Positions 1-41,455 of a DNA stretch of 41,455 bases are shown here, piece after piece (positions within the stretch are counted from its first letter, which is position 1; each line of letters begins with the position of its first letter). Source of the DNA: Spongiactinospora gelatinilytica (GTDB taxonomy: Bacteria > Actinomycetota > Actinomycetes > Streptosporangiales > Streptosporangiaceae). A program made the translations under genes and the position numbers. The DNA lies in assembly GCF_003236385.1 (NCBI RefSeq), contig NZ_POUA01000021.1:1-41455 (forward strand), written 5' to 3'. The notes beneath the pieces are model-generated. The model was not told where the DNA came from. It searched no databases and saw only the letters and a program-made list of their open reading frames with translations.

Positions 1-2008
1 GGGCGGAGGTGTGCTTGGGGGCGGGGGCGAGGCCCGCCGCGGTGTACGCCTGGGTCTCGTCCAGGGTCTCCTCCTCGAGGAGGGCGATGACGATGGCTTC
101 GAGGCGGTCGCGGTTCTCGGCGAGCACCCGGCGCGCCACCGCGTAGCACTCCTCCACGATCCGCCTGGCCTCCTCGTCCACCGCCGCGAGCGTCGCGGGA
201 GCCGCGGCCGGCGGGCCGTCCTGGGACGAACCGGGCAGGATGGTGAGGGGGCCGATCCTCTCGGACATGCCCCACCGCCCGACCATGCCGCGCGCGATCG
301 CGGTGACCTGTTCCAGGTCGCTCTCCGAGCCGGTGGTGATCACCTTGTAGACGAGGTCCTCGGCCGCCATCCCGCCGAGCGCGCCGATGATCCGCCCGCG
401 CAGGTAGCGCTCGTCGTAGGCGTAGCGGTCGCTCTCCGGCGTGGAGAGGGTGACGCCGAGCGCGCGCCCGCGCGGGATGATGGAGATCTTGCGTACCGGG
501 TCCGCGCCGGGCTGGAGCATGCCGAGCAGAGCGTGCCCGGCCTCGTGGAAGGCGGTACGGCGGCGCTCGTCCTCCGGCATGACGATCGCGCGTGCCGTGC
601 CGAGCTGGAGCTTTTCCAGGGCGTCGGCGAAGTCGGCGCTGCGCACCGCGTTCTCGCCCCGCTTGGCGGCCAGCAGGGCCGCCTCGTTGACCAGGTTGGC
701 GAGGTCGGCGCCGGTCATGCCGGGACTGGTCTTGGCGAGCCTGCGGAGGTCCACGTCGGGCGCGAGTGGCACCCCGCGGGTGTGCACCTTGAGGATCTCC
801 GTACGCCCGGCCGCGTCCGGCGGCGCGACCATCACCGTGCGGTCGAACCGTCCAGGCCGCAGCAGCGCCGGGTCGAGCACCTCCGGCCGGTTGGTGGCGG
901 CGATGACGATGACGCCCTCTGAGCCGGTGAAGCCGTCCATCTCGGTGAGGATCTGGTTGAGCGTCTGCTCGCGTTCGTCGTGCCCGCCGATCGTGGCCCC
1001 GCCGCGAGTACGTCCGATGGCGTCGATCTCGTCGATGAAGATGATGCTGGGCGCGACCTTGCGGGCCTCCTCGAACAGTTCGCGCACCCGCGACGCGCCG
1101 ACGCCGACGATCATCTCGATGAACTCCGACGCGCTCGCGCTGAAGAACGGCACGTCGGCCTCGCCGGCGACCGCCCTGGCCAGGAGGGTTTTGCCGGTGC
1201 CGGGCGGCCCGGCGAGCAGCACGCCCTTGGGCAGCTTGGCGCCGAGCCTGCGGTATTTGTCCGGGTCCTTGAGGTAGTCGACGATCTCGACGAGCTCGTT
1301 CTCCACCTCGTCGATCCCCGCCACGTCGTCGAAGTTGACGCGGATCTTGCCGCTCTCCACCGGTTTGGCGGCCTTCGACCGGCCCAGCCCGCCGATGCCG
1401 CCGAGCCCGCCGCCCGGCCCGCCGCCGCCCATCATGCTCGCCGAACGGCGCAGCAGCCAGAACCACAGCCCGGCGAGCAGCAGCACCGGCAACAGCGCGA
1501 GCAGCAGGTTGAGCAGGAACCCGCGCTGCTGGGCGATCGGCTCCGCGCTGACCACCACGTCGTGCCGCACCAGTTCGCGGTAGATGTCGTCCTCGGCGAA
1601 CGTCGGCCGTTCGGTCCGGAACCTGGTGTAGGTGACGCCCTCGTTGTCAGGGTCGCCGGCGGCCTTCTTCAGGTCGCCCTCGATGGAGTAGCCCTGGGCG
1701 TAGACCTCCTTGACGTTGCCCGCCTGCACCTGCTCGGTGAACTGCGTGTAGGAGATGGTCTCCATGGTCCCCGCGTCGAAGAACATCGAGATCACGAAGA
1801 ACACGGCGTAGGCGGCGAGCAGGGTGACCGCGAAGCGCCACCAGTTGATCCGTGGGCGCTGCGGGCCGCCGCCGGGCAGCCCTTCGGCCCGCCACGGCCG
1901 AAGGCCCCTGTCGCGCCGGTCGTCGCCGTTGCCCCGGGCGTGCTCGGGGCTCTCCCTGGAACTTTCGGGGGTGCCGCCACGCTCGTGCGGGGTGCCGGAT
2001 CGCGCCAC
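1..2008 (-). CDS. ftsH: ATP-dependent zinc metalloprotease FtsH (partial, C-terminus beyond window)
   Basis: Membrane-anchored AAA+ protease that degrades misfolded and regulatory proteins at the inner face of the membrane. The GTG at 2008 follows GGAGG at good spacing. A hydrophilic N-terminal tail of about 55 residues precedes TM1 (about 56-77); an extracytoplasmic domain follows, then TM2 (about 164-186). A Gly-rich linker leads to the AAA domain with Walker A GPPGTGKT (about residue 271), Walker B IIFIDEID (about 320) and a second-region-of-homology arginine segment. The zinc motif HEAGH lies near residue 488. The frame is open to base 1, so only the extreme C-terminus is missing. No defect is seen. 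It is probably transcribed alone or after the DUF1269 gene 91 bases upstream on the same strand. Confidence 0.97.
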
Positions 2009-2099
2009 GGTCGTCCTCCGTCCGTCGTGAGAAGGCTGGTCTCCCCTCCAGTCTCTACCGCCCCTGTCCCGGGTCCGCGTCCAGTGCCCAGGCCACCCG

Positions 2100-2597
2100 T
2101 CAGTGCCGGGGGCGGACGACGGCCAGCGCGTCGCGAAGCTGGCGTTCGGCGGCGTGGCCGAGGGTCGTGCTGACGATCCGCCCGCCGTACGGCGCGAGCG
2201 TGTCGAGCAGCCGGCGCGGCGCGGCCGGAACGGCGAGCACGAACACGGCGGCGCTGCCCGGGGTGAGGGCCTCGGCGAGGCGGGGAAGGAAGGTGTCGTC
2301 GCCGCCGAGGCCGGTCACCGGAGGCGGGGACTCGCCGCCCGCCGTGGCGAGCGCCACGTTGACCAGCGGCATGAAGAAGATCAGCCCGATCAGCCCGCCC
2401 CACAGAGTGTGGCCCACGGGGCCGGCGGCGGCGGTGGTGTGCGACTGACGCAGCGCGAGGCGGCCGTCGCCCTCGCATTCGGCCATCACGACGTCGGCGA
2501 TCTGGGCCAGGTCCTTGACCCGTGACCGGAGCAGCCCATCGCGTACCAGGCCCGCGACGCCGGGGGCGCGGTAGACGACGGCGAGCAGTTCGGCCAC
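2100..2597 (-). CDS. DUF1269 family membrane protein
   Basis: 165 residues from a GTG at 2597 that follows a GGGGG run. The first 60 residues form the soluble DUF1269 head, with a strand-helix pattern beginning [14 protein letters not shown] Gly-rich hydrophobic segment (about 80-100, [18 protein letters not shown]) is typical of the family, and a second soluble part follows. The function of DUF1269 is not known; it is often described as a stress-associated membrane protein. It lies directly upstream of ftsH on the same strand, but the 91-base gap leaves room for a separate ftsH promoter. The family call rests on architecture and sequence style. Confidence 0.8.
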
Positions 2598-3043
2598 GGG
2601 TACCCCCGAACGTCATGTACCGGCAGAACACCGCGTACCTCCCCATCCAGGGAGATGCCGAACCTGCCATCGCCATGTGACCGAGCGGGGGCGCAAGCCG
2701 GGCGAGGGGCGGACGGGCCGATGGCGCGGCGATCGGCCCGGGCGTCACCTCGCCCGGTCGGCGTGGCGGCGGGGCGTGGCGACCGCCGTGGCGGTCGCGG
2801 CACCCCGGGGCCGCGCGTCTATGGCAAACCCGTACCGGTGTGTAACCGGCGTGGGATCAGTTGATGCGCGTGCCGGGGACGGATGGTCTCTTGCATCACT
2901 TGAGCCCCACCGACCCCATCCGGCACGCTCCGAAGCGTACGGCAAAGTGCCTACCTTTCACTGGATTTCGTGAAAGTTCAGGTCAGGTCGGTATATCAAG
3001 GGAACCGTTCGGTGGCTCGCGTACGCGCTGTCATGATGTCCTC
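2598..3043. other. Gene-free interval between divergent DUF1269 and DUF3616 genes
   Basis: About 445 bases with no convincing coding frame. The part nearest the rightward gene (2930-3030) is less GC-rich than its surroundings and contains the 22-base inverted repeat annotated at 2955-2976 and a TATATC-like hexamer near 2993, so promoter and operator functions of the rightward gene most likely lie there. I see nothing recognisable in the left two thirds. Confidence 0.5.
2955..2976. promoter_or_regulatory. Inverted repeat CTTTCAC-N8-GTGAAAG, operator-like
   Basis: Perfect 7-base arms (2955-2961 and 2970-2976) are separated by 8 bases, 68 bases upstream of the DUF3616 start. The arm and spacer lengths fit a dimeric helix-turn-helix repressor. 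The repeat is AT-richer than the surrounding DNA. No cognate regulator is adjacent. Confidence 0.4.
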
Positions 3044-4093
3044 ATGCCGCAGCACCGGGTGGAACTCCGCTTCAACGACGACTCACGTGACCTCCAGACG
3101 CACACCAACCTCTCCGCCATCCGCACCGACGGTCACGGACTGTGGCTGGCCGGGGACGAGACCGCCACCATCGAGCACCTGGTGCCGCGCGCCGGCCGCT
3201 ACGAGGGGCAGCGCGGATTCACCCTGGCCGACTACGTGGACCTGCCCGCCGGGCGCGACGAGGAGGCCGACATCGAGGGGCTGGCCCGCGACGACGGCTG
3301 GCTTTGGGCGGTGGGCTCGCACAGCCTCAAACGCCGCCGGGTAAAGTCCGCCGAGCCGCACAAGGCGCGCCGCCGGCTCGCCACCGTGCTGCGCGAGGAG
3401 AACCGCTTCATCCTGCTGCGCCTGCCGCTGGTCGGCGAGGGCACGCCGGACGTCCGCCCGGTCCGCGAGGACGGCGAGCGCGCCGCGGGCATCCTGGCCG
3501 GTCCCGGCGCCAACCTGGCCGACATGCTGGCCGAGGACCCGCACCTGTCGCCGTTCCTCGACATACCGGGCAAGGACAACGGCCTGGACATCGAGGGCAT
3601 CGCCGTACGGGGGGAGCGGGTGCTCATCGGGCTGCGCGGGCCGGTGCTGCGCGGCTGGGCGGTGCTGCTGGAGATCCGGCCCCGGGCGCACCGGCGCGAC
3701 CGGCTGCGGCTGGCGGAGATCCCTGACGGCGAAGGGCCGGGGGCACGGTATCGCAAGCACTTCTTGAACCTGCGCGGCCTGGGCGTGCGCGACCTGTGCC
3801 CGCACGGCGATGACCTGCTGATCCTCGCGGGACCCAGCATGGACCTGGACGGCCCGGTCCGGGTGCTGCGGTGGCGGGGCGCGATGGGGGCGTCCGGTCC
3901 GGCGTCCGCCGAGGTGGTGGCGGCGTCGGACCTGGAGCCGGTCGCCGAACTGGCGTACGGCGTCGGCGACGACCACCCGGAGGGCATGACCGTGCTCGGC
4001 GACGGCTCCCTCATGGTGGTCTACGACAGCCCCGCCCCCGGGCGGCTCACCCCCGAGGGCGGCGTCTACGCCGACGTACTCCCGCTCACCTGA
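3044..4093 (+). CDS. DUF3616 domain-containing protein
   Basis: 349 residues. The frame is open upstream to 2861, but the ATG at 3044 (MPQHRVELRFND) is preferred because upstream codons are not coding-like and the operator-like repeat lies inside them. The protein has repeated beta-strand motifs such as DIEGLARDDGWLWAVGSHS, LDIEGIAVRGERVLIGLRG and DDHPEGMTVLGDGSLMVVYD, typical of the DUF3616 beta-propeller-like family. No signal peptide or membrane segment is seen. The biochemical role of the family is unknown. It converges on the leftward PTH2 gene with only 32 bases between. Confidence 0.8.
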   Translation: MPQHRVELRFNDDSRDLQTHTNLSAIRTDGHGLWLAGDETATIEHLVPRAGRYEGQRGFTLADYVDLPAGRDEEADIEGLARDDGWLWAVGSHSLKRRRVKSAEPHKARRRLATVLREENRFILLRLPLVGEGTPDVRPVREDGERAAGILAGPGANLADMLAEDPHLSPFLDIPGKDNGLDIEGIAVRGERVLIGLRGPVLRGWAVLLEIRPRAHRRDRLRLAEIPDGEGPGARYRKHFLNLRGLGVRDLCPHGDDLLILAGPSMDLDGPVRVLRWRGAMGASGPASAEVVAASDLEPVAELAYGVGDDHPEGMTVLGDGSLMVVYDSPAPGRLTPEGGVYADVLPLT

Positions 4094-4125
4094 GACCCCG
4101 CCCCGGACAGAGGAGGGCCGCCGGG

Positions 4126-4851
4126 TCAGCCGGCGTCGCGCAGGGGGCCCTCGCCGGGCGGGCGGTAGCCGGGCGCCTCCAGCCACGGGGCCTCGGCGAC
4201 GACCGTACACGACCCCGGCTCGGTCTCGGTGAACCCCGCGTCGCGGACCACCGGCAGGCCGCTGCTCGCGAGCCGTTCCCACTGGCCGGGGGCCGCGGCC
4301 CGGACGGTGAGCCCCAGCCCGGCCTCCCGCCACGCCTTGCGGGGCGCCTCCTCGCTCCCCCACCAGGCGAGCTGCGCCGCGTGCCCCGCCTGGGCCATGG
4401 CCTTGCCCGCCGACATGGTCAGCCCCGGGTTGATCCAGAGCACCACGCCCTCCGCCGGGGGCGCGGGCGGCGGGGCGGTGTCCTCCAGTTCGGTGCCGCG
4501 GACCTGGAGCCTGCTCAGGTCCTTCGGCCAGTCGTCCAGCGGCACCGGCGGATGCACCCGCACCTCGGCCGTGCCGTGCGTGACGGTGATCCCGGGCAGG
4601 TCGAGAACGCGCCGCCACTCCGCGCCCCGCGCCCGCCGTACGACCTTCCTGATGCCGAGCCGTTCCCATTCGCGCACGGCCACGGACCATTCCCCCTGCT
4701 CGGCCGAGCGCGGGTCGTCGAGCAGCGTCAGCACCGCGCGGGCGGCGGCCTCCAGGGCGTCGGTACGCCCCGGCGGCGTGGCCCGCTCGATGCGGACGAC
4801 GATCGGCAGGACCCGCTTGTCCCCTTGTGTCTCATCCTGCGACTGGTTCAC
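4126..4851 (-). CDS. PTH2-type peptidyl-tRNA hydrolase family protein
   Basis: 241 residues from a GTG at 4851. The C-terminal half (about 135-230) carries the PTH2 signature: NPGLTMSAGKAMAQAGHAA matches the family lysine/histidine helix around GK-x-AQ-x-xHA, and DAGFTETEPGS matches the conserved D-AG-T-pGt segment. PTH2 enzymes recycle peptidyl-tRNA that dropped off ribosomes. The N-terminal 130 residues are actinobacteria-style and not recognised. Its first 20 bases overlap the end of the upstream MFS gene, so translation is probably coupled. Whether this extended form is a housekeeping hydrolase or has another substrate cannot be told. Confidence 0.82.
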   Translation of the reverse strand: MNQSQDETQGDKRVLPIVVRIERATPPGRTDALEAAARAVLTLLDDPRSAEQGEWSVAVREWERLGIRKVVRRARGAEWRRVLDLPGITVTHGTAEVRVHPPVPLDDWPKDLSRLQVRGTELEDTAPPPAPPAEGVVLWINPGLTMSAGKAMAQAGHAAQLAWWGSEEAPRKAWREAGLGLTVRAAAPGQWERLASSGLPVVRDAGFTETEPGSCTVVAEAPWLEAPGYRPPGEGPLRDAG

Positions 4852-6121
4852 TCTTCAAGGATGCCTGCCGGGAGATCCGGATCGACATGACGGCGGCGAT
4901 GGCGCAGAGCAGGCCCGCGCCGTACCACGCCGGCGTGTACTCCCCGAGCGCGTCGCGGGTGAGCCCGGCGGCGATGGCCGCGATGCCCGCGCCGACCTGG
5001 TGGGAGGCGAAGACCCAGCCGAAGACGACCGCGCCGTCCTGGCCGTAGGCGGCGCGGCACAGGGCGACGGTGGGCGGTACCGTGGCCACCCAGTCCAGCC
5101 CGTAGAAGATGATGAAGATCAGCATGCTCGGCTCGGCGGTGGCCGAGAACAGGCTCGGCAGGATGAGCAGCGACACCCCGCGCAGGGCGTAGTAGGCGCA
5201 CAACAGGACCCGCGGGTCGACGCGGTCGCTGAGCCAGCCGGAGAGCACGGTCCCGACGATGTCGAAGACGCCCACCAGGGCGAGCAGTCCGGCCGCGACC
5301 GGCTCGGCCATCCCGTGGTCGTGCGCGGCCGGGATGAAGTGGGTCTGGATCAGCCCGCTGGTGCTCGCGCCGCAGATCGCGAACCCTCCGGCGAGCAGCC
5401 AGAACGGCCGGGTGCGCGCCGCCGACGCGAGCACCCGCAGGGCCCGCGCACCGGCCCCGCCCGCAGGCGGAGGGGCGGGCCGCGCGCCGGGCGGCGCGCC
5501 CAGCGCCGTGGTGCCGACGTCCGCGGGGTGATCGCGCAGCAGCAGCCACACCATCGGGACGACGGCGAGCGCCGCGGCGGCCACCGTCAGCGAGGCCGTG
5601 CGCCAGCCGTGGTCACCGGCCAGGTAGGCGAGCAGCGGCAGGAAGATGAGCTGGCCGGTGGCCCCGCCCGCGGTGAGCAGGCCGGTCACCAGGCCGCGAT
5701 GCCGGACGAACCACCGGTCGGCGACCGTGGCGGCGAACGCGAGCGCCATCGACCCGGTGCCGAGCCCGACGAGCACCCCCCAGCACAGCACGAGCTGCCA
5801 GCTCGCCTTCATGAAGACGGTGAGCCCGCTGCCGGCCGCGACGAGGACGAGCGCGGCCGACACCACCTTGCGCATGCCGAACCGGTCCATCAGCGCGGCG
5901 GCGAACGGGGCGGTCATGCCGTACAGGAGCAGGTTGACCGAGACGGCCAGCGAGATCGTGCCGCGGGTCCAGCCGAACTCCTCCTCCAACGGGGTGATCA
6001 GCACACCCGGAGTGGCGCGGAACCCGGCCGCGCCGATGATCGCCACGAGCGCGATGAGCGCCACGGACCAGGCACGGTGCAGGCGCGGCCGGACGCGCTT
6101 GCGATCAGCGGTAACAGTCAC
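4832..6121 (-). CDS. MFS transporter
   Basis: About 429 residues from the GTG at 6121 (VTVTADRKR); the frame is open to 6214 but the extra codons overlap the divergent regulator. About twelve hydrophobic segments are seen. The MFS loop 2-3 motif appears as DRFGMRKV (about residues 85-92) and its second-half counterpart as GWLSDRVDPR. The resemblance is to oxalate/formate-antiporter-like MFS proteins (TPLEEEFGWTRGTISLA). The substrate is unknown. It shares a divergent control region of about 70 bases with the GlxA-type regulator at 6192, which may regulate it. Confidence 0.88.
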   Translation of the reverse strand: MTVTADRKRVRPRLHRAWSVALIALVAIIGAAGFRATPGVLITPLEEEFGWTRGTISLAVSVNLLLYGMTAPFAAALMDRFGMRKVVSAALVLVAAGSGLTVFMKASWQLVLCWGVLVGLGTGSMALAFAATVADRWFVRHRGLVTGLLTAGGATGQLIFLPLLAYLAGDHGWRTASLTVAAAALAVVPMVWLLLRDHPADVGTTALGAPPGARPAPPPAGGAGARALRVLASAARTRPFWLLAGGFAICGASTSGLIQTHFIPAAHDHGMAEPVAAGLLALVGVFDIVGTVLSGWLSDRVDPRVLLCAYYALRGVSLLILPSLFSATAEPSMLIFIIFYGLDWVATVPPTVALCRAAYGQDGAVVFGWVFASHQVGAGIAAIAAGLTRDALGEYTPAWYGAGLLCAIAAVMSIRISRQASLKSEPVAG

Positions 6122-6191
6122 CCGGCCATGCTTCCCGACGGGCCACGCCCCGGCGAGTGGCCGGTTAGCCAATATGTGAAAGAATCCAGCC

Positions 6192-7226
6192 ATGAGCGCG
6201 GCGAAGGACGGCACGCACCGGGTCGCGGTCCTCCTGCTCGATCAGGTGGTCGCCTTCGACCTCGGCATCTCCACGCATCTGTTCCGGTCGGCCGAGCAGC
6301 CCGGCCAGCCGCCCCGGCGACGACTCTACGAGGTCGAGGTCTGTTCGGCGGACGGCGGGCCGGTGCGATCGACGGGCGGCTTCCAGGTCCTGCCCGACCA
6401 CGACCTGTCCGCGCTGGGCCGGGCCGACACCGTCGTGATCCCCGGCATCCACGACGGCCCGCCGCTGGTCGAGGGCAGGCTGCCCGAGCCGGTGTACGGC
6501 GCGCTCCGCGGGGCGGCGGGCCGGGCCCGGCTGGTGTCGATCTGCACGGGCTCGTTCGTGCTGGCCGCCGCGGGCCTGCTGGACGGCCGGCCGGCGGCCA
6601 CCCACTGGCGGGAGGCCGACCGCTTCCGGGCGCTGTTCCCCCAGGTGCGACTGGACGCCGACGTGCTGTTCGTGGACGACGGCGACATCCTGACCTCGGC
6701 CGGCGTGGGCTCGGGCATCGACCTGTGCCTGCACGTGGTGCGCGGCGACCACGGGAGCCGGGCGGCCAACGCGCTGGCCCGCCGCTGCGTGGTGGCCCCC
6801 TGGCGGGAGGGCGGGCAGGCGCAGTTCGTCGAGCGCCCGCTGCCCGCGGCGCGCGAGTCCGGCACCGGGCCGACCCGCACCTGGATGCTGACACGGCTGC
6901 ACGAACCGCTCGACCTCGCGACACTGGCCTCCCACGCGCGGATGAGCGTGCGGACCTTCACCCGCAGGTTCCGTGAGGAGACCGGGGTCAGCCCGGCGCG
7001 GTGGCTGGCCGGGCAGCGGGTCGAGCACGCCAGGCAGTTGCTGGAGCACACCGACCTGCCGGTGGACGAGGTGGCCAGGCGGTCGGGGTTCGCCACCGCG
7101 GTCTCGCTGCGCCAGCACCTGCGCGCCGCGGTCGGGGTCGCGCCGCTGGCCTACCGTCACACCTTCCGCACGGCCTCTCCGGAGTCGTCGTCCGACCTGT
7201 CCTCTGAAGTGTCGTCCGCGCGGTAG
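6192..7226 (+). CDS. GlxA family transcriptional regulator (DJ-1/PfpI + AraC HTH)
   Basis: 344 residues from the ATG at 6192. Residues about 10-190 form a DJ-1/PfpI amidase-like sensor with the nucleophile-elbow-type segment SICTGSFVLAAAGLLDG followed by ATHW. Residues about 220-320 hold the two AraC helix-turn-helix motifs (LASHARMSVRTFTRRFREETG and VDEVARRSGFATAVSLRQHLR, each shown here in under 22 residues as two separate helices). It is divergent from the MFS transporter. The 3' end overlaps the convergent MFS relic by 70 bases. The most likely target is the shared intergenic region at 6122-6191. Confidence 0.92.
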   Translation: MSAAKDGTHRVAVLLLDQVVAFDLGISTHLFRSAEQPGQPPRRRLYEVEVCSADGGPVRSTGGFQVLPDHDLSALGRADTVVIPGIHDGPPLVEGRLPEPVYGALRGAAGRARLVSICTGSFVLAAAGLLDGRPAATHWREADRFRALFPQVRLDADVLFVDDGDILTSAGVGSGIDLCLHVVRGDHGSRAANALARRCVVAPWREGGQAQFVERPLPAARESGTGPTRTWMLTRLHEPLDLATLASHARMSVRTFTRRFREETGVSPARWLAGQRVEHARQLLEHTDLPVDEVARRSGFATAVSLRQHLRAAVGVAPLAYRHTFRTASPESSSDLSSEVSSAR

Positions 7227-7669
7227 CGCAGGTGCGGCAGCAGGCAGGCGGTGGCCACCAGTGAGGCCCCCGCCATCGCGGCCATGGCCTGGTGTACGGG
7301 CAGCACCTCGGCCAGCGAGCCGGACAGCGAGGCGGCCAGCGCCTGCCCGGTGAGCAGGCCGGTCCCGGCCAGGCCGAGTGCCTGACCGCGCCGCCGCTCA
7401 GGGATGGCGTCCAGGTGGCGCTCCTGCGCGCCGAGGTGCGCGGCGAACCCGAACGACGCCACCGCGACCAGCACGGCCGCCACCGCCACCGGCGGCCGGG
7501 TCAGGAACCCGAGGTAGGGCAGGGCGAGCAGCAACGGCGATCGGGTTTGATGGTAGACCAGGGTGGACAGCGCCAGCATCTGAGTGGTCTTGCCGGCGAT
7601 GCTCGCGGTCCGCGCGCCGAACAGGGTGCGGAACTCCCCGACGGCGAAGACTTCCCGATAGGTGTTCAC
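7157..7669 (-). pseudogene. MFS transporter with internal deletion
   Basis: About 170 residues from a GTG at 7669 (VNTYREVFAVGEFRTLF). The first 50 residues match the N-terminal cap and TM1 of an MFS exporter (SIAGKTTQMLALSTLVYHQT, then SPLLLALPYLG), and the remainder matches the last four membrane segments (VAAVLVAVASFGFAAHLGAQ, then ERHLDAIPERRRGQALGL). The usual length is about 400 residues, so roughly 230 residues have been lost in frame. Loss of TM2 to about TM8 should abolish transport. The start has GGAGG immediately next to GTG, which is poor spacing. It overlaps the regulator's 3' end. Confidence 0.72.
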
Positions 7670-7895
7670 CCTCCGATGATCAGGTAGCGGACGCGCCCCG
7701 CGCGAGGCCGGACGCCCGGCCGCAGGCGGGCGTGACCGTCGTTCGCCGGTTACCGAGGGACGGACGGACGTTGACCAACACCTGTCATCTTTACGACATG
7801 TCGGCAATTGGCCAGCCGAAATCCCTTACCAGCCCTCGCAAGATCCTTCATTGTCATGAGCGGCATTCGCATTCATTCGAAAGATCGGTGCGTTC

Positions 7896-10800
7896 ATGGG
7901 CCGGACATATCGAGCGGCCGCCCTCGGGGCGGCGCTGACCATAGCCTTGACCCTACCCCTTCTGCCGACGTCACCGGCGGCCGCTCAGGGTCCCCCTCCG
8001 ACGTCCAGATCGGACCATCGCGTCACATTGATCACCGGTGACGTGGTGACGGTCCAGCGCTTCCCGGGCGGTAAGCCGGCCGCCACCACCACGCCGGGCA
8101 AGGGCCGGGAGCACATCAGGTTCCACACCAGTGAGGTGGACGGGAAGTTCTCCGTCATCCCCTCCGACATGGTGCCGTACCTGGCCAAGAACCTGATCGA
8201 CAAGCGGCTGTTCGCGGTCGGGGACCTGATCGAGCAGGGCTACGACGACGCGCGATCGGCGGAGTTACCGCTGATCCTCTCCTACGGCGAGGGCGTCAAG
8301 GCGGCGAACACCGGTGAGGGTGTGCCGCTGAGCAGCGTCAACGCCCGCGCCGTACGGCCCAAGAAGAACGCGCTGCCGGTGCTGTGGGACACCGCCCCCG
8401 GCGTGCGGTCCGCCGCCGAGCCGAGGCTGCGCGACGGGCTGGCCAAAATCTGGCTGGACGGCAAGGTCCGCGCGTCCCTCGAACACAGCGTGCCGCAGGT
8501 CGGCGCGCCCGAGGCGTGGAAGTCCGGGTTCGACGGCAAGGGCGTCAAGGTCGCCGTGCTGGACACCGGCATCGACCGCGACCACCCCGACCTGCGCGGC
8601 AAGGTCACCGACGCGCGAAACTTCACCGCCGCGCAGTCGGCCACCGACCGGCTGGGGCACGGCACCCATGTCGCGTCGACCATCGCCGGACAGGGCACGG
8701 GCACCCCCGCCCGCAAGGGCGTCGCGCCCGGGGCCGAGCTGGTCAACGGCAAGGTGCTCGACGACAGCGGTCAGGGCAGCGAGTCGGAAGTCCTCGCCGG
8801 GATGGAGTGGGCGGCCCGCGAGGCCAAGGCCGATGTGATCAACATGAGCCTGGGCGGCAGCGCCACCGACGGCACCGACCCGCTCAGCGTCGCCGTCGAC
8901 ACACTCACCGCCGAGACCGGCACGCTGTTCGTGATCGCGGCGGGCAACGAGGGCACGGACTACTCGGTCGGCTCACCGGGAACGGCCACCTCGGCGCTCA
9001 CCGTCGGCGCGGTGGACCGCAACGACGCGCTCGCCGAGTTCTCCAGCCGCGGCCCGCGGCTGGACTACGCCCCCAAGCCGGACATCACCGCGCCCGGCGT
9101 GGACATCGCGGCGGCCCGCGCGGAGGGCACCACGATGGGCACGCCCATCGACGAGCTTTACACGCGGGCGTCGGGGACCTCGATGGCCACCCCGCACGTG
9201 GCGGGCGCGGCGGCGATCCTCGCCCAGCGCCACCCCGAGTGGACCGGCGGGCAGCTCAAGAACGGACTGATGTCCACCACCAGGACCATCGACGGCCAGA
9301 CCGCCCACGAGCAGGGCAGCGGCCGTCTCGACGTGGCGCGGGCCGCGGCCCAGAGCGTGACCGCGACCGGCGTCGTGCACTTCGGGGTGCGCCAGAGCGA
9401 CGAGACGGCTCCCGCGGAGGAGACCGTCACCTACACCAATACCGGCCAGGCCCCCGTCACCCTGAAGCTCACCGCCACCCTGGACAACCTGGACGGCGAC
9501 GCCCCACCGCCCGGCGCGGTGACGACCAGCGCCCCCGAGGTCACCGTGGCGGCCGGAGCGAGCGCCGAGGTCAAGGTCTCGATCGACTACGCGAAGCTGA
9601 AGGACGGCAGGCACACCGGGCACCTCACCGCCACCACGGCGGACGGCGCGGAAGCCGCGCACACCACGCTGTCCCTGGTCAGGATGCCGCCGATGGCCTC
9701 GGTGCACTTCAAGGGCATCGGGCCGGACGGCAGGCCGGCCCGCGTCCCGGTGATCGCCCTGCACGGCAAGGACCCCAACTTCGACGTGCTGGACTACATC
9801 CTCAACGAGGACGAGGGCAAGACCAGGCAGGTGCCGGAGGGCACCTACTTCGCCCTGGCCTTCATGGGCGACATCCCCGCCGAGTCGCCGGTGTACGACT
9901 TCCTGATGATCCCCGAGTTCGAGGTGACCGGCGACACCGAGCTGGTCTTCGACGCGCGCAAGGCCGTGCCGATCCAGATCAAGACCCCGCGGCCCGTGGT
10001 CGGGGACGGCATCACCACCTTCTTCGCGCATCGCACCTTCGACAAGCGCACGATCTCGTGGGGCGGGATGTACTTCCCCTCGACCGAGGGGCTGGCCGTG
10101 ATGCCCACCAAGCCGGTGGCCAACGGCACCTTCGAGTTCGCCTCCCGCTGGCAGCTCGCCGCGCCCAAGCTGACCGGCAGGCTCAGCGGCTCCCGGGAGA
10201 CGCTGGTCTTCCGGCCCGGCGGCGGTTCGCCGGAGTACTACGGCCGCAAGCGGTGGCAACTCGTGGACGGCGGCCCAGCGGGCGGCACCGGGGTCGGCAA
10301 GATCGACGTACGCGGCAAGGCGGTCGTGCTGACCAGCACCGAGTTCGGTGACTGGGACGCCAGGCTGGAGGAGTTCGCCCAGGCAGGGGCCGCGGCCGTG
10401 GTCGTGGCCGGGCCGAAGGACGAGCCGATGTGGCAGGGCTGGCACCCCAAGGGATACCGCGACCCGCTGCCGGTGCTGCTGGCCAAGCACACCCCCGGGC
10501 AGGCGCTGGTCGCCCAGGCCCGCAGGGGAGGTGTGCTCGACCTCCAGGCCGACTTCGTCTCGCCGTACCTGTACGACATCATGCAGGTGTCGCCGGGCCG
10601 CATCCCCGACCGGATCGTCCATGTGGTGAACGACCGCAACACCGCGCGGGTGGAGACGAAGTACCAGGAGTCCGGCGGCTTCGGGTGGGGCAAGGAGCAG
10701 CGGTTCGGCTGGCGGCCCTGGCAGGTCTACGACCTCGGCGGGCAGATGGAGACCCAGCGGGACGTCAAGACCGGGGTTCGCCGCGCCGAGTACGTCAGCA

Positions 10801-11576
10801 CGGGCGACACGCAGTGGCAGCACCTGGTCCAGCACATGTACACCTGGGAGTCGATGAACCGGCTGCGCGGCGGGGTCACCGCGGCCCCGCGGTCCTACCG
10901 GCACGGGGAGAAGGTCGCGGAGACGTGGTTCGGGCCGGTGGTGCGGCCGGCGATCCCGGCGGACGTGAAGGAGCTGGCGCCGACCCGCACCGGTGACGAG
11001 CTGTCGGTCCACGTGCCGGAGTTCGTGGACGCCGACGGTCACTTCGGCTACGCCGGGGGCAGCGGCGACGAGGACACCACCGCGGCCAGGTTCTTCCGGA
11101 ACGGCGAGCTCGTGGAGGAGCGGGCGGACCTTTGGGGCCGGTTCCCGGCGACGCCGGAGGCGGCGGAGTACCGCATGGAGCTGTCCACCACGCGGACCTC
11201 GGAGGAGTGGCGCTGGGCCACCGCCACCGAGACCGCCTGGACGTTCAGGTCCGCCAGGGCCGAGGGCACCCGGCCGCTGCCGCTGCCCGGCGTCGACTAC
11301 GAGGTGCCCGCCGACCTCAACGGCGAGGTCCCCCGCTGGTGGCCGGTCCGGATCGGGTTCACCACGCGCGGCGCGAACCGGCTGACCGCCGAGCTGTCCT
11401 ACGACGACGGCAAGAGCTGGCGGCGGCTGCCGCTGATCCCCGGCGGCCACGGCAGGCACGTCGCGCTGGTGGCGCACCGGCCCACCGGTACGGGCGTGTC
11501 GCTGCGGGTCACCGCGACCGGGCCGGACGGCGCGAAGTTCGAGCAGACGATCAAGCGGGCCTACGGGGTCGAGTGA
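7896..11576 (+). CDS. Secreted S8 family serine peptidase (large subtilase)
   Basis: 1226 residues. A Sec signal (about 1-30, ending TSPAAAQG) is followed by a pro-region to about residue 200. The subtilisin domain has Asp223 (VAVLDTGID), His255 (GHGTHVAS), oxyanion Asn351 (AAGNEGT) and Ser429 (SGTSMATPHVAG). Beyond about 490 come beta-sandwich domains, and a PA-like domain (about 780-880, including DVRGKAVVLTS and AGAAAVVVAG) that often caps or recruits substrate in large subtilases; C-terminal Ig-like strands follow. All catalytic residues are present, so an active extracellular protease is expected. A TTGACC hexamer at 7771 is a possible -35 element. It converges on the LuxR-type regulator. 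Confidence 0.95.
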   Translation: MGRTYRAAALGAALTIALTLPLLPTSPAAAQGPPPTSRSDHRVTLITGDVVTVQRFPGGKPAATTTPGKGREHIRFHTSEVDGKFSVIPSDMVPYLAKNLIDKRLFAVGDLIEQGYDDARSAELPLILSYGEGVKAANTGEGVPLSSVNARAVRPKKNALPVLWDTAPGVRSAAEPRLRDGLAKIWLDGKVRASLEHSVPQVGAPEAWKSGFDGKGVKVAVLDTGIDRDHPDLRGKVTDARNFTAAQSATDRLGHGTHVASTIAGQGTGTPARKGVAPGAELVNGKVLDDSGQGSESEVLAGMEWAAREAKADVINMSLGGSATDGTDPLSVAVDTLTAETGTLFVIAAGNEGTDYSVGSPGTATSALTVGAVDRNDALAEFSSRGPRLDYAPKPDITAPGVDIAAARAEGTTMGTPIDELYTRASGTSMATPHVAGAAAILAQRHPEWTGGQLKNGLMSTTRTIDGQTAHEQGSGRLDVARAAAQSVTATGVVHFGVRQSDETAPAEETVTYTNTGQAPVTLKLTATLDNLDGDAPPPGAVTTSAPEVTVAAGASAEVKVSIDYAKLKDGRHTGHLTATTADGAEAAHTTLSLVRMPPMASVHFKGIGPDGRPARVPVIALHGKDPNFDVLDYILNEDEGKTRQVPEGTYFALAFMGDIPAESPVYDFLMIPEFEVTGDTELVFDARKAVPIQIKTPRPVVGDGITTFFAHRTFDKRTISWGGMYFPSTEGLAVMPTKPVANGTFEFASRWQLAAPKLTGRLSGSRETLVFRPGGGSPEYYGRKRWQLVDGGPAGGTGVGKIDVRGKAVVLTSTEFGDWDARLEEFAQAGAAAVVVAGPKDEPMWQGWHPKGYRDPLPVLLAKHTPGQALVAQARRGGVLDLQADFVSPYLYDIMQVSPGRIPDRIVHVVNDRNTARVETKYQESGGFGWGKEQRFGWRPWQVYDLGGQMETQRDVKTGVRRAEYVSTGDTQWQHLVQHMYTWESMNRLRGGVTAAPRSYRHGEKVAETWFGPVVRPAIPADVKELAPTRTGDELSVHVPEFVDADGHFGYAGGSGDEDTTAARFFRNGELVEERADLWGRFPATPEAAEYRMELSTTRTSEEWRWATATETAWTFRSARAEGTRPLPLPGVDYEVPADLNGEVPRWWPVRIGFTTRGANRLTAELSYDDGKSWRRLPLIPGGHGRHVALVAHRPTGTGVSLRVTATGPDGAKFEQTIKRAYGVE

Positions 11577-11583
11577 CCCGTAG
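11561..11583 (+). terminator. Hairpin overlapping the subtilase stop codon
   Basis: CTACGGGGTC and GACCCGTAG pair around a GAGT loop with one bulge, and the hairpin includes the TGA. No T-run follows, so termination efficiency is uncertain. It sits between two convergent genes. Confidence 0.35.
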
Positions 11584-11600
11584 CCCCTGAGCCGGAAAGG

Positions 11601-12599
11601 TCAGAGCCAGTGCTCGCGGGCCGCATGCCAGGCAAGCTGCATCCTGGTCTGCGCGCCCGCGAGCCCCAGCAGGTGGTTGATCCGCCGCTGTACGGTCCGC
11701 TGGCTCAGGCCGAGCTGGCTGGCGATCGACTTGTCGGCGACGCCGGCGACCAGCAGCGAGAGCAGGTACAGCTCGTCGGCGTCGAGCGGGCACGAGGGCA
11801 CGGACTCCGGCGCCAGCTCGTCGCCGGCGATCCTGATCGGCGTGGCCCGTTCCCACTGCCCCTCGAACAGCGCGATCAGCGCCTCCAGCAGCGTGCCGCC
11901 GCGCACCACGGCGGCGGTCGGCTCCGTCATCCCGGACGCGTGCTGCACCAGTGGCAGCACGGCCACGCCGCGGTCCACGATCGCCATCCGGACCGGCAGG
12001 TACGGCGCCGAGCGGGCCAGCTCGCCGCGTTCGATGCCGTAGGCGACGTTGGGCACCATCCCGGGCTCTTCGAGCAGCTCCCGCTCGTAGATCACCCGGT
12101 AGCGGACGCCGCGCCCCAGGGCGTCCATCTCCTCGGTGTTCTCCTCCGAGGACATGGCCACGTGACCGGCCCGGCAGAAGCTCACGACCTCGTCGCGCGC
12201 GTTGTCCTGGAGGTGGCGCATGCGCTCGCGGATCGCGGCCCGGCCGACCACCACGTCGATCATCCGGTCCGCGTCCCTGCGCAGCATGTTGCCCCGGTAT
12301 TCCTCGGCGAGCTGGTCGACCATCAGCCGCGCCCGGTCGATCGCCTCCTGCTGGCGCGCGAGCCACGGCCCGAGTGAGACGTCGGGGGCCACCGGCGTGT
12401 ACCGGCGCCCCGCCGTGCCGCCGACCTCCCGCACCAGCCCCATGTCCAGCATCGCGGCGAGCGCCTGGTCCACCGCGTCGCGGCCGACCCCCAGCTCACC
12501 GGCCAGCTCGCCCGCTCCGGCCTCGGCCGCCCGCACCAGCAGCCGGTACGCCCGCTCCGCCACTTCGCCAAGCCCGGCCATTTCCAGCATGGAAACCAT
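11601..12599 (-). CDS. LuxR-type helix-turn-helix regulator with N-terminal TrmB-like winged helix
   Basis: 332 residues. An N-terminal winged-helix region (about 10-65, ELAGELGVGRDAVDQALAAM) and a helical linker lead to a central sensor-like domain (about 110-240), ending in a LuxR-type HTH (about 270-330: SLLVAGVADKSIASQLGLS then QRTVQRRINHLL). No receiver domain is present. The ATG at 12599 has no clear Shine-Dalgarno sequence; Met4 at 12590 is an alternative. A T-tailed hairpin lies only 12 bases upstream, so the native promoter may have been displaced by the island that begins there. Confidence 0.88.
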   Translation of the reverse strand: MVSMLEMAGLGEVAERAYRLLVRAAEAGAGELAGELGVGRDAVDQALAAMLDMGLVREVGGTAGRRYTPVAPDVSLGPWLARQQEAIDRARLMVDQLAEEYRGNMLRRDADRMIDVVVGRAAIRERMRHLQDNARDEVVSFCRAGHVAMSSEENTEEMDALGRGVRYRVIYERELLEEPGMVPNVAYGIERGELARSAPYLPVRMAIVDRGVAVLPLVQHASGMTEPTAAVVRGGTLLEALIALFEGQWERATPIRIAGDELAPESVPSCPLDADELYLLSLLVAGVADKSIASQLGLSQRTVQRRINHLLGLAGAQTRMQLAWHAAREHWL

Positions 12600-12610
12600 A
12601 GTGACACCAG

Positions 12611-12640
12611 AAAACCCCGGCCATGTAGTGACGGCCGGGG
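12611..12640 (-). terminator. Rho-independent-type hairpin facing left, at the island edge
   Basis: CCCCGGCC (12615-12622) pairs with GGCCGGGG (12633-12640) across a 10-base loop. Read on the minus strand the second arm is followed by TTTTC. Transcripts leaving the island leftwards would stop here, 12 bases before the regulator's start codon. This hairpin type is common between actinophage genes. Confidence 0.55.
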
Positions 12641-12815
12641 CTTGTGAGGCGGTGCCCTGTGACCCTGAGAGGACCCAACTTGAACCCTGCCCTTGTGCGG
12701 TACATCCGTAAACAGGCTGGTCAGGGCTAGAGCCAGGCCCGAACTACGGCCAGCAGACCAACCTCAGGTATGGGACTCACGGCCCGACCACGCCCCCGCG
12801 TCCCTTACCGGGGAG

Positions 12816-12856
12816 GTCGGGGCACACCACTCAACACTCAAGCAAGAGACCCCGAC
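12816..12856 (+). repeat. Inverted repeat GTCGGGG / CCCCGAC just before the methyltransferase ATG
   Basis: Perfect 7-base arms at 12816-12822 and 12850-12856 enclose a 27-base loop. The second arm ends one base before the ATG at 12858. It could fold in the mRNA leader. Function unknown. Confidence 0.35.
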
Positions 12857-12857
12857 T

Positions 12858-13952
12858 ATGACCCACACCCTCCAAGGAGGTGATCTTCAAAGCGGCCCGC
12901 GATCAGCGGACGCAGCGACGCTCCCCCGCAACACCATCCTCATCGGCGACGTCCGTGAGCGCCTGGCCGAACTACCGGCCGCCTCCGTGGACACCATCGT
13001 TACTAGCCCGCCCTACTTCGGCGTCCGTGACTACGGCCATGAGCAGCAGCTCGGGGCCGAACCAGACGTAGAAGGCTGGGTCGATGGACTCCGTGACATC
13101 GCCCGCGACCTGGCCCGTGTCCTGCGGCCGACCGGATCGCTCCGGCTCAACCTGGGCGACAGCTACTCCCGCCGTCCGGCTGAGGGCGCCGCTCCCAAGA
13201 GCCTGTTGCTTGGCCCCTCGCGGGTGGCGTTAGCCCTCCCGTCCAAGATGGCTGGCTACTGCGTAACGAGGTCATCTGGGCCAAGACCAACCCAATGCCG
13301 TCCTCCGTTGCCGACCGGCTGACCACGACGCACGAGCTGATGTACTTCCTCACTCGTTCGCCGCGCTACCACTTCGACCTCGACCCCATCCGACAGCCAC
13401 TTTTCACCGGTAAGCGCCAGAACTCCAACGACGCGCCGCGCACCTACCCGCCAGCAGGCATCGGGGCCGCAAATCGCAAGGGCTGGACCCTCAACGACAA
13501 CCGCGGGCTGTCCCGCTTGAAGGCCTCCGGCCTGTCTGGGCACCCACTCGGCAAGAATCCCGGCGACGTCTGGACGCTGCCGACTGCCGACTGCCGGATT
13601 CCGGGGCGGCCACTTCGCCGCCTTCCCGCTGAGTCTGGCCGAACGTCCGCTCCTGGCGACCACCCCGGAACGGGTCTGCGCCGACTGTGGCGAGCCGTGG
13701 CACCGCGCCTTGGAGCGCCGAGACGGCCGCCTGCTGGCTGTGGGCGATCTGGAACCAACCTGCATGTGTGGTGCTGACGGCGTGCCTGGTGTCGTGCTCG
13801 ACCCCTTCATGGACACCGGCACGACTGCACTGGCCGCCGAGAAGCACGGCCGCGACTGGATCGGCATCGAGCTGAACCCTAAGTACGCCGCGATGGCCGA
13901 GGAGCGGCTTCGTGCTGAGCGCGCCAAGCGTCAACCGTGGCAAGCAGCCTGA
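12858..13952 (+). pseudogene. Phage-type DNA methyltransferase (N4-cytosine/N6-adenine), two frameshifts
   Basis: Beta-class methyltransferase order: catalytic motif TSPPYFGVRDYG near the N-terminus, a target-recognition middle, a zinc-ribbon-like CADCG...CMCG pair, and C-terminal SAM motif DPFMDTGTT followed by GRDWIGIELNPKY. The frame shifts at about 13238-13243 (a CCC run; one base apparently lost), giving DGWLLRNEVIWAKTNP in another frame, and shifts back at about 13601-13608 (GGGG run; one base gained). Both sites are short homopolymers, so sequencing error is possible. A perfect AAGGAGGTGATC lies at 12874-12885 with no start codon at usable distance. The likely original host is a prophage. 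Confidence 0.82.
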
Positions 13953-14031
13953 CACCTCCCCGGTGTCATGCGGCCGTTGTCGTCATCCCAAGGGGATGGC
14001 CGGTCGCACCAACACCGAGGAGGCATTCGCC

Positions 14032-14112
14032 ATGTCGGAACCCCGTAACGGCGGCGTGAAGACTCTGGGCATCAAGGTGCCCGACTCCCTGCACGCTCAG
14101 TTAGCGCGGTGA
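14032..14112 (+). pseudogene. Truncated ribbon-helix-helix/Arc-like protein stub
   Basis: 26 residues (MSEPRNGGVKTLGIKVPDS then LHAQLAR), with GAGGAGG well placed before the ATG at 14032. The K-TLGIKVPDSLHAQL segment is the beta strand and first helix start of small phage/plasmid DNA-binding proteins of about 60-70 residues. The reading frame ends where sequence of an opposite-strand holin-like relic begins (about 14103), so the C-terminal half was removed by a deletion. Confidence 0.55.
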
Positions 14113-14239
14113 GCAGCGCGATACCGATGGACACCCACTCGTCCGGGGTGATGACCAGGTCGCCCACGACCGTATTCGCGGCGACCACGACCGCGCCGAG
14201 CACCGCCAGGACGGCCTTTTAATACGCTGCGATCCTCAT
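14103..14239 (-). pseudogene. Phage holin-like small membrane protein relic
   Basis: The ATG at 14239 is preceded by AAGGAGGGGCAC. MRIAAY is followed by an in-frame TAA (14219-14221), then KAVLAVLGAVVVAANTVVG, DLVITPDEW and VSIGIALLTAL. This pattern (a short basic start, one membrane segment, a PDEW-type turn, a second hydrophobic segment) matches small actinophage/prophage holin-like proteins. The stop probably replaced a Trp codon. The C-terminus is cut off at about 14103 by the same deletion that truncates the facing stub. Confidence 0.55.
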
Positions 14240-14473
14240 GTGCCCCTCCTTCAGGGGACCGGCCACCCTCAAATCGGGGCGAAAACCATAAATGGCAAGA
14301 TCGATGGCGCGCACTCCGCGCTGGCCTACATGGCGCCGCTGGCACCGAGCCCGCGCCGCTCACTACCGGCGGCAGGCCGCCCGAAAATATCTGAACGGGT
14401 CTTGCAAGAGTCGCCAACTCGGGTGGAAACTGGCCAGGTGCGCCGAGCATTCGTTCACGACGCTGTTGTGATC
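14240..14473. other. Unassigned island DNA
   Basis: About 230 bases between the holin-like relic and the next ORF. The plus frame is open, but codon use is not convincing and no family is recognised. It may be mixed phage debris. Confidence 0.4.
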
Positions 14474-14797
14474 ATGGAGACGGGCGGCGATGTGCGAGCC
14501 CCGGGGGCAGCCATCACCGTTGCGCTCTGCGGGCACTGGGAACACGAGCCACCGTGCCCGCTCGCGTCCCACCACACCGCCGCAGAGCGATCTGGCGATG
14601 AGGTGCGACTACGGGTGCTCTTCGCTACCGAACGTGCGGCTGAGGCCGAAGTCCGCAGCAGGATCGAAGCAGCCCTGTCCCGGGCCGGCTTCGACGGCCC
14701 GGACGGCACAACCACCCGCTGGCGGTTCCGCGACGCAAGGCCCGGCCTCATCCGCGAGGACGAGGCCGGGCACGCCGAGCGACTCATCCAGACCTGA
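14474..14797 (+). CDS. Hypothetical small protein
   Basis: 107 residues if the ATG at 14474 is used; GTG codons at 14468 and about 14492 are alternatives and no clear ribosome-binding site decides. The protein has ITVALCGHWEHEPPCPLASH near the start and then an alternating strand/helix pattern (RLRVLFATERAAEAEVRSRI, EAALSRAGF, WRFRDARPG). The CGHWEHEPPC stretch with paired Cys and His might bind a metal. It resembles small actinomycete proteins of unknown function. It is one of two intact-looking genes in the decayed island. Confidence 0.5.
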   Translation: METGGDVRAPGAAITVALCGHWEHEPPCPLASHHTAAERSGDEVRLRVLFATERAAEAEVRSRIEAALSRAGFDGPDGTTTRWRFRDARPGLIREDEAGHAERLIQT

Positions 14798-14866
14798 ACC
14801 CTCGATCGTCCGGGCACCACGGTCGCTGGGATCATGATCTACGGCTGAAGTGTTGAGGCCTGACCT

Positions 14867-15345
14867 TCAGGTGCCGAGCTCGGCGACCATGCGGACATCA
14901 ACAGTCCGGACGAAGTTCTGGATCAACATCATCCGCAACGCCTGCACTGCGGGCAGTTCTCGCAGCCAGACAGGGGAGAATGGCGCGTAGATCGCCACGC
15001 ACAGCGCGTAACCGTCAGCGCGTAGGCCCACGCGAGCTGCTCCTGCTTGGTCTTGGAGGCGGGCAGCCGCCAGGAGTCGACTCGTGCCCGATACTGATCC
15101 GCCCAGTCCGGCACCTCCAAAACCTGTTCCGCCCAGCCGGGTGCGGCAGCTGCGAGGGCTTCCAGAGCGGCCCGCATGCCTTCGCCGGCCAGCTCCACCC
15201 GGTTCAGGTCAACCACTGCCGAGGTCACGGAGTGGTATCGGTGCGCTGTTTCCCACCCGCTTTCACCAGTCCCTTGGCTTTCAGCGTCTCCAGCAGCAGG
15301 TCCCGGGCCTCTCCTCCAGGCGGTGGGCGATCACCCGGGACCCAT
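14867..15345 (-). pseudogene. IS1182-like transposase fragment, three frameshifts
   Basis: Joining three minus-strand frames gives one continuous family-like sequence: SRVIAHRLEE, then ARDLLLETLKAKGLVKAGG, KQRTDTT, SAVVDLNRVELAGEGMRAA, VDSWRLPASKTKQEQLAW, DGYALCVAIYAPFSPVW and LRELPAVQALRMMLIQNF. The RLPxxK and LREvPAVxxLR patterns match the middle of IS1182-type transposases. Single-base shifts lie near 15312, 15238 and 15018. The N-terminus is replaced by the IS630-like fragment at about 15346 and the C-terminal catalytic part is missing. Family assignment is moderate. Confidence 0.6.
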
Positions 15346-16129
15346 CGGTGCAGAGAACCACCGCCCGTTCGGGCGGGTCGTGGTAGAGGCCGACGATGTC
15401 GACAACCTTCTCCACCAGTAGCGGGTCGGTTGACAGCTTTAACGTCTGGCTGCGGTGCGGCTTGAGGTCGAAGGCCCGCCAGATCCGGCCGATCGTCGAC
15501 TCCGACAACCCGCTGCGCCGGGCCATCGAGGCGCGAGTCCAGTGCGTGGCACCGGCCGGTGTCTCCTCCAGCGTGGTCACCACCACCTTCTCAACCTGGT
15601 CCAAAGTGATCGACGGCGGGCGGCCAGGTCGCCGCTCGTCGATCAGCCCGTCCAGCCGCAGGCGCAGGAACCGATGCCGCCACTTGGACACCGTGTCCGG
15701 ATGCACCCGCAACCGCTCGGCGATCCGCTTGTTGTCCTCATCGTCCGCACACGCCAGCACGATCTTCGCGCGCATCGCCAGGACCTGCGCGGATTTGGCC
15801 CGTCGTGCCCACCGTTGCAGCACCGCCCGCTCGTCCTGCGACACCGTCAACTCCGCTTTGGGCCGGCCCGTGCGCACTTCGTCGGCCGGCGCCTGCAGCC
15901 CGCCCCGGGCGAAAGCCGCACGCCACTTGCGCACCGTACTCTCCGCCAGGCCCAGATCCTGTGCCACCCGCGCCGTGCTGATCCCCGGCACGGCACACGC
16001 CGGCACGATCCTCGCCCGTACCGCCGCCCGCGACGACTCCGCTGACATGCCGACCAGCCGAGCACGCTCACTGTCCGATAAGTGGATCTCCACTGCGGAC
16101 GGTCCTGGATGCGCCACAGCCAATACCAT
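15346..16129 (-). pseudogene. IS630 family transposase, N-terminal half only
   Basis: Starts at the ATG 16129. Two helix-turn-helix domains are seen: AQDLGLAESTVRKWRAAF and AERLRVHPDTVSKWRHRF, then the GRPPSITLDQVEKVV linker and the start of the DDE domain (KVVDIVGLYHDPPERAVVLC). The family continues with an Asp-containing catalytic strand, but here the sequence switches to IS1182-like DNA after VVLCTD, so the catalytic core is lost. About 262 codons remain of a usual 340-360. Confidence 0.85.
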
Positions 16130-16164
16130 ACGGACTTACCTGGCGAATTTCAGGGCGGATGACA

Positions 16165-16418
16165 CTAGTACGGCAGCCGCACTTGCTGGTTGGGTTATGT
16201 TTGCTGGTCACGGTGTAGTCGGGTGCGGTGGTGGGCTGGGGGTTGGTGTCGGCGAGTGCTCAGGGTGAAGGGCCGTTTGATCTCGGCGACGGTGGACGCG
16301 ATCAGGCCGGGATCGTCCGGAGTCGCGTACGGGCGGTACACCGTGTTCACCCCGTTGGCCACCCGCCCGTGGCCACCCGCCCGGCGCAGCTCATGTACTG
16401 CCGCTTGCCCCTGGCCGT
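16165..16418 (-). pseudogene. IS701 transposase remnant, internally deleted copy
   Basis: It shares its end (GGTTGGGTTATGTTTGCTGG and following) with the larger copy at 16989. On the minus strand GRVANGVNTVY is joined directly to DDPGLIASTVAEIKRPFTL, which in the larger copy are separated by more than 200 residues. A 14-base tandem duplication (TGGCCACCCGCCCG at 16356-16369 and 16370-16383) breaks the remaining frame, and the stop codon TGA has become CGA. It cannot encode transposase but may keep a functional end. Confidence 0.75.
16169..16188 (+). repeat. Left terminal inverted repeat
   Basis: TACGGCAGCCGCACTTGCTG, matching the reverse complement of 18749-18768 at 19 of 20 bases. It is flanked on the outside by CTAG. 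Confidence 0.75.
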
Positions 16419-16421
16419 CGG

Positions 16422-16865
16422 TCAGTTGATGTCGAACTCGTTCCCTTCGGGGTCCTTCATTCCGACCGCGTAGTGGTCGATTCCTTCCTGGTACATCACG
16501 CAGGTGATGGTGGCGCCCAGGCCCACCAGGCGTTCGGCTTCGGTGTCCACTCGCTTCTTCCGCGTCTGGATCGGGTCTGTCCGGTCGCCGCTGGCGTGGA
16601 TGTCGATGTGCAGCCGGTTCTTCACGGCCTTCGCGTCCTGGACCACCTGGAACCAGATGGCCGGTCCACCGCCCAGCGGGTCGCTGATCCGGTCCGCGCC
16701 GCCGGTCAATGCTTCGTCCGGCAGCCCCAGGTCGCGGTAGTAGCCGTCCCATGTGGCGAAACCGGTTGGGGGCGGCGCGAATTCATAGCCCAGCGCGGCA
16801 GCCCAGAAGTGGGCCTGGCGGTCGGGATCGGCGCAGTCGATCACCAACTGGTAGCGGACGGACAT
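16422..16865 (-). CDS. VOC (glyoxalase/bleomycin-resistance fold) protein, IS passenger
   Basis: 147 residues from the ATG at 16865, with AAAGGAAA upstream. It starts SVRYQLVIDCADPDRQAHFW (strand then the AHFW helix of VOC repeats), has RLHIDIHASGDRT in the middle with candidate metal-ligand His, and ends HYAVGMKDPEGNEFDIN, the classic VOC C-terminus. Length and motifs are intact while everything around is decayed, so it has either been selected or arrived recently. It lies between two IS701 copies. The substrate is unknown; VOC proteins include dioxygenases, glyoxalases and antibiotic-binding proteins. Confidence 0.87.
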   Translation of the reverse strand: MSVRYQLVIDCADPDRQAHFWAAALGYEFAPPPTGFATWDGYYRDLGLPDEALTGGADRISDPLGGGPAIWFQVVQDAKAVKNRLHIDIHASGDRTDPIQTRKKRVDTEAERLVGLGATITCVMYQEGIDHYAVGMKDPEGNEFDIN

Positions 16866-16988
16866 CGAGATTTCCTTTCCAGCCGCGTAACTTTGTGCGC
16901 CATCTTGCCAGTTTGTGAGTCACACCACCACTGGTGCCCTTGGGCCGCCGGAAATGGCTGCCTTGCGCCACTCAGACACCACGTTGAT

Positions 16989-18160
16989 CTAGTACCGCAG
17001 TCACACGTGCCGGTTGGGTTATGTTTGCTGGTCACGGCGTAGTCGGGTGCGGTGGTGGAACCAGCGTGCGCGGGCCTGATGGCGTCGGCGCCACCAACTC
17101 CAGTGCAGGTGGTGGGCTTGGGGTTGGTGTCAACGGGTGATCAGCGTGAAGAGGCGTTTGATCTCCGCGACGGTGAACGCGATCAGGCCAGTGTCTTCGG
17201 GTGGTTGTTGGTCGGCTGTGGTGGGCAGGATCGGTGCTGGGGCACGGGTTGTGGCTTGGGCGGCGGTGACCGCACAGACCGCGAGTGCGGCCATGGCCAG
17301 CACGATGTGCCGCAGCAGGGCGGTGTGCAGACGGGCCTGGGAGTAGTCGAGTCCGAAGTGGTCTTTGCCGAACTCGAAGTCTTCCTCGACCGGCCACCGT
17401 AAACACGCGACTCGGACCAGGGCCATCAGCGTGACCGGCTGCCCAGACGGGACGTGGCAGTAGTGGTAGGCCAACTCGCCGGTCTGTAAGTGTTTGCGGA
17501 TCAGCAGGAAGTGTCGGGGACTGATGGTCGCGGTCCAGGCCCACGCGTAGGCGCGTTCGCCTTTCGACCCGGTCACCGAGCAGATCTGCCACCGCCGGGC
17601 CGCCGTGAGATGTCGAGTCGCCACGGCGTCGGCACGCATCGTGCGGCCCGTGCCCGGTTCGACGCCGAAGGCGCGGCCGACACGCATCACGTACCCGGTC
17701 CTGTTGTCTTCCAAGAAGGTCCGCAGCTCACCGGATCGGCCGTAGACCTCGTCACCAGCCGCCCACGGCGGCGTCTGATCGGCGATCATCTCGGCGAGAA
17801 TGTCGCACGCCAGATGAGGTTTGGTCTGGAAGGCCACGTTCTGCGGAATCCCAAGCGCGGCACGCCGCTTCGGGTCGGCGAGTTGTTCAGCGGGCAGGTA
17901 CATCCGGGCGCCGACCAGCGCGTGCCCATCCGCAGTCGCGTACGAGCAGTACACCGTGTTCACCCCGTTGGCGACCCGGCCGGCGCAGCCCATGTACTGC
18001 CGCTTGACCCCGGCCGTGGCCTCGCCGTGTTTCTCCTGCCCGGACTCGTCCAGCGCCGCCACCCGCAACCGCTGATCACCCAACTGTCGACCACGAACCG
18101 CCGGACCACGCCCTGCGCCCGGTCCTGGTCCCACACCGCATGATTGAGCAACCGCTCCGC
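16989..18160 (-). pseudogene. IS701 family transposase, 5' truncated with one frameshift
   Basis: Coding part 17130-18160. ERLLNHAVWDQDRAQGVVRR is in one frame and, after a single lost base near 18078, the rest is in another: QRLRVAALDESGQEKHGEA, CAGRVANGVNTVYCSYATA, AGDEVYGRSGELRTFLED and RWPVEEDFEFGKDHFGLDY. The last contains the catalytic Glu region, and the DES and AGDEVYG acidic motifs are present. About the first 100 residues are missing where an IS630-like fragment abuts at about 18160. The left end carries CTAG then a diverged copy of the terminal repeat (16993 on). Confidence 0.85.
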
Positions 18161-18748
18161 TCGGGGCCTGGCTCGTCTTCGAAGACGAGGCCGGGTTCGC
18201 GATGACGCCGCCCATCTGCCGGACCTGGGCCCGCAAGGGCCGTACGCCGATCGTGCGGGTACGGGGCCGCTCCCGCCGCCGCCTGTCGGTGGCCGCGCTG
18301 TCTGTTACAGGCCTGGGGAGCGGTCCCGGCTGATCTACCGGCCGTGCACCGATCCCCGCAGCGACGGACGCAAGAGCTTCGCCTGGACGGACTACCGCGA
18401 CCTGATCGCCGCCGCCCATCGGCAGCTCGGCGGGCCGATCGTGCTGGTGTGGGGCAACCTGAACACCCATCTGGCCGCCGGGATGCGCCGCTACATCGCC
18501 GAGCGGGACTGGCTGACCGTCTACCGGTTGCCCTCCTACGCCCCGGACCTCAACCCGGCCGAGGGGATCTGGTCGATCCTGCGGCGTACCACGATGGCCA
18601 ACCGCGACTTCGCCGGCCCGCAGGAGGTGATCGCCGCTGTGCGGCGGGGCCTACGACGGCTTCAGTACCGGCACGACGTGCTGGATGGCTGCCTTGTCGG
18701 CACTGGACTCGTCCCCGCCCCGTTATGACGACACCACGCATTTAACCT
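18160..18748 (+). pseudogene. IS630-like transposase DDE fragment, frameshifted, catalytic Asp lost
   Basis: AWLVFEDEAGFAMTPP (first catalytic Asp region) runs in one frame to RSRRRLSVAAL, then one base is missing near 18299 and CYRPGERSRLIYRP continues in the next frame. The second catalytic position of the family, an Asp in the LVWDN motif, reads LVWGN (about 18441-18455). The third catalytic Glu remains (YAPDLNPAEGIWS). The N-terminal DNA-binding half is absent. This subgroup differs from the IS630 half at 15346-16129, so the two are not halves of one element. Confidence 0.8.
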
Positions 18749-18768
18749 CAGTAAGTGCGGCTGCCGTA
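18749..18768 (-). repeat. Right terminal inverted repeat
   Basis: Reverse complement TACGGCAGCCGCACTTACTG; partner of 16169-16188. CTAG follows at 18769-18772. Confidence 0.75.
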
Positions 18769-18835
18769 CTAGGCAATAAGCGAGACGCACTGGAGAAGGT
18801 AGAGAATCACTTGTTCGCACGGCGACCAACCTCGT

Positions 18836-18856
18836 AGCCGTCAAACCCTGCCGTCA
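18836..18856 (+). repeat. Left pair of GCCGTCA repeats (integrase-arm-like)
   Basis: AGCCGTCA at 18836-18843 and TGCCGTCA at 18849-18856, in the same orientation, 13 bases apart. The same pair recurs at 19027-19046. Confidence 0.5.
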
Positions 18857-18868
18857 ACAAAGAAAAAA

Positions 18869-18892
18869 CTCCACCTAAACGGTGAAGTTCTC
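18869..18892 (-). terminator. Terminator after the tRNA-like 3' half
   Basis: On the minus strand AACTTCACC, a short loop, then GGTGGAGTT followed by a T-run. One mismatch in the 9-base stem. Placed just after the CCA end of the tRNA-like half, as for a normal tRNA gene. Confidence 0.6.
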
Positions 18893-18894
18893 TC

Positions 18895-18944
18895 TGGTGG
18901 CGCCTCCCGGACTCGAACTGGGGACACGCGGCTCTTCAGGCCGA
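18895..18944 (-). other. 3' half of a tRNA-Phe-like sequence (attachment-site core relic)
   Basis: Reading minus: TCGGC-CTGAAGA-GCCGC forms an anticodon arm with anticodon GAA and a mismatched first pair. A five-base variable loop GTGTC follows, then CCCAG-TTCGAGT-CCGGG forms a T arm (one mismatch), then AGGCGCC, A and CCA. The bases upstream do not supply the complementary acceptor strand GGCGCCT or a D arm, so only the 3' half is present. This is the usual identity segment of elements that integrate into tRNA genes. Confidence 0.6.
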
Positions 18945-19026
18945 CCCAAGACACCGTACGCGAACGCGTTACCTCTATAAATCAAGCCATGCGCGTCCAC
19001 GGCCGAACATGGAAGCTCGGCTGTAT

Positions 19027-19046
19027 AGCCGTCAGCGTTGCCGTCA
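19027..19046 (+). repeat. Right pair of GCCGTCA repeats (integrase-arm-like)
   Basis: AGCCGTCA at 19027-19034 and TGCCGTCA at 19039-19046, same orientation as the left pair, 12 bases apart. Confidence 0.5.
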
Positions 19047-19207
19047 GAGATTCTGACTTGGAGCCTGCCGCATGACGCGCCAACACAAGCGCCGTGGACG
19101 CGGCCCTCCAACCCACCGGATGCGCTCCCTCCCTATTTCGACAACCCGAAAGGAGCCGGTCTTGAACCCGCTCACCGTCCAGTCATCGACCATCGAGAGG
19201 CGACGCT

Positions 19208-20030
19208 ATGCGCATACTCACCGACGCTCTGCAAGGCATCGACCTTGGACAACCACTGCCAGACGGCGTAAAGCTGGCCGTTAGCTACCTTCGTGTGTCC
19301 ACCAGAGCCCAGGCTGAGACCGACTACAACGAAGACGGTCCGTCCATTGCGGCCCAACGCGAAGCCAATCAACGGAAAGCTGACCAGCTCGGCGCAGTCA
19401 TCGTAGCCGAGTTCATGGACAAGGCCGAATCCGCCAAGGCTGCTGACCGCCCCGAACTGCAAGCCATGCTCAAGTTCATCAGTGAACTGGGCAGCATCTC
19501 CTACGTCATTGTCGCCAAGGTAGATCGGCTTGCCCGTGACCGAGAAGACGACGTGCTCATCAACATTGCTGTCCGGCAAGCCGGAGCGCAACTCGTCTCC
19601 TCGAAGGAGAACATTGACCGGAGCGCAACTCGTCTCCTCGAAGGAGAACATTGATGAGACGCCTTCGGGCAAGCTCCTGCACGGAATCATGGCGACTATC
19701 GCCGAGTTCTATTCCGCCAACCTCGCAATGGAGGCCAAGAGGGAATGCGCCAAAAGGCCAAGGTCGGCGGTACGCCCGGACTCGCTCCGCTCGGCTACCG
19801 CAACGTCCGCGAACACATCGACGGACGCGAAATCCGCACTGTGGCCATCGACCCAGACCGGGCGCCGCTCATCCAGTGGATGTTCAGCGCCTACGCAACC
19901 GGCGACTGGACGATGTCCCAGCTCTGTGACGAGCGGGAGCGTCGAGGGCTCCGCACCCCGGCAACCCGGAAGCGGCCGGCCCGACCGGTCAGCATCCAGC
20001 ACATCGACAAGATGCTGATGAACCGCGCGG
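19208..20030 (+). pseudogene. Serine recombinase, broken by a 37-bp tandem duplication
   Basis: Begins MRILTDALQGIDLGQPLPDG. The catalytic domain shows YLRVSTRAQ with the nucleophile Ser, and VIVAKVDRLARDRED with the conserved Asp/Arg. A perfect 37-base duplication (19581-19617 and 19618-19654) shifts the frame; the sequence then continues ETPSGKLLHGIMATIAEFY. Near 19743 one base is missing, restoring the first frame at MRQKAKVGGTPGLAPLGYR. The recombinase domain ends at IQHIDKMLMNR (about 20020), where tRNA-flanking DNA begins, so the zinc ribbon and coiled coil of a large serine integrase are absent. It is certainly non-functional. Confidence 0.88.
19581..19654 (+). repeat. Perfect 37-bp tandem duplication
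   Basis: Two identical adjacent 37-base units (19581-19617, 19618-19654), each starting CCGGAGCGCAACTCG and ending ACATTGA. 37 is not a multiple of three, so the duplication is a +1 frameshift in the recombinase gene. Confidence 0.97.
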
Positions 20031-20050
20031 CCCACTTCCCGCCGAAACGA

Positions 20051-20082
20051 CGAACCCCGGACCCAACCGGGACCGGAGTTCG
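20051..20082 (-). terminator. Hairpin downstream of tRNA-Ala
   Basis: On the minus strand CGAACTCCGG pairs with CCGGGGTTCG (one G-T pair) across 12 bases, 14 bases after the tRNA CCA. The T-run is weak. Confidence 0.5.
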
Positions 20083-20095
20083 AACGTTCTTACTC

Positions 20096-20171
20096 TGGTG
20101 GAGCTATGGGGATTCGAACCCCAGACCTCCTCCATGCCATGGAGGCGCGCTACCAACTGCGCCATAGCCCC
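20096..20171 (-). tRNA. tRNA-Ala (anticodon GGC)
   Basis: Full cloverleaf on the minus strand: acceptor GGGGCTA with TAGCTCC (one G-T pair), D arm GCGC-AGTTGGTA-GCGC, anticodon arm CCTCC-ATGGCAT-GGAGG with anticodon GGC, variable AGGTC, T arm TGGGG-TTCGAAT-CCCCA, discriminator A and encoded CCA. 76 bases. The decayed island lies immediately past its 3' end, the usual side for tRNA-targeted integration. Start and end positions follow from the acceptor stem and CCA. Confidence 0.96.
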
Positions 20172-20330
20172 TTGGTGTGCCCGCCCTCGGACGTCGCTGC
20201 GAGGCGGCACGTCGTTAAGTGTATAGGACATCGGGCGTGTGGTCGTAATCGTCGCGCGGCGGGGGTACCGATGGAAGCGAAGCGTGTTCGCTTGGTGACC
20301 GTATCGGCCGGGACTCTGGACAAGCGGCGC

Positions 20331-20354
20331 TATCCCGACAAGATTGGTGGGATA
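20331..20354. promoter_or_regulatory. Inverted repeat TATCCC-N12-GGGATA before the selenium-binding protein gene
   Basis: Six-base perfect arms at 20331-20336 and 20349-20354, 25 bases upstream of the ATG at 20379. It could be an operator; its overall look (CCC/GGG blocks in AT ends) faintly recalls metal-responsive operators. No regulator gene is adjacent. Confidence 0.35.
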
Positions 20355-20378
20355 TAGGCCGCACACGAAGGGGGTTAC

Positions 20379-21776
20379 ATGCTCGTCCAGCCCGATCCCA
20401 CCTTCTATCCATCGGCTCGTGAGGCGATGCGCGGGCCGCGCGAACGGCACGCCTACGTCGCCCTGCTCGACGCGCAGGGCGAGGGGCGGCCGGACGCGCT
20501 CGCCACCGTCGACCTCGATCCGTCCTCGCCCGGCTACGGCTCGGTCGCCAACGTGACCGACATGCCGGTGGCGGGCGACGAGCTGCACCACTTCGGGTGG
20601 AACGTCTGCAGCGCGGCCCTGTGCCCGTACGCGCCGCATCCGCACGTCGAGCGGCGGTACCTGATCGTCCCCGGGCTCCGGTCCTCCCGGGTGTACGTCT
20701 TGGACACCAAGCCCGATCCGCTGCGCCCGACGCTGGTCAAGACGATCGAGCCGGCGACCTTGGCGGAGCGGACCGGCTACAGCCGCCCGCACACCGTGCA
20801 CTGCGGCACCGACGCGATCTACGTGAGCGCGCTCGGCGACACCGCGGGCGACGCGCCCGGCGGCGTCTTCATGCTCGACCACGACACCTTCGAGCCGCTG
20901 GGCCGCTGGGAGGTGGAGCGCGGGCCACAGCGGCTGCACTACGACTTCTGGTGGCACCTGGGTCACGACACGATGATCACCAGCGAGTGGGGCACCCCGA
21001 ACATGATCGAGGCGGGTCCCGACCTCGACCTGCTGGTGAACCGCAAGTACGGCCACCGGCTGCACGTCTGGGACCTGCGCAAGCGCGTCCACCTCCAGGA
21101 GATCGACCTCGGCGACCAGCACCAGATGGCGCTGGAGCTGCGCCCCGCGCACGACCCGACCAAGACCTACGGCTTCGTCAACACCGTCATCAGCGTCGAG
21201 GACCTTTCCGCGAACATCTTCACCTGGTACCTGGACGACGGCGAGTGGAAGGCCGAGAAGGTCATCACGATCCCCGCCGAGCCCGCCGACCCCGCGCTGC
21301 TGCCCGAGCCGCTGAAGGGGTTCGGCGCGGTCCCGCCGCTGGTCACCGACATCTCGCTGACCCTCGATGACCGCATCCTGCTGGTCTCGGCGTGGGGCAC
21401 CGGCGAACTGCTGGCCTACGACGTCTCCGACCCGTTCAACCCGCGTCAGACCGGCTCGGTGCGGATCGGCGGCATCGTCGGGCGTACCGCGCACCCGGGT
21501 TCGCCCGGCACCGCGCGCAACGGCGGGCCGCAGATGGTCGAGACCAGCCGCGACGGGCGGCGGGTCTACTTCACCAACTCCCTCTACCGCACCTGGGACG
21601 ACGTCTTCTACCCCGACGGCGTGACGAGCTGGCTGGCCAAGGCCGACCTCGCCGGGGACGGCTCGCTGTCCCTGGACGCCGGCTTCCTGGCCGACTTCGC
21701 CGGCGACGGCCGCCGCGCCCACCAGGTGCGGCTACAGGGCGGCGACGCCTCCTCCGACTCCTACTGCTTCCCGTAA
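20379..21776 (+). CDS. Selenium-binding protein / methanethiol oxidase (SBP56 family)
   Basis: 465 residues, the family's normal length. AAGGGGG precedes the ATG at 20379. Family hallmarks: DELHHFGWNVC (His70, His71, Cys77), SRPHTVHC (about 135-142), a WD-like beta-propeller with FWWHLGHDTMITSEWG, and RAHQVRLQGGD near the C-terminus. Characterised bacterial and human members oxidise methanethiol to formaldehyde, hydrogen sulfide and hydrogen peroxide and bind copper through these His residues; function here follows by family. No signal peptide is seen. It is followed 17 bases later by a membrane protein gene in the same direction. Confidence 0.93.
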   Translation: MLVQPDPTFYPSAREAMRGPRERHAYVALLDAQGEGRPDALATVDLDPSSPGYGSVANVTDMPVAGDELHHFGWNVCSAALCPYAPHPHVERRYLIVPGLRSSRVYVLDTKPDPLRPTLVKTIEPATLAERTGYSRPHTVHCGTDAIYVSALGDTAGDAPGGVFMLDHDTFEPLGRWEVERGPQRLHYDFWWHLGHDTMITSEWGTPNMIEAGPDLDLLVNRKYGHRLHVWDLRKRVHLQEIDLGDQHQMALELRPAHDPTKTYGFVNTVISVEDLSANIFTWYLDDGEWKAEKVITIPAEPADPALLPEPLKGFGAVPPLVTDISLTLDDRILLVSAWGTGELLAYDVSDPFNPRQTGSVRIGGIVGRTAHPGSPGTARNGGPQMVETSRDGRRVYFTNSLYRTWDDVFYPDGVTSWLAKADLAGDGSLSLDAGFLADFAGDGRRAHQVRLQGGDASSDSYCFP

Positions 21777-21793
21777 ACCGGCCGTCGCACCCG

Positions 21794-22396
21794 ATGGACC
21801 TCACGAGCTGGTTGATCACGGCCGGGCTCGGCGCCTTCCACGGCCTGAACCCGGCCATGGGCTGGCTCTTCGCCGTCGCGCTCGGCCTGCAGGAACGTTC
21901 CCGGGCGGCGGTGCTGCGCGCGCTGCCGCCGATCGTGCTCGGCCACGCGGGCCTGGTGCTGCTCACGCTCACCCTGGTCGCCGCGGCCAGGACGGCCACG
22001 CCGCCGAAGTTCGTGTCGTACGGCGTGGCCGGCCTGGTCTGCTGCTTCGGCCTGTGGCGGCTGCTGCGGCGGCGCCATCCCCGCTGGGTCGGCATGCGGG
22101 TGACCCGCTGGCAGCTCGCCGGATGGTCGTTCCTGATGGCCGGCGCGCACGGGGCCGGGCTCATGCTGCTGCCGGTCACCCTGCGCGGCGAGGACACCGC
22201 CGTGCTCGCGCTGACCGGCCAGGCGCTCGCCTCGACCGCGGCGCACACGCTGGCCATGCTGGCGGTCACCACCGGGCTCGCGCTGCTGGTCTACGACCGG
22301 CTGGGCGTCGCGGTGCTGCGCAAGGCGTGGTTCAACCTGGATCTGGCCTGGGGGGTGGCGCTCGTCGGCGCGGGGATCTCGGCCGTACTCGTGTGA
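21794..22396 (+). CDS. Histidine-bearing integral membrane protein next to SBP
   Basis: 200 residues, about six membrane segments. The ATG at 21794 (MDLTSWLITAGLGAFHG) is the first start after the upstream stop. Histidines sit in or next to membrane segments: His16 (AFHGLNP), His51 (VLGHAGL), His119 (AGAHGAG) and His141 (TAAHTLAML). Such spacing resembles metal-transport membrane proteins (NicO/HupE-like) without matching them clearly. The close pairing with a copper-dependent SBP suggests metal supply to, or export for, that enzyme; this is inference. The ORF is extendable upstream but that part overlaps SBP. Confidence 0.75.
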   Translation: MDLTSWLITAGLGAFHGLNPAMGWLFAVALGLQERSRAAVLRALPPIVLGHAGLVLLTLTLVAAARTATPPKFVSYGVAGLVCCFGLWRLLRRRHPRWVGMRVTRWQLAGWSFLMAGAHGAGLMLLPVTLRGEDTAVLALTGQALASTAAHTLAMLAVTTGLALLVYDRLGVAVLRKAWFNLDLAWGVALVGAGISAVLV

Positions 22397-22438
22397 CGTG
22401 GCTTGAACCACCCGCGTCTGGGATACGTCATAGGTCGT

Positions 22439-23809
22439 GTGCGTCCCTTTATTACGACTACGATCACTGCCGTCGCGCTCGCCGCCGCCGTCGCCGGCTG
22501 CGGCGCAGCGCAGAAACCGACTTCCGCGGGTCCGGCCACGTCCAGCCCGTCCGGGCCCGCAGACTCGGTCGGCTCGGCCGCGCCGACCGGTGAGGAGGGC
22601 CCCGTCGTGAAGGTGGGTGAGTCCGGCGTGCTGACAGCCGAAGGGGTCAGCCGGGAGGTGGCGCCCGCGGACGCCCCGGTCCCGCAGGTGGTGCAGGGCA
22701 TGACGGCCTTCGGCCACGCCCTGCACGCCAAGGTCGCGAGGCCCGGCGAGAACACCGTGATCTCGCCGTTGAGCATCGCCTACGCCTACGGGCTGGCCAG
22801 AGCGGGAGCGGCCGGCGAGACCGGCGCCCGGATCGACCAGGTGTTCGGCTTCCCCGGCCAGGGCCCGCACACCGCGTTCAACTCGCTGACCGCGGACATC
22901 ATCACCGTGGACGGCGTGCCGCCCAAGCCGGACCGCAGCGAGCGCGACGCCGCGCAGGACGGCGAGCCCGCCGACCCGATCGTGGGCATCGCCAACGGGC
23001 TGTTCGCCCAACACGGGCTGCCCGTCAAGCCGGGCTTCCTGAAGACCGCCAAGTCGCAGTACGACGCGGGCCTGCACGCGGTGGACTTCGCCGGCGAGGC
23101 CACCAAGACCATCGACAAGTGGGTCACCGAGCAGACCGCCGGGCGGATCAACAAGCTGTTCGACAGCCTCGACCCCGCCACCAAGCTGGTCCTGGCGAAC
23201 GCCGTCTACCTCAAGGCCGACTGGGAGAAGCCGTTCACCGCCGAGCCCGCGCAGAAGGCGCCGTTCACGCTGGCCGACGGTTCGCGCAAGACCGTCGAGC
23301 TGATGAAGCAGTCCGGCAACTTCCGCTACGCCAAGGGCTCGGGCTGGCAGGCGGTGGAACTCCCCTACGCCAAGAGCGACCTGGCCATGTGGGTGCTCGT
23401 GCCGGACGCGGGCGGCGCCCCCGGCGACCTGCTCAAGGCCGAGACACTGCAGCAGGTCGGCCCGAACCTGGCCGACACCAGGGTCGGCGTCTTCCTGCCC
23501 CGCTGGGACTTCGGCACCGACCTGGACCTGATGCCGCCAATGTCCGCGCTCGGGCTGGGCGCCGGCGGCGACTTCTCCGGCATCTCCGACGGGCTGACCC
23601 TCAAGCAGGCGGTCCACCGGGCCAACATCACCGTGGACGAGCACGGCACGGAGGCCGCCGCGGTCACCGGGCTGGCCTTCCCGGTGTCGGCGGCGCCGGA
23701 GGCGGAGACCACGGTCCGCGCCGACCACCCGTTCGCCTTCGCGATCGTGCATAAGAAGACCGGGGCCCCGCTGTTCATGGGCCAGGTCTCGGACCCGGCC
23801 AAGAAGTGA
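22439..23809 (+). CDS. Lipoprotein serpin (serine protease inhibitor)
   Basis: About 456 residues. The GTG at 22439 gives a lipoprotein signal RPFITTTITAVALAAAVAGC with lipobox Cys; a TTG at 22403 is a weaker alternative. A Ser/Pro/Ala-rich linker is followed by a full serpin fold: NTVISPLSIAYAYGLARAGA, WVTEQTAGRINKLF and LVLANAVYLKADWEKPF (breach/shutter strands). The reactive-loop hinge is EHGTEAAAVTG, then LAFPVSAAPEA, and the C-terminal strand is HPFAFAIVHKKTGAPLFMG. Counting from the hinge puts the P1 residue near the Val-Ser in FPVSAA, consistent with elastase- or subtilisin-like targets. It acts outside the membrane. Confidence 0.93.
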   Translation: MRPFITTTITAVALAAAVAGCGAAQKPTSAGPATSSPSGPADSVGSAAPTGEEGPVVKVGESGVLTAEGVSREVAPADAPVPQVVQGMTAFGHALHAKVARPGENTVISPLSIAYAYGLARAGAAGETGARIDQVFGFPGQGPHTAFNSLTADIITVDGVPPKPDRSERDAAQDGEPADPIVGIANGLFAQHGLPVKPGFLKTAKSQYDAGLHAVDFAGEATKTIDKWVTEQTAGRINKLFDSLDPATKLVLANAVYLKADWEKPFTAEPAQKAPFTLADGSRKTVELMKQSGNFRYAKGSGWQAVELPYAKSDLAMWVLVPDAGGAPGDLLKAETLQQVGPNLADTRVGVFLPRWDFGTDLDLMPPMSALGLGAGGDFSGISDGLTLKQAVHRANITVDEHGTEAAAVTGLAFPVSAAPEAETTVRADHPFAFAIVHKKTGAPLFMGQVSDPAKK

Positions 23810-23843
23810 CCTCAGGGGTGTAGGACGAACACGCCCCGGCGAT

Positions 23844-23884
23844 AAGGCGCGACCGAATCAGGTGAACTCGGTCGCGCCTTTTCG
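23844..23884 (+). terminator. Strong rho-independent terminator after the serpin gene
   Basis: AAGGCGCGACCGA (23844-23856) pairs perfectly with TCGGTCGCGCCTT (23868-23880), loop 11 bases, followed by TTCG and a T-rich stretch. Confidence 0.85.
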
Positions 23885-23938
23885 TGCCCTTTTTCCGACA
23901 TCCCGGATGCGATCGGATCAACGTCGCCTGTTATCGTT

Positions 23939-23952
23939 TTGAACCTGTTCAA
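23939..23952. promoter_or_regulatory. Perfect palindrome TTGAAC-CT-GTTCAA, operator-like
   Basis: 14-base palindrome, 20 bases upstream of the YndJ GTG and overlapping where a promoter should be. The shape fits a small dimeric repressor. Unusually AT-rich for the region. Confidence 0.5.
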
Positions 23953-23972
23953 CTGAGCGCAGGAGGCGGGTC

Positions 23973-24777
23973 GTGCGCCCTGTGGTCGACGTGATCGTGG
24001 TGACCGGAATGCTGGTCGTGGTCCCGGTGGGCCTGCGACTGGCCGGGTTCTCCCGCCTGGCGGCCGGTCTGTGGTGGGCGGGCGCGGTCCCGGGGGCGGT
24101 GTCGCTCTGGCTGCCCAGGGGCGCGGTGGCGGCGACGCTCGCGGGGAATCTACCTGTGCGCGGCGCTCGTCCTGGCCGCCCGGATCCCGGCTCGGCTGTG
24201 GGCCCGCCGTACGGCGAGCGAGCCGGCCTTCGCGACGGCGCTGATCACCCCGGCCATCGCGGGCGTCGCCCTGCCGGCCGAGCGGGCCGGACATCCCCTG
24301 TGGGGCTTCGACTCGGCATCCTGGCCCTCACCACCGCCCACTTCCACTACGCGGGGTTCGCCGCCGCGCTGGTGGCCGGGCTGCTGTGCCGTTCGTTCGC
24401 CGAGTCGGCGACCGGGCGGGCGGCGGCGCTGACCGTGCCCGCGGGCACCCTGCTGGTCCTCGGCGGCTACTTCGTCGGCGACCTGGCCGAGCTGGCCGGG
24501 GCGGTGGTCCTGACCGCGGGCATGTGGGCGGTCGCCTGGCTCACGCTGGTACGGTCCCGGGAGGCCGACCCTCTGACGCGCGCGCTGTTCCGCGTCTCGG
24601 CGGCCCCGCTGGCGGTGTCCATGATCCTCGCCCTGGCCTGGGCCCTGGGCGAGGCGACCGGGCCTGCCGCATCCCACCATCCCCTGGATGATCGCCACCC
24701 ACGGCGTGGCGAACGCCGCCGGCTTCGCGCTGTGCGGCCTCGCCGCCTGGATACGGCTACGTCCACGACAGCCATGA
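23973..24777 (+). pseudogene. YndJ family membrane protein, three single-base frameshifts
   Basis: GTG at 23973 after AGGAGG. Family-like segments lie in alternating frames: PVVDVIVVTGMLVVVPVGL; then after about 24145 GIYLCAALVLAARIPARLW, ASEPAFATALITPAIAGV; then after about 24315 ILALTTAHFHYAGFAAALV (the conserved YndJ HFHYAGF motif); then after about 24660 TIPWMIATHGVANAAGF and a stop at 24775. Two of the three sites are GGG/GGGG runs, so assembly error is possible; otherwise the gene is dead. YndJ is a multi-pass membrane protein of unknown function often next to DUF1990, as here. Confidence 0.75.
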
Positions 24778-24785
24778 GAGGTCCG

Positions 24786-25295
24786 ATGCAGGAGTTCACC
24801 TACCCCGAAGTCGGCGCGACCCGCGAGGGACGGCTGCCCGACGGCTACCACCACATCCGCCACCGGGCCTGCCTCGGTCCCGGCATCACCCTGCGGGCCG
24901 CCGCCGACGCCCTGTTCGACTGGCGGGTACACCGCAGGCTGCTGCTGCACCCGATGGCGACCGCGCCGCGGGCCGCGCCCGGCGTCACGGTGATCTGCCT
25001 GCTGGGCCCGGTGCGCGTGCCGTGCCGGGTGGTGTGGACGGTGGAGGAGGAGGGCCGGGCCGGTTTCGGGTACGGCACGCTGCCCGGCCATCCCGAGATC
25101 GGCGAGGAGTCCTTCGTGCTCGAACGGGACGAAGACGGCCTGGTGTGGTTCACCGTCACCGCGTTCGCCCGGCCGGGCGCGTGGTACACCCGCCTGGGCG
25201 CTCCGGCGCTGCCCCTGCTCATGGGGATCTTCACCCGCCTCTACACCATGGCATTGCGCTGGGAATCCCGCCGTTCACCTGGTGTGCACGAGTAA
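24786..25295 (+). CDS. DUF1990 family protein
   Basis: 169 residues. The ATG at 24786 (MQEFTYPEVGATREGRLP) has GAGAGG upstream; an in-frame ATG at 24774 overlaps the YndJ stop and would give four more residues. Conserved DUF1990 features are GYHHIRHRACLGPG near the start, VPCRVVWTVEEEGRAGFGYG (shown as one 20-residue strand pair) and WYTRLGAPALPLLMG near the end. The fold is thought to be START/polyketide-cyclase-like; function unknown. It is probably translationally coupled to YndJ, so decay of that gene may reduce its expression. Confidence 0.87.
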   Translation: MQEFTYPEVGATREGRLPDGYHHIRHRACLGPGITLRAAADALFDWRVHRRLLLHPMATAPRAAPGVTVICLLGPVRVPCRVVWTVEEEGRAGFGYGTLPGHPEIGEESFVLERDEDGLVWFTVTAFARPGAWYTRLGAPALPLLMGIFTRLYTMALRWESRRSPGVHE

Positions 25296-25308
25296 TCGAG
25301 CTTTTTCC

Positions 25309-25336
25309 ATGGAATGTCACTAATACGGAATTCCAT
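25309..25336. promoter_or_regulatory. Inverted repeat ATGGAAT-N14-ATTCCAT in an AT-rich intergenic region
   Basis: Perfect 7-base arms at 25309-25315 and 25330-25336, 107 bases upstream of the amine-oxidase-like operon. The surrounding 100 bases are the least GC-rich in the neighbourhood, so the operon promoter is probably here. Confidence 0.4.
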
Positions 25337-25442
25337 CGGACCCAGAAGGCCGGGAGAAACAAAAAGGTCTTGATCTTCGCCCCGTGATGGCAGATGATCG
25401 GCGCCATCGGGATTCACCCGTACCGAACGGGGTGATAATCAA

Positions 25443-26168
25443 ATGTTAAATCGTAAAAAGGCGGCATTCGCCGCGCTTGCGGTCATCGCCTGCGCGGCCA
25501 CCGCCACCGCGGGGCTGGTGTGGGGCGGGGGTCGGACGACGGGCGCAGGCCCGGCGGTGGCGGCCGACCGCGCCGCGGCCGGGCGGGCGGCGGCCAGGCT
25601 CGCGCCCGGCCAGAACGACCCGCTCAGCGCCGACGAACGCCGGCGCGCCATCGAGATCGCCGGCGACGCCGACGCCCGCCGCCGCGGCGGCCGCACCGAG
25701 CTGCTCTACGTCCAGCGCGACGACGACAAGGCGGTGACCGGCCGGCGGGCCGAGGCGTTCAGCTACGACTACGACTCCGACCGGCTCACCCTGCGGACGA
25801 TCGACCTGGGCAGCGGCCGGATCGTCTCGACCGAGACCGCCACCGGCGTGCAGCCGCCGCCTTCCGACGACGAGGAGCGCGCGGCGGCCGAGCTGCTACT
25901 CGCCGACGCCGGGCTGGGCAAGGGAGTGCGCGAGCAGTTCGAGCAGCGGGCGGGCCGCCCGCTGCGCTCGCCGGACGACCTCCACCTGCGGGGCGTGATC
26001 TTCAAGCCGGACCACGTCCACGGCGTGTCCAACGCCCGCGCGGTCGCCGCCTGCGCCGAGCACCGCTGCCTGCGGCTGTTCGTCCGGCTGCCGAAGGGCA
26101 AGTGGCTGGACACCAGCCGGATCGTGATCGACCTGTCGGCCCGCGAGATCTACACGATGGAGTGGTGA
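25443..26168 (+). CDS. Secreted protein, possible amine-oxidase N-domain partner
   Basis: 241 residues. An N-terminal hydrophobic signal or anchor (LNRKKAAFAALAVIACAATA) is followed by an Ala/Arg-rich linker. The body has a strand-rich N2/N3-like pattern: TELLYVQRDDDKAVTGRRAE, DRLTLRTIDLGSGRIVSTE, then a helix (DEERAAAELLLADAGLG) and C-terminal RCLRLFVRLPKGKWLDTSR and VIDLSAREIYTME. Copper amine oxidases carry small N-terminal domains of this style before the catalytic barrel. The stop is 2 bases from the start of the amine-oxidase-like gene, so the two are one operon. The domain match is suggestive, not certain. Confidence 0.65.
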   Translation: MLNRKKAAFAALAVIACAATATAGLVWGGGRTTGAGPAVAADRAAAGRAAARLAPGQNDPLSADERRRAIEIAGDADARRRGGRTELLYVQRDDDKAVTGRRAEAFSYDYDSDRLTLRTIDLGSGRIVSTETATGVQPPPSDDEERAAAELLLADAGLGKGVREQFEQRAGRPLRSPDDLHLRGVIFKPDHVHGVSNARAVAACAEHRCLRLFVRLPKGKWLDTSRIVIDLSAREIYTMEW

Positions 26169-26170
26169 CG

Positions 26171-27355
26171 ATGCGGTCGTTCCGAGCGGCCGTGATCGCC
26201 GCATGCCTGCTGATCGCCCTTCCGCCGGCGGCGGTGCCCGCGCTCGCGGTCGCCGAGCCCCCGTCGTGCGCCGACCCCTACCTCGTGGAGCGCACGTTCG
26301 CCAACGGCGCGCGCTGGCAGCTCTGCTGGGAGATGCGCGAGACCGAGGGCCTGACCCTCACCGACGCCGTCTACACCCCGAACGGCCACGCGCCGGTGAG
26401 CGTGCTGACCAGCGCGCACCTCGCGCAGATCCACGTCCCCTACGACAGCGGCGAGCCGCGTTTCCACGACATGGCGGGCGGGCTCGGGTTCTCCGCGGTG
26501 CCGTTGCAAGACCAGGACTGCCCGGAGGGCGAGCGGCGGGAGCAGGACGAGGTCCCCGTGCTGTGCGTGCTGCCCGACCAGCCGCGCGGCATCGCCTACC
26601 TGAATCCCTCGCTCGGCGAGGACTCACTGCGCAGGTCGGCGCAGGGCAAGGCGCTGGTGCTGTTCTCCGCCTTCGAGCTCGGCTGGTACACCTATCTGGT
26701 CGAGTGGCGGTTCGCCGACGACGGCTCGATCAACCCCAGGGTCGGCGCGACCGGCTCGCTGCGCGGCAGCGACGGCGTCGTGGTCAGCCCCGAGCACGGC
26801 TGGCCGATCGGCGTCGGGGCGAGCGACTTCGAGGAAAGCCACCAGCACAACATCTTCTGGCGGCTCGACTTCGACGTCCAGGGTCCCGCGGACGACGTGG
26901 TCGAGCAGTACGACTTCGCCGGCTCCGGCACGGCCAGCCTGGAGATGAAGCGGAAGGCGCTCACCAAGGAGGCCGGGGTGACGAACAATCGCACCCGGTG
27001 GTGGCGGGTCGTCGACAAGACGGTGAAGAACTCCGACGGCCATGCGGCGTCCTGGGAGATCACCAACTCCGACAGCAGCCAGTACCGCGGCCCGGACACC
27101 GAGCCGTACAGCCACTCCGACGTCTACGTCACCCAGTACAACGCGTGCGAGCGACTGACCGCGGAGAACGCCGAACCGCCGTGCGACGAGTCGGTCGATC
27201 GGTTCGTCAACGGCCAGACGATCACCGATCCGGTCGTGTGGGTGAGCGTCGACTACCACCATGTCGCCAGGGACGAGGACCACGACCCGATGCCGACGCA
27301 CTGGCAGGGGTTCTTCATCCAGCCCCGCGACATAACGGCGAGCAACCCGCATTAG
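26171..27355 (+). CDS. Secreted copper-amine-oxidase-like protein
   Basis: 394 residues with a Sec signal (about 1-28). It resembles the catalytic beta-sandwich of copper amine oxidases: HVPYDSGEPRFHD (about 88-100), LGWYTYLVEWRFADDGSI (about 170-187) aligns with the cofactor-Tyr strand, SHQHNIFWRLDFDV (His224, His226) aligns with the copper HxH, and THWQGFFIQPRD (His377) with the third copper ligand. The TPQ consensus N-Y-D/E is here W-Tyr173-T, and the catalytic Asp region looks altered (MAGGLGF). Copper binding is likely; canonical topaquinone amine oxidation is doubtful. Usual enzymes are over 600 residues; this is only the core. Confidence 0.75.
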   Translation: MRSFRAAVIAACLLIALPPAAVPALAVAEPPSCADPYLVERTFANGARWQLCWEMRETEGLTLTDAVYTPNGHAPVSVLTSAHLAQIHVPYDSGEPRFHDMAGGLGFSAVPLQDQDCPEGERREQDEVPVLCVLPDQPRGIAYLNPSLGEDSLRRSAQGKALVLFSAFELGWYTYLVEWRFADDGSINPRVGATGSLRGSDGVVVSPEHGWPIGVGASDFEESHQHNIFWRLDFDVQGPADDVVEQYDFAGSGTASLEMKRKALTKEAGVTNNRTRWWRVVDKTVKNSDGHAASWEITNSDSSQYRGPDTEPYSHSDVYVTQYNACERLTAENAEPPCDESVDRFVNGQTITDPVVWVSVDYHHVARDEDHDPMPTHWQGFFIQPRDITASNPH

Positions 27356-27370
27356 CGAAGGACCCAGGTT

Positions 27371-27415
27371 CGCCCCGTATCGTCGGCATGGTGATGATGT
27401 GGCCGATACGGGGCG
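27371..27415 (+). promoter_or_regulatory. 12-bp perfect inverted repeat with the hydrolase start codon in the loop
   Basis: CGCCCCGTATCG (27371-27382) and CGATACGGGGCG (27404-27415) enclose a 21-base loop holding ATG-GTG-ATG-ATG. In RNA this hairpin would present or hide the start; in DNA it could be an operator. Confidence 0.6.
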
Positions 27416-28227
27416 GCCTGGTGGCCGTGGCGACGATCCTCGCGGTCGCCGTGCTCGTCGTCGGCCTGGCCTGGGTGTTCCAGCGAAAACTGATCTATCT
27501 GCCGGACCCCTCCCCCGTCCCCCCGGCGGCCACGGTGCTGCCGGGCGGGCGTGACGTCACGCTGACCACCGCCGACGGCCTGGAGCTCGGCGCGTGGTCG
27601 TTCCCGCCCACCGGCGAGCCCCGCGGGGTGGCGGTGCTCGTCGCGGGCGGGAACGGCGGCAACCGCGCCTACCGCGCCCCACTGGCCCGGGCGCTCACGG
27701 CGCGCGGCATGTCGGTGCTGCTGATGGACTACCGGGGCTACGGCGGCAACCCGGGCACGCCGACCGAGGAAGGGCTCGCGCTCGACGTACAGGCGGCCAG
27801 GCGGCACCTGGCCGGGTCGGGCGAGCGGCTGATCTACTTCGGGGAGAGCCTGGGGGCCGCCGTGGTGACCCGGCTGGCCGCCGCGCACCCGCCCGCCGGG
27901 CTGGTGCTGCGCTCGCCGTTCACCGACCTGGCCGCGGCGGGCCGGATCGCCTACCCGTTCCTGCCGGTGGAGTCGCTGCTGGAGGACCGTTTCCCGGTCG
28001 CGGCGACGCTCCCCGCCGTACGCGCCCCCACGGTCGTCCTGTACGGCACGCGCGACACGATCGTCCCCGCCGAGCTGAGCCAGCGGGTCACCGCCGCCGC
28101 CCCCGGCCTGGTCGCCCAGGTCGAGGTCGCCGGGGCCGGGCACAACGACGCCGTGCTGCTGGACGGGCCGCAGGTCATCAAGGCCGTTACCGTGCTCGCC
28201 GACCGGGCGGACCCGCGGACGCACTGA
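27388..28227 (+). CDS. Alpha/beta hydrolase (ABHD12/13-like, membrane-anchored)
   Basis: 279 residues if the first ATG is used; GTG 27391 and ATGs at 27394 and 27397 are alternatives. An N-terminal membrane anchor (about 10-30) is followed by the hydrolase fold: oxyanion region VAGGNGGNR, MDYRGYGG, nucleophile elbow GESLGA, acid YGTRDTIVP and base GAGHND. All three catalytic residues are present. Such proteins are lipases or esterases facing the membrane; the substrate is unknown. It follows the amine-oxidase-like gene by 32 bases and may belong to its transcript. Confidence 0.9.
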   Translation: MVMMWPIRGGLVAVATILAVAVLVVGLAWVFQRKLIYLPDPSPVPPAATVLPGGRDVTLTTADGLELGAWSFPPTGEPRGVAVLVAGGNGGNRAYRAPLARALTARGMSVLLMDYRGYGGNPGTPTEEGLALDVQAARRHLAGSGERLIYFGESLGAAVVTRLAAAHPPAGLVLRSPFTDLAAAGRIAYPFLPVESLLEDRFPVAATLPAVRAPTVVLYGTRDTIVPAELSQRVTAAAPGLVAQVEVAGAGHNDAVLLDGPQVIKAVTVLADRADPRTH

Positions 28228-28250
28228 CGGTTCCTGTCCCACCTCGCCCC

Positions 28251-28256
28251 TATATT
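28251..28256 (+). promoter_or_regulatory. -10 element TATATT of a probable leaderless gene
   Basis: TATATT ends 7 bases before the WYL regulator ATG at 28264 and there is no Shine-Dalgarno sequence. Leaderless transcripts with this TANNNT-to-start spacing are common in actinobacteria. Confidence 0.55.
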
Positions 28257-28263
28257 GAGCCTC

Positions 28264-29241
28264 ATGTTGGAAACGTCCGCGCGGTTGCTCCGGCTGCTCT
28301 CGCTCTTGCAGGCCAGGCGCGAGTGGCCGGGCGCCGAGCTGGCCGAACGGCTCGGCGTGAGCACGCGGACGATCCGCCGCGACGTCGATCGGCTGCGTGA
28401 GCTGGGCTACCCGGTGCACACCACGATGGGCATCGCGGGCGGCTACCGGCTCGGCGCGGGGGCGGCGCTGCCGCCGCTGCTGCTGGACGACGACGAGGCG
28501 GTGGCGGTGGCCGTCGGGCTGCGCACGGCCGCGGGCGGCACGGTCTCCGGCATCGAAGAGAACTCCCTGCGCGCCCTGGCCAAGCTGGAACAGGTGCTGC
28601 CGTCCCGGCTGCGGCACCGGATCAACGCGGTCCACTCGGCCACCGTGCCGATGCCCGGCACGGGCCCGACCGTCGATTCCGCGGTGCTCAGCACGATCGC
28701 CGCGGCCTGCCGCGATCATGAGCGGCTGCGGTTCGACTACCTCGACCACGAGGGCGCGGCGAGCGTGCGGGTGACCGAGCCGCATCGCATGGTGAGCTGG
28801 GGACGCCGCTGGTACCTGGTGGCCTGGGACGTCGAGCGGGACGACTGGCGCACCTTCCGGGTGGACCGGATCAGGCCGCGGGTGCCCAGCGGGCCCCGGT
28901 TCGAGCCGCGCGACCCGCCGGAGGGCGACGTCGCCGCATACGTCTCCCGGCGGCTGTCGGCCGACATGTGGCCCTACCGCGCGCGGCTCGTCATGCACGC
29001 CCCGGCCGCGCGGCTGGCCCCCTGGATCTCCCCGGGCGACGGCCGGCTGCGGCCGATCGACGAGCAGACCTGCGAACTGGAGATCGGCAGCGAGTCACTG
29101 GCCATGCTCGCCGGGTTCCTGGTCATGCTCGACGTCGACTTCGACGTACAAGACCCCCCTGAACTGCGTGAACACCTGCGCGCAATTGCGGTGCGCTGCG
29201 CCGCCGCGGCCGTCGGGCCCGCGCGCGACACTAAGGAGTGA
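28264..29241 (+). CDS. WYL domain transcriptional regulator
   Basis: 325 residues from the ATG at 28264 (MLETSARLLRLLSLLQ). An N-terminal winged helix (about 15-60, AERLGVSTRTIRRDVDRLRE) and the GGYRLG turn are followed by a WYL domain (about 140-215, EPHRMVSWGRRWYLVAWDVE, FRVDRIRPRV) and a WCX C-terminal extension. WYL proteins sense ligands, often nucleotides, and can activate or repress. The end of the gene contains the AAGGAG used by the next gene, so expression of the downstream kinase is linked. Confidence 0.93.
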   Translation: MLETSARLLRLLSLLQARREWPGAELAERLGVSTRTIRRDVDRLRELGYPVHTTMGIAGGYRLGAGAALPPLLLDDDEAVAVAVGLRTAAGGTVSGIEENSLRALAKLEQVLPSRLRHRINAVHSATVPMPGTGPTVDSAVLSTIAAACRDHERLRFDYLDHEGAASVRVTEPHRMVSWGRRWYLVAWDVERDDWRTFRVDRIRPRVPSGPRFEPRDPPEGDVAAYVSRRLSADMWPYRARLVMHAPAARLAPWISPGDGRLRPIDEQTCELEIGSESLAMLAGFLVMLDVDFDVQDPPELREHLRAIAVRCAAAAVGPARDTKE

Positions 29242-29248
29242 ACCCCGT

Positions 29249-30160
29249 TTGATCGTCGTTCCCGACGCCCTGGCCGCCATGCACGAAAAACTCTTCGGCG
29301 ACGAGGGCCGCGCGTGGGTCGCGGACCTGCCCCGGCTCGGCGAGGAGTACCTACGGCGCTGGGACCTCACCCCCGACGGCCCGTCCCGGCACGGCTGGGT
29401 GGGCCTGGTCATCCCGGTACGGCGGGGCGACGGCACGCCCGCCGCCCTGAAGCTCCAGCCGCTGGACGAGGAGACCGAGACCGAGCCGGTCGGGCTGCGC
29501 CTGTGGAACGGGCGCGGCGCCGTACACCTGCTGGACCACGACCCGGCCACCGGCACGATGCTGCTGGAACGCCTCGACGCGGGGCGGTCGCTGGCCGACG
29601 TGCCCGACGAGACCGAGGCCCTGACCATCCTTTCCGGGCTGCTCGCCCGGCTGACCGCGACGCCCGCCCCCGCCGGGCTGCGCACGCTGGCCGACATCGC
29701 CGGGCGCATGGTCGCGGACGTGCCAGGGGCGCTGACCCGTCTGTCCGACCCCGACGACCGCGACCTGCTGCAACACTGCGCGGGCGTGGTCCGTGACCTG
29801 CTGCCCGAACCCGGTGACCGCATGCTGCACTGGGACCTGCACTACGAGAACGTCCTGGCCGGGGAGCGCGAGCCGTGGCTGGCCATCGACCCCAAGCCGC
29901 TGGCCGGCGACCCGTGTTTCGACCTGATGCCCGCGCTGGACAACCGGTGGGAGGAGATCGTCGCCACCGGCGACGTGGCCAGGGCCGTGCGGCGCAGGTT
30001 CGATCTGATGACCGAGGTGGTGGGGCTGCCCAGGCAACGCGCCGCGGGCTGGACGCTCGGCCGGGTGCTCCAGAACGCGCTGTGGGACATCGAGGACGGC
30101 GAACCCGAGATCTCCGCGACGCAGTTCGCGATCGGCGACGCGCTGCGCGGGCTAACGTGA
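29249..30160 (+). CDS. APH(6)-like aminoglycoside/hydroxyurea phosphotransferase family protein
   Basis: 303 residues. The start is probably TTG 29249 because AAGGAG lies 10 bases upstream and the upstream open frame is inside the WYL gene. Kinase motifs: VIPVRRGDGTPAALKLQP (nucleotide-binding Lys), MLHWDLHYENVLAG (Brenner catalytic loop with Asp and Asn) and LAIDPKPLAGDPCFDL (magnesium Asp). These match the streptomycin 6-kinase family. It might give self-protection or modify another small molecule. The stop overlaps the ATG of the following VOC gene (TGATGA), so they are coupled. Confidence 0.88.
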   Translation: MIVVPDALAAMHEKLFGDEGRAWVADLPRLGEEYLRRWDLTPDGPSRHGWVGLVIPVRRGDGTPAALKLQPLDEETETEPVGLRLWNGRGAVHLLDHDPATGTMLLERLDAGRSLADVPDETEALTILSGLLARLTATPAPAGLRTLADIAGRMVADVPGALTRLSDPDDRDLLQHCAGVVRDLLPEPGDRMLHWDLHYENVLAGEREPWLAIDPKPLAGDPCFDLMPALDNRWEEIVATGDVARAVRRRFDLMTEVVGLPRQRAAGWTLGRVLQNALWDIEDGEPEISATQFAIGDALRGLT

Positions 30161-30540
30161 TGAGCGTGTCAACCAGGTTGGTCAACCTCGTCATCGACGC
30201 CGCCGACCCGCGGCGGCTCGCCGCGTTCTGGGCGGGCGTGCTCGGCTGGCGGATCGCGCTCACCGGCCCCGGCGTGGTCGTCGTACGGGCCCCCGCGGGC
30301 GACGGCTGGGACCTCGACGTCTGTTTCGTACCGGTGCGAGAGCCGAAGACCGGGCGAAACCGCATCCATCTCGACCTGGCCAGTGCCACCGATCGGGCCC
30401 AGGCCGAGCGGGTGGCCGCGGCGCGCGAGCTGGGCGGGCCGTTGGACATCGGCCAGGGCGACGTGCCCTGGGAGGTGCTGGCCGACCCGGAGGGCAACGA
30501 GTTCTGCGTGCTCGGCCCGCGCGACCACCCCCCGCGTTAG
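30160..30540 (+). CDS. VOC family protein
   Basis: 126 residues. The ATG at 30160 overlaps the kinase stop. Starts TRLVNLVIDAADPRRLAAFW, has NRIHLDLASATD in the middle and ends EVLADPEGNEFCVLG, the standard two-half VOC pattern. It is a different subtype from the island VOC gene. Substrate unknown; translational coupling to an antibiotic-kinase-like gene suggests a shared small-molecule context. Confidence 0.88.
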   Translation: MSVSTRLVNLVIDAADPRRLAAFWAGVLGWRIALTGPGVVVVRAPAGDGWDLDVCFVPVREPKTGRNRIHLDLASATDRAQAERVAAARELGGPLDIGQGDVPWEVLADPEGNEFCVLGPRDHPPR

Positions 30541-30541
30541 C

Positions 30542-31846
30542 ATGCCGCTGCTGCTGATCGCCGCCGTGTTCGCGCTCACCTGGTGGCTGGGCCTGTACGT
30601 GCTCGGCGGGGAGCCCGGCGAGCGCGGCGCCCGCCGGGCCGGGCTCGGCCTGCTCGCCTACGCCGCCGCCCTGGCCACCGGGCAGGTCCGCGCGCTGCTG
30701 CTGCCCTCCCCCGCGCCGCTGGACGCGCTGGAGACGGCGCTGACCTTCCTGCCCGCGCTGCTGTGGACCGGCGCGGTGCTCACGCTCGTCCCGGGCACCG
30801 GGCGGCTGGACCGGATCTGGTCGCGCGGGCTGGTCCCGGTCACGCTGGCCGCGATCGGCTGGGCCGCGGTCGCGGGCGGCACGGCCCGGGCGGTGCTCGG
30901 CGCGCTGCTGCTGGTGCCGCTGGCCGGGGCGCTGGTGCTGCTGGTGCGCGCGGGGCCGGAGCGGGTCGGCTGGCTGGCGGCGGTGGCCACGCTCTTCTTC
31001 GGCCTCGGCACCGCGCTGTTGCTGACCTCTCTCTCCGGCCCGCCCGGCCTGCTCGCCGCGATAGCGATCGACCTGGACATGGCCCTGCTGGGCGTGGCGA
31101 TCGCGATGGCCGGCGCGTTCCGGGCGGGCGAGGCGCTCTGGCGGGACATGGCGCGTTCGGCGCTGGGCGCGATCGTCGTGGCCGCCGCCACCGGAGGGCA
31201 GGTCGCCATCGCGGTCGCGCTGGGCGGGGCCACCCCGGCGCTGGCCGTACTGCTGTACGGCGTGCTCGCGGTGGCGGTGACCGCGCAGACGATGGCCGGT
31301 CCGCTGCACCGTGCGCTCGACCGGGTCGCCTTCCCCGGCGATCCCGCCATCCGCCGCGAACGCGCCCAGCTTCGCGACTCCGCCGAGGCGCTGCCGCGCC
31401 GCGAGGAGGGCCCGCCGCCGCTGGACGACGCGGAGTTCGTCCGGCTCACCCGCCGGGCCCTGGCCAACTACGGCGACCTCGGCAAGCTGGCCAGCAGCCC
31501 GCTGGCGGGCCTGCCGCTGATCGACGAGCGGGTGTCCGGTGACATCCCGCTGGAGCGGGCCGCCGAGCTGAAGCACCTGCTGCTGGAGAGCATCCGGCGG
31601 CTCAAGCCGCGCGACGGGGAGTTCGGCACCAGCGAGGAGTGGCGTTTCTACAACGTGCTGTACTTCCCGTACGTACGCGGGCTGCGCCCCTACCGGCGCG
31701 GCGCAGGACGGCACGGGCTGGACGCGCTGGACCGGCAGGCGTTCGACTGGTTCGTCCGGGAGGTTCCCGAACGTACGTGCTACAACTGGCAGAACGCGGC
31801 GGCCAAACTCGTGGCGGACGATCTCCGCAGTGCCGATCGGCAGTGA
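30542..31846 (+). CDS. Multi-pass membrane protein with conserved cytosolic C-terminal domain
   Basis: 434 residues from the ATG at 30542, one base after the VOC stop. Residues 1-260 contain about eight or nine hydrophobic segments. From about 265 the protein is soluble: a charged linker, FVRLTRRALANYGDLGKLA, AAELKHLLLESIRRLKP, EEWRFYNVLYFPYVRGLRPY, and a final block AFDWFVREVPERTCYNWQ plus AAAKLVADDL. The Trp/Tyr-rich tail looks like a conserved ligand- or DNA-binding helical domain, but I do not recognise it. A membrane sensor is a reasonable guess from the layout. Confidence 0.8.
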   Translation: MPLLLIAAVFALTWWLGLYVLGGEPGERGARRAGLGLLAYAAALATGQVRALLLPSPAPLDALETALTFLPALLWTGAVLTLVPGTGRLDRIWSRGLVPVTLAAIGWAAVAGGTARAVLGALLLVPLAGALVLLVRAGPERVGWLAAVATLFFGLGTALLLTSLSGPPGLLAAIAIDLDMALLGVAIAMAGAFRAGEALWRDMARSALGAIVVAAATGGQVAIAVALGGATPALAVLLYGVLAVAVTAQTMAGPLHRALDRVAFPGDPAIRRERAQLRDSAEALPRREEGPPPLDDAEFVRLTRRALANYGDLGKLASSPLAGLPLIDERVSGDIPLERAAELKHLLLESIRRLKPRDGEFGTSEEWRFYNVLYFPYVRGLRPYRRGAGRHGLDALDRQAFDWFVREVPERTCYNWQNAAAKLVADDLRSADRQ

Positions 31847-31929
31847 ATGGCAGTGGAATGTCTGCAGGTGGCAGTGCCTGACGCGGTGTGCTGAGGGCAT
31901 CGCATCCATCTCATGACAGGAGACATCCG

Positions 31930-32328
31930 ATGGCCGCCATCACCGCTCCCGGTACCCGCGCTCCCCTGCTGCGCCGCGTGCTGCGGGCCGACGCCGTGCT
32001 CACCGGAGGCTTCGCGGTCCTGCTCGCCGTGGCCGCCGCCCTGCTCGCCGGGCTGACCGGCCTGCCGGAGCCGCTGCTGCGCTGGGCCGGCATCGGGCTG
32101 CTGCCGGTCACCGCGTTCATCACCTTCCTGGCGATCCGGCCCACCCCGCCGCGCGCGGCCGTGTGGACGCTGATCGCGGTCAACGCGCTGTGGACGGTGG
32201 ACAGCGTCGCGCTGCTGTTCACCGGCTGGATCGACCCCAACCCGCTCGGCGTGGCCTTCGTGGTGGCGCAGGCGGTGCTCGTGGGGATCTTCGCCGAGCT
32301 TCAGTACCTGGGGCTGCGCCGGAGCTGA
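31930..32328 (+). CDS. Small four-TM membrane protein
   Basis: 132 residues. The ATG at 31930 has AGGAG 8 bases upstream. Four hydrophobic segments (about 25-45, 55-72, 78-95, 105-125) with short Arg-rich ends. No known family is recognised with certainty; it is of the type annotated as integral membrane protein in actinomycetes. The gap of 84 bases to the preceding gene suggests its own promoter. Confidence 0.78.
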   Translation: MAAITAPGTRAPLLRRVLRADAVLTGGFAVLLAVAAALLAGLTGLPEPLLRWAGIGLLPVTAFITFLAIRPTPPRAAVWTLIAVNALWTVDSVALLFTGWIDPNPLGVAFVVAQAVLVGIFAELQYLGLRRS

Positions 32329-32347
32329 GTTCCGTCACCGTGGGGCG

Positions 32348-32374
32348 GTCCGCCGGGGGAATCTCCCGGCGGAC
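32348..32374. terminator. Perfect 10-bp hairpin between the small membrane protein and lactonase genes
   Basis: GTCCGCCGGG (32348-32357) pairs with CCCGGCGGAC (32365-32374), loop 7 bases. No T-run. It ends 12 bases before the next ATG, so it may stop the upstream transcript or act as an operator. Confidence 0.5.
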
Positions 32375-32380
32375 TACCCT
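32375..32380 (+). promoter_or_regulatory. -10 element TACCCT of a probable leaderless gene
   Basis: TACCCT (TANNNT) ends 6 bases before the ATG at 32387 and no Shine-Dalgarno is present; the hairpin occupies the place where one would be. Confidence 0.4.
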
Positions 32381-32386
32381 GTCGAG

Positions 32387-33229
32387 ATGAAGATCGACGT
32401 CGCCCTGCCCGTCCGCGCCGCGCTCGGCGAGGGGCCCACCTGGTACCACGACCGGCTCATCTGGGTGGACATCCCGGCCTGCGAGGTGCATGAGTACATC
32501 CCGGCGAGCGGTACGGACTCGGTGCGCGAGGTGCCCCAGCACGTCGGCGCGGCCAAGCCGCGCGCGGGCGGCGGCCTCGTCGTCAACCTGCGCGACGGCG
32601 CCGGGCTGCTCGCGGCCGGCGGCGGCTTTCGCTGGCTGGCCGAGTGGCCGATCGAGGGCAGGCGCGGCAACGACGCGGGCGTGGATCCGCACGGCAACCT
32701 GTGGGCGGGCACGCTCAGCTACGGCGGGGGCGGCGGTTCGCTGTACCGGGTGACCCCGGACGGGGAGGTCGTGACCTTCCTCGACCGGGTGGGCACCAGC
32801 AACGGCATCGCCTGGAGCCCCGACGGCGCGCTGATGTACTACGTGGACACCGACACCGGCCGCGTCGACGTCTTCGACACCGACCCGGAAGGCGGCCTGC
32901 CGCGCGGCCGCCGCACCTTCGCCGAGATCGACCGGGGACTGCCCGACGGCATCACGGTGGACGCCGACGGGTGCGTCTGGGTGGCGCTCTGGGACGGCGC
33001 CGCCGTCCGCCGGTACACGCCGGGCGGCGACCTGGACCGGGAGGTCGAGGTCCCGGTCAGCAGGCCCACCGCGTGCGCCTTCGGCGGCCCCGGCCTCGCC
33101 GACCTCTACATCACCAGCGCCACCGAGGGCCTGCCGGAGGCCACGCTCGCGGCCGAGCCGCTGTCCGGGGCGCTGCTGGTGGTGCCCTCGGCGGGGCTCG
33201 GCCTGCCCGGCACGCCGTTCGCGGGCTGA
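32387..33229 (+). CDS. SMP-30/gluconolactonase/LRE family protein
   Basis: 280 residues forming a six-bladed propeller: LGEGPTWYHDRLIWVDIPA (metal-ligand Glu in EGP), GNDAGVDPHGNLWAGTLS (Asn-Asp ligand region), TSNGIAWSPDGALMYYVDT (Asn ligand) and LPDGITVDADGCVWVALWDG (Asp ligand). All four metal-binding positions of the family are seen. It hydrolyses sugar lactones or related esters in characterised members. Cytosolic; no signal peptide. The ATG at 32387 fits the leaderless layout. Confidence 0.93.
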   Translation: MKIDVALPVRAALGEGPTWYHDRLIWVDIPACEVHEYIPASGTDSVREVPQHVGAAKPRAGGGLVVNLRDGAGLLAAGGGFRWLAEWPIEGRRGNDAGVDPHGNLWAGTLSYGGGGGSLYRVTPDGEVVTFLDRVGTSNGIAWSPDGALMYYVDTDTGRVDVFDTDPEGGLPRGRRTFAEIDRGLPDGITVDADGCVWVALWDGAAVRRYTPGGDLDREVEVPVSRPTACAFGGPGLADLYITSATEGLPEATLAAEPLSGALLVVPSAGLGLPGTPFAG

Positions 33230-33256
33230 GTCACCCGCCTGGGCCGCCCGCCCGAG

Positions 33257-34117
33257 TCAGCCGCTCACGGTCGTGCGCATGGTCAGCTCGGCGCCGTCGG
33301 TGGACAGGTCGAGCGTCACATCGACGGCCTTGAGCAGGCCGGTGCCGGTCAGGTGGGTGCCGCCGCAGGGGATCGCGGCCTCGCCCTCGGGGAGCGCGCA
33401 GCGCCAGGTACGGCGGGCCACGAGGTCGGGGCCGGGCGCGTCGATCCGCACCGGGGCGTCCGCGGCGATCCACTCGGTGAGCCGCTCGCCCACCTGCTTG
33501 GCGATGCCGGGCAGGTCGTCGGCCAGCCCCTCGGTGGAGAACCCCTTCTTGCGCAGCGACTTGCCCAGCCGGTAGGTGTCCAGGCTGCCGCCGGGCAGGA
33601 TCCGGGAGGAGCTGATCGCCGCCTGGTCGAAGTCGGGGCTGCCCAGGCCGTCGGCGGGCGCGGGTTTGCGCCAGCGGTCGGCGAGCACGGCGTTGAGGGC
33701 GAGCGCGGTCAGGTGGCAGGCGGTGTGCCCGGCGGACAGCGCCCGGCGGGTGTCCGGCTCGACGGCGAGCACGGCGGTCTCGCCCACGTCGCCGACCGGC
33801 TCGCCGGTCAGGTGTACGACCAGCCAGTGCCAGCCGGGGTCGCCGCGCCGGACGGGGATCTCATGGCCCAGGTAGAGGGTCGCCGCACCGTGCTCCACCG
33901 CCCCGGTGACGCAGTCGGTCACCGGGACGCCGTTGATCGTGCCCGTGTCGGCGGGCTGGTCCGGCCAGGTGTGGTCGAGGGGATGGAACGGCGTCTCGGT
34001 CACCACGACACCGTGCCCGCCGTTGCGGCGGAGGGTCGCGACGATCGGCGAGCTACCGGCGAGCGCCCCCGAGGGATAGGTCACTCTCGTCGATCCGGCG
34101 ATGTTCATGGTCTCCAT
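33257..34117 (-). CDS. AlaX-type alanyl-tRNA editing protein
   Basis: About 286 residues from the ATG at 34117 (METMNIAG; Met at 34108 is an alternative). The second additional domain of AlaRS is seen: zinc site HTACH (in SAGHTACHLTALALN) and CGGTH, with QPADTGTINGVPV in the N-terminal part. Such proteins hydrolyse Ser or Gly mischarged on tRNA-Ala. The N-terminal 56-65 bases lie inside the 3' end of the upstream CynX-type transporter in another frame, so the two are coupled. A tRNA-Ala gene is 13 kb away, without implied link. Confidence 0.85.
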   Translation of the reverse strand: METMNIAGSTRVTYPSGALAGSSPIVATLRRNGGHGVVVTETPFHPLDHTWPDQPADTGTINGVPVTDCVTGAVEHGAATLYLGHEIPVRRGDPGWHWLVVHLTGEPVGDVGETAVLAVEPDTRRALSAGHTACHLTALALNAVLADRWRKPAPADGLGSPDFDQAAISSSRILPGGSLDTYRLGKSLRKKGFSTEGLADDLPGIAKQVGERLTEWIAADAPVRIDAPGPDLVARRTWRCALPEGEAAIPCGGTHLTGTGLLKAVDVTLDLSTDGAELTMRTTVSG

Positions 34118-35336
34118 GCTGCCGTACGCGGTCGTGCTCGTCTTCCAGGTAACGGTCGGCTCCGGCATGCCAGCCGGTGGCGACCTGTACCGCGACGACG
34201 CCGATCAGGAGCAGGAACGGGAGGGTCCAGCCGCCGGTGGCCGCGTACATGACGCCGACGATCAGGGGTCCGGCCCCCGCGATCAGGTAGCCGGCGCTCT
34301 GGCCGAAGGCCGACAGCGCCGCGGTGGCCTCGGCGCTTCGGGTGCGCAGCGCGAGCATGGTCAGCGCGAGCGGGAACGACCCCATGCCCAGGCCCACCGC
34401 GATCACCCAGATCCACGCGGTGCCGGACGGCGCGAGCCACAGTCCGGAAAAGCCCACCAGATACAGCACGGCCAGTCCGATGACCAGCGGGCGCTGGCTG
34501 GAAAAGCGCGTGGTGACGGCCGGGACGACGATGGCGACCGGGATGCCGAGCGCGGTGAAGGCGGCGAGCATGAACCCCGCCTGCCCGGTCGTGTAGCCCA
34601 GGTCGATGAGGATCTGCGGCAGCCACCCGAACATGATGTAGGCCACCATCGACTGGGTGCCGAAGTACGCGGCGACCGCCCAGGCCAGGCGGTTGCGGAC
34701 GAGCGCGCGGGGGCCGAGGACACCCGCGCCGGTGTCGCGCGCGGGCTCGCTGCGCAGCAGTATCAGCCAGGGCAGCGCGGACACGGCCGCGAGGGCGGCC
34801 CACACGCCGAGCGCCAGGTGCCAGTCGCCGTTCGCGGCCTGCTCGATGGGCACGGTCGCGGCGGCGGCCAGCATGGTGCCCACGGCCAGGGCGGTGGTGT
34901 AGACGGTCGTCATCGTGCCGGCGCGGCGCGGGAAGTGACGCTTGATCAGGGTCGGGATGAGCACGTTGCCCACGGCCCCGCCGGACAGCGCCACCGCGCT
35001 GCCGAACAGGAAGATCACGGCCGAGTCCACCATGGCCCTGGTGAGCAGGCCAACGCCGAGCGCGAGCAGGGCGAGCAGCAGCAGCCGGTGCTCACCGACG
35101 CGGCGGGCCAGGGCGGGGGTGATGACGCCGACCGTGGCGAAGCAGAGCACGGGTAGTGTGGTGAGCAGGCCGGTCGTCACACCGGACATCCCAAGAGCGG
35201 TGGCGATCTGGTCCAGCAGGGGTCCGACACTGGTGACGGCGGTGCGGAGGTTCAGCGCGGCCAGCACGATCCCGGCGACCAGCAGCCATGCCAGCGGTCC
35301 GCTACGTCCTCTGACTTCGGGGGCGAGCACGGTCAT
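34053..35336 (-). CDS. CynX/NimT family MFS transporter
   Basis: 427 residues from the ATG at 35336. Twelve membrane segments; family hallmarks are LNLRTAVTSVGPLLDQIA at the first helix, GVITPALARRVGEHR (loop 2-3 motif) and GNVLIPTLIKRHFPRRAGT. CynX relatives export cyanate, nitroimidazole or other small organic compounds; the substrate here is unknown. The C-terminal tail is unusually rich in Asp, His and Arg (DEHDRVRQHGDHEHRR) and overlaps the editing gene. A 35-base palindrome lies 30 bases upstream. Confidence 0.92.
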   Translation of the reverse strand: MTVLAPEVRGRSGPLAWLLVAGIVLAALNLRTAVTSVGPLLDQIATALGMSGVTTGLLTTLPVLCFATVGVITPALARRVGEHRLLLLALLALGVGLLTRAMVDSAVIFLFGSAVALSGGAVGNVLIPTLIKRHFPRRAGTMTTVYTTALAVGTMLAAAATVPIEQAANGDWHLALGVWAALAAVSALPWLILLRSEPARDTGAGVLGPRALVRNRLAWAVAAYFGTQSMVAYIMFGWLPQILIDLGYTTGQAGFMLAAFTALGIPVAIVVPAVTTRFSSQRPLVIGLAVLYLVGFSGLWLAPSGTAWIWVIAVGLGMGSFPLALTMLALRTRSAEATAALSAFGQSAGYLIAGAGPLIVGVMYAATGGWTLPFLLLIGVVAVQVATGWHAGADRYLEDEHDRVRQHGDHEHRRIDESDLSLGGARR

Positions 35337-35365
35337 GCGGCGTCACATTCTCCTGAAAAGTGGTT

Positions 35366-35400
35366 GGGGTCATCGAATCATGGGATGAATCAATGACCCC
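35366..35400. promoter_or_regulatory. 35-bp imperfect palindrome upstream of the CynX-type gene
   Basis: GGGGTCATCGAATCAT (35366-35381) and ATGAATCAATGACCCC (35385-35400) pair at 14 of 16 positions around GGG. The length, AT-rich core and position 30 bases before the start fit an operator for a dimeric repressor such as GntR/FadR or MarR type. It is not followed by a T-run, so it is not an intrinsic terminator. Confidence 0.6.
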
Positions 35401-35459
35401 TACGCTAACAGGAGTGATTGCGAGTTCAGTTCCTGTCCGCTGGTGATGTTGGGCACACG

Positions 35460-35864
35460 CTAGCGCGCGGGCCGCCGTCCACGCAGGATCCAGAACAGCC
35501 CGACCAGCGGCAACACCAGCGGGATGAACAGGTAACCGCTCCCGAACCCCGACCACACCGTGGCACGCGGGAACGCCGCCGGATCGGCCAGGCTCAGCGT
35601 GCCCACCACCAGCACGCCGGCCAGCTCGATCAGGCACGCCACCAGCGCGGTACGGCGGGCCGACACCGCGAGCGCCACGGTGAGCAGGATGTAGACCGCC
35701 GCGGCGAAGGCCGACAGCGAGTAGGCCAGCGGGGCCTGGTCGAACCTGGTGGCGATCTGTACCGCCGCCCGCGCCCCCGCCGCCAGCGCGAAGACCCCGT
35801 AGACCGCGACCAGCGCCCGGCCCGGGCCGGTGCCGATCGCCGCAGCCTCCCCGCGCGGGCTCAC
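35460..35864 (-). CDS. Conserved membrane protein, coupled to upstream partner
   Basis: 134 residues from the GTG at 35864. Four hydrophobic segments; the third and fourth read ALVACLIELAGVLVVGTLSL and GYLFIPLVLPLVGLFWILRG. The start overlaps the upstream stop (GTGA), so the two genes are translated together. Family of unknown function common in actinomycetes. Confidence 0.8.
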   Translation of the reverse strand: MSPRGEAAAIGTGPGRALVAVYGVFALAAGARAAVQIATRFDQAPLAYSLSAFAAAVYILLTVALAVSARRTALVACLIELAGVLVVGTLSLADPAAFPRATVWSGFGSGYLFIPLVLPLVGLFWILRGRRPAR

Positions 35865-36223
35865 GCCACGCCCTGCCAGATCTGCAGCATCCGCGCGGTC
35901 ATCACGGCGATCGCGAACCCGGCCACCACCAGGATGGCCGTGCCCCAGCGGCTGCGCTCGGCCAGCGCCAGCACGACCCCGACCGGCGGGATCACCGCCG
36001 TGCCCGCCACGTAGCCGAACAGCGTCACCTTGTCCTGCGGGCCCGCGCCGCCGACGACGGCCGCGATGATCACGCCGGCCTGCACCAGCACGGCCAGTTC
36101 GAGCACGGCGAACCCGATCAGCAGGATCATCCCCATCGCCCGGTCGCGAATCGCGCCGACCAGGCTCCCCAGGGTCAGCACCACCGCCCCGATGATCACG
36201 GTGGCGGTCAGCGGGCCGTTCAC
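35861..36223 (-). CDS. Conserved membrane protein
   Basis: 120 residues from the GTG at 36223 (VNGPLTATVIIGAVVL); the longer frame to 36292 would overlap the divergent gene's promoter. Four hydrophobic segments with PQDKVTLFGYVAGTAVIPPV in the middle, a conserved small-membrane-protein motif in actinomycetes. Overlaps the next gene by four bases. Function unknown; likely forms a complex with its partner. Confidence 0.8.
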   Translation of the reverse strand: MNGPLTATVIIGAVVLTLGSLVGAIRDRAMGMILLIGFAVLELAVLVQAGVIIAAVVGGAGPQDKVTLFGYVAGTAVIPPVGVVLALAERSRWGTAILVVAGFAIAVMTARMLQIWQGVA

Positions 36224-36333
36224 GCCGCCGCTCCGGCGAGCGGCGTGGGGGTGGACAGAGCCGATGACATGGTCATCAGCGTATCGCCGCAAGGGCCCGG
36301 TCCGGCTCTCGGCACCGCCTTCCGCCGCGCACG

Positions 36334-36339
36334 TACGAT
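36334..36339 (+). promoter_or_regulatory. -10 element TACGAT of a probable leaderless gene
   Basis: TACGAT ends 6 bases before the GTG at 36346 and no Shine-Dalgarno is present, fitting a leaderless transcript. Confidence 0.45.
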
Positions 36340-36345
36340 GAGTCC

Positions 36346-36861
36346 GTGGAACGGATTCTGGTCAGCGCGTGCCTGCTCGGACGGCGGGTCCGCTTCGACG
36401 GCGGCGCGAAGACCAGCGGTGACGCGCTGCTGGCCGAGTGGCGGGCGCAGGGCCGGCTGGTACCGGTGTGTCCGGAAGTGGACGGCGGGCTGCCGGTGCC
36501 ACGCCCGCCCGCCGAGATCGAGGACGGCGCGGGCGGCCCCGCCGTACTGTCCGGGACCGCCCGCGTGCTGACCCCGCAGGGGGCCGACGTCACCGCCGCC
36601 TACCTGGCCGGCGCGGAGCGGGCCCTGGCCACGGCCGAGCGGTACGGCGTGCGTATCGCGATCCTGAAGGAGGGGAGCCCGTCCTGCGGGGCGCTCGCCG
36701 TCCACGACGGCACCTTCCGCGGCCGGAAGATCCCCGGCCAGGGCGTGACAACGGCCCTCCTCACCGGCCACGGCATCCGCGTCTTCACCGAAGCCCAGAT
36801 CCCCGAGGCCGCCACCTACCTCACCAGCCTGGAGCCTCCCTCCGCCCCCACCAGCCCATGA
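36346..36861 (+). CDS. DUF523 domain-containing protein
   Basis: 171 residues. The family signature is complete: ILVSACLLGRRVRFDGGAK at the start, LVPVCPEVDGGLPVPRPPAE in the middle, and ILKEGSPSCG with the paired Cys near residue 110. The conserved Cys residues (SACLLG, PVCPE, PSCG) suggest metal or thiol chemistry, but no function is established. Start GTG 36346 is probably leaderless. Confidence 0.93.
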   Translation: MERILVSACLLGRRVRFDGGAKTSGDALLAEWRAQGRLVPVCPEVDGGLPVPRPPAEIEDGAGGPAVLSGTARVLTPQGADVTAAYLAGAERALATAERYGVRIAILKEGSPSCGALAVHDGTFRGRKIPGQGVTTALLTGHGIRVFTEAQIPEAATYLTSLEPPSAPTSP

Positions 36862-36954
36862 GCCCCGGGTACGGGTATTTTGACGCCGTGGTCGCGATTT
36901 CTGCTGCCGGCAGACCCGCTGGAGGGCGCGTCGCGGCCTTGTCAGGATGGCCAC

Positions 36955-37665
36955 ATGGGGAAGAACACGGCGGTTCGGCGACTCGATCTCGGCTACTTCA
37001 TCCGGCCGGCTTCAGAGACAGGTGGGCCGCAACCGCGAGTCGAACCCGTGCTCGCGTATCTGGTGCGACACGACCAGGGATTGATCCTCTTCGACACCGG
37101 CATCGGCAGCGCCGACCCCGATACCGAGGCGCATTACCGACCCCGGCGCCGCGCACTGCGACAGGCACTGCGGACGGCTGGAGTCACCCTCGGCGATGTC
37201 TCTCTGGTCGTGAACTGCCACCTTCACTTCGACCACTGCGGCGGGAATCCCCTGCTGGGCGGCAAGCCGATCCTGGTCCAGGAAGTCGAGCTGGCCACCG
37301 CCCGCCGGGGCGACTACACCATCGACGAGCTGGTCGACTTCCCCGGGGCGTCCTACGAGGAACTTGCCGGTGAGGCCGAGGTCTGGCCGGGCGTCTGGAT
37401 CATCCCGACACCCGGGCATACCCAAGGACATCAGTCTCTGGTCATCCGGCAGGGCGACGGCACCGTGATCCTCGCCGGTCAGGCACACGACTTCGCATCC
37501 CAGTTCGCGTCGGACCAACTGGCCCGCCAGGCCGCACTTCAGGGCGTCGAACAGCCGCTTCCTGACTATGCGCAGTGGTTGGAGCGATTTGCCGACTTCG
37601 ACCCGCGACGCGTGCTCTTCGCCCACGACTGCTCGATCTGGGAACCCTCACACGGCGTCTTCTAG
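36955..37665 (+). CDS. Metallo-beta-lactamase-fold hydrolase (N-acyl homoserine lactonase-like)
   Basis: 236 residues from the ATG at 36955, with GGATGG upstream. Metal motif HLHFDHCGG (about residues 88-96), downstream TPGHTQGHQSLV (third His), LAGQAHDFASQF in place of the bridging-Asp strand, and FAHD near the C-terminus. It resembles AttM/AiiA-type lactonases. Codon bias is slightly lower in GC than neighbours. Quorum-quenching activity is possible but the family is broad. Confidence 0.87.
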   Translation: MGKNTAVRRLDLGYFIRPASETGGPQPRVEPVLAYLVRHDQGLILFDTGIGSADPDTEAHYRPRRRALRQALRTAGVTLGDVSLVVNCHLHFDHCGGNPLLGGKPILVQEVELATARRGDYTIDELVDFPGASYEELAGEAEVWPGVWIIPTPGHTQGHQSLVIRQGDGTVILAGQAHDFASQFASDQLARQAALQGVEQPLPDYAQWLERFADFDPRRVLFAHDCSIWEPSHGVF

Positions 37666-37671
37666 AAGCTG

Positions 37672-37942
37672 ATCGGCGATGCTCGGTTTCGGTGTACGCG
37701 GGGAACAGGTCGGCCGTCGCCGCCTCCAGCCCTGCGACGTCGGCAGGGGAGAGCCGCGCGGGGCGGCGTAAGACCCAGCCCGAGACCATCGACGCGCGCA
37801 GCATCCGCAGACCGTCCACGCTCACGCCGCGCAGCGGCACTTGCTGGCCGTGTACCGCAGGCACCGGCGTGACCTCCACCGGCACGTGCAGCCGGCCACT
37901 GAGCGTGGCGGCCGACGTTGACGTATCGGCCGCGGCGGGTGA
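37672..37942 (-). pseudogene. Unidentified gene remnant with coding-type bias
   Basis: The minus frame reads LHVPVEVTPVPAVHGQQVPL, RMLRASMVSGWVLRRPAR and LSPADVAGLEAATADLFPAY with strong G/C third positions, so it was coding. No good start, and the frame loses coding character after TETEHRR near the convergent hydrolase. The GWVLRRPARLSPADVAGLE pattern recalls extracellular loops of FtsX-like permeases, but this is a weak guess. The interval 37666-37991 holds only this and the hairpin at 37947. Confidence 0.45.
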
Positions 37943-37946
37943 TGCG

Positions 37947-37981
37947 CCGGGCGCGGCACCGCCTTGGGGTGCCGCGCCCGG
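37947..37981. terminator. Perfect 14-bp GC hairpin
   Basis: CCGGGCGCGGCACC (37947-37960) pairs with GGTGCCGCGCCCGG (37968-37981), loop 7 bases, 10 bases past the GNAT stop codon. No T-run, but very stable; a likely end for the leftward GNAT transcript. Confidence 0.65.
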
Positions 37982-37991
37982 CCGGGGTGTG

Positions 37992-38897
37992 TCACCACTT
38001 CATGAAGACGCGCTCCTGTACGACCGGGTAGCCCGCCTTGCGGAAGGCCGCGGCCATCGGGGTGTTGCCGAAGTCGGTCTCGCCGACGACCTCCTCGGCG
38101 CCCTCCTCGGCCAGCATGTGGGTGGCCTCGGCCAGCAGGTCGTAGCCGTAGCCGTGGCCGCGCAGCTCCGGTACCACCCCGATCAGGCCGATCACCGGGA
38201 CCGCGTAGTTACGGCTCGGCACGGTCAGCCCCGCGAGTTCGCCCGCCGGGGTGTACGCGAGCCGCCACCATTCGCGGGGCCCGGGGAACCACTTGAGGAT
38301 CTCCAGTTCCTCCCTCGCCGCCGCCTCAGCGCCCTCGCGGGCCGTATGGTCGCGAACATGCGCGTCCAGCGTGCCCATGTGGATGCGTCTGATGGCGTCG
38401 AGCACGGCGTCGTCGTCGCAGGGACGGTATTCGAGGCGGGTGGGCCGGACCGGCAGGCCGTCGGCGGGAGCCCAGCGGAAGCGGATCCGTTCGACGAGCG
38501 GGCGCATGCCCGCCTCCCGCGCGGCGCCGAGTCGCGCCTCGGCCTCCGCCGCCACCGCCTGATGATCGCGCCAGCCCGGCGGCAGGACGAGGCAGTACTC
38601 CGCGGTGAACGGCGCGCCGCGCAGCAGCGCGACGGCCGCCTCGCGGTCGCCGTCGAAGTCGTACCAGTCGAGGTTGATCGGGTCGGCGTCGTCCGGCCCG
38701 CCCCACCAGGCGGCCCTGGCCACGACGCGCTCATCGCGCAGCGCCACCCAGGTCCATTCGGGCCGGTACTCGTGCCTGGACAGCAGTTCCCGATAGTCAC
38801 GGCCGGTCCACGCCACCCCGACGAGCGCGGGATCGGCCAGCTCAAAGAAACGATCTTCCTCGCCCGCACGCAGCGGGCGGATGACCAGGTCGGTCAT
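37992..38897 (-). CDS. GNAT family N-acetyltransferase
   Basis: 301 residues from the ATG at 38897, with CGGAGGATTTCAC directly upstream; the longer open frame to 39092 is rejected. The N-terminal half (about 1-140) is a degenerate GNAT repeat beginning LVIRPLRAGEEDRFFEL. The C-terminal half carries the acetyl-CoA loop, VIGLIGVVPELRGHGYGYDL (R-x-x-G-x-G type), then GETDFGNTPMAAAFRKAGY. The substrate is unknown. A 16-residue leader ORF with a strong ribosome-binding site lies 34 bases upstream on the same transcript, suggesting translational attenuation. Confidence 0.9.
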   Translation of the reverse strand: MTDLVIRPLRAGEEDRFFELADPALVGVAWTGRDYRELLSRHEYRPEWTWVALRDERVVARAAWWGGPDDADPINLDWYDFDGDREAAVALLRGAPFTAEYCLVLPPGWRDHQAVAAEAEARLGAAREAGMRPLVERIRFRWAPADGLPVRPTRLEYRPCDDDAVLDAIRRIHMGTLDAHVRDHTAREGAEAAAREELEILKWFPGPREWWRLAYTPAGELAGLTVPSRNYAVPVIGLIGVVPELRGHGYGYDLLAEATHMLAEEGAEEVVGETDFGNTPMAAAFRKAGYPVVQERVFMKW

Positions 38898-38931
38898 GTG
38901 AAATCCTCCGGAAAGGCGATGCGCCTCCCGG

Positions 38932-38982
38932 TCAGATGATCGCCCGGTTGAAGGGGAGGCGCGCGGTCTGAATGGTGAACAT
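38932..38982 (-). CDS. Short leader ORF upstream of the GNAT gene
   Basis: ATG 38982 to TGA, 16 residues: MFTIQTARLPFNRAII. AAGGAGG (38992-38998) lies 9 bases upstream, as good as any in the window. The interval to the GNAT start contains its own Shine-Dalgarno and short complementary blocks (GGCG/CGCC). The layout matches leader peptides that control a downstream resistance or biosynthesis gene. No rare-amino-acid run is visible, so the sensed signal is not evident; ribosome stalling by a drug is one option. Confidence 0.55.
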   Translation of the reverse strand: MFTIQTARLPFNRAII

Positions 38983-39082
38983 CGCGATTCGCCTCCTTCC
39001 CTTGGCTCCGTGGGCGTGGAAATACCCAACCACACCCGCACCATCGGCGTCCATTGAATTCCGCTGTACGCGATCATGAGGT

Positions 39083-40186
39083 ATGCGCACACACATCGCC
39101 ATCGTGGGTAGCGGAATCGTCGGATCCGCCGCGGCCTACCGGCTGTGCCGGATGGGCGTCGCGGTCACCGTGATCGACCGGCCCGCGGGCGACGGCCAGG
39201 CGACGGCGGCCGGGGCGGGCATCGTCTGCCCGTGGGTGGACCACGAGGGCGACGACGCCTGGTACCGCCTCGCGCGCGAGAGCGCCCGCGGCTACCCGGA
39301 CCTGGTGGCGGAGCTGGCCGAGGACGGCGAGGACGACTGCGGACACGCCTCCACCGGGGCGCTGGTGACCGCGGGCGACGCCGCCGAACTGGAGAGTGTG
39401 ACGGCGCTGCTGCGCCGCAGGCGGCAGGACGCGCCGGAAATGGGCGACATCTCCCCCGTGGACGACCCGGGTGCCGCCTTCCCGCCGCTGGCCGGTGGGC
39501 TGGCCGCGGTACGCGTCGGCGGGGCGGCCCGGGTGGACGGGCGCGCTCTCAGGGACGCCCTGCTGCGCGCCGCGGCCCGGCGGGGCGCGGTACTCCGCAC
39601 CGGTACGGCGCACCTCGGCGGCCTGGAGAGGGTCGCGCTGGACGTCAACGGCGAGCCGATCGGCGCGGACGCGGTGATCGTCGCCGCCGGGGCCTGGACG
39701 GCGGATCTGTGCGAGCCGCTGGGGCACCGGCTCGCGGTGTACCCGCAGCGCGGCCAGATCGCCCACGCCCGCCTGCCCGGCGTGGACACCTCCGGCTGGC
39801 CCATCGTGCTCCCCCGGTCCGGTCCGTATCTGCTGGGCTTCCCCGGTTCGCGGATCGTCTTCGGCGCGACCCGCGAAGACGTCGGGTTCGACGGACGGGC
39901 GACGGTCGGCGGGCTGGCCGGGCTGCTCTCCGCCGGACTGGCGGTGGCCCCCGGCCTCGCCGACGCCACGGTCCTGGAGACCCGCGTCGGCTTCCGTCCG
40001 GTGACGGGCGACGGACGACCGATGATCGGGCTGCTCACACCCGGCGTCGTGGTGGCCACCGGCCTCGGCGCCTACGGCCTCACCGCCGGCCCCCTCACCG
40101 GCACCGCCGCGGCCCACCTCGCCCTCGGCCGATCCCCCGGCACAGACCTCTCCGCCTTCTCCCCACTCCGTCCGGGCCCCCCATAA
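39083..40186 (+). CDS. FAD-dependent oxidoreductase (D-amino-acid oxidase/DadA-like)
   Basis: 367 residues from the ATG at 39083. The N-terminal dinucleotide-binding motif IAIVGSGIVGSAAAYRL (G-x-G-x-x-G) and VTVIDRPAGDGQATAAGAG are followed by a substrate domain. GADAVIVAAGAWTADLCEPL, VGFRPVTGDGRPMIG and VVATGLGAYGLTAGPLTG are the typical C-terminal DAO motifs. Likely oxidises an amino acid or secondary amine with oxygen or another acceptor. Divergent from the GNAT gene. Confidence 0.92.
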   Translation: MRTHIAIVGSGIVGSAAAYRLCRMGVAVTVIDRPAGDGQATAAGAGIVCPWVDHEGDDAWYRLARESARGYPDLVAELAEDGEDDCGHASTGALVTAGDAAELESVTALLRRRRQDAPEMGDISPVDDPGAAFPPLAGGLAAVRVGGAARVDGRALRDALLRAAARRGAVLRTGTAHLGGLERVALDVNGEPIGADAVIVAAGAWTADLCEPLGHRLAVYPQRGQIAHARLPGVDTSGWPIVLPRSGPYLLGFPGSRIVFGATREDVGFDGRATVGGLAGLLSAGLAVAPGLADATVLETRVGFRPVTGDGRPMIGLLTPGVVVATGLGAYGLTAGPLTGTAAAHLALGRSPGTDLSAFSPLRPGPP

Positions 40187-40287
40187 AGCCCCCTCATCAC
40201 CAGGGGAAAGGGGTTCACTGATCGGGTTCGGTCCCGGAGGATGGCCAGGGGTGGTCCTGCAGAACGCGATGACCGGAGGTCGAGGCC

Positions 40288-41455
40288 GTGGGTGACGCCG
40301 TCGAGATGGAACGCCGGACGCGGGAGCGCGACGCGTTCATGCGTGAGCCCTACCCGGTCTATGCGCGGGCCCGCCAGGCGTCCGGGCTGACCTATCTCCC
40401 CGAGATGGACGCCTGGCTGGTCAGCCGGTACGCGGACGTGCGCGAGGTGCTGCGGCGGCCGGAGGACTTCTCCTCTGTGCAGGCGCTGCGCGCCGACGTG
40501 CCGCCGTCGCCGGCCGTACAGGCCGAGCTGGCCAAGGGCATCAGGGGCGGGCGGGTGGTCCTCACCACGGACGGCGCGGCGCACCAGCGGTTGCGGGCGC
40601 CGCTGGTACGGGGCCTGGCGGCGGCCAAGGTGGCCGCGCTCGCGCCGTACATCGCCGAGCGGGCCGAGGCCCTGGTCGCGTCCTTCGCGGCGGACGGCCG
40701 GGCCGAGCTGATGGACGACTACGCCCGGCGGCTGCCCGGCGAGGTGCTCGGCCGGCTGCTCGGCTTCGACCCCGCCGACGTACCGGCCGTGATCCACGGC
40801 GGTTACCGCGCCGAGGCGCTGCTGTTCCGGCCGATGCCGGCCGAGGAGCAGCTCGCCGCCGCTCGTGACATGGTCGCGTTGCAGCACCTCCTGGACGGCC
40901 ACATCCGCCGCGCCCACGCCGAGCGGCGCGACGACCTGTGCGGCGAACTCGTGCGCGGCCTCGCCCCCGGTACGTGGGAGCCGACCGCCGAGCAACGCGC
41001 CGAGCTGGTGTCCAATCTGCAGAACCTGCTGGTCGCCGGGCACCTCACCACCACCGCGCTGATCGGCACCACACTGCTCCACCTGCTCACCGACCGCTCC
41101 CACTGGGAGACGCTGTGCGCCCACCCGGAGGCGATCCCGGCCGCGATCGAGGAGGCCGCCCGGTACGACCCGCCGATCCAGGCGTTCCGGCGGATCACCA
41201 CCCGGCCGCTGACGCTCGCCGGGACCGAACTTCCCGAGGGCACCGCCGTACTCGTCGCCTACGGCTCGGCCAACCGCGACGAGTCCCGCCACGAGCGCCC
41301 GGACGACTTCGACATCACCCGCCCACCGGTCCGCACCATGGCCTTCGGCCACGGCCCGCACAGTTGCCCCGGCTCTCAGCTCGCCCGCGAGCAGTTACGC
41401 GTCACCCTGCGCACGCTGACCACCCGCCTGCCCGGCCTCCGCCTGGCCCCCGGCC
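40288..41455 (+). CDS. Cytochrome P450 (partial, runs off the window)
   Basis: 389 residues visible from the GTG at 40288, which has GGAGG 8 bases upstream. Motifs: I-helix LLVAGHLTTTALIG, K-helix IEEAARYDPP (E-x-x-R), and the heme loop FGHGPHSCPGSQLAREQL with the Cys ligand. Most of the protein is present; the C-terminal few residues lie outside. In the I-helix the acidic residue usually before the conserved Thr (AGxE/D-TT) is Leu. Redox partners are not in the window. It may begin a biosynthetic or catabolic cluster beyond the edge. Confidence 0.94.
   Translation, partial: MGDAVEMERRTRERDAFMREPYPVYARARQASGLTYLPEMDAWLVSRYADVREVLRRPEDFSSVQALRADVPPSPAVQAELAKGIRGGRVVLTTDGAAHQRLRAPLVRGLAAAKVAALAPYIAERAEALVASFAADGRAELMDDYARRLPGEVLGRLLGFDPADVPAVIHGGYRAEALLFRPMPAEEQLAAARDMVALQHLLDGHIRRAHAERRDDLCGELVRGLAPGTWEPTAEQRAELVSNLQNLLVAGHLTTTALIGTTLLHLLTDRSHWETLCAHPEAIPAAIEEAARYDPPIQAFRRITTRPLTLAGTELPEGTAVLVAYGSANRDESRHERPDDFDITRPPVRTMAFGHGPHSCPGSQLAREQLRVTLRTLTTRLPGLRLAPG

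Follow-up and report, generated by a model that had tools for sequence, protein, structure and literature searches.

Two adjacent reading frames in a 41,455-nucleotide stretch of the Spongiactinospora gelatinilytica genome (hereafter, the window) raise the question of whether a copper amine oxidase (CuAO) can be encoded as two separate, secreted chains, and whether such a pair would still build the topaquinone (TPQ) cofactor. An original prediction, made from the sequence alone, had described them as a split CuAO-like pair with an altered cofactor motif. The two frames, here named P1 (241 residues) and P2 (394 residues), were found at the predicted coordinates and with the predicted 2-base gap between them; both lie on the forward strand and start with ATG. 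Their positions and those of the features discussed below are collected in Table 1.

Table 1. Features of the P1-P2 locus and its surroundings, numbered from the first nucleotide of the window.
Feature	Position	Strand	Remarks
SBP56 protein	20379-21776		Upstream of the pair
Serpin (PF00079, 1.8e-82)	22403-23809		Lipoprotein-like N-terminus by eye
DUF1990 domain	in frame 24612-25295		Upstream of the pair
P1 ORF	25443..26168	+	241 aa, ATG start; N2-N3 (D2-D3) half of CuAO, probably exported
P1 N-terminal hydrophobic segment	25443..25532	+	Putative signal peptide or membrane anchor, read from sequence
P1 motif C204-x-x-H207-R208-C209	26052..26069	+	Near the end of N3
Intergenic gap	26169..26170	+	Two bases from the P1 stop to the P2 start, as in the two sister Spongiactinospora records
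P2 ORF	26171..27355	+	394 aa, ATG start; S4 (D4) catalytic-domain half, probably exported
P2 N-terminal signal-peptide-like segment	26171..26254	+	Read from sequence
Tyr91	26441..26443	+	Aligned with conserved helper Tyr (Tyr284 AGAO/Tyr305 HPAO-1); 49/49
Asp100	26468..26470	+	Aligned with catalytic base Asp298 of AGAO; 49/49 and 80/80
W172-Y173-T174-Y175	26684..26695	+	Cofactor motif (G-W-Y-T-Y context); W172 replaces Asn
H224-Q-H226	26840..26848	+	Aligned with two copper ligands (profile alignment)
H363-H364	27257..27262	+	H364 aligned with third copper ligand (profile alignment)
Met374	27290..27292	+	Aligned with Met near copper, Met602 of AGAO (profile alignment)
Alpha/beta hydrolase frame	first ATG 27388, to 28227		Downstream of the pair
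WYL-domain regulator	28255-29241		After the alpha/beta hydrolase

P2 matched the Pfam CuAO family PF01179 well above its gathering cut-off (1.5e-29; 103.6 bits, cut-off 27), and reached 84.7 of the 651 bits set as the curated cut-off of the NCBIfam primary-amine oxidase model PRK11504, which it missed by far. The AlphaFold2 model of P2 (pLDDT 79.1; pTM 0.82) reproduced the S4 fold, as judged by comparison with the A. globiformis CuAO (AGAO; 2yx9), which yielded a VIA Z of 33.9 and an rmsd of 3.0 over 346 aligned residues. All 50 matches listed in each of two fold searches with P2 were CuAO-family entries, as judged by title or by the known identity of the entry.

The arrangement of the pair is conserved. 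P2 is the sole PF01179 match in the S. gelatinilytica genome (an assembly of 957 contigs, 95.9% complete). A P2 match of any grade at E 0.001 was found in 57 of 150 genomes of the window's family, and a close one (E 2.5e-145 or better) in 16, the same 16 that encode a close P1. Weak P1-like matches (E 2.5e-12 to 2.7e-17) also appeared at six loci (L048-L053) of genomes without a close P2 (G031, G081, G025, G147, G128, and G108); five of them cover the N3 half only, and L053 has internal stops. In wider samples, a search of 394 genomes of the class at E 1e-30 found P2 in 40, distributed over six families, and a search of 346 genomes from the phylum at 1e-18 found it in six, every one of which belongs to the same class. 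Relatives of P2 were encoded in 514 of 556 pattern-matched genome_contigs stretches, which indicates that its occurrence is not a matter of chance; none of 18 pattern matches in viral_contigs was a relative.

Two partly overlapping sets of loci were used to describe the arrangement: 49 regions from the window's family and from class-wide matches (the family survey comprised 30 loci from the 57 matching genomes, plus regions added later), and the best 80 of the 514 genome_contigs relatives. P1 was located upstream of P2 on the same strand in 47 of the 49 regions, its distance to the aligned P2 start ranging from -10 to 204 bases. The same held, with a limit of 600 bases, for 79 of the 80 genome_contigs loci, the lone exception (L165) running into a run of N at an assembly gap. 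All three relative reading frames occurred, with P2-versus-P1 offsets of 0, 1, and 2 in 20, 25, and 34 of the 79 loci, respectively. The genomes of the two regions devoid of P1 (L091 and L106; genomes G027 and G318) did not yield a P1 elsewhere either, in a genome-wide search that was positive for 4 of 4 control genomes. The dN/dS ratios were below 1 in all four comparisons, i.e., 0.28 (P1) and 0.38 (P2) against S. rosea, and 0.52 (P1) and 0.38 (P2) against strain TRM90649. Two P2 alignments were built, one from 27 of the 49 P2s (A1) and another from the window and 42 of the 80 genome_contigs loci (A2), as well as a P1 alignment (A3) with the window and 41 of the 42 A2 loci, leaving out the truncated sequence of L178.

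Recognition of P1 relied on these homologues. P1 had no Pfam family at E 1, and no CuAO Pfam match was detected at E 0.1 among the 42 P1 alignment members, window included. At the latter threshold, 38 of the 42 matched the NCBIfam primary-amine oxidase model, all far under its cut-off, with a best E value of 5.8e-7 and 0.069 for the window P1. With the 42-member profile, residues 58-240 of the window P1 could be aligned to the N-terminal portion of ten canonical CuAOs (hhalign 96%, E 2.7e-9). Furthermore, the AlphaFold2 model of P1 (pLDDT 80.2; pTM 0.69) consists of two alpha/beta modules and matched residues 21-209 (D2-D3) of the Hansenula CuAO (HPAO) with a VIA-align Z of 11.8 over 163 aligned residues. 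The rmsd of this match, 9.3, indicates that the two subdomains of the modeled P1 are placed differently with respect to each other than in HPAO; a nearly equal match was obtained between one subdomain alone and a designed protein of cystatin fold (Z 10.1, rmsd 2.2, 70 aligned residues). Both the profile-profile and the predicted-structure matches bear out the N2/N3-like character originally attributed to P1, and structure prediction returned CuAO folds for both halves. P1 and P2 are separately made halves of a CuAO relative, the former carrying N2-N3 and the latter S4 with the three copper histidines, and the split is a conserved gene arrangement that is cut at a domain border and keeps the gene order of the single-chain enzyme. 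The C-x-x-H-R-C motif of P1, with R208 and C209 invariant and C204 and H207 conserved at 90% or more in the 42 rows, is a candidate disulphide or metal site.

The residues of the active site were examined in both locus sets. Tyr173, Tyr175, Asp100, Met374, and the three copper ligands (H224, H226, and H364) were invariant in the 49 P2s, representing six families, and in the best 80 of the 514 relatives; Tyr91 was invariant in the 49 P2s. The prediction that P2 keeps the three copper histidines and the tyrosine at the cofactor position thereby holds for every locus examined. The conserved tyrosine equivalent to Tyr91 hydrogen-bonds the cofactor (PMC3382800 and PMC9491219) and Met602 of AGAO is the methionine near copper (PMC9491219). 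P2 had also been described as lacking an obvious catalytic-base region, which the alignments do not support: Asp100 aligns with the base aspartate in the profile-profile comparison and, like Tyr91, is matched in all 45 rows of the tree alignment described below. Base and helper are both assigned by alignment. They are spaced by 9 residues in P2 versus 14 in canonical CuAOs, i.e., the base loop is five residues shorter, and its pLDDT in the P2 model is middling (62-69). C117 and C132 of P2 likewise align with a cysteine pair of the canonical enzymes, with a shorter loop between them.

The cofactor motif itself departs from the TPQ consensus, which was taken from a 2012 review (PMC3382800): by profile alignment, the precursor tyrosine (Tyr173) and the second tyrosine (Tyr175) are kept, Trp stands for Asn and, in the window, Thr stands for Asp/Glu. 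The predicted alteration was right and is more marked than was claimed. Its key element is the change from Asn to Trp, residue 172 being Trp in all 49 P2s and Trp in 78 and Tyr in 2 of the 80 genome_contigs loci (overlapping sets); the residue following the precursor tyrosine varies among E, T, D, A, and H in the latter. In the review, the Asn is called strictly conserved, its replacement by Ala in HPAO-1 (N404A) leaves only 5-10% TPQ, and the acidic neighbor matters too (PMC3382800). In AGAO, the N381A mutant is reported still to form TPQ, at 1/180 of the rate, with a kcat of 1/160 and ring flipping, so the Asn is not indispensable for the quinone (PMC9491219).

Comparison with other members of the superfamily revealed that the tryptophan is not peculiar to the split pairs. 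All 10 canonical CuAOs read from the window's own family carry N-Y-[ED]-Y, and a group of single-chain CuAO-like proteins, L124-L131 from actinomycetes together with L218 from Variovorax, carries W-Y-R-Y. The frames of these proteins span 533-611 codons where they are not run into upstream sequence, with no obvious signal segment in those read. In a tree of 45 sequences, which included 19 of the 49 P2s, 9 of the 10 family canonical CuAOs, and 6 of the 8 proteins L124-L131 (L221 being dropped as a fragment), the P2, single-chain W-Y-R-Y, and canonical groups were each defined by a split with a bootstrap of 100. Trp occupied the residue-172 position in 19 of 19 P2s and 7 of 7 single-chain W-Y-R-Y proteins, whereas it was found in none of the 19 canonical enzymes, 18 of which have Asn; the tree is unrooted and does not give the order of the two states. 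The single-chain group resembles P2 in this tryptophan and in the aligned Tyr, Asp, and His triad, but differs from it by the single chain, the Arg after Tyr, and a His or Gln in place of Met374. These proteins align to a canonical CuAO from about the start of N3 on (87%). Their N-terminal part is not detectably P1-like (probability 5%), and a reading of them as fused P1-P2 is unsupported for that half.

Plasmids carry further relatives, with 60 records matching P2, all at less than 60% identity. Twelve of the 60, from several phyla, were read: 10 have Asn-Tyr, two of which (L217 and L219) are nearly identical, one has His-Tyr, and one has Trp-Tyr. The His-Tyr protein, L220 from a Leisingera caerulea plasmid, is annotated as hypothetical and reads H-Y-D-Y instead of N-Y-D-Y. 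The Trp-Tyr protein is L218, whose gene resides on a betaproteobacterial plasmid (Variovorax WDL1) and adjoins a galactose oxidase-like CDS. No galactose oxidase-like neighbor was found beside the actinomycete relatives L124-L131, and such a protein was discarded as a general partner. L221, the one read of 15 Deinococcus radiodurans plasmid records matching P2, is an unannotated CuAO fragment with N-Y-D-Y; its open frame, 296 codons long, lies in the vicinity of IS4-type transposase genes, and it is probably a broken copy.

Both proteins had been predicted to be secreted, which agrees with the hydrophobic N-termini read from their sequences and, in a crude hydropathy test, with 43 of 47 P1 homologues. 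The claim stands less firmly for P2, for which 32 of 49 rows passed the same kind of test, a weak outcome caused by the trimming of rows to the alignment start and by start codons not being set individually. Some P2s end in C-terminal extensions of 76-259 residues (L101-L105, L107-L111, and L121-L123), Thr/Pro-rich in several. In 4 of the 49 (L101, L102, L103, and L111), the tail displays L-x-x-T-G, a hydrophobic stretch, and a basic end, an arrangement that we take to be sortase-like. Tails of this kind would count for a surface location in some lineages.

The genomic surroundings differ among lineages. Serpins, one of which is encoded upstream of the window pair, are not common in bacteria. 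Homologues of the other window genes within 7 kb were found only beside the pair of two sister genomes, except for the regulator, which also occurs in L173; this comparison used a crude gene picker that missed the window P1 and the alpha/beta hydrolase, among others. Elsewhere, the pair neighbors genes of alpha-glucan metabolism. Among the 16 regions with P1 from the window's family (Streptosporangiaceae), 12 carry GlgB downstream of the pair on the same strand, in nine cases at a distance of 33 to 263 bases from P2, and seven carry the maltokinase gene Pep2 upstream, 28-176 bases away from the aligned P1 start (L081, L082, L085, L086, L088, L089, and L090). The pair is flanked in those seven regions by Pep2 and GlgB of the GlgE cluster; in the one region for which further genes were identified, that of Planomonospora (L089), the order is GlgE-TreS-Pep2-P1-P2-GlgB. 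In 16 of 16 Streptomyces-type regions (L092-L098 and L112-L120), it is the other flank of the pair that carries alpha-glucan genes, namely GlgX and TreY, encoded on the opposite strand. Alpha-glucan neighbors were absent from 16 of the 17 remaining regions, L106 having a partial GlgX 7 kb away, and none was found beside the pair in the window genus. An alpha-glucan link was accordingly rejected as a general rule, being confined to two lineages that do not include the window genus. It is a lead in these two lineages and no more; synteny inside one genus amounts to one event.

Placed beside the TPQ CuAOs AGAO, ECAO, and HPAO-1 (PF01179, PRK11504), the pair has the same N2-N3-S4 content, the three copper histidines, the precursor and helper tyrosines, the base aspartate by alignment, and the methionine near copper. 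It differs from them in consisting of two chains from two genes, in the Trp and (in the window) Thr of the motif, and in the two shortened loops. TPQ primary-amine oxidases are, in addition, homodimers whose beta-hairpin arms extend to the partner subunit. The pair belongs in the CuAO (PF01179) superfamily. Since it was examined for the consensus motif and for a single chain and showed neither, it is not filed as a standard TPQ primary-amine oxidase. The two-chain copper protein of the original prediction stands as to its anatomy, i.e., a conserved split without frameshift, halves that map to the right parts of a CuAO, and ligand histidines that are invariant in the loci examined.

As to function, we give an even chance to P1 and P2 being exported to form a two-chain oxidase with a Cu/Tyr cofactor that is most likely still a quinone, its geometry altered by the tryptophan. 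Both chains would be exported and would assemble outside the cell, the N2-N3 half docking onto S4 in the way seen within a single-chain CuAO. Tyr173 would then be turned by copper and oxygen into topaquinone or a closely similar quinone, with Asp100 as the putative base by alignment. Acting at the cell surface or in the wall, the enzyme would oxidize a primary amine, with an aldehyde and H2O2 as products. In known CuAOs an Asn lies on the quinone ring; Trp172, which takes its place, might hold the ring by stacking, with an altered rate or substrate as the outcome. For the substrate, the neighborhoods in the two lineages hint at a link to alpha-glucan metabolism. Counting against this reading are the cost in TPQ of an Asn loss of the HPAO-1 type, with Trp and Thr occupying these positions in the window, as well as the rmsd of the P1 match, the P2s without P1 (2 of 49), the shorter base loop, the miss of PRK11504, and the export test result for P2.

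Among the alternatives, an oxidase that dispenses with topaquinone is unlikely, yet it fares best. Tyr173 would be unmodified, cross-linked, or otherwise changed, within a Cu-Tyr radical or other center on which Trp172 is stacked. The protein would work in a galactose-oxidase-like manner, and its substrate might be a sugar or glycan. Galactose oxidase-type copper radical oxidases also combine copper and an active-site Tyr with a Trp close by, but have a different fold, a seven-bladed propeller. Propellers were absent from the P2 fold matches listed, which is an absence from a list rather than a fold test. The near-invariance of Trp172 and its presence in the separate single-chain group indicate selection rather than decay, and the Planomonospora gene order, the GlgB and GlgX/TreY neighborhoods, and the galactose oxidase-like CDS next to the Variovorax relative count for this explanation. 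However, the residues used with the quinone are retained, including a base aspartate that a radical sugar oxidase does not need, and neither kind of neighborhood is general: alpha-glucan genes are absent in the window genus and in 16 of the 17 remaining regions, and no galactose oxidase-like gene was found beside L124-L131.

Slightly less probable again is a non-catalytic role, as a copper-binding, chaperone-like, or structural surface protein with a CuAO fold. The loss of the Asn, the variable residue after the tyrosine, and the long P2 tails of some lineages would fit it, and some animal CuAOs have adhesion roles. Decay of the active site would nevertheless be expected in this case, whereas Tyr173, Asp100, Tyr91, Tyr175, and Met374 are invariant across the 49 P2s of six families, and none of them ligates copper in the mature off-copper enzyme. 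Judging from these alignments, the near-invariance of residues that probably serve a quinone, and not the metal, speaks for catalysis, and the otherwise retained catalytic set speaks against a mere binding role. We think it improbable that the W-Y proteins represent a separate amine-oxidase-fold branch with a non-TPQ, Trp-shielded Cu-tyrosyl (or Trp/Tyr-derived) center, formed only when two separately exported chains meet outside the cell, and that their target is a glycan or amino sugar of the surface that is connected with the alpha-glucan pathway of GlgE. Finally, a single canonical CuAO gene broken by a frameshift or an assembly error, which the adjacency of the halves at 2 bases might suggest, has a negligible chance and was rejected because the same split recurs in 79 of 80 and 47 of 49 loci with all three frame offsets, P2s moreover separating from canonical CuAOs with full support.

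Whether or not the pair still makes a quinone, the locus encodes a real and conserved member of the CuAO superfamily that is unusual in having two chains and whose cofactor motif contains a fixed tryptophan. All structurally characterized CuAOs are homodimers of 70-80 kDa subunits, according to the 2012 review (PMC3382800), and a search of the open-access literature by titles and abstract starts did not find any account of a split CuAO or of Trp replacing this Asn. The pair provides a first assignment for the P1 family, which has no Pfam entry, and a natural means of separating the N2-N3 domains from the catalytic domain. As a natural group with a split chain and a fixed tryptophan, these proteins offer a ready test of the part that this residue plays in cofactor formation and catalysis.
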